Shown here: positions 1 through 64,000 of the stretch, in pieces
Position numbering within the stretch: the first letter of the stretch is position 1
Layout of the letters: every line of letters starts with the position of its first letter
DNA from: Coniochaeta sp. PMI_546
Lineage: Eukaryota > Ascomycota > Sordariomycetes > Coniochaetales > Coniochaetaceae
Assembly: GCA_021432605.1 (NCBI GenBank)
Contig: MU271161.1
Coordinates: 248,001 to 312,000 of the forward strand
Direction of reading: 5' to 3'
Length of the DNA stretch: 64,000 bases
Position numbers and translations under genes: made by a program
Notes under the pieces: generated by a model
The model's input: only the letters and a program-made list of their open reading frames with translations
Databases searched by the model: none
What the model was told of the DNA's origin: nothing

Positions 1-25
1 GCGCCTACAGCTGAAATCACCCAAC

Positions 26-1920
26 ATGGACGAGATGCCAAAGACGGGGCCAAGCGGGACCGAATACAAAACACGCAGACCGCACACAAAGTCTCGCTAC
101 GGCTGTACTAAGTGCAAAGAGCGCCGAATCAAGGTAAACGCCCGCTGCTGCTGTGCACGTGCAGATAACAAGCCCCCTTCTGCCGTTACCTCGTACCCGT
201 ACCTTACCTGATACGTCTCTGGCCAACACATACATACCTTAAACACGGGCGTAGCTAATGGGCGCGTAAAACACAGTGCGACGAGCTCACACCGCAGTGC
301 TCAAGATGCAAGAAGATGAAGTTGACCTGTCAATACCCGAGACAGGCGGAAGTCTCCCGGACTGGAATCTCTGGGAGCCCTGAAAGCTCTCCCGATCAGT
401 CATCAGCCATTGGTGGCAGCCCATTGTCGTCAACATGCAGCACAACCACCGCCCAATCGCAACTACTCGCCCTACCAAATTACAACAACGGGCGCGCCAG
501 GAGTTCGAGCTACAGCAGCCAGCTCGACCTTCCCTTGCGCTCCGAGGTAGCTCAGACGCTCGCACCTACCGAGTTCGAACTGCTCAAGCACTACCTCGAG
601 CACACCAGTAGGGATCTGACTGTCGACCCGGACGACCAATACACCCTGCAGGTCGGCATTCCGAATCTAGCCATCCAGAGCAAGCCTCTCATGAAATCCG
701 TGCTAGCATTAGCAGCAGTATGCAAGTGCTCCGACATTTTCAACCAAACGCATGGCCCACAAGTCGGCAACGACGACCGCGGCCAGGTCGTGGAACTACT
801 GTCGCTTGCGAATCAGTACCACATGGAATCCCTCCGTGAGATCCAAGCCACCCTCCCAGAGGCCAAGCAGTACGACAACATCCTCGCCAACGCCGCCATG
901 ATGGGCATGTACGGCTCAGCGAGCCACAACACCCGCATTTGGCTGGCCAAGACGGCATCCTTCACCGATCAAGGGCTAGGCGATTCCGTACCCAAACTGC
1001 CTCAATGGATCAGCCTCTTCCGTGCCGTTCACCTGGCCTACGTCGGCCTCCTTAACAACAGGCTAGGAACCGCAGACATGACACATAGCCCTGCCCGGTC
1101 ACCTGTCTCCCCCATGGCAAGTTCCGGCATGCAATACGAATACAATGTGTCGTCTCGCGGCGAGCAGGCCCAACCGAGAGGGGCTCAGACAAATCATCCT
1201 TTATATCCAATCCTAGCTACAACGGCGGGTTCGGCAGTGACAAGACTTAACGACAAGGCCAGAGAGATTTCTATCATCCAAGAAAGCAGCCCCTTAACAT
1301 CATTTTATGACCTGGAGCCACCAGATCCTCAAAGCGGCACCGACCTCCAAGCATGCTACGCCGCGTTGGCCATCTTCAACGACATTGTCGTCAACACTTT
1401 CCGTGGCGGCGACTCGACGCCAGTATCCCACACCAATCTCGCCCTCGACGTCGACATCGAACCGATGGGACAGCTCTCCGAGGTCTCGCCTTGGCTGCGG
1501 AGATACACAGCCAGCATAACGTCCATGGTGCCCTCCAGGCTCCCCCGGAGGACAATCATGGCCTTCATCCACAAAGCGCCCACCAGGTATCTGAGCCTGG
1601 TAGAAGAGGTGATGAGCCTCATCCAGACGGAGCCGCAGCCCGCAGACGACATGGACGGGCCCTGGGGTCTTCCGTCCTTGGCACCGGAGCCAAGCGTCGC
1701 ACACCAGCTCGCGATGGACATATTCGCTCACTGGCTTGTGTTAGTCATACTGCTGGATAACGTGTGGTGGATTGGCGGCATCGGAGCCTGGGAGCTAGGG
1801 CGGATAGTGGCCTCCAGGAACGACGTCAGGTGGCGTACGTGTCTGTGGAATAAAGAAGACGACTGGTGGCCTGAGAGCATGTTCGAAATCAGTCGGCAGT
1901 TCGACAAGCATAAAGGTTAG
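26..1920 (+). CDS. Zn(II)2Cys6 fungal transcription factor
   Basis: Predicted exons 26-133 and 277-1920, joined in phase 0, give 583 residues. The intron (134-276) lies inside the zinc cluster: exon 1 carries the first two cysteines (CTKC) and the basic KERRIK stretch, and exon 2 starts with the third cysteine. The joined motif has the spacing C-x2-C-x6-C-x6-C-x2-C-x6-C, the classic Gal4-type binuclear zinc cluster that usually binds CGG half-sites. A fungal-specific regulatory domain of the UPC2/DUF3468 type probably follows from about residue 120 (EFELLKHYLEH, then a helix rich in Leu and Ala with VLALAAVCK). It acts in the nucleus; the target genes are not known. It lies about 2.3 kb from the start of a cyclase/dehydrogenase/ligase group that it could regulate, which is inference from position only. 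Confidence 0.9.
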
Positions 1921-2377
1921 GTTGAGTTTCTGGCATGGGCATCTGTCTCTTAGTGTTTAGAGTATGCACTACATTTAGACGCATTGACCAATTGATTGTG
2001 TCGTCAGAGAGTCAGATTGAAGTACCTACCGCTTGCTTGATTGTTTTGCCCTTGGCTCAAACTATATCCTCTTGCAACTCGACAATTCCAGAATCCCTTG
2101 TATAATCCGAGACCGTCTCTTGAAACCAGACCTACCGTCGGTTCCACTCCACTGCCATGAGGGAAAGATTTGTTTTGTATCGTATAAGACGCGGAGACCA
2201 TCAATGGTAAAGATGGTGTTTGTCATTCAACCATGAGCGCTGTAGATGTTGTGTAGCCATTTACGAGTGACCCGTGGTTACAATAAGACTCCTAATTTTG
2301 TGATTTCGAAGCATCTGGCGTCTCTCAAAGCCGTCGTTCATTGTCTTACCGCGGACCGAAGACGCTGTGCGCAAAAT
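1921..2377. other. intergenic, convergent 3' ends
   Basis: 457 bases between the stops of the regulator gene (+) and the S66 peptidase gene (-). It should hold both 3' untranslated regions. No gene, repeat or RNA is recognisable. Confidence 0.6.
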
Positions 2378-3460
2378 CTAGGCCACACCAGACTCCAGTA
2401 CACGGAACCGATCATTTTCCGAATCAAGCTCCGCCAAAGCATCAAACGGCAACGTCACCATTGGGGTCGTATGGCCAATATCTACGTTGAACAAAATGGG
2501 AAACGAGTTCTTGGTCGCCAGACGGCCTTCACACAGCAGCCCTTTGATGACGCCAGCATATTTCCTCCTAGTCTCTGCAGAGTTGTATCCAAATGGCCGT
2601 CCAACCACCAGCCCTGCCGCCTCCTCAAACACACCCGCGGCGATCAGATCAGCGAACCCGGCGCGCACCCGAGCGAGCGGGGTCCCCGACGCTTCAACCT
2701 CGCCCAAAGCCGTCTCGACAAACACAATGCGGCCACGCCAGTCAGGGACGATGGAACGCACGGCATTCAAGCGAGCAATGACCGTCAGACAGCCACCAAA
2801 TAGCCGGCCCTGTGCCTTGCCAGGACGAAGCCACGTCCACGCCGGAGCCGGAGCAAGAGCAGCCCGCTCCGTGGAGGACGGGTTCTGGAAGAAAGGCGGC
2901 AACGTTGGCGCATAGAAAGGCGAACGCGGGATGTCCCCGATCGGCACTTGACTCTCGATAGCTCTAAACAGATGCTTGGCGCAGAACGCAAGCGGGGTGC
3001 TCTCGTCGTCGACGGAGCCGACATCGCCAAGTTCCGGGATGGCACCCGGCCCGTAGAAGGTTCGCAGCCCGGCATACGCATACAGAAACCAATGCAGGCC
3101 GGTAATGTCGGAGTACCCGACCACGATCTTTGGATTCTCCCGGATGAGGGCGTGCAGCTCCTTGTCTCCGGTGAGAGCCGGGAGCAGCTCGGTGAAGGTC
3201 GGTCCACCGATGACGCAGATGATGGCCGAGACGGTAGGGTCCGAGAAGGCTGTTCGGATCTCGGCGATTCTGTTTGTGATGGAAGACTGGATGTCCGCAT
3301 CCGGAGTGAAGAGGGTCTTGACCTTGTAGCCTCTTTCCAACAAGACATTGGTAGCGCGAGTCATTACATCGGGCAACGCATCGACCAGCCTGGCTGAGGG
3401 CGAGATGAAGGCGATAGTTCCACCGGGTTCCAGGGCTTTTGCAATTATAGGGGAAGGCAT
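2378..3460 (-). CDS. peptidase family S66 (LD-carboxypeptidase / MccF-like)
   Basis: Single exon, 360 residues. The start at 3460 is chosen because MPSPIIAKALEPGGTIAFIS aligns with the usual N-terminus of the family; an in-frame ATG upstream would add 29 residues without family character. Family features are visible: the nucleophile motif GYSDIT with Ser117, a FVET stretch with candidate catalytic Glu249, and DIGHT with candidate catalytic His330, giving the Ser-Glu-His triad of S66. Bacterial members cut the L,D-peptide bond of muropeptides (LdcA) or inactivate microcin C-like peptide-nucleotides (MccF). The substrate in a fungus is unknown. No signal peptide or membrane segment is seen, so the protein is probably cytosolic. 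The lack of introns and the bacterial family suggest old transfer from bacteria, but related proteins are known in many filamentous ascomycetes. Confidence 0.85.
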   Translation of the reverse strand: MPSPIIAKALEPGGTIAFISPSARLVDALPDVMTRATNVLLERGYKVKTLFTPDADIQSSITNRIAEIRTAFSDPTVSAIICVIGGPTFTELLPALTGDKELHALIRENPKIVVGYSDITGLHWFLYAYAGLRTFYGPGAIPELGDVGSVDDESTPLAFCAKHLFRAIESQVPIGDIPRSPFYAPTLPPFFQNPSSTERAALAPAPAWTWLRPGKAQGRLFGGCLTVIARLNAVRSIVPDWRGRIVFVETALGEVEASGTPLARVRAGFADLIAAGVFEEAAGLVVGRPFGYNSAETRRKYAGVIKGLLCEGRLATKNSFPILFNVDIGHTTPMVTLPFDALAELDSENDRFRVLESGVA

Positions 3461-4190
3461 TCTTGCCTTCTTTCTTGTTTGCAGTGAATTTTCCGGTTTG
3501 CTTCGGAGCTGGAAATACTGACTCGGGAGGTGATACACAAGTGCCAAAAGTTCGTGATGCCCTTGAATTGAGATGGGTCAATCTACCCCTCCCACTCTCC
3601 CTTTCGTGCCTAATGTTTCTACTTGATGACTGGTTTCATTCATAGGTAAGTCCGAATGCTGAGATTGATAACCTCGAATTACTGCATAGGTCTATACCTT
3701 GAATGCTACCTTATCTTCATAATCTCTATAAAGTGCCCAAAACTTGGTCCAATCTGCCGGTGGAGCAGCACGACATGCATCTATTATCGCGGTCACTTCA
3801 TGTCCTAGAATCCTGTCAGATTCCATAATGTGGCTAAGCCTGTACATCCTCGCAACTCGCAACGATTTATATTGAAGATAAGATTGCAACGTCCTACAAA
3901 ATCCACGGCATGTATAGCGTCGCTGCTCGAAGGTCCCACCGCTTCTCAAACCGATAGTAGGTGTAAGCTCGCTGTCTAGCAGTGTGATATATCTTCTGTA
4001 TTATGTATCGATTTGTAATTCTTTTCCACTCAGCCGTTCCCCAGGTCGCTCTTCCCTCTCAGCCACCGGGTTAATACTCTGACACCCGCATAAGGCAGTT
4101 CGTAGTCATGCACCGTTCCTTCTCATAAAGGGCGGAGGCTCATAATCCGGGAACGACCTCGACCTCCAGCATTATCAGACTCTTCTTCAC
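3461..4190. other. intergenic, upstream of S66 gene and downstream of cyclase gene
   Basis: About 730 bases. It contains the promoter side of the S66 gene and the 3' end of the cyclase gene. A minus-strand open frame at 3692-3949 (85 codons, ending DYEDKVAFKV) has no recognisable family and looks like chance or a remnant. No convincing gene. Confidence 0.5.
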
Positions 4191-5280
4191 CTAGAAAATA
4201 GCAACAGCATTAGGCGGACTAGCCACGCCCCCAAGAACGTTAAGCGGCATGCTGCTCAAGAAGAAGCTCCACCTCTGCTGCCGCTCACACTCCCGACTAA
4301 GCCTCTCGAGGTCGAACATCTCGCCAATCGGCATCCCGAACCCGGCCAGTAGCGTCTGATGCATGCCCTGCCGCAGCACCCCGTCCGATTCCGGGCTCGC
4401 CCCACTGGGCGGCCACGCCTCGAACCCGGGACAGTCGCCCGCCACGGCGGCTATGCGGGTGTCCCAGAGGAACTGCAGGACGGAGACGGTGGCTTCCGTG
4501 CCGGGGTACTCGAATGGCGTCTTCGTCATGATGCGCTTTTTCACCGACATGTCCGCGTTTTCATACGCATGCGTGAAGCCTGTCCTGAGGAGAAGGATGT
4601 CGCCCGGCTGGAAAACGATGTTGGATTCTGCTGCGATTTCTTGGACTGTGTGCAGAGATACTGCATAGAAACTTAGGGGGTCGTAGATGATGGAGTTACG
4701 AGCTGCAAACGCGGCAAAGTCTATCAGAACGCCACGGCCTATGATTCCTTCCTTTGTCCACGCTTTGCTCGGGTCAGCCCGTGATTTCTAGTCTGTGCTT
4801 GGACGAACTAGAGCTCACCGTGGATCCCGAGTCGAGATGTCTGTTTCGAGTAGATGTCAGCCTGGGTTAACCCGTTATAGAACCGCCCGTCGTCGAAGCC
4901 CCAATGACGCAGTCCATCCCACTGTGAGCCGATTTGGGTGTTGAGGGTGAGTTTGTCGTCCTGGCAGGTCAGCAACTGTACATAGAATCGTGGGCATAGA
5001 CACTGCGCACATTCATGTTCTTGCCAATCTCAAAGATCTCGTGTTTGGTCGGCTCACGGAATGACTCGCCGGCGTAATCCATCATGTGGACCGGCCAGTT
5101 CAGTCCAATACTGATGCCAGTCTTGATTTCCTTGGCCGCTTCCCGTGTACGCTCCGGCGTCAAGAGATTTAACGTTCCTCTCTCATCATCCTTGCCGTAA
5201 AGGCCCCATGCCGAATGTGGAGGGTGACTAGGGTCCAATGGCAACTCGATGAACTTGGGATGTGACGTCGTCATGCTCAT
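4191..5280 (-). CDS. putative cyclase family protein (PF04199, kynurenine formamidase-like hydrolase)
   Basis: Predicted exons, 5' to 3': 5280-5011, 4960-4819, 4762-4191; introns of 50 and 56 nt; 327 residues. The N-terminus (SAWGLYGKDDERGTLNLLTP) is typical of fungal members. Exon 2 carries TQIGSQWDGLRHWG, the region that replaces the bacterial metal-binding HxGTHxDxPxH motif in this subgroup. Exon 3 carries GRGVLIDF and FQPGDILLLRTG, also typical, and ends near FFLSSMPLNVLGGVASPP. The fold is that of Mn/Zn-dependent formamidases and cyclases; the substrate here is unknown. No signal peptide is seen. It is transcribed away from a zinc alcohol dehydrogenase across a 0.9-kb shared region, so the two may be co-regulated. 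The splice at 5010 was chosen because it alone keeps the frame and gives the conserved KNMN/DDKLTLNTQ junction. Confidence 0.88.
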
Positions 5281-6186
5281 AGACTTTATGTACCACGCTT
5301 ATGGTACAGGCAGATGTGAGAGTAATATTCGGAACCTGGAAATGTCTATGTTATAGGAACGTGGTGATAGTGCGGGGGCCAGGGTAACAGTTGCCGGATC
5401 TGTCAGTAGTATCAACGACCATATATTCGAAGATCACCTTGTGTCTTCACTTGAACAACGTTATGACCAGCACAGGGACCGAAAATGGGCTGACCTTAAG
5501 CAGACGAGACGATATTTTCTATGATAAGGTACTGGGTGCTCTTAGCTCGATGACCCCGGGCAACATGAATGCCAGATAAGAGAGAACCTTCAACGGTGAG
5601 ACCTGAGTCTCTGACTGAGCTCTCAAGGTCTGTATCGTCATCTGTAAACGATATGTGATGTTGATTCTCATATAGTGACCAATTTCAGTCACTCGCCTAT
5701 TAGACAGAATGCTGAACTGGTGCTATAGCAACCAGTGAAGATGTCGGGATCGGTAGAGATTGAGGAACAACAGGAACAGCGATTGTCAATACAGCTGCCA
5801 GCATGCCTTGCAACGCGGGATCATGGCTGTGCGGCCAGTGACGGCGTGCAATCCTCACACCAACCGTACGAAAAAGAAGCATCAGATCAAACAAGAAGTT
5901 CTTAGGCTCAGCTGCTAGCCGCTTCCTGACTCAGGTGTGATAGAATCGGAAACTCTTATCCCCGCATTTTAGTTGCGCATGTGTGGCCGCGGCCGCACTA
6001 AGCAGTCTGGGCTGCGGTTGAAGATTCCCGCGATGCGGAGTACGGGGCCTCCGGTAACCACTCGAAAGCCAAATCAGCTATAAGTACCAAAATGGAAGGA
6101 AGAAAGGGTAATGCAACTTTGCCGTTCGATTTCATAATACGATTCTCGAGATACTATATTGAGGGTCAAGGAACAAATAACAGAAA
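5281..6186. promoter_or_regulatory. divergent promoter region, cyclase (-) / alcohol dehydrogenase (+)
   Basis: 906 bases between two start codons facing apart. A perfect 10-bp palindrome GGCCGCGGCC lies at 5985-5994 and a TATA-like CTATAAG near 6077. No coding region is recognisable. Confidence 0.5.
6043..6053. promoter_or_regulatory. candidate Zn2Cys6 binding site CGG-N5-CCG
   Basis: The sequence CGGGGCCTCCG is an everted/inverted CGG pair with a 5-base spacer, about 135 bp before the dehydrogenase ATG. Zn2Cys6 factors bind such pairs, and one is encoded at 26-1920. Function is inferred only; such short sites occur by chance. Confidence 0.3.
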
Positions 6187-7399
6187 ATGGGCGCTACTAC
6201 AACAGAAACTCGGACGCCTGAAAGCCTCCGGCCGCTGAAGACAACTCAGCGAGCTCAGCAGTTCGATCAGCGCGATGGAAAGCTTCACCTGAATGAGATC
6301 CCCATCCCAACACCAAAGCCAAACGAACTGCTAGTAAAGATCGCATGCGCCTCACTATGTCACTCAGACGTGATGATGTTCGAGCCCAACGACCAAGGCC
6401 TCATCCTCGGCCAGAACCCGGTCACGCTCGGCCACGAGGGGACCGGGTTTGTCGTCGAGGCCGGTTCCGGGACCACGGGCTTCCAGCCGGGCGATAAAGT
6501 CGGCTTCCTACCTGCCATGGATTGCTGCTACGAGTGTTACCAGTGCAAGAACGTGCATAACCTATATTGCAAGACTGGCAAGGTGAACATGGCCGGTTTT
6601 GGGTGCAATGGGTACTTCCAGGAGTACGCCATTGTCGATGCGAGGGCTGCTATGGTGCTACCGGAATCGCTCGATGTGTACTCCTCTGCGCCCTTGTTCT
6701 GTGCCGGTGTGACGGCGTTCCACGGCGTAGAGGATGCCCAACTCAAGCCTGGACAGTGGGCTGCGATTATCGGATGTGGAGGTCTGGGCCATCTGGCAAT
6801 TGCATATGCGAAGTAGGTTACAAGTCTCCAGAGGAGGCTGCCAATGTGACAAGAGCATAACTAACGTGGCATCAAGGGCGATGGGTCTCAAAGTCATCGG
6901 AATCGACGTGGTTGATTCCCAACTCGAGGAAGCGAGAGACCAGGGCGCGGACTACGTCTTCAACTCCATGACAGACAAGGACTATGTTGACAAGATCAAG
7001 GAGATAACCAGTGGAGGTGTGGATGCGGCCATCAACTACACGGCATCAAAGAAGGCGTACGACGGCTGTCCGGCCATCATCAAGTGAGTCGAACAAGTCT
7101 TCGAAGTCATGCCGTCTGACAAGCTAACCGTAGTCAGGCCCGGCGAAGGGAAACTGGTGGTAGTCGGCATTCCGCTGCAGCCGCTGACGCTGAACGCGCT
7201 CGACATCGCCATGGGTCGGTTCAAGATCATCGGCTCCAACAACGGCACCAACCACAACATGCGTCCTTGCATCGAGTTCAGCGCCAAGCACAATATCAAA
7301 CCGCATCTGACGCTCTTCAAGCTGGAAGAGCTACCAAAGATGATTGAGATGATGCACGAGGGTAAAGCGCGGGGCCGGCTAGGAGTAAGGTTTGACTGA
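6187..7399 (+). CDS. zinc-dependent alcohol dehydrogenase (MDR superfamily)
   Basis: Predicted exons 6187-6812, 6877-7083 and 7138-7399; introns of 64 and 54 nt; 364 residues. Catalytic zinc ligands are visible: Cys58 (CASLCHSD) and His82-Glu83 (GHEG). The structural zinc set is C114-x2-C117-x2-C120-x7-C128. The Rossmann nucleotide site reads GCGGLG, and the beta-strand after it (LKVIGIDVVD) ends in Asp, favouring NAD. The family oxidises alcohols or reduces aldehydes reversibly; the length is normal for Adh1/AdhP-type enzymes. No targeting signal is obvious, although the first 25 residues are extra compared with yeast Adh1. It diverges from a cyclase gene and is followed by an acyl-CoA ligase, which suggests alcohol to aldehyde to acid to CoA-ester chemistry; this pathway is inference. 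Confidence 0.93.
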
Positions 7400-7932
7400 A
7401 GGTGAAGATGAGGATGAGAACGCGGATGTGGATAAGTTATGCGATGATGGAAAAGTTGGAGAAATGTGGAGGATTTGGGGGATTTCGTTATTCGGAGGCC
7501 AGAAGTCTCAGAAGTCTGGGGAAATTGCTAAATCCTTAGCGCAGCGCTAGTCCCAATATCTTCTAGTCACTATCTTAGCCCAGGCACGATTGTCTGCTAT
7601 TGGCTGTTCTTGGGAGATGCAACTGCCGACTCGTCTCCCCGCAGAGAGAGGGATCTGGCCTTGTTGGTCTTCTTGCTCTCGACGGCAGAAAACAACGGAC
7701 CGAGATCCGTCGTCGGCCCAAGGCCTGGCACAGAGACCGTCTTTAAACGACTTCATCTTCATCTTGCATCTTAGATATCTCACGAAAACAAAAAAAATCC
7801 CCGTATCCTCATTTCTTGGCCGGGTGTTTTGTGAACGTACTTTGACTGTAGCCATTGTTGAGGTACCTAGTTGACAGTGACAGTATTACTACACAAGTGT
7901 TTGTTCTTGTTTTCTCCTCCAGCACCTACTAG
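7400..7932. other. intergenic between dehydrogenase and ligase
   Basis: 533 bases that should hold the 3' end of the dehydrogenase gene and the promoter of the ligase gene. Nothing else is recognisable. Confidence 0.5.
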
Positions 7933-9857
7933 ATGGCTACGCAGGGCAACAAGGTGGCATATTCTGGCCATCCCCCAGGCTATGTGCCACTGCGAAATGC
8001 CTTTGACTGGGCTGTGAGCCAGCCATTTCAGCAGCAGAGCGACTTCACTCCTCCCGGCCATGTAGTTCCTACGATAGAACCCAGCAGAGCCATCCTTGTC
8101 GACGACAAGTCAGGTAGGGACCTCTCCCAGATACATGCGGTCGAGTTGCGACACTGACATCGTAGCCAGACCGGCCCCTCAGCCATGCCCAGATCAGAAA
8201 CGATGCTCTCGCTCTCGCGGCCGGCCTCAAGAGCCTCGGCCTGGATGCCAACGATCTCAAGGTCCTCCCACCAACACCAACCTGCCCAAGACCAGAGATA
8301 GCGCCAATCGTGCTCGTCCAGCTGCCCAACTGTCTGCCCTACGCGCCCATCCTCCTCGGCATCTTCGCCTCAGGCCTCACAGCGACCCTAGTATCACCCG
8401 CCCTGACCAGCAGCGAGATCGCCTGGATCCTGCAGTCCGCCCGGCCACGCGTCATCATCACCTCTAAGGCTTGCCTTGAAGCCATGACCGCGGCCCTGGC
8501 CTCCCAAACCGACAAACCCTACTTCTCCACTCTCCCAGTCTTCACCTACGACCCAGCAACAGACGTCTATCCCCTCCGCCCGACCACCCCATCCCCCTCA
8601 GACTGGACATCCCTCCTCTCCGCGCACCCGATGCAGTCCTCCCACCCCCTCCCACTCTCCTCCCCCACCACCCGCACGGCCGTCATCCTCTGGTCCTCCG
8701 GCACCTCGGGCCGCTCCAAGGGCGTCCTCCTCTCCCACCACACCCTAAATTTCAACACCGCCTCCCTCTGGCACGACGCCGACTTCTACCAAGGGCGCAG
8801 GCAGCACTGGCTAGGCTACGTGCCCTTCTACCACGTCTTCGGCCTCTGCACCTCCCTCCTACTCAGCATCTGCGCCGGCTCGACCACCTACGTCATGCCC
8901 GCCTTCAACCTCGAGGCCGTCCTGGCCGCCGTCCCGCGCAGGGGCATAACCTACTTCCACATGGCTCCCCCCGTGGCCGTCATGCTCGCCAAGTCCCCCC
9001 TGGTGGAGAAGTACGCCAAGTCCAACGCCTTCAGGACCGTCGTGGCCGGGATCACGGGCGGGGCGCCCCTGGGCCACGAGGTGGTGGTCGAGGTCTACCG
9101 CCGCCTGGGATTCAGGATCAGGCTCGGCTACGGCCTGTCGGAGACCTGCAGCACCTCGCTGCAGCGCGGCCTGACGGAGGAGGAGATGCATGCCGGGGCG
9201 GGCGACAGCGGCCTGCCGCACTGGGGCACCGAGGTCATGATCGACGCCGACGGGCAGGGGGGCAACGGGCCCGTCAGGCCCGCGTCCATGGGCGAGTCGG
9301 GCGAGATACTGGTCCGCGGGCCGGGGCTGATGATGGCCTATCTGCCCGTGGCGACGACGGAGACGGGCGAGCCCGATATGAGCACTACGCTCGAGGCGCT
9401 TACGCCGGATGGGTGGTTCAGGACGGGGGATATAGGGCATATCGACGAGGGTGGTAAGCTGAGCATCACGGATCGGCTGAAGGAGCTGATCAAGGTGCGT
9501 GCCTTCCAGGTCGCGCCTGCGGAGCTGGAGGCTGTGCTGTGTAGCAGTGAGCTGGTGGCGGATGCGGGGGTTATTGGAGTGTATGATGCGAGCGAGGCGA
9601 CGGAGTGGCCGAGGGCGTTTGTCGTTGCTAGGAATAAGGGGACGAGGGAGGACTTGGAGAAGCTGGCGCAGGAGTTGAGGCAGCTGGTGGAGAAGCGGGC
9701 GGCGCGGTATAAGTGGCTGATGGGAGGGATCGTGTTTGTCGATCAGATTCCGAAGAGTCCCAGTGGGAAGATTCTGAGGAGGGTGTTGAAGGAAGGGAAG
9801 GTTACGGGGACGGAGGTGCAGGTCTATGTCAAGAAGGTGAGGGATGCGAAACTCTGA
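7933..9857 (+). CDS. AMP-dependent acyl/aryl-CoA ligase (4-coumarate-CoA ligase-like), peroxisomal
   Basis: Predicted exons 7933-8113 and 8170-9857, joined in phase 1; 622 residues. The acceptor at 8169 was chosen over a nearby TAG because it restores DKSDRPLSHAQIRN, a usual N-terminal stretch. The ATP-binding P-loop is SSGTSGRSKGV, followed by GYGLSET, GDIGHIDEGG and DRLKELIKVRAFQVAPAELE, and the C-terminal catalytic lysine motif KSPSGKILRR. The last residues are AKL, a peroxisome targeting signal type 1. The family activates a carboxylic acid with ATP and transfers it to CoA; fungal peroxisomal 4CL-like enzymes act on fatty or phenylpropanoid acids and feed side-chain shortening. Codon use is very GC-rich in the third position in the central part. 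It follows the dehydrogenase on the same strand. Confidence 0.92.
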
Positions 9858-10076
9858 TCGATTTATAGACCTAGAGGTGTAGATCTGGTTGGATATACTT
9901 CAGCATGCTTGGTTCTGAGTCAGTACTGGTGTTCGACCTTGTGTGGTTAAGGTTGCGTTCCAACCATGTTTTATTCACGCGATTGCTTCTCAAACAAATT
10001 GTGTTCCCAGCGGGCCGTTTATGGATTTCTCCTCTGGACATCGACCTCTGCCGAGGTGTAATCTGTCCTCCCTGAA

Positions 10077-10927
10077 TCAGAAGACTGTCGGATTATCAGC
10101 CTTGAGGTAAGCCTTCAGCGGCGTCGTCCCGTTAAAGTCCCTCGCAACAGCCTCCGCGAACGCCTGCGCCACCAGATCCGCTCCCTCGGGGCTCGTATGC
10201 GTATGATCCTTCGGAAACAGCGCGTTCGTCTTTGCCGCCCCCAACTTCAGATACATATCCGCCGTTGCCTGGAAATGATCAACAAAACTCGCTCCCTCCC
10301 CCACATTCTTCGCCGCAGTGGCCGCATAAGCAACAAACCTCGACGGACTGCCATTGAACTTGCCCCCTTCCCAGACGTTGTTCGGCGTCTGGCTCGACAC
10401 AACCACGCTGGCGCCCTTGGCGATGTAGCTCTTGGCAGCCGCCTCGACGTAATGCCCAAAGGTATACACCACACTGCCGTCCTTGCCGGATTTGCACGTC
10501 TCCGAACCGGTGCCCGGGCAATCGCTGCGGCCGTTGTCGGACGCCGAGTTGGGGCTGCCGCCGTCGTTGTGGCCGAACTCGATGACGACTATGTCGTTGG
10601 GGTTGAGCAGCTTTTCGATCTCTGCGAAGCGGTTTTCCACCGTGAAACTGCGCGCTGAGCGGCCGGCGATGGCTTTGTTGACGACGGGGATGGTGACGTA
10701 TTTGGAGAGATATTGGCCCCAGCCTGGGTGAGAGGTCAGTAGATGTCGAGATAGTGAGAGGTAGGGATTGTACCATCTGTTGGTGCGCTCAGCTTTGCCA
10801 TAGTGCTGTCGCCGGCGAGGTAGATAGTCGGGGTAGCCCTGACGTTGAGCTTTAGGGGTGATGCACACACTCTTACCACTGCCAGAGCCAGGGCGAGAGT
10901 TGCCGACTTCGTCCACATGAGGAGCAT
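10077..10927 (-). CDS. rhamnogalacturonan acetylesterase (CE12, SGNH hydrolase)
   Basis: Predicted exons 10927-10774 and 10723-10077, intron of 50 nt, phase 1; 266 residues. A signal peptide occupies about the first 22 residues. The catalytic serine is in block I, AGDSTMAK (Ser41). Block III is GHND. The Asp/His pair of block V is in FPKDHTHTSPEG (Asp224, His227). The splice restores DGWGQYLSKY followed by NKAIAGRSARSF, a hallmark of the family. It is secreted and removes acetyl groups from rhamnogalacturonan I so that backbone-cleaving enzymes can act. Its length matches the Aspergillus type. An alternative splice of a short putative intron right after the signal peptide (GTAAGAG...TCAG) would break the frame and was not used. 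Confidence 0.95.
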
Positions 10928-11474
10928 GATGATTCTGAACCAACAACGTACCTAAAGTTTGGCGTTCTATCCGAGAAAGCAAGCTGCCAATTCCAAGGTG
11001 AGCTCAACGAAAAGCTCCTTACTGTGCTCATATTATACCCATGTACGGCTAAACAGAGCGTCCAGCGGAAGCAGGGTGACTCGTGCTCGGGTTCCGGGCT
11101 CATGCACGCCGAGCGTATATTAAATAAGAAAAGGGACAATAATATCCGGATCACGGCCTCCGTCCGAATTGTAACCCTCAAATAAAACGTCAAGGACTTG
11201 GGCGTCTTCCGGCACACAAAACTCGACCTGCCTGACTCCCAGTACGCCGTGACCTCGTTTTGATTCTTGCTAGAATCGGTAGTCTCCATCCCTTTCCCGT
11301 GCAGTCCGCACCCGAGAATGTATGCCAATTTGCCAGAACCAGTCCCCGGCACGACCGGGGAGCCAATGCAATTCCATCCCAATGATATATATACCCGGCA
11401 CCGTCCATTGCCGCCATGTGCAGGCGCGAGGCCTATAGTCTTGTACAATCGCAGGAGAAAACCAAGTCGCGCCA
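10928..11474. other. intergenic, upstream of the acetylesterase gene
   Basis: 547 bases. A TATATATA stretch near 11388-11395 could serve as a distant promoter element for the minus-strand acetylesterase gene, but the distance (about 460 bp) is long. No gene is seen. Confidence 0.4.
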
Positions 11475-12630
11475 TCAAGCCATATCCACCATGGCGATCT
11501 CTTCAGTTGACAAGCTTCGCTGTCTCCTGGTCAACGTAGGCATCCGAGTGGTCTTGGGCTGTCCATCAGAGTCGCCGTCTGAGGCCCCTGATGAACCGAG
11601 CCATCGAGGCCAGAATCGGGATATCAGTGGCTTGAAGATCATAAGACAGGCACAGATGATGGAGGAGTTAACCTCGGCCAGGTTCCAGTAGGAAATCTCT
11701 GCGAGGTCATATGTATAGTCCATGACGGCCGTCGACAGCTGGTAGATGCGGACGGCGCGTACAATGGAGATGATGCAGGCACTGCGGTAGAGGCATGTGA
11801 GTACAGAACCGGGTAGCGAAGGCAAAAATGGGGTGACAAGTAGATTGTAGGTTTGGAATCACTTACATAAATCCCACGGTGAACACTGCTACCACGGTGA
11901 TCTTCTTCTTCAATGACATCTTGACGTTGAAGAAGACCGGAATGGGTAGGAAGAAAATGAGGAAGTCCGTCGCAATGTGCAGTCCAATGACGGCCCAGGT
12001 GAAGCTGATGGGGTGGCAAGTGCCGTAGCCAGGGTCGGACCACAGTTTGGAGAGAGGGATGCAGATAGTCATCTCGCTCACGAATCCCCAGATGTTGTAT
12101 ATGACGACCACGCATAGCATAACGTAGACCGCCCAGCGAGAGTAGTGGTACGTTAGCAGTCGAAGATACAGAACCAGTATCGAGACTTTGGTGAAAGCGA
12201 GACTCAGTTGGTAGAACACGACAAGTGCGAAGCTGGTCTGGTGTGTCTGGCAATCAGTGTCTACAATCAAGAAGACCCGGACAGAGTGAAACATACCTTT
12301 GAGATGGCGACTAGGTTTGCTGCAGAGATTGTCTGGTAATGTTGTCCAAAACCCAGACTCGACACTAGACCTCGTCAATAGGCTGACTTCTAGACATGTG
12401 GAAAACTCGCACAACCTACTCGCAATCGCGGTGATGGATACACCTAGTGAGAAGATCAGTGACACGAGAATTGTCCAGTCCTCTCCACCCAGCACACGGA
12501 CAATCTTCACGCGGGTGTAAAATCGTAGTGCAACCACAGCCGCAGTCAGGACGAAGCTGACGATGGCAGCAGCGATGATCGCCCCTCCGTGGCCGTAACT
12601 ATCCCCCGCGTCCGCACGAAATGACAGCAT
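11475..12630 (-). CDS. SAT4/PTH11-like seven-helix membrane protein (fungal rhodopsin-like family)
   Basis: Predicted exons 12630-12420, 12364-12297, 12237-11867 and 11781-11475; 318 residues. The 68-nt second exon was found by looking for the family motif: it restores SSLGFGQHYQTIS between helices 2 and 3. Hydrophobic segments in order: near residues 18-38 (ending in ALRFYTR), 50-68 (after GGEDW), one after AISKTSF, one at YVMLCVVVIYNIWGF, one at TWAVIGLHIATDFLIFFLP, one at ITVVAVFTVGF, and one near SYWNLAEVNSSIICACL. LRFYTR, EDW and the TDFLIFFLP segment are hallmarks of the family. The N-terminus has no CFEM domain, so it is not a full PTH11-type receptor. The tail after helix 7 is short, with basic and Ser/Thr-rich stretches. 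It sits in the plasma membrane or an endomembrane; ligand and role are unknown. Confidence 0.88.
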
Positions 12631-14282
12631 GCCTCCCCCCTTCCACAGCCGTAAGGGTCCTCGAAGACGTTAGGAGATGCAACAGAAGTCCTCCATGACC
12701 AGAAGCCGGGGAGACGACATCGAGATGTCTGTACGACGCAAGGGAAATGGCGGAGACGTCGTGAGGAGTTCCCAGCCCTATTAATGGGTCCGAGAGTCAC
12801 CTTAGCGTGGCCGGCCCTAGAACTCTCACCCCGACTACCGGTCTCCCAGACAATGCAGACGCACGAACACATGGGGTCCCGACATGCACCAGGAACTTCC
12901 AGTGAGATTGGTCGACTCGGTGTGGCTTTTCTCATCTGCAACCACGGCCCTCGCTGAACGTCATTCGACAAGGATGCAGCCGGGGAAGCCAGGAAGCGGC
13001 ATTCACGAATCGTATGGATGTCAACCACTCCACAGCTCATTGGACCCAGCGCTCCGACCCCGGCTCGCTGAAGGGGATCCTGCGCCCGGGGAAGTTGGCA
13101 CGAATCTCCGCACCACAGCCACGGGTCGTTGCCCATGTCTTGGCGGCAATGCAGCTGCCAGGGGCATCCAGTAATTCAAACCCTCGATTGCGGAGACTTG
13201 GCCGAGAGCGTTGATGTTTTCTGCTGATTTGAGACTTATTAGTAGATTGGAGGCTGAGACATGGACCTGACTATTCTTTTGAAATGCCAGGCAGTTGTAG
13301 GACCGCAGCGAGTTCACGGAAATGGAATCGTTCTTTCACCGGTTTTCAGAGGTGTCTGACAGGGAACAGGCGTACCTATGCTCAAGAAGCGTACTTTCAC
13401 AGTGCATGTCGGCAAGGAGGAAAGATGCGACTGGTTTCTGTGCTCTGTGGATTCAAATTTCAAGCAAATTCAATTCATGACTTGGTTGTGTCCAACTCCA
13501 AGCAAGCCACCGGTTCTGAATCGTGATGTAAGGAGCAACCAACCACTCAAATTGTTGAAGTCCCGGTCGGGGTAATTGCCCATTCCTTCCATCGCGAGAC
13601 GGGCTAATAATAGAGACTCGCAGAAATTTGCCGCTACCAGTTCGACGGCTACCCTGGTTTAAGAACAACATATATTGGGATAAAACTCTAAGGTCTACTT
13701 GACCATTACATGAGGCGGCATAACATGTCACAAGATACCTCAGGTACCTTATCCATGAACTCTTGTTGGCAAGTCTCAACGAAATGGTAAGCAAAGTAAG
13801 AGCCGTCGCTGCTTGTTCTATGGGCTGGATGTCGCCGTTTGCCGTGGGACATCACGTCCAATGTTGACACATAACGCACGGTCAAATGCATCCACTGCCA
13901 AGCTCCTCACATCGACCCTCTCCCGCCGCGGCATCCTCGACTGGTCATCAAAATTGTCTTTGATCTAAGGTACCTCCGCGGTTTTAGGTATCTTCTATTG
14001 CATCACCATCTTGTCACAGACTCTCAGAACCCCTACTAACATCCTATCTCAACTCTACCGAGCCCGCAGTGACCCTCTGACGCGACGTTCACCCTTTGCC
14101 GTGTGAATAGCTTGACGATTTCCATCCATCTGCTGGTCAGACATTACAGGTTGCTTCTGAACACCCTTATGATAATATCTCCTGACTGTATTGTCATCTT
14201 CTTCATTTGTAGGCATGGTGAGATGGCCAGCAAACAAGACGCACATTTTAGACGGCACACTGCAGCCAGTCTGCTGCAAGGC

Positions 14283-14418
14283 TGATGCCACTGCAGCCTT
14301 GTGCTTTTGATGCAGTTGCTTCGTCCAAGCCTACTGCACTCTGAGCTACTGATGCTCTTAGCTCGACACGAGCATGACTTGAGCTTCTGATGCCTACTCC
14401 ACTCCGATCTTCTGACGC
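14283..14418. repeat. degenerate TTCTGATGC-like repeated motif
   Basis: The core TGATGC (once TGACGC) occurs five times in about 135 bases, at about 14283, 14308, 14350, 14388 and 14412. It is often preceded by CTTY or CTAC and interleaved with TACTGCA/TACTCCA words. Spacing alternates between about 25 and 40 bases. This looks like a decayed minisatellite; it has no coding sense in a continuous frame. Confidence 0.4.
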
Positions 14419-15637
14419 TGGGTTAGACGTCAAACCCGTTTGAAGGCGTATATTGGATGCGTTCCCTTAACAATAACAAACGTCGACCATCATGCGCTTT
14501 ACCCTGCATGGGAGTAGTCCTAATAAACGGACATCCAATGTGGCATACTCTTGGTGCATCAGTGATGAACACCGATCAGCCCTCGTGTTCATGTGGTAGG
14601 CATGTACCGCACCATTCACATTACATGCCTCCGTTGTTGTCTGTCCAAAACCCCCCTACTACCATGACACAAGATTCATACTTCACTACGGCCACACATA
14701 GCATACGACTACAGTCGGGTGTTGCATGCTGCTCCAGCCGCACGTGGCATCTTACCACAAGACTGTACAGACACACTTACTTGACCAGGACCACTCACAG
14801 CCGTATGTGACATGCTACATACGCACTTTTCGGAATAAGCCCTCACTGGTTAACAACCTGGTCACCCATAGCGGCGATGAAAAATACGCGCGCCATCGAA
14901 AGAAAAAAAAAAGCGAGGACTACCGGATGGGCTTACCAGTCAGCCAAAGACAAGGCATGGCAAAGAACAAACGGGCCATCGGCTGCAAATATCCATATAT
15001 GGCTTCCCTGTTAACAGCTTCTTAAGCCACAGGAAGACTGGATGCAGTGCTAGATCTCAGAGTAGATCCTCGTCGCGCACACAGGTGTATACCAACCCCT
15101 CATGAAGTGAGGAGCTGAAAGGGAACCTGCTTGTGGAAAGATGGGAGTCTGCTGACCCTCTTATACACGTAACCTGAGCTAACTATGTACACACACTCCC
15201 CGCTTATGGCTCTCTGGTGCTGGCTCTGAAGGGTGTCATATCCTCACCAAGATTGGACTCGTTTCAGTGCTCAGTTACATGATAACTTGCACACTCCGCA
15301 CCCTGCTAACCGTATCGAACGGATCAAGATCAATCCCCCGCAAATCTCCAGTGCTTGTTTAACCGCAAGAACTTGATTGACGAGTGCTGTTAACCCCAGC
15401 GATCGCCAAGAGCCTCACTGCCAGGGGCAGTCGCATGGCTCAGCCTTGGCAGTCTTTACCATTGGCCTACCTCTTATTCGGCTGAATAGACACGTTCATC
15501 CCGGAACAGTGCCCCTCGTGGCAGGCAATTTGATTCTACACTACGTCTTCGACTTACGATGTGCTCCTCGCCTACTCTTTATTCGCATGCTCTCCGCAAT
15601 CTGGACCAGTGCGGTTAATAACGGCGCATGCTTAGGT

Positions 15638-15659
15638 TCTTGGCTGCTATCAGCCAAGA
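15638..15659. repeat. perfect 9-bp inverted repeat with 4-base loop
   Basis: The arms TCTTGGCTG and CAGCCAAGA flank CTAT. It lies about 415-435 bp before the xylanase ATG. It could be a dimeric factor site or chance; the GGCTG core is only one base from the GGCTAA core known for XlnR/Xyr1. Confidence 0.45.
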
Positions 15660-15976
15660 CTTCCTTTCAACCATGAGAACCGGGTTGTCGGAGCGCTCGA
15701 CAGTGCTTCTCACGGTTCGGAATTATCCACGTTTGGCTGAGCGTACGAGCATGTACGGAACGACATATTACGCAACCATACCACACCGTCCCGTCGCCGC
15801 CCCTCAATTTTGGAAGATCTCAGTTCTCCCTAGTCGCCGTCGGTTGGAGAAATTGGAGAATCAAGTCCGGAAGGATGGACGGAGAGTCACATTGAGCCAT
15901 GCGGATGTCAACTTAGACTGCCAGCACAATAACCGTGACCCATGGGCTTGGGAACACTCTCCGCGCGGCTGAGACG

Positions 15977-15984
15977 TTTAAATA
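15977..15984 (+). promoter_or_regulatory. TATA-like element of the xylanase gene
   Basis: TTTAAATA 89 bases before the GH10 start codon, followed by a pyrimidine-rich leader (TCTGTCTTCTCT), a usual layout for highly induced fungal secreted-enzyme genes. Confidence 0.4.
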
Positions 15985-16072
15985 GCATCCTCTGTCTTCT
16001 CTAAGGAATCCGGGCTCCTCCTCTCTTCAGTTGACCCTCGTGCCTGTGCTCGCCTGAACCGATCCCGTCAAC

Positions 16073-17298
16073 ATGCGCGTCACATCTCTCACCTCAGCCC
16101 TGCTCGCCTCCTCTGCTCCACTAGCATCTGGTCTACTTGACAAGTATGCGAAGCAGGCTGGTTTGAAGTACTTCGGTGCCGCCACCGACTCCCCAGGCCA
16201 GCGAGAACGCGCTGGTCTGGAGGCATCGTACGCCCAATATGATGAAATTATGTGGAAGTCAGGGGAGTTCGGCCAAACCACGCCGACCAATGGCATGAAG
16301 GTCAGTACCTACCCCAGCATAGCGTTCGATCACATTCATCTAACATGTCTCCAGTGGCTCTTCACCGAGCCACAGCAAAACGTCTTCAACTTCACCGAAG
16401 GCGAGATCGTGGCCAAGAAAGCCGAAGAGGCAGGCTATTATCTTCGCTGTCATGCTCTAGTGTGGCATAGTCAGCTGGCTCCCTGGGTCGAGAGCACCAA
16501 TTGGACGGCCGATGCCCTGCGCGACGTGATCACGGCGCACATCACCAACGTCGCGGGCCATTGGAAGGGCAGATGCTACGCCTGGGACGTCGTTAACGAG
16601 GCGCTGAACGAGGATGGCACCTATCGGCAGTCCGTGTTCTACAACGTACTGGGCGAGGATTACATCAAGCATGCCTTCAAGGTCGCCTCGCAAGTCGATC
16701 CCCACGCCAAGTTGTACTACAACGATTACAACCTCGAGTCGCCGGGGAAGAAGAGCGAGGCTGCCGTGGGCATCGTCAAGAAGCTCCGGGCCGACGGCAT
16801 CAAGATCGACGGTATCGGCATGCAGGCGCATTTGACGGCCGAGAGCCACCCTACGCTCGACCAGCACGTCGCGGTCATCAAGTCGTATTCTGACGCCGGC
16901 GTTGAGGTTGCGCTTACTGAGCTCGATGTCAGAATCACACTTCCTGCTACCGCGGAGAAGCTGGAGCTGCAGAAACAGGCCTATAAGAACGTGAGTCGTG
17001 ACCCTAAACTGACCCATTTCTAACAAAATCACTGACGTGAGTCCTCTGTTAGCTCGTCGGCGCCTGTGTCCAAGTCAAAGCTTGTGTCGGCGTCACTCTC
17101 TGGGACTTTTATGACCCTTTCAGCTGGGTCCCTGCCGTCTTCGCTGGACAGGGTGCTCCTCTCCCTTGGTTCGACAACTTCACCCACCACCCAGCATATG
17201 ATGGAATCGTCGAGGCGCTCAAGAACGGAAGCACTTGCAAGACACGGGCGAAGAGAGAGCGCCAGGCAAAGCCCCTCTCTAGCAAGAAGCTTTACTAA
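16073..17298 (+). CDS. endo-1,4-beta-xylanase, GH10
   Basis: Predicted exons 16073-16300, 16355-16990 and 17053-17298; all joins are phase 0; 369 residues. A signal peptide covers about residues 1-20. The catalytic acid/base is Glu158 in WDVVNEAL and the nucleophile is Glu265 in TELDVR. The substrate-binding stretch KWLFTEP spans the first splice, and HALVWHSQ and the C-terminal [11 protein letters not shown] are also in place. The enzyme cleaves internal beta-1,4 bonds of xylan outside the cell. There is no carbohydrate-binding module. After the catalytic barrel the protein ends in an unusual basic tail of about 20 residues ([21 protein letters not shown]), not typical of GH10. It belongs with the nearby pectin and cellulose enzymes functionally, although they are not adjacent. 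Confidence 0.95.
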
Positions 17299-18730
17299 GC
17301 GCTGCGATGCGACTGATGACCTTGTAAGGCAGGATGAGGGACAGCTAATGCATATATATGGAGATCCTAGTGTCCATGATACTTCAAACAAGATATACGA
17401 TTCATTGAGCTCCCTAGTCACCGACGGCCACATTATGCAAATGCCAGCTCAATTGCAAACCTTCCTAGTCGTCATATGCTTCCCCGCAAATGAATGTTGC
17501 GCCGTAGCCATGCTTCTCGACTGGAAATCCAACAGCCAGTATCTTCACAAGTGCGTACAGTCTTCGATCGAAATATTACGTCCATAGTAATCATACAGCA
17601 CACTCAATACATCAGAGGTTCTCCCTTATAGTGCAGTCGCAGAGTCATACATTGTGCAAATCCTTGCAACCCGGGAATTGCTGTATGCCTGCCTCTTGTA
17701 TCGCCTGGAGGCACTCGAAGGCGCTTCCACCCTCAAGCTTCGTGGAGAAGTGACTACCACGGAGCCTTAGGGTGTCGCAGGCACCTCCATGACTTGCCCG
17801 GCAGTGCGGTATCGGTCGTCGTGGACGTGTGGACAGCGGGAAATGATGCATGTGTAGCACTCTTCTTGGTGCATATCTCTCTGCTGGAGAGGGATACCCA
17901 GACGAACGAGTCCGTGGTTAGGGGTTGTGGTACCGGACCGCTCGTGGACGAGGAAGAGGAAGATGTCGAAATTTTGGTCAGGGGTGCCATGGTTGCTTCG
18001 TATGCGCTGGCTTGTGTTGCGCAGTCTGGATGTAGTTGTGGGGACTTCGTGTTGGACGAAGTTTCTCAGATGGATGTTGAGTACGGCGAAAATGGTGTCG
18101 ATATACCCTTGATATACGTTTCCAGACGGGCACGTACGACCTCAACTCTTATACATCCAGCTCACGCCACATGTCCACAACATCGGATGACATCGCACCT
18201 GCCTTCTGTAGGGCTGAAATTACGTGCGTAAAGTGCCATGCATCGAGCGAGCAGTCGGATTTAGTTCCGATTAGATATAGGACAGAACTACAAGTTCTTG
18301 GCATCGCTTCTTGCTGAAGTCTGACGGGTTGGACACGGCGAAGCTGTTGCTGATTCATCGTCACCCATCAAGCGCACTTCGAGCTCCGGGATGCGGCCAA
18401 TGGCATAGCCGGCGTGTACCAAGCCATGAGCAGGCTATGAGACCAACAGAGCCGTCCAGTCAGCATCGTGCATGTCGAGGCCAATTTGACCGAGTGACAC
18501 TTCTGCTGGTGATCGAGATTGTCGATTTCGGTGCCGTGAGATCGGAGAGACGTCACGAAGGTCCGCGAAGACACCACCAAGAAGACCTGCCAGGCGGATC
18601 TACGCACAGAATACCTGCAACAAGGCTTATTTTCACTTCGGAAGCTGTATCATTCTCTAACAACGGATAGGCGGTATCATATCATACGTTCATCATCATT
18701 CCATCAGTCCCTCTTTTCCCATTCGGCGGC
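17299..18730. other. 1.4-kb stretch, possible small or decayed gene on minus strand
   Basis: No clear gene. On the minus strand an ATG in good context (AACCATGGC, near 17990) opens a 78-codon Ser/Thr-rich frame to 17754, and neighbouring frames at 17645-17860 and 18149-18607 stay open for 70-80 codons. They do not join into one product by obvious splice sites. A frame near 18.4 kb reads HAGYAIGRIPELEVRL, which has the look of a real protein but is followed by breaks. This may be a decayed gene. Confidence 0.3.
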
Positions 18731-20215
18731 TCAATACCTCGTCAACTCCGGCGTGCCCTCCGCTCGGGGGAAAGAGTGCTTCGTCTCCACAAAGACCTTT
18801 TGCATCGAGTCCTCCTTCTTATCGAACTTGTGGTACACCTTATCCATGTCCTCCAACCTCACGCGGTGCGAAATCATCTGCGTGGGGTCTAGCTTGCCGT
18901 CCCGGATCTGCTGCAGCAGCTCCTCCCAGTACTTGAGCACCGGCGCCTGGCCGTTGCCGATGACCCGAATGCCGCGCTGCATCACGGATCCGATGTTGAA
19001 GTGGTTGGTCTAGATGGAGTCTATTAGCATCCTGCATCAGGCACATTGGTTTTGAGGGAGGACAAAATACTCACATAACCGACATACACACCCGTAATTC
19101 CAGTGCGTCCGTAGTTCCGCACACCCTCAATCATCTCGTTCAGAATCTCGCTTGTGTCGGTCTCAGCGCCAACAGCCATCTCGAGCCAGTGCGCCCATCC
19201 CTTGGCGTACTCGCCAGCGGCACACTCGATGGCCACATCCGGGCCGCGACCACCGCACAGCTCCTTCAGCTTGCTCACCACCGTCTCCTTGTTGGTGACA
19301 CCAAAGCTCAGCTTCTTAAAATCAACCAGCACCAGCTTGTCCCGGTGCTCGGCCGGCCAGCGGCTCTGCACAAAGCTCAACCGCGGCTCGGTGTCCACGA
19401 AGATGATCTTGCTCGCTCCCTCACCCAGCGCGAACACACCCGCCATCTGGCCGATCGGACCCGCGCCGAAGATAGCCACCTCGTCGTTGGGGTAAACGGC
19501 CGTGTCCTTGACGGCATTGTACGAAGTGCACAGCACATCCGAGAGGTACAGCGCCTTCTCATCGGGCACATCGTCCGGGATCTCGAGCAGATTCACATCG
19601 CCAACCGGGACGCGGACGTACTCCGCCTGCCCGCCCGCGAACCCGCCGGTGAAGTGCGAGTACCCAAAGATGCCGGCGGTGACGGAGCCGTACATGGCCT
19701 TGGCCGTGGTGTTGCTGTTGGTCCGCTCGCACTGGCTGGACAGCTTCTGCTTGCAGAAGAAGCACTCTCCGCACGCGATCTGGAAGGACGCCACGTAGCG
19801 CTTGCCGACCTTGACTTTGGACACTTTTGGCCCGGTCTGGATGGCCACGCCGCAGAACTCGTGGCCCAGGATGTCGCCCTTGTCCATCTGCACGACGGCG
19901 CCGTGAAGGAGGTGCAGGTCCGAGCCGCACACGGTGCTGCCTGTGACTTTGAGGATGACGTCGCCGTCTTCAATGACCTTTGGCTTTGCAACTTCGGCTG
20001 TTGGAGGGGGATGGTTAGTGACTGGATGTTAGGGGAGGCACCGGAGACGACGGACATATCGCTACAGAGTTCTTGCCCTGCCATGTCAGGGCGATCATCT
20101 TCTCGTTCGGGTCGCCGAGGCCCTCGCCGTCGTAGTTGGAGACATCTTGCTTGGTAAACTCGTCGCGGTGACCGATAGCCTTCTCGGCCGCGTAGGCGAG
20201 CTGTGAGGTTGCCAT
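18731..20215 (-). CDS. zinc-dependent dehydrogenase, formaldehyde dehydrogenase-like (MDR)
   Basis: Predicted exons 20215-20056, 19997-19075 and 19009-18731; 453 residues. The first splice is fixed by frame and by the restored WQGKNSVAISEVAKPKV. The catalytic zinc site is TVCGSDLHLLHG and GHEFCG. The four-cysteine structural zinc loop is CGECFFCKQKLSSQC. The nucleotide site GAGPIGQ is followed by FVDTEPR, whose Asp favours NAD. It resembles glutathione-independent formaldehyde or threonine-type dehydrogenases more than classical alcohol dehydrogenase. An N-terminal extension of about 40 residues before the catalytic domain is unusual; it is not clearly a targeting peptide. The protein is likely cytosolic. 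It is unrelated to the ADH at 6187-7399 beyond the superfamily. Upstream lies 1 kb without genes. Confidence 0.9.
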
Positions 20216-21220
20216 TTTGGTGGTTTAGGTAGTCTGTATAATCAATTCTAAGGTAGTCTCGAGGCTCGACGAGGTATGAAAGAGCAAAAGACTGTTGTTT
20301 TTAGTTCAAGCTCAGTTGTCTAGAGTCGCCGGTTATAGTTGACATCTTTTTCTGCGCCGGAACAGCTCCGAACTAAATCCCCCAGATAGCCATCCATTGG
20401 AGGCGGATGTATGACGCCTACGATCGTCATCCTCGATACCGAGATTCCCAATTAGGGAATGGGTAGAGTGGTTCTCGCAGTGAGAGTCCTGTCAGATGCT
20501 ACGGTTTGGCTTCTGTCTATACCCCGCCGCCCCGCCATGGAGCTTGAAGCTGGGCTCTCGACGTCATCATGATTGAGCTGCCATCGAGGCTCCAAAGGCT
20601 AAGGACCGTTGGAATTTCGGATTTCGGCAGTTAGCACGATTGCCTAGGATCGATTTGGCAGTCGTTCGGGACTGGCCCTGCCCAATTGATCTCGCACGAA
20701 AAGATTAGCCTCCTCATGCCTGTACTCTACGTGTTCTGGTGGTCAATCATGGAAGCGCTTATACAAGCTTTTCGGAATCCCATCCGATATCGATAAGAAT
20801 TTAAGACGTCATGGTGGGGTTCCATCGTATTTTTTCTCAATTTAGCAGAAACACAATCGTTGTACTACAGATGGACGAATGTCAGAGCAGTAGATCACAA
20901 GTTGAAAGAGGAAAGATAGTAGACTAAAGGAAATCTTCCGAGGTCAAACGCAAGCAGTCAGAGCTTCTAGGTGCTAGATAAAACATGCAACTTTCTTGAT
21001 CAAATTGAATATATCTTTCCGTAGATAGATAAGGTAGGTCTTTTAGGACACCGCTTCCCCCAAAGGACGCCATGTCAATGCAATCTGGTATGTTCCCAGT
21101 GGCCAATTTCCCAAAATGCCTCCCAGTGATCACCACTATGCCGCCTTTATGCGCCGTGTAATCATACAGAATAAGCAAAAAAAAAAGCCAAAATATAATC
21201 ACTCATGTCAAAAATGCTTC
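20216..21220. other. intergenic, promoter of the dehydrogenase gene
   Basis: About 1 kb between the dehydrogenase start and the stop of the sugar transporter. It has AT-rich patches near 20.8-21.1 kb and no recognisable gene. Confidence 0.5.
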
Positions 21221-23271
21221 TTACACCGACACGGAAGCATCAGAATGCTTCTCTCCTTCAGCATGCTCAAACAGTCCGGCGTTACCACCCGCTGCCAACG
21301 GCTTGCCATCGGCACCGAGCCCGCCCTGGTGCGCAATGCTCAGCCGCTCACGGAAGGTGCTCGTCGGCTTCCAGTGGGTGCTCTTGTGGGCGACAGTGAC
21401 CTCCTGGTACATGGTGTCGATCTCCTCGAGCGTCAGACCCTTGGTCTCGTAGATGAAGAAGTAGGTGAAGGCGATGCACAGGAAGCAGCAGCCGAACCAG
21501 ATGAAGAAGATCTTGCTCTGCAGGTTCGCGTACCCTTCGCCGTAGTTGACGAGGTACGGGGTGCTGTAGGCGATTGCCCAGTTGAGGAGCCACTAAAGCA
21601 TACACACGTTAGCTAATTGTTCAGGCCTTGTCTCGCGTAAGTCATCTTTTGATAGTGTATACGAAGGTCACGAGTGATCCTCGGATTCGCCATCGAAAGA
21701 ATAGCAATGATGTCGACGGCTGATCCCCAATGCGGGGAAAGCTTGGCATGCATGAGAGATCACGAGAATTCGGGGGTCGCCGACGCTGACCACCCTCAAT
21801 TCATGACCTCCCGAAAGCCACCATCGTCATAGCATATCTGTCTCCAGAAGAAAACGCGGGGAAAATTCAATGCAGAGAAAGAAAGTGTAAAACTTACGTT
21901 TGTGGCAGTCGTCATAGACAGGCCCTTAGCACGGAACTTCAGGGGGAAGATCTCGCCCGTGACGACCCATCCCAGGGGACCCCATGTAGAGGCAAAGAAG
22001 AAGATGAAGATGCAAACAAAGGCAACGCCGGCTTTTTGTGCCGCCACATTGTAGACCAGGATGTTTCCGTCCGCGTCTTGGCCTGTGGTAGTGGTTCCCA
22101 GGACAGCGACGAGCAGCTGGCTCACTGCCATGCCGACGGCACCCCAGAGCAGAAGGGGGCGACGTCCCCACTTATCGATAAAGTAGAGGCCCGGAATCGT
22201 AGAGGCCACGTTTACGGCCGACGTAATCATGGAGATGGTGAAGGAGTTTTGAATTCCGGAGTTCTTGAAGTACTGGGTGCCGTAGTAGAAGATAAAGTTG
22301 ATGCCGGTCAGCTGCTGTAGGGCTTGAAGACCCATACCCGTGAGTTGCCTTTTCCTCATGCCGGTGCGGAAGCAGTCGATATAGCTGGCCTTGCCCAGGC
22401 TCATCTCGTAGTCGTGGTTGGCCTTGATCTCGGCCAATTCGTCCTGGATGCTAGGGTGGTCCGCAGGGAGGCGCCTGAGGATTCCCAACGAGCGAGCAGC
22501 CCTGTCCATCCTGCCCTGCTTGATGAGGAACCGGGGGGTCTCGGGTAGCAAGAACATTCCGACGATAAGAATGAGGGCCCAAGCGAACTGGACTGCGATA
22601 GGAATGCGATACGAGCCCGTGTCCTGGCGGTCGTGGGTGGAATTGTCCACGATGGCGGCAAGAAGCAGTCCAATGGTGATGGCGAACTGATAAGCACCCA
22701 CGATGGCGCCGCGGATCCATTTTGGTGCCGTCTCTGACTGGTATAAGGGAACTACAGACCATCGTTAGAAAAGCTGCAACAATAACTACTTTTGAGAAGC
22801 GGAAAACATACTCAGAGCGGAGATCAAACCGACACCGAAGCCGGCAAAAAAGCGGCCGGCAAGGAATAGGTCAAGACCGGTAGAGGCAACTTGGAGGACG
22901 ACTCCTAGGTTGAAAACCCAGGCTGAGACGATGAGAGACCACCGACGACCGATTCTGTCAGCGATAAAGGGTGAGGAGAGAGCGCCGAAAAATGTGCCGG
23001 CGGAGAGGATAGAGACGACAGCCGATGACTGCGCAGGTGTGATGTCGAGATGGCCCTTGTTATTTACGTAGCCGGTTGAGAAGAGGTTCATCCAGTAGTC
23101 CATGGCTAGAATGCCAGAAATGGTGCCCGTGTCATAGCCGAAGAGGACACCTCCGAAGGCGACGAAGGCTCCTATGCAGATGGCTGGCCATGCTGCTCCA
23201 GCTTCTTCCTCTGGCTTGATCTTCTTGATGGGTACCTTGACCGGTATGGCCTTTTTGTGAAAGAGACCCAT
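21221..23271 (-). CDS. MFS sugar (hexose) transporter
   Basis: Predicted exons 23271-22812, 22751-21898 and 21592-21221; 561 residues. The second intron is long for this window (305 nt). The start at 23271 (MGLFHKKAIPVKVP) is preferred over an in-frame Met nine codons upstream. Twelve membrane segments are expected. Sugar porter signatures are clear: FGYDTGTISG in helix 1, DRIGRR between helices 2 and 3, PETPRFLI at the end of helix 6, QQLTGINFIFYYGTQYF in helix 7, DKWGRRPLL between helices 8 and 9, and YETKGLTLEEID after helix 12. This set matches fungal hexose transporters of the high-affinity group. It imports monosaccharides by proton symport or facilitated diffusion at the plasma membrane and fits beside the secreted polysaccharide-degrading enzymes. 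Confidence 0.95.
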
Positions 23272-26200
23272 GGTGCTGCTATTTACTGTCTTGGGCACTT
23301 TTATGGATGTGGTTGATTTTGTTGCGATGTATTGAGTGCAAGGTGCCCGAACATTTAGTTGGGGGGGGATATGTTTGATGTTGAGACTGGAATGACACGA
23401 TGTGGACTAATGGTGGGCAGGAGAGGAAGTTTATAATATGTTTGTCTACGGATCCGTAGACGCAGATGCAGATCCAGACCTCCACGAACGTCACAGACTC
23501 TAGTAGAAAGCAGGTGTTACGTCGTCACCATGTTTTAGTCAAAGGCTGGTGACGAGCAGAGGCAACAAAATCTTGGAAGTACACCTGACCGGACTCGGGG
23601 TTTGGTGCGTGCGCTCCGGGGTAGACTTGAGTACCTGACGGAGCTGAGGCTGGGGCAAGGCCTGACCAGACTGGAGCCGGAAAAGGACCGACTACTGTGC
23701 CTTATGTCTCTTGACAACTCGTGCGAGATCCGCTCTGCTGTTCGCGATTGTCCTGCTCGTAAATTCCTTGTAAGCGGAAGTGAGAGCCACTGTGGGCTAC
23801 AGACCACCAGTAAAGTCGCATTGCGAGTCAGTACCAGCAGAAAGACAAAAAGTACACGAGTTATTGTGGTAGGTTTTCCTACCACACTTCTCCGCGACGA
23901 AAGGAGATGAGGGTGCGGCTGCAGCATCGGTTGGGGTGCAGGACGATCCTCTTGGAACCAACTAATCACATCACTGGGCAGATACACCAAGGTAAAGGCA
24001 GCCTAAGGTAGGTAGGTAGATGGACGAAGTTGGGGACGCAACCGCCTGCCCAGAGATGTTCCACCGACCCATGACCTGTGTCCGCTTCCAGAGAAGCCGG
24101 CCCTGTGCGGTTCTGTATCGGCCCTTCAGATCAGAACCGGGTGCGTATTCGAGTGTACTACACTAGCAAATACGGTTCGCAGCGTGCGGTCTGGATTGCG
24201 ATTTTGGATTGCGGTCGGAAATGCCAGAATGTGTCTGATCTGATGTTGGTGGTTCGTGCGTCCACAGTGGCATGCAAAAGCGGAAAACGTCTGGAACATC
24301 AAACCACACTAGCGGGTCCGGTACCTTTTAGCACGTGTACATAGGATGACTTCCCTGTCAATTGATCTTCGCAACTCTGGGAGGAACCTCAATCTTTCGA
24401 ATACCCAACTGAATAGCAGGATGCCGATTACTCCAGTAGCTGATATTTGATGCTACTACACTACTCCTACGTACTACAACACACACATACGCATATGCGA
24501 TCAACCTGGAAGCACAAGTCAAACTGTAATTTGAACTTGTGTAGTGCAGATCATATCGTACAGAGTTTCCAGGCGTTGCATCATCAACTGCAGATTGCGA
24601 CGTGTGCAATTGGTCCTAATCTCAGCCCTCCTGAACGAGGGTGTGAATGCGTGACGTCACTGCGCTCAAGTGCGGCGTGCTCCGCGGCCTTGTTCGCCCC
24701 CACCGTTGCAGCGATGTGACGATGCGGCTCTCCCGTAGTGTAGGCTTCTTAGCACTGCCAGTATTCCTTAGCAGGTTCTGTGCGGTCTCGTGACATGGTT
24801 CGTCCACTGATAGAACACAAGGAACGTACATTGAAATTCGCCTCTCTCTTCCGTCAAACCCGCGTGAAGGAAAGCATACAAATGGTCACGATGGCGTCAT
24901 TGTCGATTTTGCGTTTGACAGCATGCATATTCTGGTAGATCTCTGAAGCAAGGCCATGATGGATGAGAAACGCATCTCTTCCGTTGGTCGGAGCGGAAGG
25001 GTATGCCGCTCCTGGTGATTTGTTGGACACCGGCCGGCGGCTGCCGTCTCCACCGGCGTAGCACTGCCGGTCCAGCTGGGCTGCTGCGTGTACCGCACAG
25101 TACACGTGTCGCCAGTAACACATGGGTTTTGAGCCGCAACTCCAACGTCGTACCCGTGCTGGACCCTGGTGATCTCCTTCTGTTACCACGGTACTTCGGC
25201 AGTAGACTATGTATAGGTAGCTTCTACGAATCTTTCTATGTAGATAGTCCTGATAGCCTATTGCTAAATGCCGGATCTTCCATGCCAATCGTTGTTTGCC
25301 CCCTGAGTCTCACATGACAAGATAAAGAGCAATTCATGGTGCATGCAGATAACACTCTGCACTACATTCGCGTACAACATGGCAGATTCCGTCCGATATC
25401 GACAGGCGGCACTCTCGGACTTATTCAAGTTGACTCGACAACTTTGTCGCCCCAGTATCGTGGTCCACCAGGTACCTCGGCCATTCTTCGGATATGATCC
25501 ACAGCCCACCAGACACTTCCGGCCACTACAAGTCATTTGAATCCACAGTAGGCAAGAAAATAACTCGACAGGTCATCTGAAGAGTTTCTGTTCCACTCGA
25601 CTGACAGACAGGACAGATAAGACTCCGGTAAGGCGGCAGCACAGCAACTGATGATGTTCTACAACGGCCATAGCGACCGACGGTATCATTCGGTGTCGTA
25701 CGGTAATACTAGTAGTCCGTGACTCCTTCAACGCGCCCGGCGCTGAAGCGAGGCCACCGAAGCCGCTCAATGACAGAGCATCACTAATCGTAACTTCTTG
25801 TCCCGTATGCCACGGAATGGACTGGGACGGGATACTGTGCGCTTACCAACCAATCCCTAGCATCCGCACAAGCATGACAGAGTGCATCGATGCCCCGATA
25901 TGTCTCCCCTTTTCCTGGTTTCAAGTAAACTCAGGGTGTGGATAACGTGGAGAGAGCAGACCCATTTCCCCATCTGATCGAGGCTCGTCCTGATTGTGAT
26001 GAGCAGAAGAAAAGGGGGAAGATAAAGGATTTCTGATCTGGGGAGCGGGAAGCGGACCGGATGCTCTGCTTGGAGTGAAGAATGGGTTATCAATCCTGCT
26101 AGAAATGTCAACAACTTAATAAGAATTATTTTGACAGGAAGACCTCATCACCGTGTAAGGCCAAAAAAGAAAAGCCTGCGTATTCCTATGCTATCCGCCT

Positions 26201-26313
26201 GCGTGTCGTGCTTCCAAATATCTTAGACTCCATAACAAACGGTACAGTGCCTGGCGCCCGCACATGCTTGCCAATGCTCTCACCATTCACCTCCAACTAT
26301 ATTTCGCGAGCAC
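23272..26313. other. 3-kb stretch without a recognisable gene
   Basis: Short open frames only, none with a family motif. The left end is the promoter of the sugar transporter. No repeats longer than a short GGTAGGTAGGTAG run near 24.01 kb are visible. Confidence 0.5.
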
Positions 26314-27715
26314 CTATAAGCTTGCCTGAGCGGCTCTCAGACTCCCAACAACCGTTAGCGACAGCAGCGGCGAAATCAAATACGCGAGCTACAACTTGTT
26401 AGCAAGCAGATCATCACCAGAGAGGCTTGCATAGAGAGGAACTCACCGTCAACAGTCGACTGATATTATGCTCCTCCTCCTCACTGCCGCCACTGACCTG
26501 AATCAGTGTCACGAGCTTCATAGCTGGCGGGCCAGTCGGCATCATCATGAGTGTGAACCACAGCATAGGGTCATCACCCAAGAGGTCCGTCCGGCTCGCA
26601 ACCGCGTAGATCAACGCAATCGACGCGGCCGGCCAGAGCACGAACCGGACACCCAAGATAAAACTCCACGTCCCCCACGGTATCTTCTTGAGGGTTGATC
26701 TGTCCATCTTCTCGTTCTGCATGCTCGAAAACAGCGCCACGCCCGCCACCACCACGGGCAGAGGTACGAACAACCCGCCGATGTTCTTGAGGGACGAGGT
26801 CAGCCAGGCGGTGAATATGCCGCCGTCCTGCGAGTCAGCGAAGAACGCCTTGTGTAAGGCGGGCGTCAGGCCAATGACAGCGCCTAGAATGGCGCCGAGT
26901 AGAGGCGCGTTGAAGAAGTCCGAGATGAAGAGCAGCCACCACCTCGTGCGAGGGCCGAGGCGGTTCCACCTCGACTTGGGGATGATGGACGCGCGCCGGT
27001 CCGGGATGAGATCGGATGGCTTGTTGATGGAAGGGAAGAAGGAGTTCATGCCGAAGGGGTCGTGGAACTCCACCGAACCCCTGGTACCCAGCAGTCCAGT
27101 CTGCTCGTTCGCTTCCTCGTCGCGGTCAGCTGCGCCGTCGGTGTCGGCCGGCTCCTCTTGGTCCTTGTCGTCCTCCTCCTCCGCCTCTGGCGCGTGCTCG
27201 GAGTCAATGAGCCGCGGACCGACAGCGAACGTCAGACAGCTAGACACCGTCGCATACACGAGAAAGTACGACTTGGCACGCTCGATCGCATCCTTGGTAC
27301 TCTCATCCGTCACGATGAGGCTCTGCAATATCCCGGTCTCGCTCAGCGCCTGAATCAGCAACAGCGGATAGCTAGTCGTGTTGTTGAACATGATGGCGAC
27401 CGTAGTCCACTCCGGCATCTTCAGCACAAAGTGAGCGAATATGCCGATGAGGAAGGACACTATGTGCGTCGCGATGGCCCACAGAAGGATGATGCCGTAG
27501 CGGGAGGCCGAGCTGGCGTGCAGCTCCGAGCCGATCTTGGTGAGGAGCAACGCCGGCAAGAACATGCGGACGCATATCTTGGATATGGCTTTGGTGTTGT
27601 CTGTGCTGAGCAGCTTGAGCTTGGCTGCGATGCCGCCGTAGAAGATGACGAGCAGCACCGAGAGCGAGGCCTGGATGGCGCCCAGGAAGGACTCGAGAAG
27701 ACCTGTTGGAGCCAT
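26314..27715 (-). CDS. auxin-efflux-carrier-type membrane transporter (PF03547)
   Basis: Predicted exons 27715-26447 and 26388-26314, intron of 58 nt, phase 0; 447 residues. The start at 27715 (MAPTGLLESFLGAIQASLSV) fits the usual beginning of helix 1; an upstream in-frame codon has no family support. N-terminal half: about five hydrophobic segments, including KICVRMFLPALLLTKIG and a helix broken by NNTTSYPLLLIQAL, the crossover motif of the family. A central hydrophilic loop of about 100 residues is rich in Asp and Glu. The C-terminal half has helices around APLLGAILGAVIGL, PLPVVVAGVALF and MMMPTGPPAMKL, the second crossover. Exon 2 encodes the last helix (LAYLISPLLSLTVVGS). Fungal members sit in the ER or plasma membrane; the substrate is unknown and need not be auxin. 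Confidence 0.93.
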
Positions 27716-28526
27716 TTTCACCAGCACTTCTGCAGCAGCGATTGCATAGAATCTCGACAAGAACTAGCAACGACCACCAAGATGGGATCGTTGTTTGGCG
27801 ACAAAATGAATGTCGTCGCGAACCGGTGATGATATGAGCGATTGACGTCAATGATGTCAGTTGTTAAGACCCCTACCACAGTTGGTCCTTAGCGCCATCT
27901 CCAGCGGGGGAATAGGGCGCTAAATATTAGAACGTAAGCCACCAAATCGCGAAATCGCATGGCGTCCAGTCAAGCGAAGCGACTTGCATTTATATTCCTT
28001 ACCTTCGACATTGATCCGGTACGATTCAACCAGCGTTGCTTAGTTACGGATCACGGCTTCGATAGAGCCCAGATTGCCCTCTCAGTGGCAAAGTTTTTAC
28101 CCTTGCTTTGAGTATGCTCACCAGCGTCACAGCTGAATATCCCTCCTGATCTAGCTCGGCCTTCAGATGAAGTGCCTCTACACTTGACAAGAGCCGCATG
28201 TAAGACCATCTATCGCTATACCTTTTCAGGGTTCCACATCTCAAAGTAGCACAGGCAGTTGATAGACGTGCAAAGAACGGGCCTATGCCACCTCGGTAGA
28301 CATCCAGCTGAAGGGGAGTTCCTCTTGGATTTTGACTGCTTAGGAGAAGATATGATGGAACGGCGTCGTGTTCTCGCGCCGTCTCCAAAACTGTATTAAG
28401 GAGCTGCAACTCGTGCTTGTCATTCACAATGACAGGTATAAGACTATGAGCTAGAAAAGGCAGATGCACCTGAACAACCGCAGCAGCATGCCACTGTAGA
28501 AAGCATTCAAGTAGACAATGTTATCG
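27716..28526. other. intergenic between transporter and monooxygenase genes
   Basis: 811 bases: promoter of the minus-strand transporter gene on the left side and 3' end of the monooxygenase gene on the right. An unexplained long minus-strand frame lies inside and is listed separately. Confidence 0.4.
28044..28510 (-). pseudogene. unassigned open frame or gene remnant
   Basis: A minus-strand frame stays open for about 155 codons, ending at 28044, with no ATG that would start it near its 5' end (the frame opens just after a stop near 28511). The product has normal amino-acid composition: short stretches read TARERHDAVPSYLLLSS-like text, GGIGPFFARLSTACATLRC and DRWSYMRLLSSVEALHLKAEL. I do not recognise a family. 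It begins right after the monooxygenase stop (28527) but in another frame, so it is not an extension of that protein. It may be the 3' exon of a lost gene, a real gene with an unseen upstream exon, or chance. Confidence 0.3.
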
Positions 28527-30666
28527 TCACTCATGGTGTACACCATTGACGCCATTCACCATCTTCGTCGCCTTTACCTTGGGAGGCTCAAGGACACTCA
28601 TCAGTAACTCATAGATGGTCGCATAGATGTAGAACATCAAGCTGATGGGACCAAAGATCATCATCGGTAGAGCCGACAGCGAGAAGTGTCCTAGAACCAA
28701 ATATCAGCCACATGTCAAGATACTTCGGATCCTTCCCGAATGTTACCACCACCACAACCCGCCGAAGAGCACGGAAAGAGAACTCACCAAAAAATACGCC
28801 CCTCCTAGCAACAGTCTGCCATAGCTCGTCGGCAAGCACGTCAACAGCCCCCTCCCACTTCCACGGCCCCCTCAGCCTAAACTTGGTATTGAAGTTCGCC
28901 CCGAGCGCCCACGTAAGCGGCAGGCGGTACACCCTGTTACCGCCCGCCACCAGCCCCAGGCCCACAACCTCCAGCGCGCCCGGCGCAGAGTCCATGTCCA
29001 GCGCGAGCTGGTAGGCGTACGACTCGTGGTCGACGCCGTACTGCACCCTCGACTCGGGCGGATGCAGCAGGCGGTAGTGCGGCTCGTCGTCGGGAGTCAG
29101 GGGCCGCGGTATGCGCTGCGGGGCGACGAGGTGGAGGACCCACAGCTGGGCTTGCATCTCGCTCAGGGGCGGGATGGCCCCCAGAGAGGGACGGATGAAG
29201 CCCAGGAATGCGACGGTCGGGTCGTCGCGGTGCCAGATGTCGCGGACGTTGGCTTCGGCGGCGGTGTGGTAGGGTTTGGCGGACTTGTTGGCCGCGTTGT
29301 CGAGGAAGGGGAAGACCTGCTTGTACCCCGTGCAGAAGACGACGATGTCGGGCTTGACGTTGGAGTCCTTCATGCGCTCGTACTCCGGGCGGTTGTTGTT
29401 GCGGAAGTGAACGACGCCGTTGTCGTCTATATACTCTGGCCATGGGGCGAGGTCGATCTGGCGGCCGTCTGTGTCGACGGGCGGGATGGCGATGATGGCG
29501 GAGCGGACTTTTTCGAGGAGTGACTTTTGCTTGGGCCGGTAAGGGGCACTAACGTAGGGGCCGGCTTTGTTGGATTTGTTGAAGAAGACTGCAGCGGTAT
29601 GTCAGTAAAGTTCCAAGAACATGTTCCTGTAGCAGGGAGGGCTGAACCTACTCTTATCGGAGTCCTCGAGTCCAGGAGTGATACCGCCCACCCATTGGTC
29701 GAGGCCGTGAGTCGTCCCTGTGGTTGTCCACAGGATGGCCCTCACATACCAGTTGTAATACTTCCAAAGCAGGTTTGTCTTCCGCAGCCAAGGATGGATG
29801 TAAGCTGTGTCGAACAGGCTCGCCCGGCTGCTATCAACAGGGACTGGGAGTGTTTTCCTCGGCTTAGGTTTTCTGCCCAAGATAGGTAGTATGACTGGTG
29901 TCGGGTTCCGCTTCAGCTGCGTTAGCTACTGCCTCACGTATGTCACGATCTTGGTAGGGCGAACATTACCTTGGGCGCAAAATGGAACCCCTTTCGGTGG
30001 CATAATATCACTTGCTTTGTCGGAGAGGTGACGGCCAGGTATGCTACGTCTGCGCCTGTCTCGCCACTGCCGAGAACAAGGACGGTCTTGTCGATACCGA
30101 AGTCCTCCCGCTTCTTGAACTGCGAAGAGTGGAAGGTGACGGGGACCTTGTCTATACCCGGAATCTCGGGGATATTGGGAACCACATGAAGGCCGGAGCA
30201 GACGGCGATAGCATCGCACTCCCATCGGTCCTCGTTGCCATCCTTCTCGTAGACAACCGTATGACCTCCACTTGTTCGCCGTGACACAGACACGACTTTG
30301 GTCGACAGGTTGATGTGCGGCCATAAGTCGAAGTGGGTGCAGTAGTCGTTCAGGTATTCGACATAACGCTCCGCGCTCAGGAAGTCGGGATCATCTTCTC
30401 TAGGTCTCCAGTCCGAGAACGTGGTGAGTTGTTTGGATGAGACAAGCTAGGGCTGTGTCAGACTCGGTTCGCGTCTACCGACCTGATGTAAGGTAGCTTA
30501 CCTCTGCATCCTCATACACGCGGGCTACGAACGTCCCACCGATCTTAGCTTCACTCTCAAAGAGTCTAGCCTCGATCGGCTCCGTGCCGAGGAACTTATG
30601 CGCCGTGACAAGGTACTTCAGGGTCACGAGTCCCGAAGGACCGGCACCAACGACGGCAACGCGCAT
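28527..30666 (-). CDS. flavin-containing monooxygenase (FMO-like)
   Basis: Predicted exons 30666-30502, 30446-29970, 29916-29652, 29588-28788 and 28690-28527; 623 residues. The FAD-binding motif GAGPSG is at residues 8-13. The FMO identifying region is VTFHSSQFKKREDF, and the NADPH site is GSGETG right after it. A further conserved FCTGY is in exon 4 (VVFCTGYKQVFPF), and a RNPTP stretch follows the third splice. The enzyme uses NADPH and O2 to oxygenate N, S or ketone groups of small molecules. The last exon adds a hydrophobic stretch (LPMMIFGPISLMFYIYATIY), possibly a membrane anchor, and a hydrophilic tail ending in NGVNGVHHE. Length is greater than the human FMOs (about 530). No other secondary-metabolism gene lies next to it. 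Confidence 0.92.
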
Positions 30667-32378
30667 GTTGGTTGAGACGCGAGCGTGAGGGAACGAACCT
30701 AAACAATCCCTGAATCCCTGAATCACAGCTAACAAGGTTACGCAGGGTAAAAAGAAAGCATGGGGACCCTTGAGAAGCCGGCAGGACGATGCGGGACGAA
30801 GAGGCGGTGGACGATGGGCCAGGCCGTTTTATCAGATCCGTCCTGTGCCCTCGACTCCACAGCAATAGCATCCACACCTCGCCACGTCCGTCCCGGGCAT
30901 CTCTCGCACATCAGCGTCCGGTAGCGGTCCTATACCTGGGAGGACTTTATTCCCAAAAGACATCCGACCTTGGTTTGCCATTGACGAGTTCCAAAGAGTG
31001 GCGATAACGGATGGCCCGATGGGACCCTGCTCAGTTGAGAGGCATGGCTTCGTATGTACTAGACCATGAAAACACCCCTGCCGCTCTAGTGCAAACCGTG
31101 CAGCCCGACTGCGAGTTGGTGGAGTCCTTCACCGCAGAGGTCAGAAGTCCAAGCATTGCCAGAGGTGGGACACCACGACGCGGCCACACAGAAGCTGCCA
31201 CGCCGGACCACCTCCCACACCTTGAACTGAACCTGCAGTAGTAGTGCCAGACCCCCGCAGAAGCAAACTTGCACATCTTCATTCACCGCCCCAGGAATGC
31301 CGTTGAATAGTTGGACTTGCCAAGGTCAGTAAGCTGGTATGGGCGCCGTCTGAGGCGTCAAAGGCCGGAGACGGCATGACCCGTGGACCTCACACCAGAA
31401 CGCCCTGCGGGCGCTGAAGTTAAGAACACAAGTGAAGCAAAGACAGACAATGAAAATACGAAAGTAGTCGACATTTATATGCTGAAAGTAGGCGAGGCAG
31501 ATGTAGCACCTCCAGATCTGCCTTCATCTTTTCCAGTGGTGACGATTCTAAAGGGAGGAACTGAAAGATTCCAACATCGGAACACCGCTCCACTGGAGTG
31601 GATGAGAAAGCCAACCTACCTCTTGAACCGCGGGGGCATCCGAGTCTTAGCCCACCCTTCCGGCCGAGTAAGTGGATGACTGGATCAAGATGCCCTCTCC
31701 TTTACCGAACACTCGGGTACAGTGGTCCTTGATTACATCGAAAAGAGTCTACTGCATCTTCTTGCTGGGGCGGTATCGGCTTCTTATGAAGACAAGCTTG
31801 TCGTCCCGGCTGGTCGTACAAGAACCAAATAACCCAGCATAACCTGGAGCTGGCAAAGCGCAAGGCCGCAGAACCTCATCTCATCCCAAAAAGATCGGGC
31901 CGCACCGCAGCTCGACCCCGCATTTCCGAACCCTCGCTCTGGTACCGAACTTCAACCTCGGACGTCATTGGGACTGGTTGTGGAAGATATCCACAGAACT
32001 TGTCATCTGACAAATGGTTATTCCTGTGGACCTGTGGAAGGATAACTTTGAAGAGTGGACAAAGATAAGGGTATACGATCGCCGTAGCGACTTACAAACG
32101 CTCACAATTGGCAGTCTGCCCCTGCTCTAGCCTGTTCACTCAGCGAGTAAACCCAGACCCAGGTAGGGGCTCCTTGACCATGGCGTGTGATTTTTGACGA
32201 CGTATTGCGTGTTATCCTCCGCCCTGTCCAAGTGAGGTTCTAGTTAGCTTCGAACACGTCAAGTTTTCAACAGAAAATTAGTGTGCGAGAAAGGAGCTGC
32301 CACAAACCATTTGCTCCAACCCCAACGGCAACCCGAGATAGCATATTGAGCAGTGACCGTGACCAAGACCAAACCTCG
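30667..32378. other. 1.7-kb stretch without a recognisable gene
   Basis: The left end is the promoter of the monooxygenase. The rest shows only short overlapping frames with no motif, including a 98-codon plus-strand frame near 31.4-31.7 kb lacking an ATG at its start. Confidence 0.5.
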
Positions 32379-33111
32379 TCACACACCGACAGGCGTCGTA
32401 TCCTCCTCTGGAATCCCCTCCCCAATAGCAACCCTCTCCTCAAAGCTCTTCCCCAGTCCACCCTTTCTCGTAGCCTCCCACTGCTTAAGTCCCAATCCCT
32501 CCCCCTCAAACTCAAACACCCGGTAATCCGCATTGTAGAACCAGCTCCCCGTCACGCCCTGCCTCATGAACCCGGAGTGGCTCACAACCACGATCGCCTT
32601 CTCGGGCCGCTCCCTCAGCTCGGCCAGAGCCTTCTGTGCCCTGCCCACGATAGCCTGCCTGTTATACGCATAGACCGCTCCCTTGGGGCTCGTCTTATCC
32701 GGATACACAGGATCCAGGGTCGAAAAGTCAATCATGGGAAACTCCTCTTTGAGGTCCTCGACGGGCGAGCCCGTATCGCACGGCTTAGCCGAGTTCTCCT
32801 GCCAGAGCGCGTTGGCTTGGATGGGCACACCTCTGTCCATCAGCCAGTCTAGGGATAGGATGGCGGTCTGGATTGTGCGGCGCATGGGGCTGACGATGAT
32901 GAGGCCTACGTCGAGGTCCTTGAGGGCCGTCTTCAGGTGCTCTCGTAGTTCGAGGCATTGCTTGAGGCCTGTGCCTGAGAGGTTTGGGTCCGGGAGGTGG
33001 TATTTTTGTGAGTCATGTCAGTCAAGAACTGGCTTGGAGAGGTGAAGGGGGTACTTATGATTCACGTTGTGCAATGCTTGGGCATGCCGGATGAGGACTA
33101 GAGTTGGAGGC
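32379..33111 (-). CDS. phosphoglycerate mutase-like histidine phosphatase, irregular first intron
   Basis: The start at 33111 opens MPPTLVLIRHAQALHNVNH, which carries the catalytic histidine motif (RHA). The rest of the protein is open from about 33005 to 32379 (KYHLPDPNLSGTGLKQC, then VGLIIVSPMRRTIQTA and the second catalytic histidine in VVVSHSGFMRQG), ending in a tail of about 60 residues. The two parts are in different frames. A donor AA/GTACCC follows NVNH, and a CTGAC branch motif is present, but no AG exists where the frame requires the acceptor (33005-33015): the sequence there is CACAAAAATACC. So either the intron is non-canonical, the acceptor is mutated and the gene is broken, or the assembly has an error. 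Family members are phosphatases or mutases of small phosphorylated compounds; the exact substrate is unknown. Confidence 0.7.
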
Positions 33112-33432
33112 ATGGTATAGATAAATATAGGAATAAGATGCGAGCGCAAGACTGAGACGAAGAGGGAATGACCGCGATCTATAATCTAATGTTCTAATTT
33201 ATAGTGGTTTTCATGAAGTCTACCTATGTACCATAATATGTTGACGAGGTGAAGGGGTGAAACCAACCGCCATACCAACCTGGAAATTGAATGCACTGTA
33301 TTGCACTGTGCTGTTCCACTTTTATTTTCCGAAGCTCAAGACGGCAACGACGACAACTTGAGCACCTCAGGATTCCACTGCTCTTCAACACCACAACTGT
33401 TACTCTAGCCCACGTCCTGTGCAGACGAAATC
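33112..33432. promoter_or_regulatory. divergent promoter, phosphatase (-) / CTNNBL1 (+)
   Basis: 321 bases between two start codons facing apart. It is AT-richer on the phosphatase side. No specific site is recognised. Confidence 0.45.
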
Positions 33433-35272
33433 ATGACAAGCATAGATGAGCTCTTCAAGGTAGGTCCAGCCTCTCGCGCTTTCCTACCACAACCCAAGCT
33501 AACACCAGTCTTAGAGCGCCGCCCTCCCAAGCAAGCGCAAGCTAGATCCCATCCGCGACCCCAACGAGATCTACAAATCCGCCAAAACCTCCTCCTCCAA
33601 CCCCTCGCGGCACGTCCAATTAGATGACCCGGACGACGTAGAAGCCGGCCCCGCCCCTCCCCCAGACGACGAAGACGAGTACGGCCCCTCCGCGCCGCCT
33701 CCCCCAGGCGACGACGCCGACGACGACAACGAGCCCGAGGAAGGCGACGACGAAGAAGGCCGCTTCTTCGGCGGCGGCATAACGCGCGACCAGGCCGAGG
33801 TCCTGACCTACGTCAACGCCACCGACGCCCCCGCCCCGGCGACCTTCGACCCCGCCTGGCTGCGGCGGACGGCCCTCGCGTTCGAGAAGCTGATCAACAA
33901 GAATGCCGAGCTGCGCGCGCGCTACGCCAGCGAGCCGGCGCGGTTTATGGAGAGCGAGGCCGACCTGGACTCTGCCGTGCGCGGGTGGGCTGTGCTCGCG
34001 GAGCACCCGGAGCTGTGGAGGGAGTTTGTCAGGGTCGGGAGTGCGGGGAGCTTGGTGGGACTGCTCGCGCACGAGAATGCGGATATTGCGGTTAGTGTGG
34101 TGGAGATTGTTGGGGAGCTGACGGGGGATGATGTCGAGGCTACGTCGGAGCAGTGGGATGTGCTTGTTGATGGTCTGCTGGAGGCTGATTTGCTCGGGTT
34201 GCTGGTTGGCACGTTTGGGAGGTTGGACGAGAGCGATGAGGCGGATAGGGAGGGCGTATACCATGCCATGGAGGTGGTGGAGAACCTGTGCAGTCGGGCT
34301 GAGACGGCGGATGCGGTTGGAAAGAATGAGAGTTTGCTGAAGTGGCTGCTCGAGAGGGCAAGAAAGGCGGAAAAGGAGGTGAGCCAGAACAAACAGTATG
34401 CGGCCGAGATACTGGCTATTCTGCTCCAGGCGTCGGCTGCAAATCGACGGAGGCTAGCTGACCTGGATGCTGCTGATATACTGCTGCAGCTCGTGGCCGC
34501 GTACCGGAAACGGGATCCGGAGAAGGGCGGGGAGGAGGAGGAGTTCATGGAGAACTTATTTGAGGCGCTGACGTGTCTTGTTGATGAGCCCGAGGGGAAG
34601 GCCAAGTTTGTCGAGGCCGAGGGCGTGGAGCTTTGTCTTATCATGCTGAAGGAAGGCAAAATGAGCAAGCGGCCGTCGCTACGGCTCCTAGATCACGCGG
34701 TTGGTGGTGCCGGCGGAGTGCAGGTCTGCAACAAGCTGGTTGAGGAGGGAGGGCTCAAGACACTATTTACCATGTTCATGAAAAAACATGACCATCAGAC
34801 GACAGAGCATCTGCTCGGCATATTTTCCTGGATGCTGCGGCTCCTGCCTGCTAACTCGGCGGAGAGGATACGGACGTTGGCAAAGTTTATGGAGAAGGAC
34901 TACGAGAAGACGGCCAAGCTCACCAAGCTGAGGCGGGAATATCTGGCCAAAGTCGAGGCCGCAGAGCAGGAAATGCGCCAAGAATTCGGCGGTAAGGGAC
35001 CTGAAGGCGAAGAGGAGGATGAGGAGTGGCTGTCGCGAAGAATGGAGGCTGGTCTGTTCTGTTTGCAGACCATCAACGTCATTCTCGCATGGCTTATAGC
35101 CGAGGACGACGGTGCGAGAAAGAAGATTGAGGCACTCCTCGCTGATCACGATGAGACGTTCCGCGACCTGAAGGTCAGGATAGAGGAGCAGCTGAAGGAG
35201 ACGGATGGGGAGACGGCTGAGGGTAAAGAGACGCGAGATATCCTGTCCACGCTCATGGACTTCCTACAGTGA
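33433..35272 (+). CDS. CTNNBL1: beta-catenin-like protein 1, spliceosome-associated (CTNNBL1 family)
   Basis: Predicted exons 33433-33459 (only 27 coding bases) and 33515-35272; 594 residues. The join gives DELFKSAALPSKRKLDPIRDPNEIYKSAK, the conserved N-terminus with a basic nuclear-localisation-like patch. An acidic, Pro-rich low-complexity segment follows (about residues 45-100). The armadillo-type helical repeats begin near FEKLINKNAELRARY and include SEQWDVLVDGLLE, NKQYAAEILAILLQ, ALTCLVDE and the strongly conserved RLLDHAVGGAGG. Human CTNNBL1 (563 residues) binds CDC5L in the Prp19 complex; by family this protein should act in the nucleus in pre-mRNA splicing. The C-terminus is helical and charged, as usual. 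Exon 2 is GC-rich in its first third. It faces VMA10 tail to tail. Confidence 0.95.
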
Positions 35273-35570
35273 TGTCTTGTCATGCTGGTGTACAACTTGG
35301 AGTGTATGAACGATTTAGGTCAATATAGAGATACCAAGGCCGTTGCCTAACCTCCTTACGCAGGCCACAAGCCTCTAGCAGTACAGGAGAAGAAAATAAA
35401 AAGAACACAACCTGCCAATTCAATGCAGCCGTGCCATCGTCCAGCCATGTCATCTTCCAGCCAGAACGAACACGACGGGACATGATCTATCGCTTGTCCT
35501 CGACGACACCCCTGCCGACAAACCCCTTGCGCCAACCCTTGCATCATGACACCCCTACCACATCTTCGCC
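35273..35570. other. intergenic, convergent CTNNBL1 and VMA10 3' ends
   Basis: 298 bases. Expected 3' untranslated regions of both genes; an AATAAA-like GAAAATAAAAAG lies near 35391 on the plus strand, downstream of CTNNBL1. Confidence 0.5.
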
Positions 35571-36259
35571 TTACGCCGACCGCTGCGTGGGTGCAACAGG
35601 ATGAACCTCAAACACAGCCTTCAGCAGATCCTTGACGACCTTATCTTGGTTCTTCTTGCCGGCGTCCTTGATCTCCTTGATTTTGGCCTCGGCCTCCTTG
35701 TTGGCTTCGTCTTCGGCCTGCTTGTTCCCTTGGGTGTGCTATCGACAACCACCCATTCAGTATACCGGTCTATTTTCCAAATGGTAAGAGTAAGAATGTA
35801 GCCCTACCTCAGCCTCAAACTTCTTGAACTCCTCCTCCTTCTTCGCCCGGTAGGCTTCTATCTCCTTCTTGGCCTCATCGCGAGACTCCTTGACGCGCTT
35901 CGTCCTGTCTGTAGTTGTTGGGGTCGGGGATCAGTTTTCGGGCACGGGGACGCTATCTGGGGCGTTGGTAGGACATACATTCTCGGGCTGTTGTCATGAC
36001 AAATGAGTTAGCTTGGCTGTGCAGGTGGTTTCTTGGCTATACCGGGAGCTTACCTTTCTGGACGATCTTGGATGCCTCCCGCTCGGCCTGTAGTATTGTC
36101 AGATTGGTTATATGAATAGACGCCGAGGGCAAGTTATATCGGTTGAAGACGTACATCGAGCAGTGTCTGGATGCCCGCCGAGTTCTGAGCCGACTGTTAC
36201 TGCGTGGTTAGCTCAGGGCAACTGCAAGACCGGCCTGGTTGTCTAGGTTCACACACCAT
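35571..36259 (-). CDS. VMA10: V-type proton ATPase subunit G, six coding exons with a 9-nt microexon
   Basis: Predicted exons, 5' to 3': 36259-36257 (ATG only), 36193-36155, 36087-36054, 35987-35979 (9 nt, CCCGAGAAT), 35908-35808 and 35738-35571; 117 residues. All borders are GT-AG and keep frame. The joined protein begins SAQNSAGIQTLLDAEREASK, then IVQKAREYRTKRVKESRDEA, the signature of subunit G, in which A-R-E and part of Y come from the microexon. The protein is a single long charged helix (coiled coil) of the peripheral stalk, pairing with subunit E and holding the V1 sector against the membrane sector at vacuoles and other acidic organelles. Length fits the family (yeast 114). It diverges from PET117 across 418 bp. 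The start was chosen because splicing directly after this ATG gives the conserved second residue onward. Confidence 0.93.
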
Positions 36260-36677
36260 GATGTGTGACTGGCAATTCCTCCGGATCGGTATTACAAAGC
36301 AATCGAACGAGGCTGATATGTAGAGCGCGTATGTAAGGTCGGGAGAGAGGCGCCAAGATGTGTGGTACTGAGAGGTTATCGCAGGTCAAGGTTGATAGTC
36401 GTCACGGCGGGAGCTTGTCCAGAGCTGCCTGTCCCACTTGGCGCAATTGGAGCCGAACTGACGTGGGTCCCATCGTCCGTCATCCTAGACAGGCGGTGGC
36501 ACCTGGCAGAACCTGGAATGGCATGAGAGCTTCAATTATTTGTAGAGTAACTTACAACTTTCAATGTCCATGCGAGCTGGGGTAAGAAGTTGAAAATATA
36601 CGGAACAACGACTATGAGCTAGCATTACAGACACACATCCCAACCTCCACATACTACATCACCGCCACACCCTCAGG
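36260..36677. promoter_or_regulatory. divergent promoter, VMA10 (-) / PET117 (+)
   Basis: 418 bases between start codons facing apart. It must serve two small energy-related housekeeping genes. No TATA box is obvious. Confidence 0.5.
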
Positions 36678-37045
36678 ATGTCCCGCGCCTCCCGCCTCAC
36701 CCTCCTGGGCACCTCTCTCTTCGCAGCTGGAACGGTCTTCTTCGTGCACTTCCAGCAGCAAGCCGAGAAAGCCGTGAGCTCTCCTGTTTTCTTCCCCTCC
36801 CCTCCCAACTTGCGATTCACCCTCCTTAGTTTACTACCCGTATCGTTGGTAGCTAACAACACTAGGCCATGCACGAAGGCGTCGTCCGCGACTTGGAGCA
36901 GCAGCGCATTAAGCGAGAGCGCCAGCTCGACTTCGACATGCAGCGCCAGCTCGAGGCACAGTACAAGCAGGACCAGAGCGTGCATACCGTGACCGAGATC
37001 GACGACCGGAAAGACAAAGCTGCTGCTGGCGGGGGGATGAGGTAG
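36678..37045 (+). CDS. PET117: cytochrome c oxidase assembly protein Pet117
   Basis: Predicted exons 36678-36773 and 36866-37045, phase 0; 91 residues. The protein starts MSRASRLTLLGTSLFAAGTV, a basic stretch plus one hydrophobic segment that is the shared N-terminus of Pet117 proteins, followed by VHFQQQ. After the splice it reads AMHEGVVRDLEQQRIKRERQ, the conserved H-x-G-V-x-x-D motif region, then a charged helix. Pet117 is an inner-membrane mitochondrial protein that couples haem a synthesis (Cox15) to cytochrome oxidase assembly. The small size and single membrane segment match. It ends 0.7 kb from the convergent RPB2 stop. Confidence 0.92.
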
Positions 37046-37721
37046 CGATGGTCAGAGGCCCATGTGTACCAGAAATAGAGGGCGAGGAAGACAGACAGAT
37101 GCCTGGGTCTCGGCTCATCAGAGGGCATCTGGCAGAAGAAGTGTAGAGACCTATACGGCTCGAAAACACCACTCAGGCCCACTTTCATTGAGCCAGGTAT
37201 TGGACCATGGCAGTTAACATGCTGGAGTATGGCCAAGCCTGAGTAGACCAGAACCTGTAAGATACTGTACAAGATCGAGCACATAGATAGAAGCAAGGCA
37301 AGGGCAACCGAGAGGATTATCTATCTCAGGATGCTCCATTATGACCGATCTCAATCTACGAGCGATAAGAGTACAATATCAGACAGCTGATTCCAGAAGG
37401 GAGAACCCCTCCCCCCTGCACTATCTCCTCTGAAGACACCGTGCCATCTCTTTGCGCATGACGAACTCATTCTGTGCTTTTTGCCTGCATATAAATAGAA
37501 ACCGCACGGAAGGAATCGATCGCCAAAACATTTACCCCAAGACTGGCCAACAACCGAGACGCCATTGATATGCAAGCTAAAAAAGACCATTTTCTACTCC
37601 AAGTCCCTGCAACGAGAGGGATCGCCAACTACTACGGGCTCTTTCAAAAGCCTTGTGAATGGCTTGGGTCACAGAACTCGTCGCGCTTCCACCAGAAGAT
37701 ACCGGCACCCGATCCAGAAAC
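37046..37721. other. intergenic, convergent PET117 and RPB2 3' ends
   Basis: 676 bases with no recognisable gene. Expected to hold both 3' untranslated regions. Confidence 0.5.
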
Positions 37722-40700
37722 TCAGCGAATCGAGACGCCAGACCGGTCGGTGAACATTCGCGCCGCAATGTTCATGGCCGCCAGCTCCTGGAACAGCAGC
37801 TTGGCAGCGTAGGGGATGTGCACTTGCGCGATGCGCGTCTTGTTTTTGCAAGGGCGGCACTCGAAGGATTGCTTGGAGAGGTTCCTATTTAAGTCATGTT
37901 AGCAAAACCCGCTTACAGTACATGTGGTCAAGTTTAGAAGGTAACTTACGCAATGGGCGTCATGAGTCCACAAATCTCGCAGATATGGACTCTGAAGGCA
38001 TCCGAGACCTCAAACAAGCGCTCCTTCAGGAACGACGCTGCACCGTGGGCAATCATGCAATCACGTTCCATCTCTCCGAAGCGGAGACCACCATCCCTAG
38101 CACGACCCTCCACCGGCTGCCGCGTCATGATCTGCACCGGTCCGCGGGCGCGAGCATGGATCTTGTCGTCCACCATGTGGCGCAGACGTTGGTAGTACGT
38201 CGGGCCGAAGAAGACCTGCGACCGCAGCTTGCGGCCCGTATGGCCGTGGTAGAGAATCTCGAAGCCACGCGACTGGTAACCGTGCTCGATCAGGAGGTCA
38301 GACACCGAGTCGACCGTCACGTCGGTGAAGGGTGTGGCGTCGCCCTCCATTCCCTTGAGGGTAGCGACCTTGGACAGGAGACACTCGATCAAATGGGCGA
38401 TTGTCATACGCGACGGAATGGCGTGCGGGTTGATGATGATATCCGGCGTGATGCCTTCTTGTGTGAAGGGCATGTCCTCCTGCCGGTATGTAACTCCGAT
38501 TGTTCCCTTCTGACCGTGACGAGAGGCGAACTTGTCTCCGATCTGAGGGATCTTGGTTGTGCGCACACGCACCTTGACGTACCGCAGGCCGTCCTGGTTG
38601 GTCGTCAAGATGACCTGGTCGACAATACCGCTCTCAGTGCTGCGTAGTGGCGTCGAGGCATCTCGTTTCACATGGGCCTGGGTGCGCTGACCCAACTCCT
38701 GGCTGTCAGGAGCTATGGGAGACGTCTTGCCGATGATGATATCCTCTCCCGAGACACGCACACCGGGGGCGACAATGCCATCGTCATCCAGCTTGTCATA
38801 CGTCCCGTGCTTCAGGCGTAAGGTGTCGCTGCGGAATGGCTTCTCGAACGATTCCACGGTATTGATGCCGACTCGTTTTTCGCAGTCGGTGTAGGCTCGG
38901 AAGAAGAGACTTCGGAAAAGACCCCGATCGATACTGCTTTGATTCATAATCACGGAATCTTCTTGGTTGTAGCCACCGTAGCAAGCGATGGCTACAATGG
39001 CATTCTGCCCAGCCGGAAGTTCACGGAACTTGAGGAACTCCATGGACCGTGTCGTCGCCAGTGGCTTCTGGGGGTAGTAGAGAATGTTTGCCATGGTGTC
39101 CATGCGACGAGAGAAGTTGGTAAGGAAGAAACCCATGGCTTGCTTGCCCATGGCAGATTGATACGTGTTTCGGGGAGACTGGTTGTGGTCAGGGAACGGG
39201 ATGATACTAGCGCAGATGCCCAGCAGCATACTGGGGTGGATCTCGCAGTGGGTGTACGCATGGGTAGTAGGATTGATCCTGGTCTTGATGCGGGCGTTCG
39301 GTTCGTTCTCGTGGTTGTCTGGAATCTTGAAGCCAGCCTTTTGTGCTCGGAAATCGGCGAGATCTTCCGGAGTCATGCAGATCATGGACGTCTCTTCCTC
39401 CTCAGCATCGAGGTAGTCGATACAGCCCGCGTCTTCCAACCCCTTGAAGCCGAAATATTCTGGGTCGTCTTTGGCTAGTTGAGTATCGCGTCTGAGCTTC
39501 TCAATATGAGTCTGGTTGATGACCAGCTCACCCACAGGCGTCTCCGCGTTCTCCCGTGTCTCAACGACGAACAGCGGCCTCATCACACGTCCTGCATCGG
39601 AGAAGATCTTAAACTCTCGGTCTCGAATGTCTCGGACCAACGAGACCTCAGGTGGTATGTCACCTTCACGACGGAGGTTGGTGATTTGAGCCACAAGGTT
39701 CTTCGGATCCTGGTGCACACCGACCCATGTACCATTGACGAAGACCTTGGTTGCGTTCGGGAACCGCAAGGGCTCGTACTCCTCCAACACCTCCATATTC
39801 CTTGCAATCATGAAATCGATAAGCGGCTCGGCAGGTTGTCCCACACTCACATAGCACATAAGTGCCAAATTCTTGACAAGCCCACAAGCTTGCCCCTCGG
39901 GCGTCTCAGCGGGGCAGACAAGACCCCAATGTGTGTTGTGCAGCTGTCGCGGCTTCGCCAACTTGCCGTCACGGCCAATGGGCGTGTTGGTGCGTCTCAA
40001 ATGCGACAATGTGGAAGCAAATGTATACCGATTCAACACCTGCGAGACACCGGCGGTGGTGCTCATGGCCTTCTTCTGATCGCCCCAGTTTCCTGTAGCA
40101 AGAGAATACTTCAAAGCGTTGGTGATGTTGGACGGCTTGATACCCAACGTCAACGTGAAGTTCTTGTTCTGGTCTACGCAGCGCTTCAAGTAGCTCATGA
40201 GGTCTTGTGTCATTCGGCGAACGATGTTTCGGAACAGCTTCGCGAGCAGAGGGCCAGCCAGGTCGAGGCGCTTCTTGCCAAAGTGATCACGGTCGTCGAC
40301 ATCGCGCCGGCCGAGGGCACACTGAAGCAGCTTGTGAACCATGTAGCCGAGGAAGAATGCCTTCCGTGTCTCACAACCCTCGGTCTGGGATATGTGAGGC
40401 AGCATTTCCTTCTGGAGCACGTCCTTGGCTGCCCGAATACGGTTGACCCGATTCTGTCCGTAATTGCCCGACCCACGCTTGCCGATGAAATCCAGTGCGA
40501 CCTCTTTGTCTTGGATAGCGAAAGCCTCTTCGATACAAGGACGAAGCATCTCCAGCATTGCACTATCGGTACGATCGTAGCAGATGTGGTTGAGAATGTC
40601 TTCGTCTGCCACGACACCGAGAGCCCGGAAGATAATAGCAATAGGAATCTCGTCTCTGACATACGGCAAGGAGGAGCGGATCGCATTCCCGATCTTTCCG

Positions 40701-41623
40701 GCCGAAGAGTCGCCTTTTGTGTAGAGCTTCATCTGCAGGGAAGAGATCAAACGCGAGCCTTTTTCAAGTGCACTGCGGATCTCGGCCGTATACGACACCG
40801 GGCCGCCGGCCGCCTTTTTGAAAACCTGGACGATGTTGGCAGCCGATCGCTCTTGAGCGATGAGTACCTTCTCACTTCCGTTGATGATGAAATATCCACC
40901 CTGGTCATAGGGGCACTCGTTCAACAGGAAGAGGCCGTCGTCATCCTCAGTCACCAGATGGCAGGTCTTGCTCTTGATCATCGCAGGCATCTTTCCCAAG
41001 AATACCAGATCTTTCAAGTGCTCAGGCCTCTCCTTATCGTTTAGCTTTGGCTCCGGTTCGGCCTCTTCGTCCTCCCAGACGATCCTCGTGGGCGGCTCGC
41101 CGGTACGTGCCAAATGCTCCCGCTGCTCATCGTCGAGCTCATGCAACGGGATCTCCTCGTTGACAGCAATCATGACAGACTTCTCAATCTTACCGAACAT
41201 AGCACTGGAGTAGGTCAAGTTTCTGTCGCGACACTCGTAGGGAAGGAGCACTGTTGTCTGGCCGTCGGCTTCTGTGATGGTCGGTTTGGCAACTGAGACC
41301 CTGCCAAATTTGATCTTATATCTTCGCAGAGCGATTTCCCGACCGTCGGCGGATGGCGGGTTAGGATGATCGAGGACCAGCTCCGAGTATTCATCGATCA
41401 ACGACTGCATGGTCTGTGATACGAACTCGTCGTATGAATCGATCTGCTGTGATACCAGGCCCTTGTATTCGAAGAAAGAGGAGATAACCACCCAGCAGTC
41501 CTCGGCCGTCATGCTGGGGCTATACTCGTCATCTTGGTCTCCGTACTCGCCATCGAGGGCGCCGCCGTTCTCGTAATCATCGTCATTGTAACCATCACCG
41601 TATGCCGGGTTGTATTCCGCCAT
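37722..41623 (-). CDS. RPB2: RNA polymerase II second-largest subunit Rpb2
   Basis: Predicted exons 41623-37950 and 37884-37722, intron of 65 nt near the 3' end; 1278 residues. Hallmarks include [20 protein letters not shown] (active-centre side) and [15 protein letters not shown] (hybrid-binding region). A C-terminal zinc site, CEICG near the end of exon 1 with CRPCKNKT in exon 2, is divided by the intron. The N-terminus is acidic and rich in Asp, Glu and Tyr. The protein forms the core catalytic cleft with Rpb1 and transcribes mRNA genes in the nucleus. The length is slightly above yeast (1224), owing to the acidic start and a longer C-terminus ([13 protein letters not shown]). It is single copy in fungi and widely used as a phylogenetic marker, so it is the best part of this window for naming the organism. 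Confidence 0.98.
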
Positions 41624-42987
41624 GTCGACTTAGAATCAAGGTAAGGTCGTGTGCTTGATCGGAAGTCTAAGGGACGGAGATGGGTGACTCGAGCACTCTA
41701 ATCTAGCGGAAAGGACTGCAAGCAAGAGATGGCGGCGGAAGGTGAGAGCAAGGCCACACTGTTCGGAAAGTTGCCACGCGCCCTCCAAATGAAACGCGCG
41801 ACTTCGGTTTCCCGACAGTTATCGGCTCCGGCGCATCAAAGAGAAAGCGCTGCCCCACGATAGTGACGTCGAGATGCTGAGCGTAACACAGATGCTGCTT
41901 GTGTTCGCAACTCGAGTTTGGGGAGTTGTTGGGTAGAAGGGTTGACGTGGGGAGGCGCGATGCTTCGTTTGCTCAAGCTTTCTTTTTGCCTTTGAGGCCG
42001 AAGGAGGCTGATGAAAGCCAGCCGCGCAGGCTCCACAGTAGACGCTAAGCTACAATGGGAATGGTTGAATGGATCCGCTGAATAAAGGGAGGTGAAACTA
42101 GAAGCCGCCAAGCTTCAACCTTTGATTGGTCAGCCCTTCTCTGTTGTACTCCAGGCAGAGGCCACCCACATAAGGTAGCTCGACCCTGACCATCATCCCG
42201 CCGTCAGTGACAACTTGGAAGTGAAAGCTACTCCAGTAAACACTAAAAAAACATGGATTTCGATAAACTTGAAGAGATCTGACCTGCGCAATCGATACGA
42301 TACTGTGTCACAATCTCATCTTCATTCCTCCCACCTCGCGTCACTGCGGGTAGGGTTTGGTCTTAGAACCTGCTCGTGACTTCTGTGTCTGTGTCCTGAG
42401 GCAAAGATAGCACATGAAGGACGTACCAACAGTCCATAGCAAGTCATTTCGAATCAAGTGTTCAAAGTCCATCCGATGATCCGAGTGTTCTCCCTGTCCG
42501 CAGGGTAGGCGGGTCAAAGATCGCTTCTTAAGAAGAGCCTAGCGACTCTCAAACCTGGTTCGATGATAGGGCTTTCCGGGTCGAACGTTGATTTCGGCCC
42601 AGGTTCCGGATTCCTGGAACGCTGTTCAATCTTTATTGCAGGATGTCTGCGTCTCTTTTAGTGCTGCTCGTGGCGTCTTGGTCGAGTGATTGAGGGATGC
42701 AATGGCCCACTCACCACATTTCTATTCGTGTGCAAGGGTACCACACGGAGCTCTGTCGCCGATATTGCCCCTTTGCGACTATGCACCTGCCCGACTTCCG
42801 TATCACGACCATGCCATATCCACGAGGGCTGGCGGAACATGCTTGTGGTTAGAAGCCCGAATCTCTATATGAACCACGCAGAGCCGCAATGTTGTTGTCT
42901 TATGGTCTCGCCATCCCCTAGGACGACCTCTATCGGCCATTCCCTGTCATATATAACACCAGACTCTTAGGTTCTCCCCAGATCACG
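41624..42987. other. intergenic, divergent RPB2 (-) and endoglucanase (+) promoters
   Basis: 1.36 kb without a gene. The right end contains a TATATAA at 42950-42956, 32 bases before the endoglucanase ATG. The left end is GC-rich upstream of RPB2 and lacks a TATA box. Confidence 0.5.
42950..42956 (+). promoter_or_regulatory. TATA box of the GH45 gene
   Basis: TATATAA lies 32 bases before the ATG at 42988. That is close to the start codon, so the 5' untranslated region would be very short or transcription starts within it. Confidence 0.45.
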
Positions 42988-44336
42988 ATGCGTGCGGTCT
43001 CTGTCCTTTACCCTTGTCTAGCGGGTCTACTTCCCATTGCCGTAGAGGCCGCGTCTGGTAACGGCAAGTCCACGAGGTAGACGATTCCTCTGTCAGGTTA
43101 GCATTTCCAGGTACACGCTGCTGACTTCACTCAGATACTGGGATTGCTGTAAGCCATCCTGTGCTTGGACAGGGAAAGCCTCTGTGTCACAGCCTGTTTA
43201 CACTTGCGACAAGAACGACAACCCCCTATCCGACTTCAGTACGAAGTCTGGGTGTGAAAGTGGAGGTTCAGCTTATACATGTACTAGCCAGGAGCCATGG
43301 GCCGTCAATGACTTGGTGTCGTATGGCTTCGCCGCTACAGCCATAAATGGTGGCACCGAGTCTAGCTGGTGCTGTGCATGCTATGCGTGAGCGCCTACCC
43401 GCAACCTATGCCATTGCCAAGCCACCCATCTAACCGCTGCCAGCCTCACCTTCACCTCTGGCAAAGCCAAAGGCAAGATTATGCTCGTCCAATCCGTCAA
43501 CACAGGTTCCGACCTCGCAGACAACCAGTTTGACCTGCAGATCCCCGGCGGAGGCACTGGCATTTTCGACGGCTGCACCTCCGAATTTGGCGGGATCGCC
43601 GGCGCGCAGTACGGGGGCATCTCGAACCGGTCCGAGTGCGCCTCGATGCCGGCCAAACTGCAGCCCGGGTGCTACTGGCGCTTCGACTGGTTCAGGAACG
43701 CGGATAACCCGACATTTAGCTTCACCCAGATCCAGTGTCCCGCGGAACTCACTGGCAAGACGGGATGTGTCAGGTCTGATGATACCAGCTTCCCGAAGTT
43801 TACCATGCCTTCAGCCACGACCTGGAACCCGCCGTCGCCGACTGCGACCGCGGCTGCATATGCTCAGTGTGACAGCTTGACTTGGGATGTTGCCATGGCG
43901 GTATGTTATCTAAGCCATCTATCCTTGTGCTATGCTAATTGGAAACAGTGCCCTGCCGGATTCTACTGCAGCTATGTGACAGATTGTGAGTACAACAACA
44001 CTGTGGTACCCGTTTCACAGTCCTAATTTACCAATAGATTACTGGCAATGTGTCCAAGGGACCGCGCCGACCTCCTCAGTCAAACCCACCACAAGCAGCA
44101 CAACGTCCAAGTCCACATCTTCTTCGACAACTGCCAAGATATCGACGACGTCGGTCTCGTCTTCCACGACTACGAAAACCTCGGTAACTCCTACCTCTAC
44201 TGCAGGCTCAGGCTCCGGCGGATGTACGGCAGCCAAGTATGGACAGTGCGGCGGAAAGGGGTGGACAGGTTGTACCACATGTGCATCGGGCTCGACGTGC
44301 AAGTACTCCAACGACTATTATTCTCAATGCCTATGA
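42988..44336 (+). CDS. endo-1,4-beta-glucanase GH45 with C-terminal CBM1
   Basis: Predicted exons 42988-43076, 43135-43386, 43444-43900, 43949-43985 (37 nt) and 44038-44336; 377 residues. A signal peptide covers about residues 1-22. The GH45 signature is [14 protein letters not shown], with the catalytic base Asp made across the first splice region; the catalytic acid Asp is in GGTGIFDGC. Many paired cysteines ([16 protein letters not shown]) fit the compact GH45 fold. A Ser/Thr-rich linker of about 50 residues follows, then a fungal cellulose-binding module ([18 protein letters not shown] ... YYSQCL). The enzyme is secreted and cuts amorphous cellulose. The linker is coded without repeats at DNA level longer than a few codons. 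It adds cellulose to the pectin and xylan activities in this window. Confidence 0.95.
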
Positions 44337-44983
44337 GCATCGCATTTCTCGAAGGGCGCGTTGTCGGATTGAGAAGCTGGACAGTCGGTTTGTCGGCGAT
44401 CATGTTGCAAGCTTGGAATACTTATGTGTATATATTTGGCAATGTACATATGTGGCCTTGAGACACACGCCTGGAATTTATGTCTCGTCGACACAAGTGA
44501 GATCAAAGTTATTGCGAAGCCTGTAATAGCAAAGAAATCGCGATATTACCGTCAGCGTGGAGGTTACCAGATGCCCACCTGCCGATGCTGGGTAAGCTGA
44601 GCGCTCCGATGTGAAGTTATCAAGAACGAGGTCGAAGCAAGACATGGAAGGTCATCGCGCAAATCTAGGTACGTACCTAATGTTACAATTGTTTTGGATT
44701 GAGGTACCAAGTCGAACTTTATCCTTTTGAGTTCACCGCGGCTTGATTGGCCTGAAGTCGGCCTCACCTTCCGCTTAAACGGGACGATCATGTCCCACGA
44801 GCCGTGTCAAACTCCAGATCGGCAGGAACTACCCGCTCGTACCTGCCAAGTTGTTCTCCGCATCCTGTGACACCTTAGAGTGATCGTGGTTAAGTTGACT
44901 TCATGTTGATTATAGAAGAAGAAAAAGGCGACGGCCCAACTTTCACACGTGGACATGTGAAATGCTTTGAGGATGCCGCCACG
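44337..44983. other. intergenic between endoglucanase and glycosyltransferase
   Basis: 647 bases. A plus-strand in-frame ATG at 44903 could extend the next gene by 27 residues, but the sequence after it is not family-like. Otherwise nothing is recognised. Confidence 0.45.
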
Positions 44984-46219
44984 ATGCCGTACGCGCATAG
45001 AAACATCGTTCTTTTGATTTCTGTACTCGTAATTGGGTCATGGCTGTTATACCCAAATCTGCGGGAATCGCCTCGACCGCACACATCTGGGCCTATCCCG
45101 GGCGCTGACACAGATATTCTCAACGAGACTCTAGGGGTACGCACACTTGCGACCACACACCAATTTGACCAGCTAACAATCATGTAGTTCCAGAAGGTCT
45201 TCGTTATCAACCTGCCATCCAGGTCTGACAGGCGCGATGCCATGACCTTGGCAAGTGCTCTCACCGGCATCAAATTCGGCTGGATTGATGGAGTCGCTGG
45301 TGACCAGGTCCTGGAAAAAGTACTACCTCCTGATAGCATAGACAAGAACATCAGCAAAGGCAACAGAGGCTCGTGGCGCGTTCACATGAATGTGTTGCGG
45401 ACGTAAGATCGCACTTTCATCTTTCCTTTGTGGTGTATCAAGCTCACATCCCACAGCATCGTCCAGCAAAACCTCACCAGCGCACTTATCCTGGAAGACG
45501 ACATAGACTGGGATATCCGTCTCAAATTTCAACTCCAGAACTTCTCCCTCGCATCCCGCTCCTATCTCCAGCACGTCTCCTCAACTGCCTCAAGCCAACC
45601 CACAACCCTGTCCCTCCCGTCCCTGCTTCCTCTCTCCCCAGCTGCCTCGCCCTACGGGTCCCACTGGGACGTCCTCTGGCTAGGCCACTGCGGTACCTCC
45701 TTCCCGTCTTCCCAATCCTTGCGCGTGATCATGCCTCTCGACACAACAGTCCCGAGCCACCAGCACCTCCGCCCTCACCCCTTCGCCGGTCCCGACGAAC
45801 CCCTGATCTCCTCCTACCCACCACACACCCGCGTGATCCACGCCCCCGGGCCCGGCACAGCCTGCACCCAGGCCTACGCCGTCAGCCGCTCGGCTGCGCT
45901 CAAGCTCCTCTACCGATTCGGGACGCAGACATTCACCACCGGCTGGGATCTAATGCTGGGCGATTGGTGTGCCGGACTCTACGACCAGGGCTTAGAAGGG
46001 AATAAGAGAGAAAGGCCTGTTTGCGTGACCGTCCAACCACCGCTCTTCGTGCAGCATTATGGGAAGGGAGGGGCGTCGGATATCACTGCACCTGGAGGGG
46101 GTTTCATAGATCGGGGCAAGGAGATGACGCCGTATGTCAGGCTGAGCGTGAGGTTGAACATGGCGGCTTTAGTCAGGGGTGCTTGGGCGGAAGGGCTGAG
46201 CGATCAGTGGCCGGACTGA
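44984..46219 (+). CDS. GT25-family glycosyltransferase, type II membrane protein
   Basis: Predicted exons 44984-45136, 45188-45402 and 45457-46219; 376 residues. A hydrophobic segment after the start (IVLLISVLVIGSWLLY) is a signal anchor, suggesting a Golgi lumenal enzyme. Family motifs: VFVINLPSRSDRRDAM after the first splice, GNRGSWRVHMNVLRTI across the second splice, and the DxD-like metal/nucleotide site ILEDDIDWD. Downstream are WLGHCG, QAYAVSRSAALKLLY and GWDLMLGDWC, all usual in fungal GT25-like proteins. GT25 enzymes transfer galactose or similar sugars in lipopolysaccharide or glycoprotein synthesis; the fungal acceptor is not known. An upstream in-frame ATG at 44903 is possible but is judged less likely. 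It ends only 133 bases from the convergent IDO stop. Confidence 0.88.
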
Positions 46220-46352
46220 GGTTCAAATGAACATGCGATATAAACACACTAACTCATGTGATTATGTGTCACAGGACCGTTCTGTGACTCTGATGTAATA
46301 TTTGTATAAAATATAAGCTCTGAAAACGCATCATATGTAACTGTATTTAGAT

Positions 46353-47915
46353 CTAATAATGGCAAATCCCCCCAACATCATCATCAATAGTCCACGTGCC
46401 CGCCAAGCCGGCGACCTCGACCTCCTCGGTCGCCGCGCCCACCCCCGGCACGATGGGCTCCTCCGGCTTCCCGAAGAAGAAGTCATTCTTCCCCTCGGCC
46501 CTGAGCACGCGGCTCATGAAGCGCCGCGCCCACTCCTCCACGGTCGGCTCGCCCGTCTCGTCGCGCGCCTGCTTGAGGAACGACATCAGCGCCGTGCCGC
46601 CCGTGCCCTTGAGGTCGCGCCTCTTGCTGTCGTCGGCAGCGGGGGCCTCGAAGGCGATGCCCTGCGGACCTGAGCGGCGCTCCTGGACCGGCGAGTGGGA
46701 GGTGCGTGAGGAAGCGGTGGCGAGGTTGAGCTTCCGCCGCGTGGCCTCGGGGCTGCGGGAGCGGCTGCGGGCCCGGACCTCCCGGCTGGGCAGGACGATG
46801 TACCGGGTCACGATGGCGATGTGCTTGTCGCGCATGACGCGGAGCATGGACAGGCAGGCGTCGTAGGCGATGCACAGCTGCACGTCGGACTGGTTGTCGT
46901 CGACGAACTCGCGGATGTTGGCCACGGCCTGCACGTCGTTGAGGAAGCGGGCGTGCGGGCCGGGCATGTACTTGCGCATCTCCATGATGAAGTTGTGCTT
47001 GGGCTTGGAGGCGCGGCCCTCGCGGTCGGACAGGGAGTCGGCGCGGCTGCGCCTCTCGCCGGTGGGGTGGTGGTCCACGCCCAGGACGATGTCGAAGAAC
47101 TGGATGATGCTGCTCTGCGCGTTGCTGCCGCCCGAGTACTGGCGGTACTCCTCCGTGCCGGTGCCGTCCTCGTAGATGACGCCGTGGGGCAGGCCGGCCT
47201 CGGCCATGTTCTTGCTGCCGGCGAGGAAGGGGCGGATCCGGTGGTAGAAGATGGTGGGGTCGCAGCTCTCGTTCATGCGCTGGAGCAGGGTGCCGAGGTC
47301 GTCCAGGCGCTCGGCGAAGGTCTGCAGGCAGCGGGTGACGGTCGCCGCATCTCCGGCTCTGGCAGCCGCGATGGCTGTTAGCATCAGCGGGATGATGGGG
47401 CCTCCGCGTGCTTCGATGGCGACTGAGACCAGGTAAAACCAGGACTCGTCGAGGGCGCCGGTGAAGGTGTTCAGCGTGGCGAGATTCTCGAGGTTGTCGA
47501 TGCTCTCGTCCACGAACAGGGGCTTGAAGTTCCACAGGCAGAGGCTGGCGTAGGTGGCGACGGGCGGCACCTCGAGGTGTTCGGACACCTCCAACAGCGG
47601 GACTGCGATGGCCGGCGGCAGGCGGTCGCTGGGGCTGTCACCGCCCCAGATGTAGCCGTGGGCCATGAAGGTCAGCAGCGAGTAGGCTCTGCGCCATTCT
47701 GCGTCGTGTTCCAGACCGATGGTGGAGAGCACGGGGAGCCGGTCGACGACTCCTCTCAGTCGCTTGCTGAGGATCAGGGCCTGCAAGTTGGCGGCGATGG
47801 CCTCCCACTTGGTGTAGTAGGGATCAGGGAGTCTCGTCAACGGCAGGACGTCCGGAAGGAAGCCATGAGTTGGAGAGAGTCCATAGTCGGCGAGTACGGG
47901 GATGGAAGGAAGCAT
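46353..47915 (-). CDS. BNA2: indoleamine 2,3-dioxygenase (BNA2-type)
   Basis: Single exon, 520 residues. The start at 47915 (MLPSIPVLADYGLSPTHGFLP) matches the usual N-terminus; upstream in-frame sequence has no ATG. The conserved C-terminal haem region is present (HNFIMEMRKYMPGPHARFLNDV), with the candidate proximal histidine in PGPH, and the family end GTGGTALMSFLKQARDET is also in place. The enzyme opens the indole ring of L-tryptophan to N-formylkynurenine, the first step of de novo NAD synthesis in fungi. Compared with the usual 400-450 residues, this protein carries an extra Arg/Ser- and Pro-rich stretch (RARSRSRSPEATRRK and onward, about residues 385-430) between the haem region and the GTGGT motif, and a longer C-terminus. 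The middle of the gene is very GC-rich. Confidence 0.93.
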   Translation of the reverse strand: MLPSIPVLADYGLSPTHGFLPDVLPLTRLPDPYYTKWEAIAANLQALILSKRLRGVVDRLPVLSTIGLEHDAEWRRAYSLLTFMAHGYIWGGDSPSDRLPPAIAVPLLEVSEHLEVPPVATYASLCLWNFKPLFVDESIDNLENLATLNTFTGALDESWFYLVSVAIEARGGPIIPLMLTAIAAARAGDAATVTRCLQTFAERLDDLGTLLQRMNESCDPTIFYHRIRPFLAGSKNMAEAGLPHGVIYEDGTGTEEYRQYSGGSNAQSSIIQFFDIVLGVDHHPTGERRSRADSLSDREGRASKPKHNFIMEMRKYMPGPHARFLNDVQAVANIREFVDDNQSDVQLCIAYDACLSMLRVMRDKHIAIVTRYIVLPSREVRARSRSRSPEATRRKLNLATASSRTSHSPVQERRSGPQGIAFEAPAADDSKRRDLKGTGGTALMSFLKQARDETGEPTVEEWARRFMSRVLRAEGKNDFFFGKPEEPIVPGVGAATEEVEVAGLAGTWTIDDDVGGICHY

Positions 47916-49175
47916 AACTCGTCTATGGATGTAGTCCCAAAGTGAGTTTGATTGAGTAAGAGACGTCTCGACGATGATGTCTGTCGATAGTAGAACTCTC
48001 AAGTATCAAACTTGACAGATGTAGGTGCTGGGTTAGGGGATGAGGCGACTCTGACTTGATATCGAGTATTGACCTGACGCAAGGAGTATACAGAATTTGC
48101 TCTGTAATACTCCTCAGCCGTGCGAAAAATCTGTTGTCCTGTTCTCATCAAAGTCGCAATATCCTGAAGGCTTCCGGTGAAGAAGAGATATAGATGTGTC
48201 TGGAAGTGGGAGAGAGTGAGAGACTTCCCCCGGAAAGCGTGGAAGACGGTGACAAATGGGAGACGCGCGACTTTTAATAATCAACGGGAGACATGGAATC
48301 AAGTCAGTCAAGCACCGAAAGTCCTCGGATGACGGGCAGAGCCGCGCAAATCGCCTCATTGCGATTCATTTGCCCCGACTTTTTTCTGCAGAATCCACAG
48401 GAAACACTCAAGCGGGTTCGCAGGGCTTAGGCTTCTCTGGCTCTTCACACCAGTACACACCAGGCCGGCTCGGTGGAGTTGAGCAGGTGATCTTCCGGGC
48501 ACTCGGGAACCATAGGGACGACACGGTCTCGAAGTTCTTGGCGCCATCTCAAATGCCTCCGACTGCGGACGTCTTGAAAATCACCGACGAGGTAGAGACT
48601 CGCTTGAGTAACACCCACAGGTGTACCTACCATACTTAGTAGAGACAATAAATAGCATGTGATGGGCACTTCACAGCAAGGCAACAAGGAAACGGACATC
48701 TTAGATTGTGTAACAGTCAAACAGCATGCATGAACGCCCCGAAAACCATTGAAGATCTAGGTATCTCAGCATGCCAATTGGCCTTCAATCACGAGTCAAC
48801 CTACCATACTATGGTAGCATGTTTTGCAGCGCGGGGAGCAGAAGGGTTTTTTCTTCAGCGGCAACCGTCGGGTTTAAATGGGAAACGCAGGAATGTCGAC
48901 TACCTTACTCAGATAGTACGTAGTGTACCTGCCACAGTATTGTGGTAGTACTATGTAGAAGGTGCTTGTGCACGGACCAGGAGATTCAAGGTAGACCCCA
49001 CATGAGGGGAAGCTCCCGTTCTTGGGGAGGGAGGTACGTACCCCTTCTGCCCTTCCAGCCTCGTCATCCCCGCCAAGCTTCAACCACACACACCTTCCAA
49101 GCTGTCCAGGCTCCATGTTTCAACGTCCAGCCATGATCCGATAGCAACTAATTGTGGCAGCTGCTCCAATTGACA
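47916..49175. other. intergenic, divergent IDO (-) and VPS23 (+) promoters
   Basis: 1.26 kb without a recognisable gene. The open frame running upstream of the IDO ATG (to about 48002) has no ATG and is taken as leader. Short frames elsewhere show no motif. Confidence 0.5.
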
Positions 49176-51054
49176 ATGGTTGTCCAGCAGCACGTCCTCA
49201 ACTGGCTGTACAGCGTCTTGACAAGTGTATGCATGATCCTTCCTGCCTTACCCTGTATCATATACTAGTGGTCCGTTGGCGTGGTCCGTTCAATGCTAAC
49301 ACGAAGCTCCGCCAAACTCAGGAATACCACGATGTGAACCGCACGTACAACGATGTAGCCCAGGCGCTGTCACAATATCCCTCACTCACCCCAAGGACAG
49401 ATGTCCACAGTATGTTCGCCCGCCGAAGGACCTCTATACCGTCACGGCAACGCTAACCTGGTGCCTTCTTCATTCTAGCTTTCCCGAATGGCACATCTGC
49501 CCTCCTCCTCCATCTGACCGGTACCATACCGGTCCTCTTTCGAGGCACAACCTACCGGTTTCCTATTTCGCTATGGGTTCCGCATGCCTACCCCCGCGAG
49601 GCGCCATTGGTCTATGTGACCCCAACCGAGACCATGGTCGTGCGCCCAGGCCAGCACGTCGATCCTCAGGGCCAGGTCTACCACCCCTATCTAGTCGGGT
49701 GGGCGACCTTTTGGGATGTGAGTGCAGACCAAGGAGACATACAATGCGAAGCTCAATCAGACTGACTGAGTTATAGAAGTCGACGATACTTGATTTCCTT
49801 GCGATTTTAAGAGATGTTTTCGCAAAAGAGCCACCCGTGATAGCACGGCAGCAAGCGAAACCGCCGCCAGGTCCCCAACAAGTCGCAACACCACCGCCTG
49901 TCCCTCCTCTCCCTCCAGATCTTGCTCCGAGACAAGCGGGCAACATGCAGTCCCCTCCGCACGACGACTTGTCGAGGCCACCACCCCCGCCTCCGAAGCC
50001 AGGAGTGCAGTCGCCTCAACAGACTGTAAACATGGCACCAGCCCCCAATGGACCACCAATACCGCCCTTGCCTCCACAATTGGCGGGACCAGCAAGTCAG
50101 TATGGACCTGTTCCACAGGTTCTACCAGGTCAGCAGCAACAATACCGGCCGCAGCCTCAGGCGCAGAGTGCTGCTGCGCCCTCGAGATACGAAGCAGCTC
50201 CCCCTCTTCCACCACAGGGCCAACAGCCGGTCAGGTCTTTTGCACCAACATCTCAAACCTCCCCACCACCAGCAGTTGCTAGCCCACCGTACCAAGGGGT
50301 TCGACCGCAGTCTATGTACCAACAAGGGCCTCCGCAAGCACCATTCCGGCCGGCTGATCCTCGCGGTATACCATCGACCTTCCCACCTCAACAACCGCAC
50401 GGGAACCCGCAGCCGCTCTGGCAACAGCAACACGCACCACCGCCTCCAGTCCAAGCACAACCAAAACCCAAACCACCACCTCCTCCAGATATCATGGACG
50501 AGCCACTGACCCTCACCATCCCTAACTCCTCCAACGTGCCCGCACCACCCATCCCTCCCAACCCAGAAAAAGACGCCCTGCTCCACCAACTGGCCCAGAC
50601 CCTACACGCTATGCGCGTCCGATCACGGGCACACAATGATTCCTCCTTACAGGGTCTGCAAGCCCAACGCACAGCCATGCTCACCTCTCTCGAAGCCCTA
50701 CAGTCCGACCTGTCTTCTCTATCGTCCCTCTCCGCCCTCCTCTCCTCTAATACGGCGATCCTCAAGTCCTCCCTTCGCCAAGCCGACGCCGTGATCGAGT
50801 CCTCCGCAAGACAGGAACCGCCCGCCATCGACGAGCTGCTCGTTGCGCCCACAGTGGTGGGCAACCAGCTGTACGACCTTGTGGCCGAGGAGCGTGCGCT
50901 GGGAGACGCGATATTTGTACTTGGTCGGGCGGTGGAGAGGGGACGAGTGGCGCCGGCTACGTTCGCCAAGATGACGAGGAGCTTGGCACGGGAGTGGTTT
51001 CTTAAGAAGGCGCTTGTGAAGAAGATTGGGCGCGGCATGGGGCTCGCCTCGTGA
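49176..51054 (+). CDS. VPS23: ESCRT-I subunit Vps23 (TSG101/STP22 homologue)
   Basis: Predicted exons 49176-49226, 49322-49409, 49479-49717 and 49777-51054; 551 residues. Residues 1 to about 145 form the UEV domain: LNWLYSVLTSEYHDVNRTY across the first splice, then the conserved SLTPRTDVHTFPNG, FPISLWVPHAYPREAP and VYHPYLVGWATFWDKST (no active-site cysteine, as expected). About residues 160-370 are Pro/Gln-rich and disordered with many PPPP runs. A helical coiled-coil core follows, then the C-terminal steadiness box (DELLVAPTVVGNQLYDLVAEE ... REWFLKKALVKKI). The protein binds ubiquitin and Vps27-type partners at endosomes and starts sorting of membrane proteins into multivesicular bodies. In fungi it also takes part in ambient pH signalling through Rim/Pal proteins. 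Confidence 0.95.
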
Positions 51055-51538
51055 TAGGTCTTTGCACGTGGTGATTATACCGGATTTCTACAGCCAGCGT
51101 ATATGCATATGGGTGGATATTTTACCTATGTTTCGCGCCCTCTGGGAATCGAGACATCTCATCAATCAATGGAGCACCGAGCCTCGTCAAACTTTGCCAC
51201 TTTTCGTCTCATGATGATAGCGTTAGATAAACAGATATCTAGCTGTCTAAGGCTGCAATATCAACGCCCCATGTGGGCGATGCCGCCAAGTTGTTCAAGT
51301 TGTGCGGCCAGAAAAGTACCTTATCAGCATCTCTAACATATGCATCTGCCATATAAGCATATCCTCGTCAGGATTCCATCATTAACCATGTATTTCATCT
51401 ACTCACTCACTCACAACTACCTTCGTCCTCTCCCAAACACACACAACCGGACTGTTGTATACCCTAGACACGGAGCTATGCTTCTCTTGCCAACATCAAT
51501 GCAAAGACAAAGAAGAGAAATAACGAAAGAAAGTCATA
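51055..51538. other. intergenic, convergent 3' ends
   Basis: 484 bases between the VPS23 stop and the stop of the disordered-protein gene. No gene is recognised. Confidence 0.5.
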
Positions 51539-54419
51539 TCAAAGCTTCCCCACAACCCTGGCGGCACTCCTCCCCTTGGCCGTCTCGCGACAATACCCCA
51601 CAAACCTCCTAATATCAAGGACCCTCGACGGTCTCGGGTGCGCAAGCCCACACTGCGCGTTGGAAACAACCACGTCCTCCTCCCCATCCCCTTCAATCAT
51701 CACCGGCATCGGCTGCACCGGTCGATTATCACAGAATCCTCCATAGTCATTGCGAGCCGGAGCAGGTGTAGGCGGCCTCCGACGCGCGTCCCACACGCGC
51801 TGCTGACTTGCTGCGGGACTCTTGCGACGACGAGCCGGGTTGCGCGGCGGAATCTCTGGCCCCGTCGCGGACATGCCGTGGACCGACCGGATGCTGAGGA
51901 CTGGGCTAGCCCGAGATTTAGTAACGATCTTTGGCTTGCGGTACTGCGCCGCCGCGACCGGACCGACACCATCCTCATCGCTGCTGCCGCTGCCGCTGCC
52001 GGCTGCGACAGTCTGGTCCGCGGCATTCGCACTCCCCGAGGCACCACTCCCCGTAAACGAGAAACTAATGTTAAATTCCTGCTCGAAATAACCAATCATG
52101 TCCGCCGCCCCGTCGACCTCAAAGTTCAGATCCGGCAGGCTCGGCGCCCTGGTGTCCCTCGCCCTCCCGACACCGGTAGTAACACCGGCCCTCAGCTGTT
52201 GCCTGCTGACCACCCCCCTCGGCACCCTGCTTATTGTGCCTTGCACGAGAAACGTCGACTCCCTCGCGCAGGGGTGCGCGTTTCGTCTGGGCTCGAAGCC
52301 GTCGTGCCCTCCTCTACTTGCAAGGCGTCTCTTCTGAGCTGCCTGGGAGGGAGGCCTGGCACCGGAGTTGGCACCGCTGGAGGCGGGTGGGGACTTGTCT
52401 GTCTCTTTGTCGAAGGAGCCGGACAGCCGACGCCACATCTGCGAGCCGTTCTTGACCATCGTCTTGAGGCTGACGCCCACGTCTCCGCTGCGGCGGCGGA
52501 CGGTGGCGGCTGCTCTGGAGGATGTGGCTTTTGCGAGAGTTGCTGGCCGGCCTAGAGATTCGAAGATTGTGATTTTGTCTTTGAGGGGGGATGGTTGCTT
52601 CTTCTTTATGAGTTTGGGTGGATGGTCTGTGGGGGATTTGGCGGTAACGCTGTCTGATACGGACCTGTCAGAGTGGTGAATTGGGTCTCTCGGTGTGTCT
52701 GCTGGGGACGGCGTGCTTGAGTCGCCGGGGAAGGTTGCCAGGCCGATTGCTGCTGATAAGGCTACGAGGCTGGTGGTTGGCGAGGCTAGTTCTGGCCGGA
52801 AGCGTTGTTTGCTGCAGAATGGCACAGACGGGCCCGAGGCCGATGCTTCATCGTATCTCTCGCGAAGATCGGCAACCTTGTGTGGGTGGGCTAGAAGTGG
52901 TGAGGATCCGCGTCTGCAAATGAACCTCCCCGATGTTCCTTCATTGCTAGCAACCGGTCGGGACTGTTCTCTATGGACTTTGCCTTCGAGAGACTGCACC
53001 GGGCGAAGCAATGGATGAACCAAGCTTGCGTGCTTTAGGAAGCTTCTTCCTTCTGACCGAGTTAGACCTTCTTCTATTCCAGATACACGTTCAGGGGTAT
53101 GTCGCGGGCTTGACTTCCAGTGAGCAATCTTCGGGTCAGATGATGCCTTCTGAGGAGCTGACTTGATATCGGACATTGGGCTTGGCGCAAGACCATCACC
53201 TTCTGCGGCTGGGTGAGGTCCGGCCAAAGTATTGCTGCATTGCTCGATGGAGTGAAGCTGAAGAGGAGATGGAGTCATCCCCTGGCTGATTCTGCCTAGG
53301 CTTCGCTTTTCAATGACATTCTGTGAAACCCGACTCGACGACCTGTCCCCAATAGCCCAGTCTCTGCGATGGACATTGGACTCTTTCCGTGGTGTTGGTG
53401 TATACTCTTCGGCAGGCTTGATACTGCCCATTCTCACAGGGCTGCCTTGGTCAACCAGCTCAAAGGATGCCCGTAAACGGGCCACGCTAGGCGTCTTTCT
53501 TGTCTGACGTCCAGGCATAGGAGTGTCGGGCCTGGGTTTGACCATCACTGGATGCTCGTCTTCCGCATTTGCCAATATAACCACCTTCTTCGACGTCTGT
53601 GGCCTGGCTCGTTGTTCAGACGCGCAGACTTCGTCCTGGCTTGCGTCATTCCGGGCAGTCCTAGACTTGGCGGACACAGGAAGCTTGGGCTTCCGGGGAC
53701 TTGGAGTCAAAGTGAGTGGCCTCGTCGGTGACTCCGATACTGACAAGCGCTTAGCAAGTCGTATATGGATCATGGTCTGGCATGCACTTACCAGATGTCG
53801 CCTCGAACAGTTTTCGTCTCTCCGCTACAAGCAGTGGATCCCATTGCTTTCTCTCTTGGACACTGGGTTTGGTGAGAGTCTCCTCCTCATGAAGGTTTGA
53901 GTCCTTGGCTAAGGGCACATGGTCTTTGACCGAGTGTCCGCCTGTGGAGAGCGGGCTGATCGATCCTGACGAAGACTTCCGTTCCAGATGGTTGTAACCT
54001 CCAAGGTCTTCAGGAAGACCGAGAAGACTCTCTGTTGCGGGAGATACCTCTGGTGACGGCGTTCCCATGCCACAGGTTCGATGTGGTGGAGGTACTGAAG
54101 CCTTCCCGCCGACACTGTTCATGGCATCCAGGATCTCAAATTTAGACACAAGTCCGGCGAGACTGGGAGCAGTCGTCCGAACCGGAGCATGGTGGACTGG
54201 GGTCGTCGCCGAGTGGTGACCATCCCGCTGATTTTGCGAGAGTCTAGAGGACGATCCTGCTATGCCAAGCGTCGCGATCTTCGGGGTACTTGGCCTGGTC
54301 TTTGATGGTATTCGCAGAGGAGCCGGCTTGAGCGACGGGTTCTGGTAGTCTCCAGCTTCGGGACCAACCACGGCCGTGGCTGCCCGTGGGCGTGTGTTTA
54401 AGGAGGAAGAGGAAGACAT
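51539..54419 (-). CDS. large disordered protein of unknown function
   Basis: Predicted exons 54419-53792 and 53739-51539, intron of 52 nt, phase 1; 942 residues. I recognise no domain. The composition is Ser-, Pro-, Arg- and Thr-rich with many basic Ser-Pro motifs, so it is probably largely disordered and a kinase target. Notable short stretches: SLAGLVSKFEILDAMN (a possible amphipathic helix) near residue 85, QWDPLLVAERRKLFEAT ending exon 1, DKITIFESLGRP in the middle, DMIGYFEQEFNISFSF, and the C-terminal SRVLDIRRFVGYCRETAKGR. The FESL and FEILDA elements may be docking or coil motifs. No signal peptide or membrane segment. It is co-oriented with the Ste2-type receptor gene upstream, with 0.7 kb between. 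The long open frame and clean splice support a real gene; the function is unknown. Confidence 0.85.
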
Positions 54420-55095
54420 GGAAGTATTATGACGGGATTCTTTCGGATTCTATCGTCGAAGTTCAAGGCAAAACGTGCAGATTGAGCTTGTGCGTTCTTG
54501 GTTGTTGTCGTAGACCTGCTGAGTGATGATCACCAGAGTTGACCTCGAGGGAACCGGAAGACGAAATGAGGTCTTTTTCCTTGTACTTCTGGTCAACATG
54601 ACCACCAGTGCCTTCTATCTCCAAGATTGGGGCATCAGACCATGTTTGCCTTTGCTCCTTCCAAGTTTCTGGTCTATTGGGCAATATCCGGGTCAACATG
54701 CTCGACTTCAACTACCTCTAGGGAACTGCGACGCTAAATCTTTAGACTGACATACATGGTTCCCTGAGACTGAAGCAGCTTAAGGCTTCAATTTATTTCT
54801 ATAACTACACTGAGAAAGGAAACTTCAAGCGATGGTCGAACGGATCGAAGCACCCTTTTCACGCAACACGCGACACCTTCCAGTCTGGCCAAGCTGATGA
54901 AGAAAAAGAGAAAAGAAAGGATGATGTCGAGGACCATCGACTGTGTCTAAGAAGTGCGAAATAATGAAGTCAACGAAAGACAATGAGGTACCACCGCACG
55001 GTACTATCAATTTGGCAACCTGACGCCAGTGCCCTGACCGCGACACGGTCATGCATTTTATGCAACCTCCTCTTCACGCCACAACCCGTCCTGGC
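54420..55095. other. intergenic, promoter of the disordered-protein gene
   Basis: 676 bases between the receptor stop and the ATG at 54419. No gene, repeat or RNA is recognised. Confidence 0.5.
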
Positions 55096-56282
55096 CTACA
55101 CCGTCAACTGTTCGTGATGCTCAATCTGGCGCGCAACTCTCACGCCCTTTTCCGCATCCGCGCCCTCGTACTTTGCGAAGCCGTCGTCCTTCGCGCTGTT
55201 CTGTCCCTGACTGGAGTTGGCTTTGCTCTCTACCCGGGACGACACGGTGGCGCTATGCCAGCTCCTGAGGAACGGCTCCTTGTTGCTGCGCGAGCTGGGC
55301 GGCTTGCTGCCCTCCGACGAGCTAAAGGCGCTCGGGTTCGCTATACGCTGCGCTGCCAGGGTTCCGAGCGGCAGCACGACCACGACCGAAGTGTAGGTCA
55401 GAGAGCCGAACTCATATGCGTTCCATGGGCCGTACTCTATGCCGGCGAAGAAGGCTGGACTTGCGTTAATCGATGTCCCATAAGATGACTTGCGGGCTGG
55501 GCTAGAAGATGCTTACCCGGAATACACATGAGAATGCCGTTGGTCATGACCAGCACCTCCATGGCTGACATGCCCTTCACGGAGGGAAGAATACTGCGGT
55601 TCTGGACCATGTGTATGGCTAGTCGGACGTTGAAGAGGAAGCAAAACCAGAAGATGGATGCCGAGCTGAACGCGAGGTCCGTCTTTCGCACCCATAGTAT
55701 CGGTGAGAAATCAAAGTAGACGATGGCCAACGCTTGGATGACGGAACTGGCGAACTTGAACCCGACGGCCGCACCCGCGACAAGGGCCGAAAGGCCGATG
55801 GCGGGAAACTTGTACACGGCCGGCCATAGCTGGATCATGGCCCATGCCTGCACAATCAGTGCCGCCTCGATGAGAATGATGAGCGGGATGGTGGAGACGG
55901 TTCCGACGACGCTCATGCGGTAGTTGCTCGCCGGGACGAGACTTATGTCGCCCGACCAGAGGGTGTAGAACTCGTACCATTGCGACGAGGGGAACCAGGC
56001 GAGCAAGACGCAGCGCACAATGTTGCATAGCAGGGCGAGGAAGTTCAGCATTGTGGGCACCCGTCGATACTTGGCGCGTGGAGTCATGATCAGGTACACG
56101 ATCAGCATGATGATGGTGGCTCCGATTTGGCTGCCATAGATGGCTTGCGCGGCGAATCGAGCAGTGTACACCTCATCAACCATGTCGACTGGCACGGGGA
56201 TCTCCGTGACACCGTCTGGCCCTATGAGGGTGAAGACTTGGGTGAGGACGTCGAAGTCGTCCGTGCTGTTGCCGGAGGCCAT
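55096..56282 (-). CDS. STE2: Ste2-type alpha-pheromone G-protein-coupled receptor
   Basis: Predicted exons 56282-55517 and 55454-55096, phase 1; 374 residues. The start at 56282 (MASGNSTDDFDVLTQVF) is the first Met after a long in-frame leader; the leader is poor in family character. Seven hydrophobic segments follow. Ste2-family marks include QAIYGSQIGATIIMLIVYL (helix 1), FLALLCNIVRCVLL (helix 2), QWYEFYTLWSGD (loop), AALIVQAWAMIQ (helix 4), AMEVLVMTNGILMCIPAFFAGIEYG across the splice (helix 6), and SLTYTSVVVLLPLGTLAAQR (helix 7). The tail is about 80 residues, hydrophilic, with Ser clusters that can be phosphorylated. By family it senses the alpha-type peptide pheromone at the plasma membrane and signals through a heterotrimeric G protein in mating; in some fungi it also directs growth toward plant peroxidase signals. 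It is the homologue of Neurospora pre-2. Confidence 0.93.
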
Positions 56283-59200
56283 AGCGTTGGTGGTTGAACT
56301 TGGCACCCGAGGGACAATGGTCGTTGCTTGCTGCTGTGTATCCTCAACGGACAGGCCGAGATCGCCGATGCAAGCGGTCGAGAGTGTCTTTGCTGATGCG
56401 GAAACTTGGCGGATTTTCGAAGATATGTCCCGTGGATTTGGAAGGAGGAGAGACAAAGGCCTGTTGGTTGGTTGGTCTGAGGTGAGCTGGAACTGAGCAA
56501 TCCAACGCAAGCTGTCCTGACAGGAAAGATGGCAGATAGTCTCGTTGATGAAGTGGCTTTAACCTCACGATTGGGTTATAGAGAAAAGTTGCAAGCTCTA
56601 GTCCACTCATCTTTGGCAACAAGACCGATGAGAGATGTGACTTGTGTGTCCGAAGATCCTGACCTCATCGCTTGAGGAGAAGGCCTCATCGTATTCTCCT
56701 TCTGGGCCAAAAGGACATGTCGAACTCGCTATTCTCACAAGTCATCAATCGATTGGAATGATGCCGACGAGAAGAATACGAAAGACGGCAACAAGCAAGG
56801 GTTGTGCAGGAACAGGCATGGATTCTAGCCGTGGCGTAGGTTTGTTGGTGGTTGTGGGGAAGAGCTTAGTATTGTTCTCGATGTCAATCCCCCAGGCTGT
56901 AAGTCTCTTAGTATTGTTCACCCTGCAACCGGAATGCCACTCATCAGCCCCAAATCTGTCAACCACAGGCAAACACTCTCAGATGAGATCCTCTGGGCGC
57001 TAATCCAGGTGATAGATCGGTAATTCAGACCAAATAGCTGAGGGAAAGGTTGGTATATCATTCTGCTGGCCCCTTACGAGGAAGAAAGGTTGCGGGAAGG
57101 GATGATCAGCCAGTATTAATCGTTCTCGACTCGTGACCGCCTGTCTCCTACTGGAGTTAACGTAAAAAGCAAGTGACGAGGCCATCACAAGGAGTGAGAA
57201 GTGATGCGGATCAAATCTCCCGCTGTAGCTTGGGCTCGGTTTGAATGAGTCGAAGCCGACGATGGAAGGTCATCTCGACTACGTACACTTTGGTGGACCC
57301 TCGATGCCGGCAAAAGATGATCAACGACCCTAGAACTCAGCTATCAGTACGGCCAAGTACATACAAAAATGTCAGAGACCTTGGTGTTCTGGCAAGGGAA
57401 GCAGGGGTCATCGAGGTCCTACGAATATCCAGGTTCGCCACAAAGCTAAATCTGAACTCTGAAGGGATGATGACTGCCCGTGCTGACATATGCCACGGTG
57501 CTAGTAACATACCGGAAGCGGATTATGGTTCGTAAGACCTGGTCCTTGGAGAGGTTACGAACATGTTACTGGTTACCTGGGATCCAGCCATTGCGCTCTT
57601 CCTGACATATTTCAACATCGCGCCTCGACAGTACAGCAACAGACACATACGCTTTCTGCACTCTAAACTGATGGATCAGAAGTGAGTAGCCAGCCGGCCT
57701 GACTGGTATGAGGTACCCGCGCCTACACGCCGAATTCTGTGGCTCCGAAGGGAGTTGACGTCTAGGCCATCCCTTAGCATGTCATACTCATGCCCAGTCT
57801 GCAGCACCTAATGTTGATTTCGGAGCATCACTTTCATGATAAAACTAGCTGAGATTGGAGAAGCCATACAGTAAACCAGTCATGGCGGCCAGTCAATCTT
57901 ACACGTCTACTGCTCCAATGATCCGGTATCATCGCCTAATAGCCATCAAGTTGAGACACGCCCGCTTCACCCCAAATACATTTGAAGTGCTTGGCTGTCC
58001 ACTTGATTGGAGACTTCCAGTCATGCGCTTGATAACAACAATACTAGCTTCAATTTCCTTAAGTTATACGATGCATCCTTTCTCTTGGAAGAGGTAAGAG
58101 AAATGATGGCCTCCATAGGTATCATCATCCTTTACGTGAACTGAACAAGTACATCAGCCCACAAACATTTGTAGAGTAGCGTAATAAGAAAATAAGTACC
58201 CAGAGAACGTAGACTGACACCAATGTTCCATGGCTAGGGAAGAGGCATACCTGGAAGACCCCGATCAGACACAGGCCATGGACACACTCGTTGATCACAG
58301 CCAAGTCTGAGGTCCCGGAAGTTGCTGAAGTTGCTTGCACATCTGCAAAGATACGTTCTCTTCTTGTAGTACAGGCTGTCGGACTGTCTATACAATTGCT
58401 TCCAAGGTCGCGCGTTCTGACCATGAACATACTCGCGGCGTACCACACGTACTACAGCTTCAATGTCTTCAGGTGGCAGACAGGTGTTCCCCAGCCGTCC
58501 TCCGACGGAGTGCCAAGAAATCTTCACCTTGATATCAGGATTTGACCGAAGCCACGGTTCACCTCCAGTCAAATAAGACGACCGAGCCTCTGCGTGAAGT
58601 CAAAGTGGTGCAGTATCCAAGCTTACTCCGTGCGCACTTACTCTCGAACCAATCAAGGCGCAGATGGCCTGCTCGTCGCGATTCCAGCATCTGAATCCTG
58701 CCGAAGCTGACAGCTTTAAGCTTAAACCAGCGAACTACTTGACATTATCCTATAGAGCTGATTATTTTCCAGTAAATGCGGAATTGAAGGTCTTTCGTTT
58801 CCTTCGAAGCATCTCCTGTGTCCATGAATAGATAGAGGTCCCTCGCCTATTTGGCATTCTGACTCCGATAGAGACACGGGCTTTGCAACCGCGGCTGCAA
58901 CATCTTTCGTCTTGAAGACTGCACGGGACTGGGTGTCCATCTTCCTTTTTCGTCCTCGCACTCTACACGTGTATGTTCGTTCATGGGCATCATCGAAGAT
59001 CGATTCCCATTGCCATGGCAAATGTCATGCTCTCGCTGTTAACGGAGTTAAATGCAGAGCACCACCGCGCTATTCCTCATGTAGACTCCAATCTGCGATT
59101 GGCCAGTATACAAGTGTGACACTACTGGCACTACTACATTGGGAAACCAGTCTCCCAGTGGCCCATGCCAAGCCCAAATGCCGTAGTCGAGACTCATGGA

Positions 59201-59512
59201 GGGAAATTATATCAGATATTGTGGAAGCTCTCTGCCACAACGGTGACACGAACCCCAACCATAGATCTTGAGTATGGTGATACCGGTCATGGCAGAGTCC
59301 GTAATGTCCGGCCAGTGCTTCCTAGCGCGGCTTCTTGGGCGAGTTCAACTCAGTACATAAGCCGCTCAAGTCCCTGAGCTCGTCTCTTCACCTGACGAGA
59401 CAGTCCTCTCAAGTCTCTGATACCCATACTACATCAACGTGAACTCCTCCAAGCGCTGGACTCAAGCCTCTTCCACTTTCCGCACGTATTGACACAAACA
59501 ACAACATCAACA
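56283..59512. other. 3.2-kb stretch without a recognisable gene
   Basis: The left end is the promoter of the receptor gene and the right end that of the short-chain dehydrogenase. Short frames near 56.6-57.0 and 58.1-58.6 kb have no recognisable family. No repeat or RNA is seen. Confidence 0.5.
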
Positions 59513-60639
59513 ATGGTTCAATCCTTTTTCGAATTCTGGGCTTCCCAACGCATCGACCTCCCCATCGTCCCGACCCCCTCCACAATCCACGGCGGCACCT
59601 ACATAGTGACAGGAGGCAACCACGGACTCGGACTCCAAGCCGCCAAGCACCTCGTGCGCCTGACCGCCTCCCGCGTGATCCTATCCTCGCGCTCTCTCGC
59701 CAAGGGCGAGGCCGCCCTGGCCGAGATCGAGCGCGACACCGGCATCCGCGGCGTCGCCGAGGTCTGGCAGCTGGACCTGGGCAACTTCGCCTCCGTCAAG
59801 GCCTTCGCGAAAAAGGCCATGGGGCTGGAGAGGATCGACGCGCTGATCGAGAATGCGAGTATTGCGCTTGATAGATGGACCGAGAGCGAGGGGATGGAGA
59901 CGACTATTGCTGTGAACGTCGTGGGGACGTTTTTGCTTGGTGTGCTGGTGTTTCCTAAGCTGGTGGAGAGCGGGAAGAAGTTTGGGATAACGCCGCATCT
60001 GAGTATTGTTGGGAGTGGTGCCGGGTTTCATTCCGTGGGGGTGCTCGAGGGGATTGAAGGGGATATCCTCAAGGTCCTTAATACCAAGGATGCGGTGCCT
60101 ATGTCTGGGAGGTAAGGGCTTCATGCTTCGCCTTACTTGCGTCGATCTCGGGTCACTGACGATTGCCGTGTAGGTACGAACACACAAAGCTTCTCCAGCT
60201 ATACATTTTCCGAGAGCTCGCAGCCTTGCTACCTTATTCGAAAACGGGAGTCGTCATCAACTACCTCAGTCCCGGACTGTGTAATACGGGTCTGGACCGA
60301 CATGCCTCACTGAGAGCGCGCCTCTGGGTCCGCGCCCTCAACTTGCTTCTCGGACGGACTCCAGAGATGGGCAGTCGCACCTTGCTGCACGTGGCGGTTG
60401 CCGGACCGGAGAGCCATGGGAAATATTGCGCAGATTGTGGGGTCAAGGAGTGAGTATACTACTGCCGCCCTCTCTCAGATGACCTTTCACTGACAGGCGA
60501 TGACAGACAATATGTGCCGGAGTGGGTTTACAACGATACCGGGAAGGACATCCAGGAGCGTCTGTGGAAAGAGGTGTCCGGAATGTTGAATGATATCGAG
60601 CCAGGGTGCGTGGAACGAGCAATCTCGAAGGCCAGCTGA
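59513..60639 (+). CDS. short-chain dehydrogenase/reductase (SDR)
   Basis: Predicted exons 59513-60111, 60174-60449 and 60507-60639; 335 residues. The nucleotide-binding motif is TGGNHGLG and the catalytic pair YEHTK is formed exactly across the first splice. The strand-4 motif, normally NNAG, reads IENAS, an atypical variant. Catalytic Ser is in SIVGSG. Ser-Arg after the second beta strand (LSSRSLAKG) suggests NADP(H). The family covers reductases acting on ketones, retinol-like lipids or secondary metabolites; the fungal group of this type (WASQRIDLPIVP start) often carries out steps in small-molecule pathways, but no pathway partners are next to it. A C-terminal extension of about 45 residues (EQYVPEWVYNDTGKDIQERLW onward) follows the usual core. 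The gene ends 45 bases from a convergent regulator-like gene. Confidence 0.9.
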
Positions 60640-60684
60640 GGGAATTATTGGACATAGATGTTTTGATAGTGTAGGTAATGTCCC

Positions 60685-62224
60685 TCAGATGCGTGAAGCA
60701 GAATCCCACAGTCTCTTTGCCGAATCATCGTGGAGTACCTTGACCCAAGGATACTGAAGCATAACACGTTGGAAACTACACCAATTGTAGATACCGAATT
60801 CGTCAGCGGTGTGTTTGATCAGGGGCAAAAGCCAATGATATTCGCGTGAGCCAAACTCGGATATCCCGCCAACAACCAGAGCCCAAAGTAGGAAAGGGAG
60901 ATTTTCCGGTTTGCATGTCCAAGGTTTGGTCAAGGCATCTTTGAGGCGGACCGCGAGGTCATTGAAGCGTACTCGTCTCTGGTGGCCGAATTGTAGGATA
61001 AACGTCGTCATAAAGGCCGTTAGGGCCAAATGTAACGCCGCCTGCAGCGTGTTCTGAGATTCTTCACCACCCGGCGGCTTGTACTCGAGTAGTCTGTACC
61101 CGAGGTCGACGACCAGGTTTTGGTACGCGGTAGGGTCAAGCTTGCGGTGCTTGGTCTCTGAGTTGAGGAAGTCAGCCACGGTGCTGACGTCCGCCGCAAT
61201 GCTGTCCAAACCCGGATCCGGACAAATCTCCGCAAGCCGGCTGTGTTTTCTTCTTGACCCGAAAGTGGCGTATACCTGATCGCCTGCGAGTCCCGGGTAG
61301 TGGAGCAGCGGAGGAGTTCCGTCGTGTAATGCCGCGTCAACGTCGCATCTGTACGGCAATCAGTCGAGGAGAAGATCGAATTTCAGTATCCTATGCTTAC
61401 CGGCATATTTTGAGAGCAAGCTCCCTTGGTAACCGAAGGAGACCACCGCGAAGACCCACGATCTTTTCCAGTCCAAGGAGATGGATACGGCCGGTAATAT
61501 AGTCGCTGAGCAGCTGCTCGTGGAGGCTGAGACTCACAACAGCAGCCATCGTTTGGTTGTTGAGTGCCTCGTGACTCGACAGTTTACTGTTTGTGAGACG
61601 GAATGCATGTGCGATATGCATCAGGGCCTCTGACGATATGGCCGATCTTGAGATCACCTCCTGTTTGCCCAGGAAAAGGTCGATGAACGATGCGCTCAAG
61701 GCGATCGTACAGTGAAGGACTTTTTGATATTAGCGCCGACATGGATATTTAGTTGAGGTACTCCTACACGCTGCATCTGTCGACATGTACCGGAACCATA
61801 ATGAACTTGCATGGTCCTGCTGGTAACAGAACTCCGGTGGGTACAGAGAGTCGTCTACCAAGTGGAAGACTATGCCCCGCCGTGTCAGACTAGGTTCCTT
61901 AGAATGGAGAAAATATCACATACATTGAGTGAGACGCCTCCTGGCATATGGTCCAGGCTCAATAGGTAGCCTGACCGAAGAAAATCGGTGACCGACCGCG
62001 GGAGCGAGGGATGGCGTAGATGGCCCCGAGATCTGTTCAACAATGGAGGATGCTACACTGCTGCCCGGTGACTTGGAAGACTCCGTGACTGGTGTAATCT
62101 TGAAATGTTTGTTCGACGGTCTGGATATCGTCCTCCCCTTATTGACGCCTTTCATGACATGGCTCCGGATCAGTTTCCGTGAGTGCCGGTCAATGGCAGA
62201 GTTGTCGATGAACTGGAAAGACAT
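60685..62224 (-). CDS. fungal regulator-like protein (tachykinin/DUF3468 type)
   Basis: Predicted exons 62224-61924, 61869-61770, 61694-61401 and 61348-60685; 452 residues. The start MSFQFIDNSAIDRHSRKLIRSHVMKG is the characteristic opening of the fungal tachykinin-family group, in which a short basic segment replaces the Zn2Cys6 cluster. The middle domain, TNSKLSSHEALNNQTMAAVVSLSLHE and LRLPRELALKICRCDVDAAL (across the third splice), resembles the regulatory half of Zn2Cys6 factors. No zinc cysteines are present, so DNA binding is uncertain. The second splice (GC/GTGTAG to TTGAG/C) is the weakest; it was picked because it alone keeps frame, and a GCTAATA branch motif supports it. Function unknown; it probably acts in the nucleus. 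Confidence 0.82.
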
Positions 62225-64000
62225 TTTATGACAAAACCAACTGTCCCTTTGCGAATCCTGAAGAACTCGCCTCGAAGTGGAATGCATGGTCCTCTTGTCA
62301 TTGACTTGGACTGTGCATATTGAAAGCATGAGCACACCGGACTTATCGCAAGCGTGTTAACTCCGAAACTACATCAAAAGGAAAGACTACTACACAGGCT
62401 CCCACATGGGTGGCGTTTTCGCTCTTTAGTGATCATACCAGGTATTTCGGGGCATCTCTGAAGCAAAGGCTCTCGAGTTTGGCCTTGCAATGGACGAGAA
62501 GGGTGCCATGGCCATACCAGCCGCAGTGCTACACTCACAACAACAACACTCAGGGGTGGGACAACAGCAACTCTGCCATGTGGATTGATTTGGGGACGAT
62601 ACGCAGCAAGATATTGTGTGCGATTTGAACAAGATGTAACCGCATTTGTGTTGCATGCTTCCTAGTCGGTACGCCCCTCAATACCGTATCATGAAAGGCC
62701 GTACCCCTAGAAGTATCAAATAGATGTACACTCAGAACGGCGTCTGCTACGTGTCTAGTGACTCGGTCGACCTGCAAGAGAAGAAGCATGCCCCTAGACA
62801 GGCAGCTAACTGCGTTTGGGAGTGTACTTGCATCTGTCAAACTGCAGCTTCCACTCTGCTAGACAAGCACGACCAAGTCTGAACTTGTAGCTAAGATGTT
62901 GCCGAACATTGATACGACGACGTCATCGCCATTTAGACAGCTAAGAGGCTTAATGCGGCCGGGCCTGCCCAAGAACTCGCATATTGATCGGATAATTACG
63001 ATATTGCGGCAATGGGGTGTGGCGCATCCGTCCCGTTATAAGAAGCAAGGTATGCTCATATTGCCCGGATTTCGTGCTTGTTTTCCGGTCCACGCCATGT
63101 ACGCATGGAGAGGGCGGCCCAACAAAGACCTTTCCGTGGCACACGCGACGTGGTGACCGGGCCTCAACAACGCCACGTTCTGCTCCCTGATTGACTTCGA
63201 TATGATTTGCGGCAACTATATTGCGCGGCCTGTTATCGCAGCCGGGGAAGCATCTGATGGTGGAAAGTCATAACGCTGCGGCAGCTTTACAGTCAAGATC
63301 CAGGCAGTTCTCGCACCCCTTGGTACTGATAGCACGGTCGGAACGAGAAATGACTGAGTCTGCTCGTCATCGATATCGTGTGCATGTCGATAGGATGACC
63401 TAAAGAAGGCGTTCCTCTCTAGGAAAATCAATTTGTTTCGGAGACGAGGAACATGTAGAAGATGTGATACGCTCATACCAGTGCTTAAAAACGGAACTTG
63501 ATGATGATGAACAACTTCTCCTGGGAACTGGAAGATCAGCCCATCCATAAAGCGCGACAAAAGTCATGCAAAACACATGGCTGGACGTGTCGCTCTTGCC
63601 TGAAGCTGCGGCAGTATGCGAGGTAGTGTACTGGGTAAGATATTTCTTGCCACAGCTTAACACACCTTTTACTGCTACTGCTGCACACTTATGCTGAGGT
63701 AGCCAAGGTTAAAGACATGCCGTGAAACTGCAGGCTATGCTAGAGGCAACAATATCCGGGCAGCATGAATGATCGCCAGAGGCTGTCCGAGTCCAGGCTG
63801 AGGACAGGACAGGAGGATCAGGAATTCAACGAACTCTTGGCTGGGCATTCATGCGATAAGAAAGATCGACACGGTCTCGCCTTGGGGCTACAGGGCTAGA
63901 CTCTACACGTGTATACGTCTAAGACATGCAAAGTCTTCGAATGGCGTGCCTTTAAGATCGACAGCGTGGAGAGCTGCCACGTGCCGCCACAAATAATAGC
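62225..64000. other. 1.8-kb stretch without a recognisable gene, to the window end
   Basis: The left end is the promoter of the regulator-like gene. A TACACGTGTA palindrome lies near 63904 and the same ACTCTACACGTGTAT 15-mer also occurs near 58964. No coding region is recognised. Confidence 0.5.

Follow-up and report, generated by a model that had tools for sequence, protein, structure and literature searches.

The window analysed here (the whole stretch of 64,000 nucleotides from Coniochaeta sp. PMI_546) contains 182 stop-to-stop frames of at least 100 residues, 20 of which were scanned with Pfam. A match was obtained for 16 of these 20 frames, and the matched families include a fungal Zn-cluster transcription factor, the STE2 pheromone receptor, an Rpb2-type subunit, indoleamine 2,3-dioxygenase, GH10 and GH45; judged by its genes, the window is fungal. 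No RNA families or tRNAs were reported in the window.

The gene considered below occupies positions 36259-35571 of the minus strand. Its downstream neighbour is a convergent CTNNBL1-type gene on the opposite strand (33433-35269, identified by Pfam), which, as seen by eye, starts at 33433 and has a short first intron after nine codons, from 33460; CTNNBL1 is a spliceosome-associated protein. Upstream lies the gene of an Rpb2-type RNA polymerase subunit (37949-41629), mostly a single open frame of 1,227 codons. The last domain of this subunit is matched only in part, and the gene is overlapped by long antisense frames, for example 39479-41041 (plus strand, 521 codons). An IDO-type gene (46356-48005) and an STE2-type pheromone receptor gene (55440-56558) are situated farther away.

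Structure of the gene and identity of the protein

The gene consists of six coding segments (3, 39, 34, 9, 101 and 168 nt), between which lie five GT-AG introns (63, 67, 66, 70 and 69 nt). The coding part of exon 1 (36257-36259) is the ATG only, the physical exon also carrying the 5'UTR, and is followed by intron 1 (36194-36256, GTGTGT...CTAAC...AACAG), for which there is an alternative in-frame acceptor with the intron end at 36185. Exon 2 (36155-36193, 39 nt) encodes residues 2-14; intron 2 (36088-36154, 67 nt) has phase 0; exon 3 (36054-36087, 34 nt) is covered by both Pfam and PDB matches. Intron 3 (35988-36053, 66 nt, phase 1, GTAAGC...GCTAAC...CAG) and intron 4 (35909-35978, 70 nt, phase 1, GTATGT...ACTGAT...CAG) flank a microexon of 9 nt, CCCGAGAAT, at 35979-35987. 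Exon 5 (35808-35908, 101 nt) has a Pfam match and is separated by intron 5 (35739-35807, 69 nt, phase 0) from exon 6 (35571-35738, 168 nt including the stop codon). The joined segments encode 117 residues, and the last base of the stop codon is 35571.

The introns are crowded at the 5' end: introns 1-4 interrupt codons 1-29, and intron 5 follows codon 62, in line with the initial annotation, which had placed four of the five introns within the first 60 residues. Each of the five introns contains stops in two or three frames, and retention of any single intron (5 of 5) creates an in-frame stop. The branch-like sites match 5 or 6 of the 6 positions of a consensus.

The 117-residue protein matches a single Pfam family, V-ATPase_G (PF03179), at 114.7 bits (the cut-off being 28.6), and the match is of whole length, as residues 4-107 of the protein cover positions 1-104 of the 105-position profile. 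In PDB, 12 distinct sequences were matched at E <= 0.001 (best, 1.4e-16), and all 12 are named as subunit G, G 1/G1 or G 2 of the V-type or vacuolar proton pump. In the genome of the same organism, the V-ATPase_G family was found at one place only, in two exon matches that belong to this gene, and the DNA of the gene matched only itself. Searches with the full protein yielded 12 pattern stretches in viral contigs and 62 in bacterial and archaeal genomes, with no confirmed relatives in either set. Thus, by sequence similarity, the gene is of the VMA10 type and encodes a predicted subunit G of the V-ATPase peripheral stalk, the sole one found in the genome; the identity proposed originally is hence upheld, and the coordinates given for the gene, the ATG and the microexon proved exact when the sequence was re-read.

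It had also been claimed that no other GT-AG model keeps the frame. This does not hold, as 105 models of the junction around the microexon and 10 models of the 5' end keep the frame. Since several such models exist, it is homology that decides among them, and on these grounds the six-segment VMA10 model is probably correct.

The isolated start codon

The ATG at 36259-36257 runs straight into GTGTGT, the intron having phase 0. The unspliced frame upstream of exon 2 has one codon and then TAA, and hence the ATG must be spliced in. When one-intron models with introns of 40-300 nt were enumerated, 10 stop-free models provided an ATG for the 5' end. Two of them use the ATG at 36259, with an intron of either 63 or 72 nt, and both leave a coding segment consisting of the ATG only; the length of these introns agrees with that of the other introns of the gene. 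The two acceptors, one before 36193 and one before 36184, differ by 9 nt, and a good protein results from either, with 114.7 and 114.9 Pfam bits for the 63-nt and 72-nt introns, respectively, so that Pfam does not discriminate between them; the model given here takes the 63-nt intron, with the N-terminus MSAQNSAGIQ. A tandem acceptor, CAGTAACAG, is observed at the end of intron 1 (36202-36194), where use of the first AG produces ATG-TAA, an immediate stop; the further in-frame AG lies 9 nt inside exon 2, ending at 36185.

The other 8 of the 10 models start at an ATG farther upstream, at 36473 or 36483, and if translation began there, the start codon would not be alone in its coding segment. 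These models, however, require introns of 212-278 nt, much longer than introns 2-5 (66-70 nt), with the donors GTTCGG, GTCAGT, GTGGGA and GTGACG (two models each). Further, the displayed PDB matches open at residues 2-12 of the chains, hence a longer N-terminus is not expected, and an AUG-only exon is present in budding yeast VMA10. Despite the larger number of models, we regard an upstream start as very improbable. The start codon isolated by an intron, reported in the initial annotation, is therefore retained, with the ATG followed by GTGTGT and the TAA upstream of exon 2, but it is isolated in its coding part only. As the 5'UTR shares the exon with the ATG, exon 1 is physically longer than 3 nt, and its recognition need not be unusual.

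The nine-base microexon

The microexon comprises two of the three bases of the Ala26 codon, the whole codons of Arg27 and Glu28, and the first base of the Tyr29 codon. In all five PDB alignments displayed (of the 12 sequences matched), these residues fall in a gapless match; they are aligned to ARKY in the yeast chains and to ARKR in two other chains, presumably mammalian. With 9 nt and GT-AG introns on both sides, the exon lies within the size limit for internal coding microexons (at most 27-30 nt), an assignment made by homology only.

The possible junctions between exons 3 and 5 were compared by enumerating all stop-free in-frame models that link the 18 nt at the start of exon 3 to the final 60 nt of exon 5. 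One or two GT-AG introns were allowed, each no shorter than 40 nt, and a middle exon could have up to 60 nt; the alignment scores of each model to two reference proteins were added up and used for the ranking. There are 11 one-intron and 94 two-intron models, 105 in total, and the model with the 9-nt exon is the best (score 218), followed by one with a 13-nt exon (199). In addition, 20,000 dinucleotide shuffles were made of the 145 nt that separate exon 3 from exon 5, with six end bases fixed on each side. In this test, devised after the nine bases were already known, AG-N9-GT flanked on either side by 45 nt or more occurred in 2,537 of the 20,000 shuffles, and an occurrence equalling the real one in its fit to the conserved residues was seen in 9 of the 20,000.

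If the microexon were skipped, always or conditionally, exon 3 would be joined directly to exon 5 by removal of a 145-nt intron, the frame would be preserved, the outer donor and acceptor would be unchanged, and a 114-residue protein with D in place of AREY would be made. Such a protein scores 101.0 Pfam bits vs. 114.7, a loss of 13.7 bits, and its junction scores 170 vs. 218; moreover, the conserved helix would become three residues shorter, and the intron would be approximately twice as long as any of the five introns of the gene model. Skipping thus seems quite unlikely. Still smaller is the probability that we assign to the runner-up of the ranking, a 13-nt microexon at 35987-35975 with the donor GTCCTA and the acceptor before 35904, where ARECM replaces AREYR. 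This version is in frame and still retains 109.6 Pfam bits, so that Pfam alone parts it from the 9-nt model by 5.1 bits; however, it is lower in both tests, loses the Tyr-Arg common with yeast, and has a donor more distant from the usual consensus than GTATGT, and we consider it extremely unlikely. The claim that a 9-nt exon supplies conserved residues thus withstood the comparison, given the gapless PDB match, the loss of 13.7 bits on skipping and the first rank among 105 models.

Introns 3 and 4 were also considered as a stwintron. This reading was ruled out by reasoning, as removal of intron 4 takes away the acceptor needed by the 145-nt outer intron; the pair represents two ordinary introns.

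Proposed mode of splicing

In animals, very short exons hinder assembly across the exon, which is a problem for exon definition. The initial annotation had assumed that exons as short as those observed here need special recognition, which is doubtful: the five introns are all of 63-70 nt and hence suited to intron definition, and the first exon has the 5'UTR, so that special recognition is probably not required. The donors of the introns flanking the microexon are GTAAGC and GTATGT, and their branch-like sites are GCTAAC and ACTGAT. No match to SRRM_C (PF15230), of the animal SRRM3/SRRM4 machinery, was found in the genome of the organism or in any of the 14 control genomes. On one strand of contig C2, matches to the WW and FF domains are ordered as WW, WW, FF, FF, FF, an array that fits a putative Prp40-like gene, and contig C21 carries another frame in which both WW and FF are matched.

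We suggest that the microexon would be constitutively included, as its residues are conserved and its omission would cut the helix by three residues. The short introns 3 and 4 (66 and 70 nt) would each be paired across the intron by U1, Prp40 and the branch-point protein. As the splice sites of the microexon are too close for simultaneous use, the introns would most likely be removed consecutively, one at a time; the expected failure would then be intron retention, not exon skipping. In one S. pombe study, attempts to force the skipping of a microexon reportedly failed and led to retention of the intron downstream.

The order of removal and the role of Prp40 are carried over by analogy from plants, worms and yeast, and may apply here. 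Intron definition is described as the default for short introns, and yeast Prp40 as bridging the 5' splice site and the branch point; in worms, a microexon was freed from its dependence on PRP-40 once a long flanking intron had been swapped for a short one (PMC8378409). In plants, the introns next to a microexon are taken out one after the other, with a tendency of the upstream intron to be detained (PMC8831610).

One could also suppose that the split N-terminal half of the gene, with the steric conflict at its 9-nt exon, serves as dosage control in filamentous fungi. In that case, introns 3 and 4 would be removed slowly and in sequence, retention would lead to a stop, and this would set the amount of subunit G and hence of assembled V-ATPase; in a minor skipped form, also in frame, the stalk helix would lose three residues. 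We give this view only a slim chance. Considered as a whole, the reading with a constitutive 9-nt exon, intron definition and a yeast-like isolated ATG in a VMA10-type gene appears highly likely.

Comparison with known systems

The isolated ATG and the 9-nt exon are both oddities of already known kinds. S. cerevisiae VMA10 is not known to have more than one intron; the gene described here differs by its five introns and by the 9-nt exon inside it. The two genes are alike in that both encode subunit G, with a gapless alignment, and in that the first coding exon of the yeast gene is also the AUG alone, 3 nt; first exons of precisely 3 nt are counted for 20 yeast genes, the table giving the coding part of the exon (PMC3226532).

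Among filamentous ascomycetes, vma-10 of Neurospora crassa is said, after Hunt and Bowman (1997), to have five introns, and this number equals the number observed here. The layout may well have been published already for the Neurospora gene, a subunit G gene of a filamentous ascomycete isolated in 1997 (cited in PMC6131620). Among the literature matches listed, none dealt with a fungal VMA10 microexon, which does not show its absence from print; PMC8394074 has VMA10 only as a table entry, and PMC8476143 mentions neither VMA10 nor a microexon.

Microexons of other genes offer partial parallels. Phanerochaete chrysosporium is a basidiomycete, and its microexons sit in another gene family, that of P450. 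The P450 genes contain exons of 2-10 residues, the shortest of 6 bp, between small introns (PMC1184071). Another filamentous ascomycete, Trichoderma virens, also has an internal microexon, in Xlr2, but that gene encodes a transcription factor and its microexon shows switch-like glucose-dependent inclusion, whereas constitutive inclusion would be expected here (PMC11121469). Fungal microexons have been reported, but the same source states that they are relatively little characterised and that tests had been made on cases from S. pombe only. A potato invertase exon is, as here, coding and of 9 nt, with its flanking introns removed in two steps (PMC4674806); it and other plant microexons differ in gene, introns and splicing signals, the latter two being those of plants (PMC4674806; PMC8831610).

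Implications

As the version with the microexon skipped stays in frame, an automatic gene model could drop the microexon unnoticed, and it is plausible that annotated VMA10 orthologues are wrong in this region. In ten plant species, the majority of 2,398 microexons of at most 15 nt are described as unannotated (PMC8831610). The gene is a clean test case for gene finders, with a conserved helix that hinges on nine easily dropped bases, and for splicing without exon definition. Otherwise the biology is ordinary, and the product is a small, unremarkable part of a proton pump. The intron that follows the start codon has the same position in budding yeast VMA10, and this would point to an old intron site.
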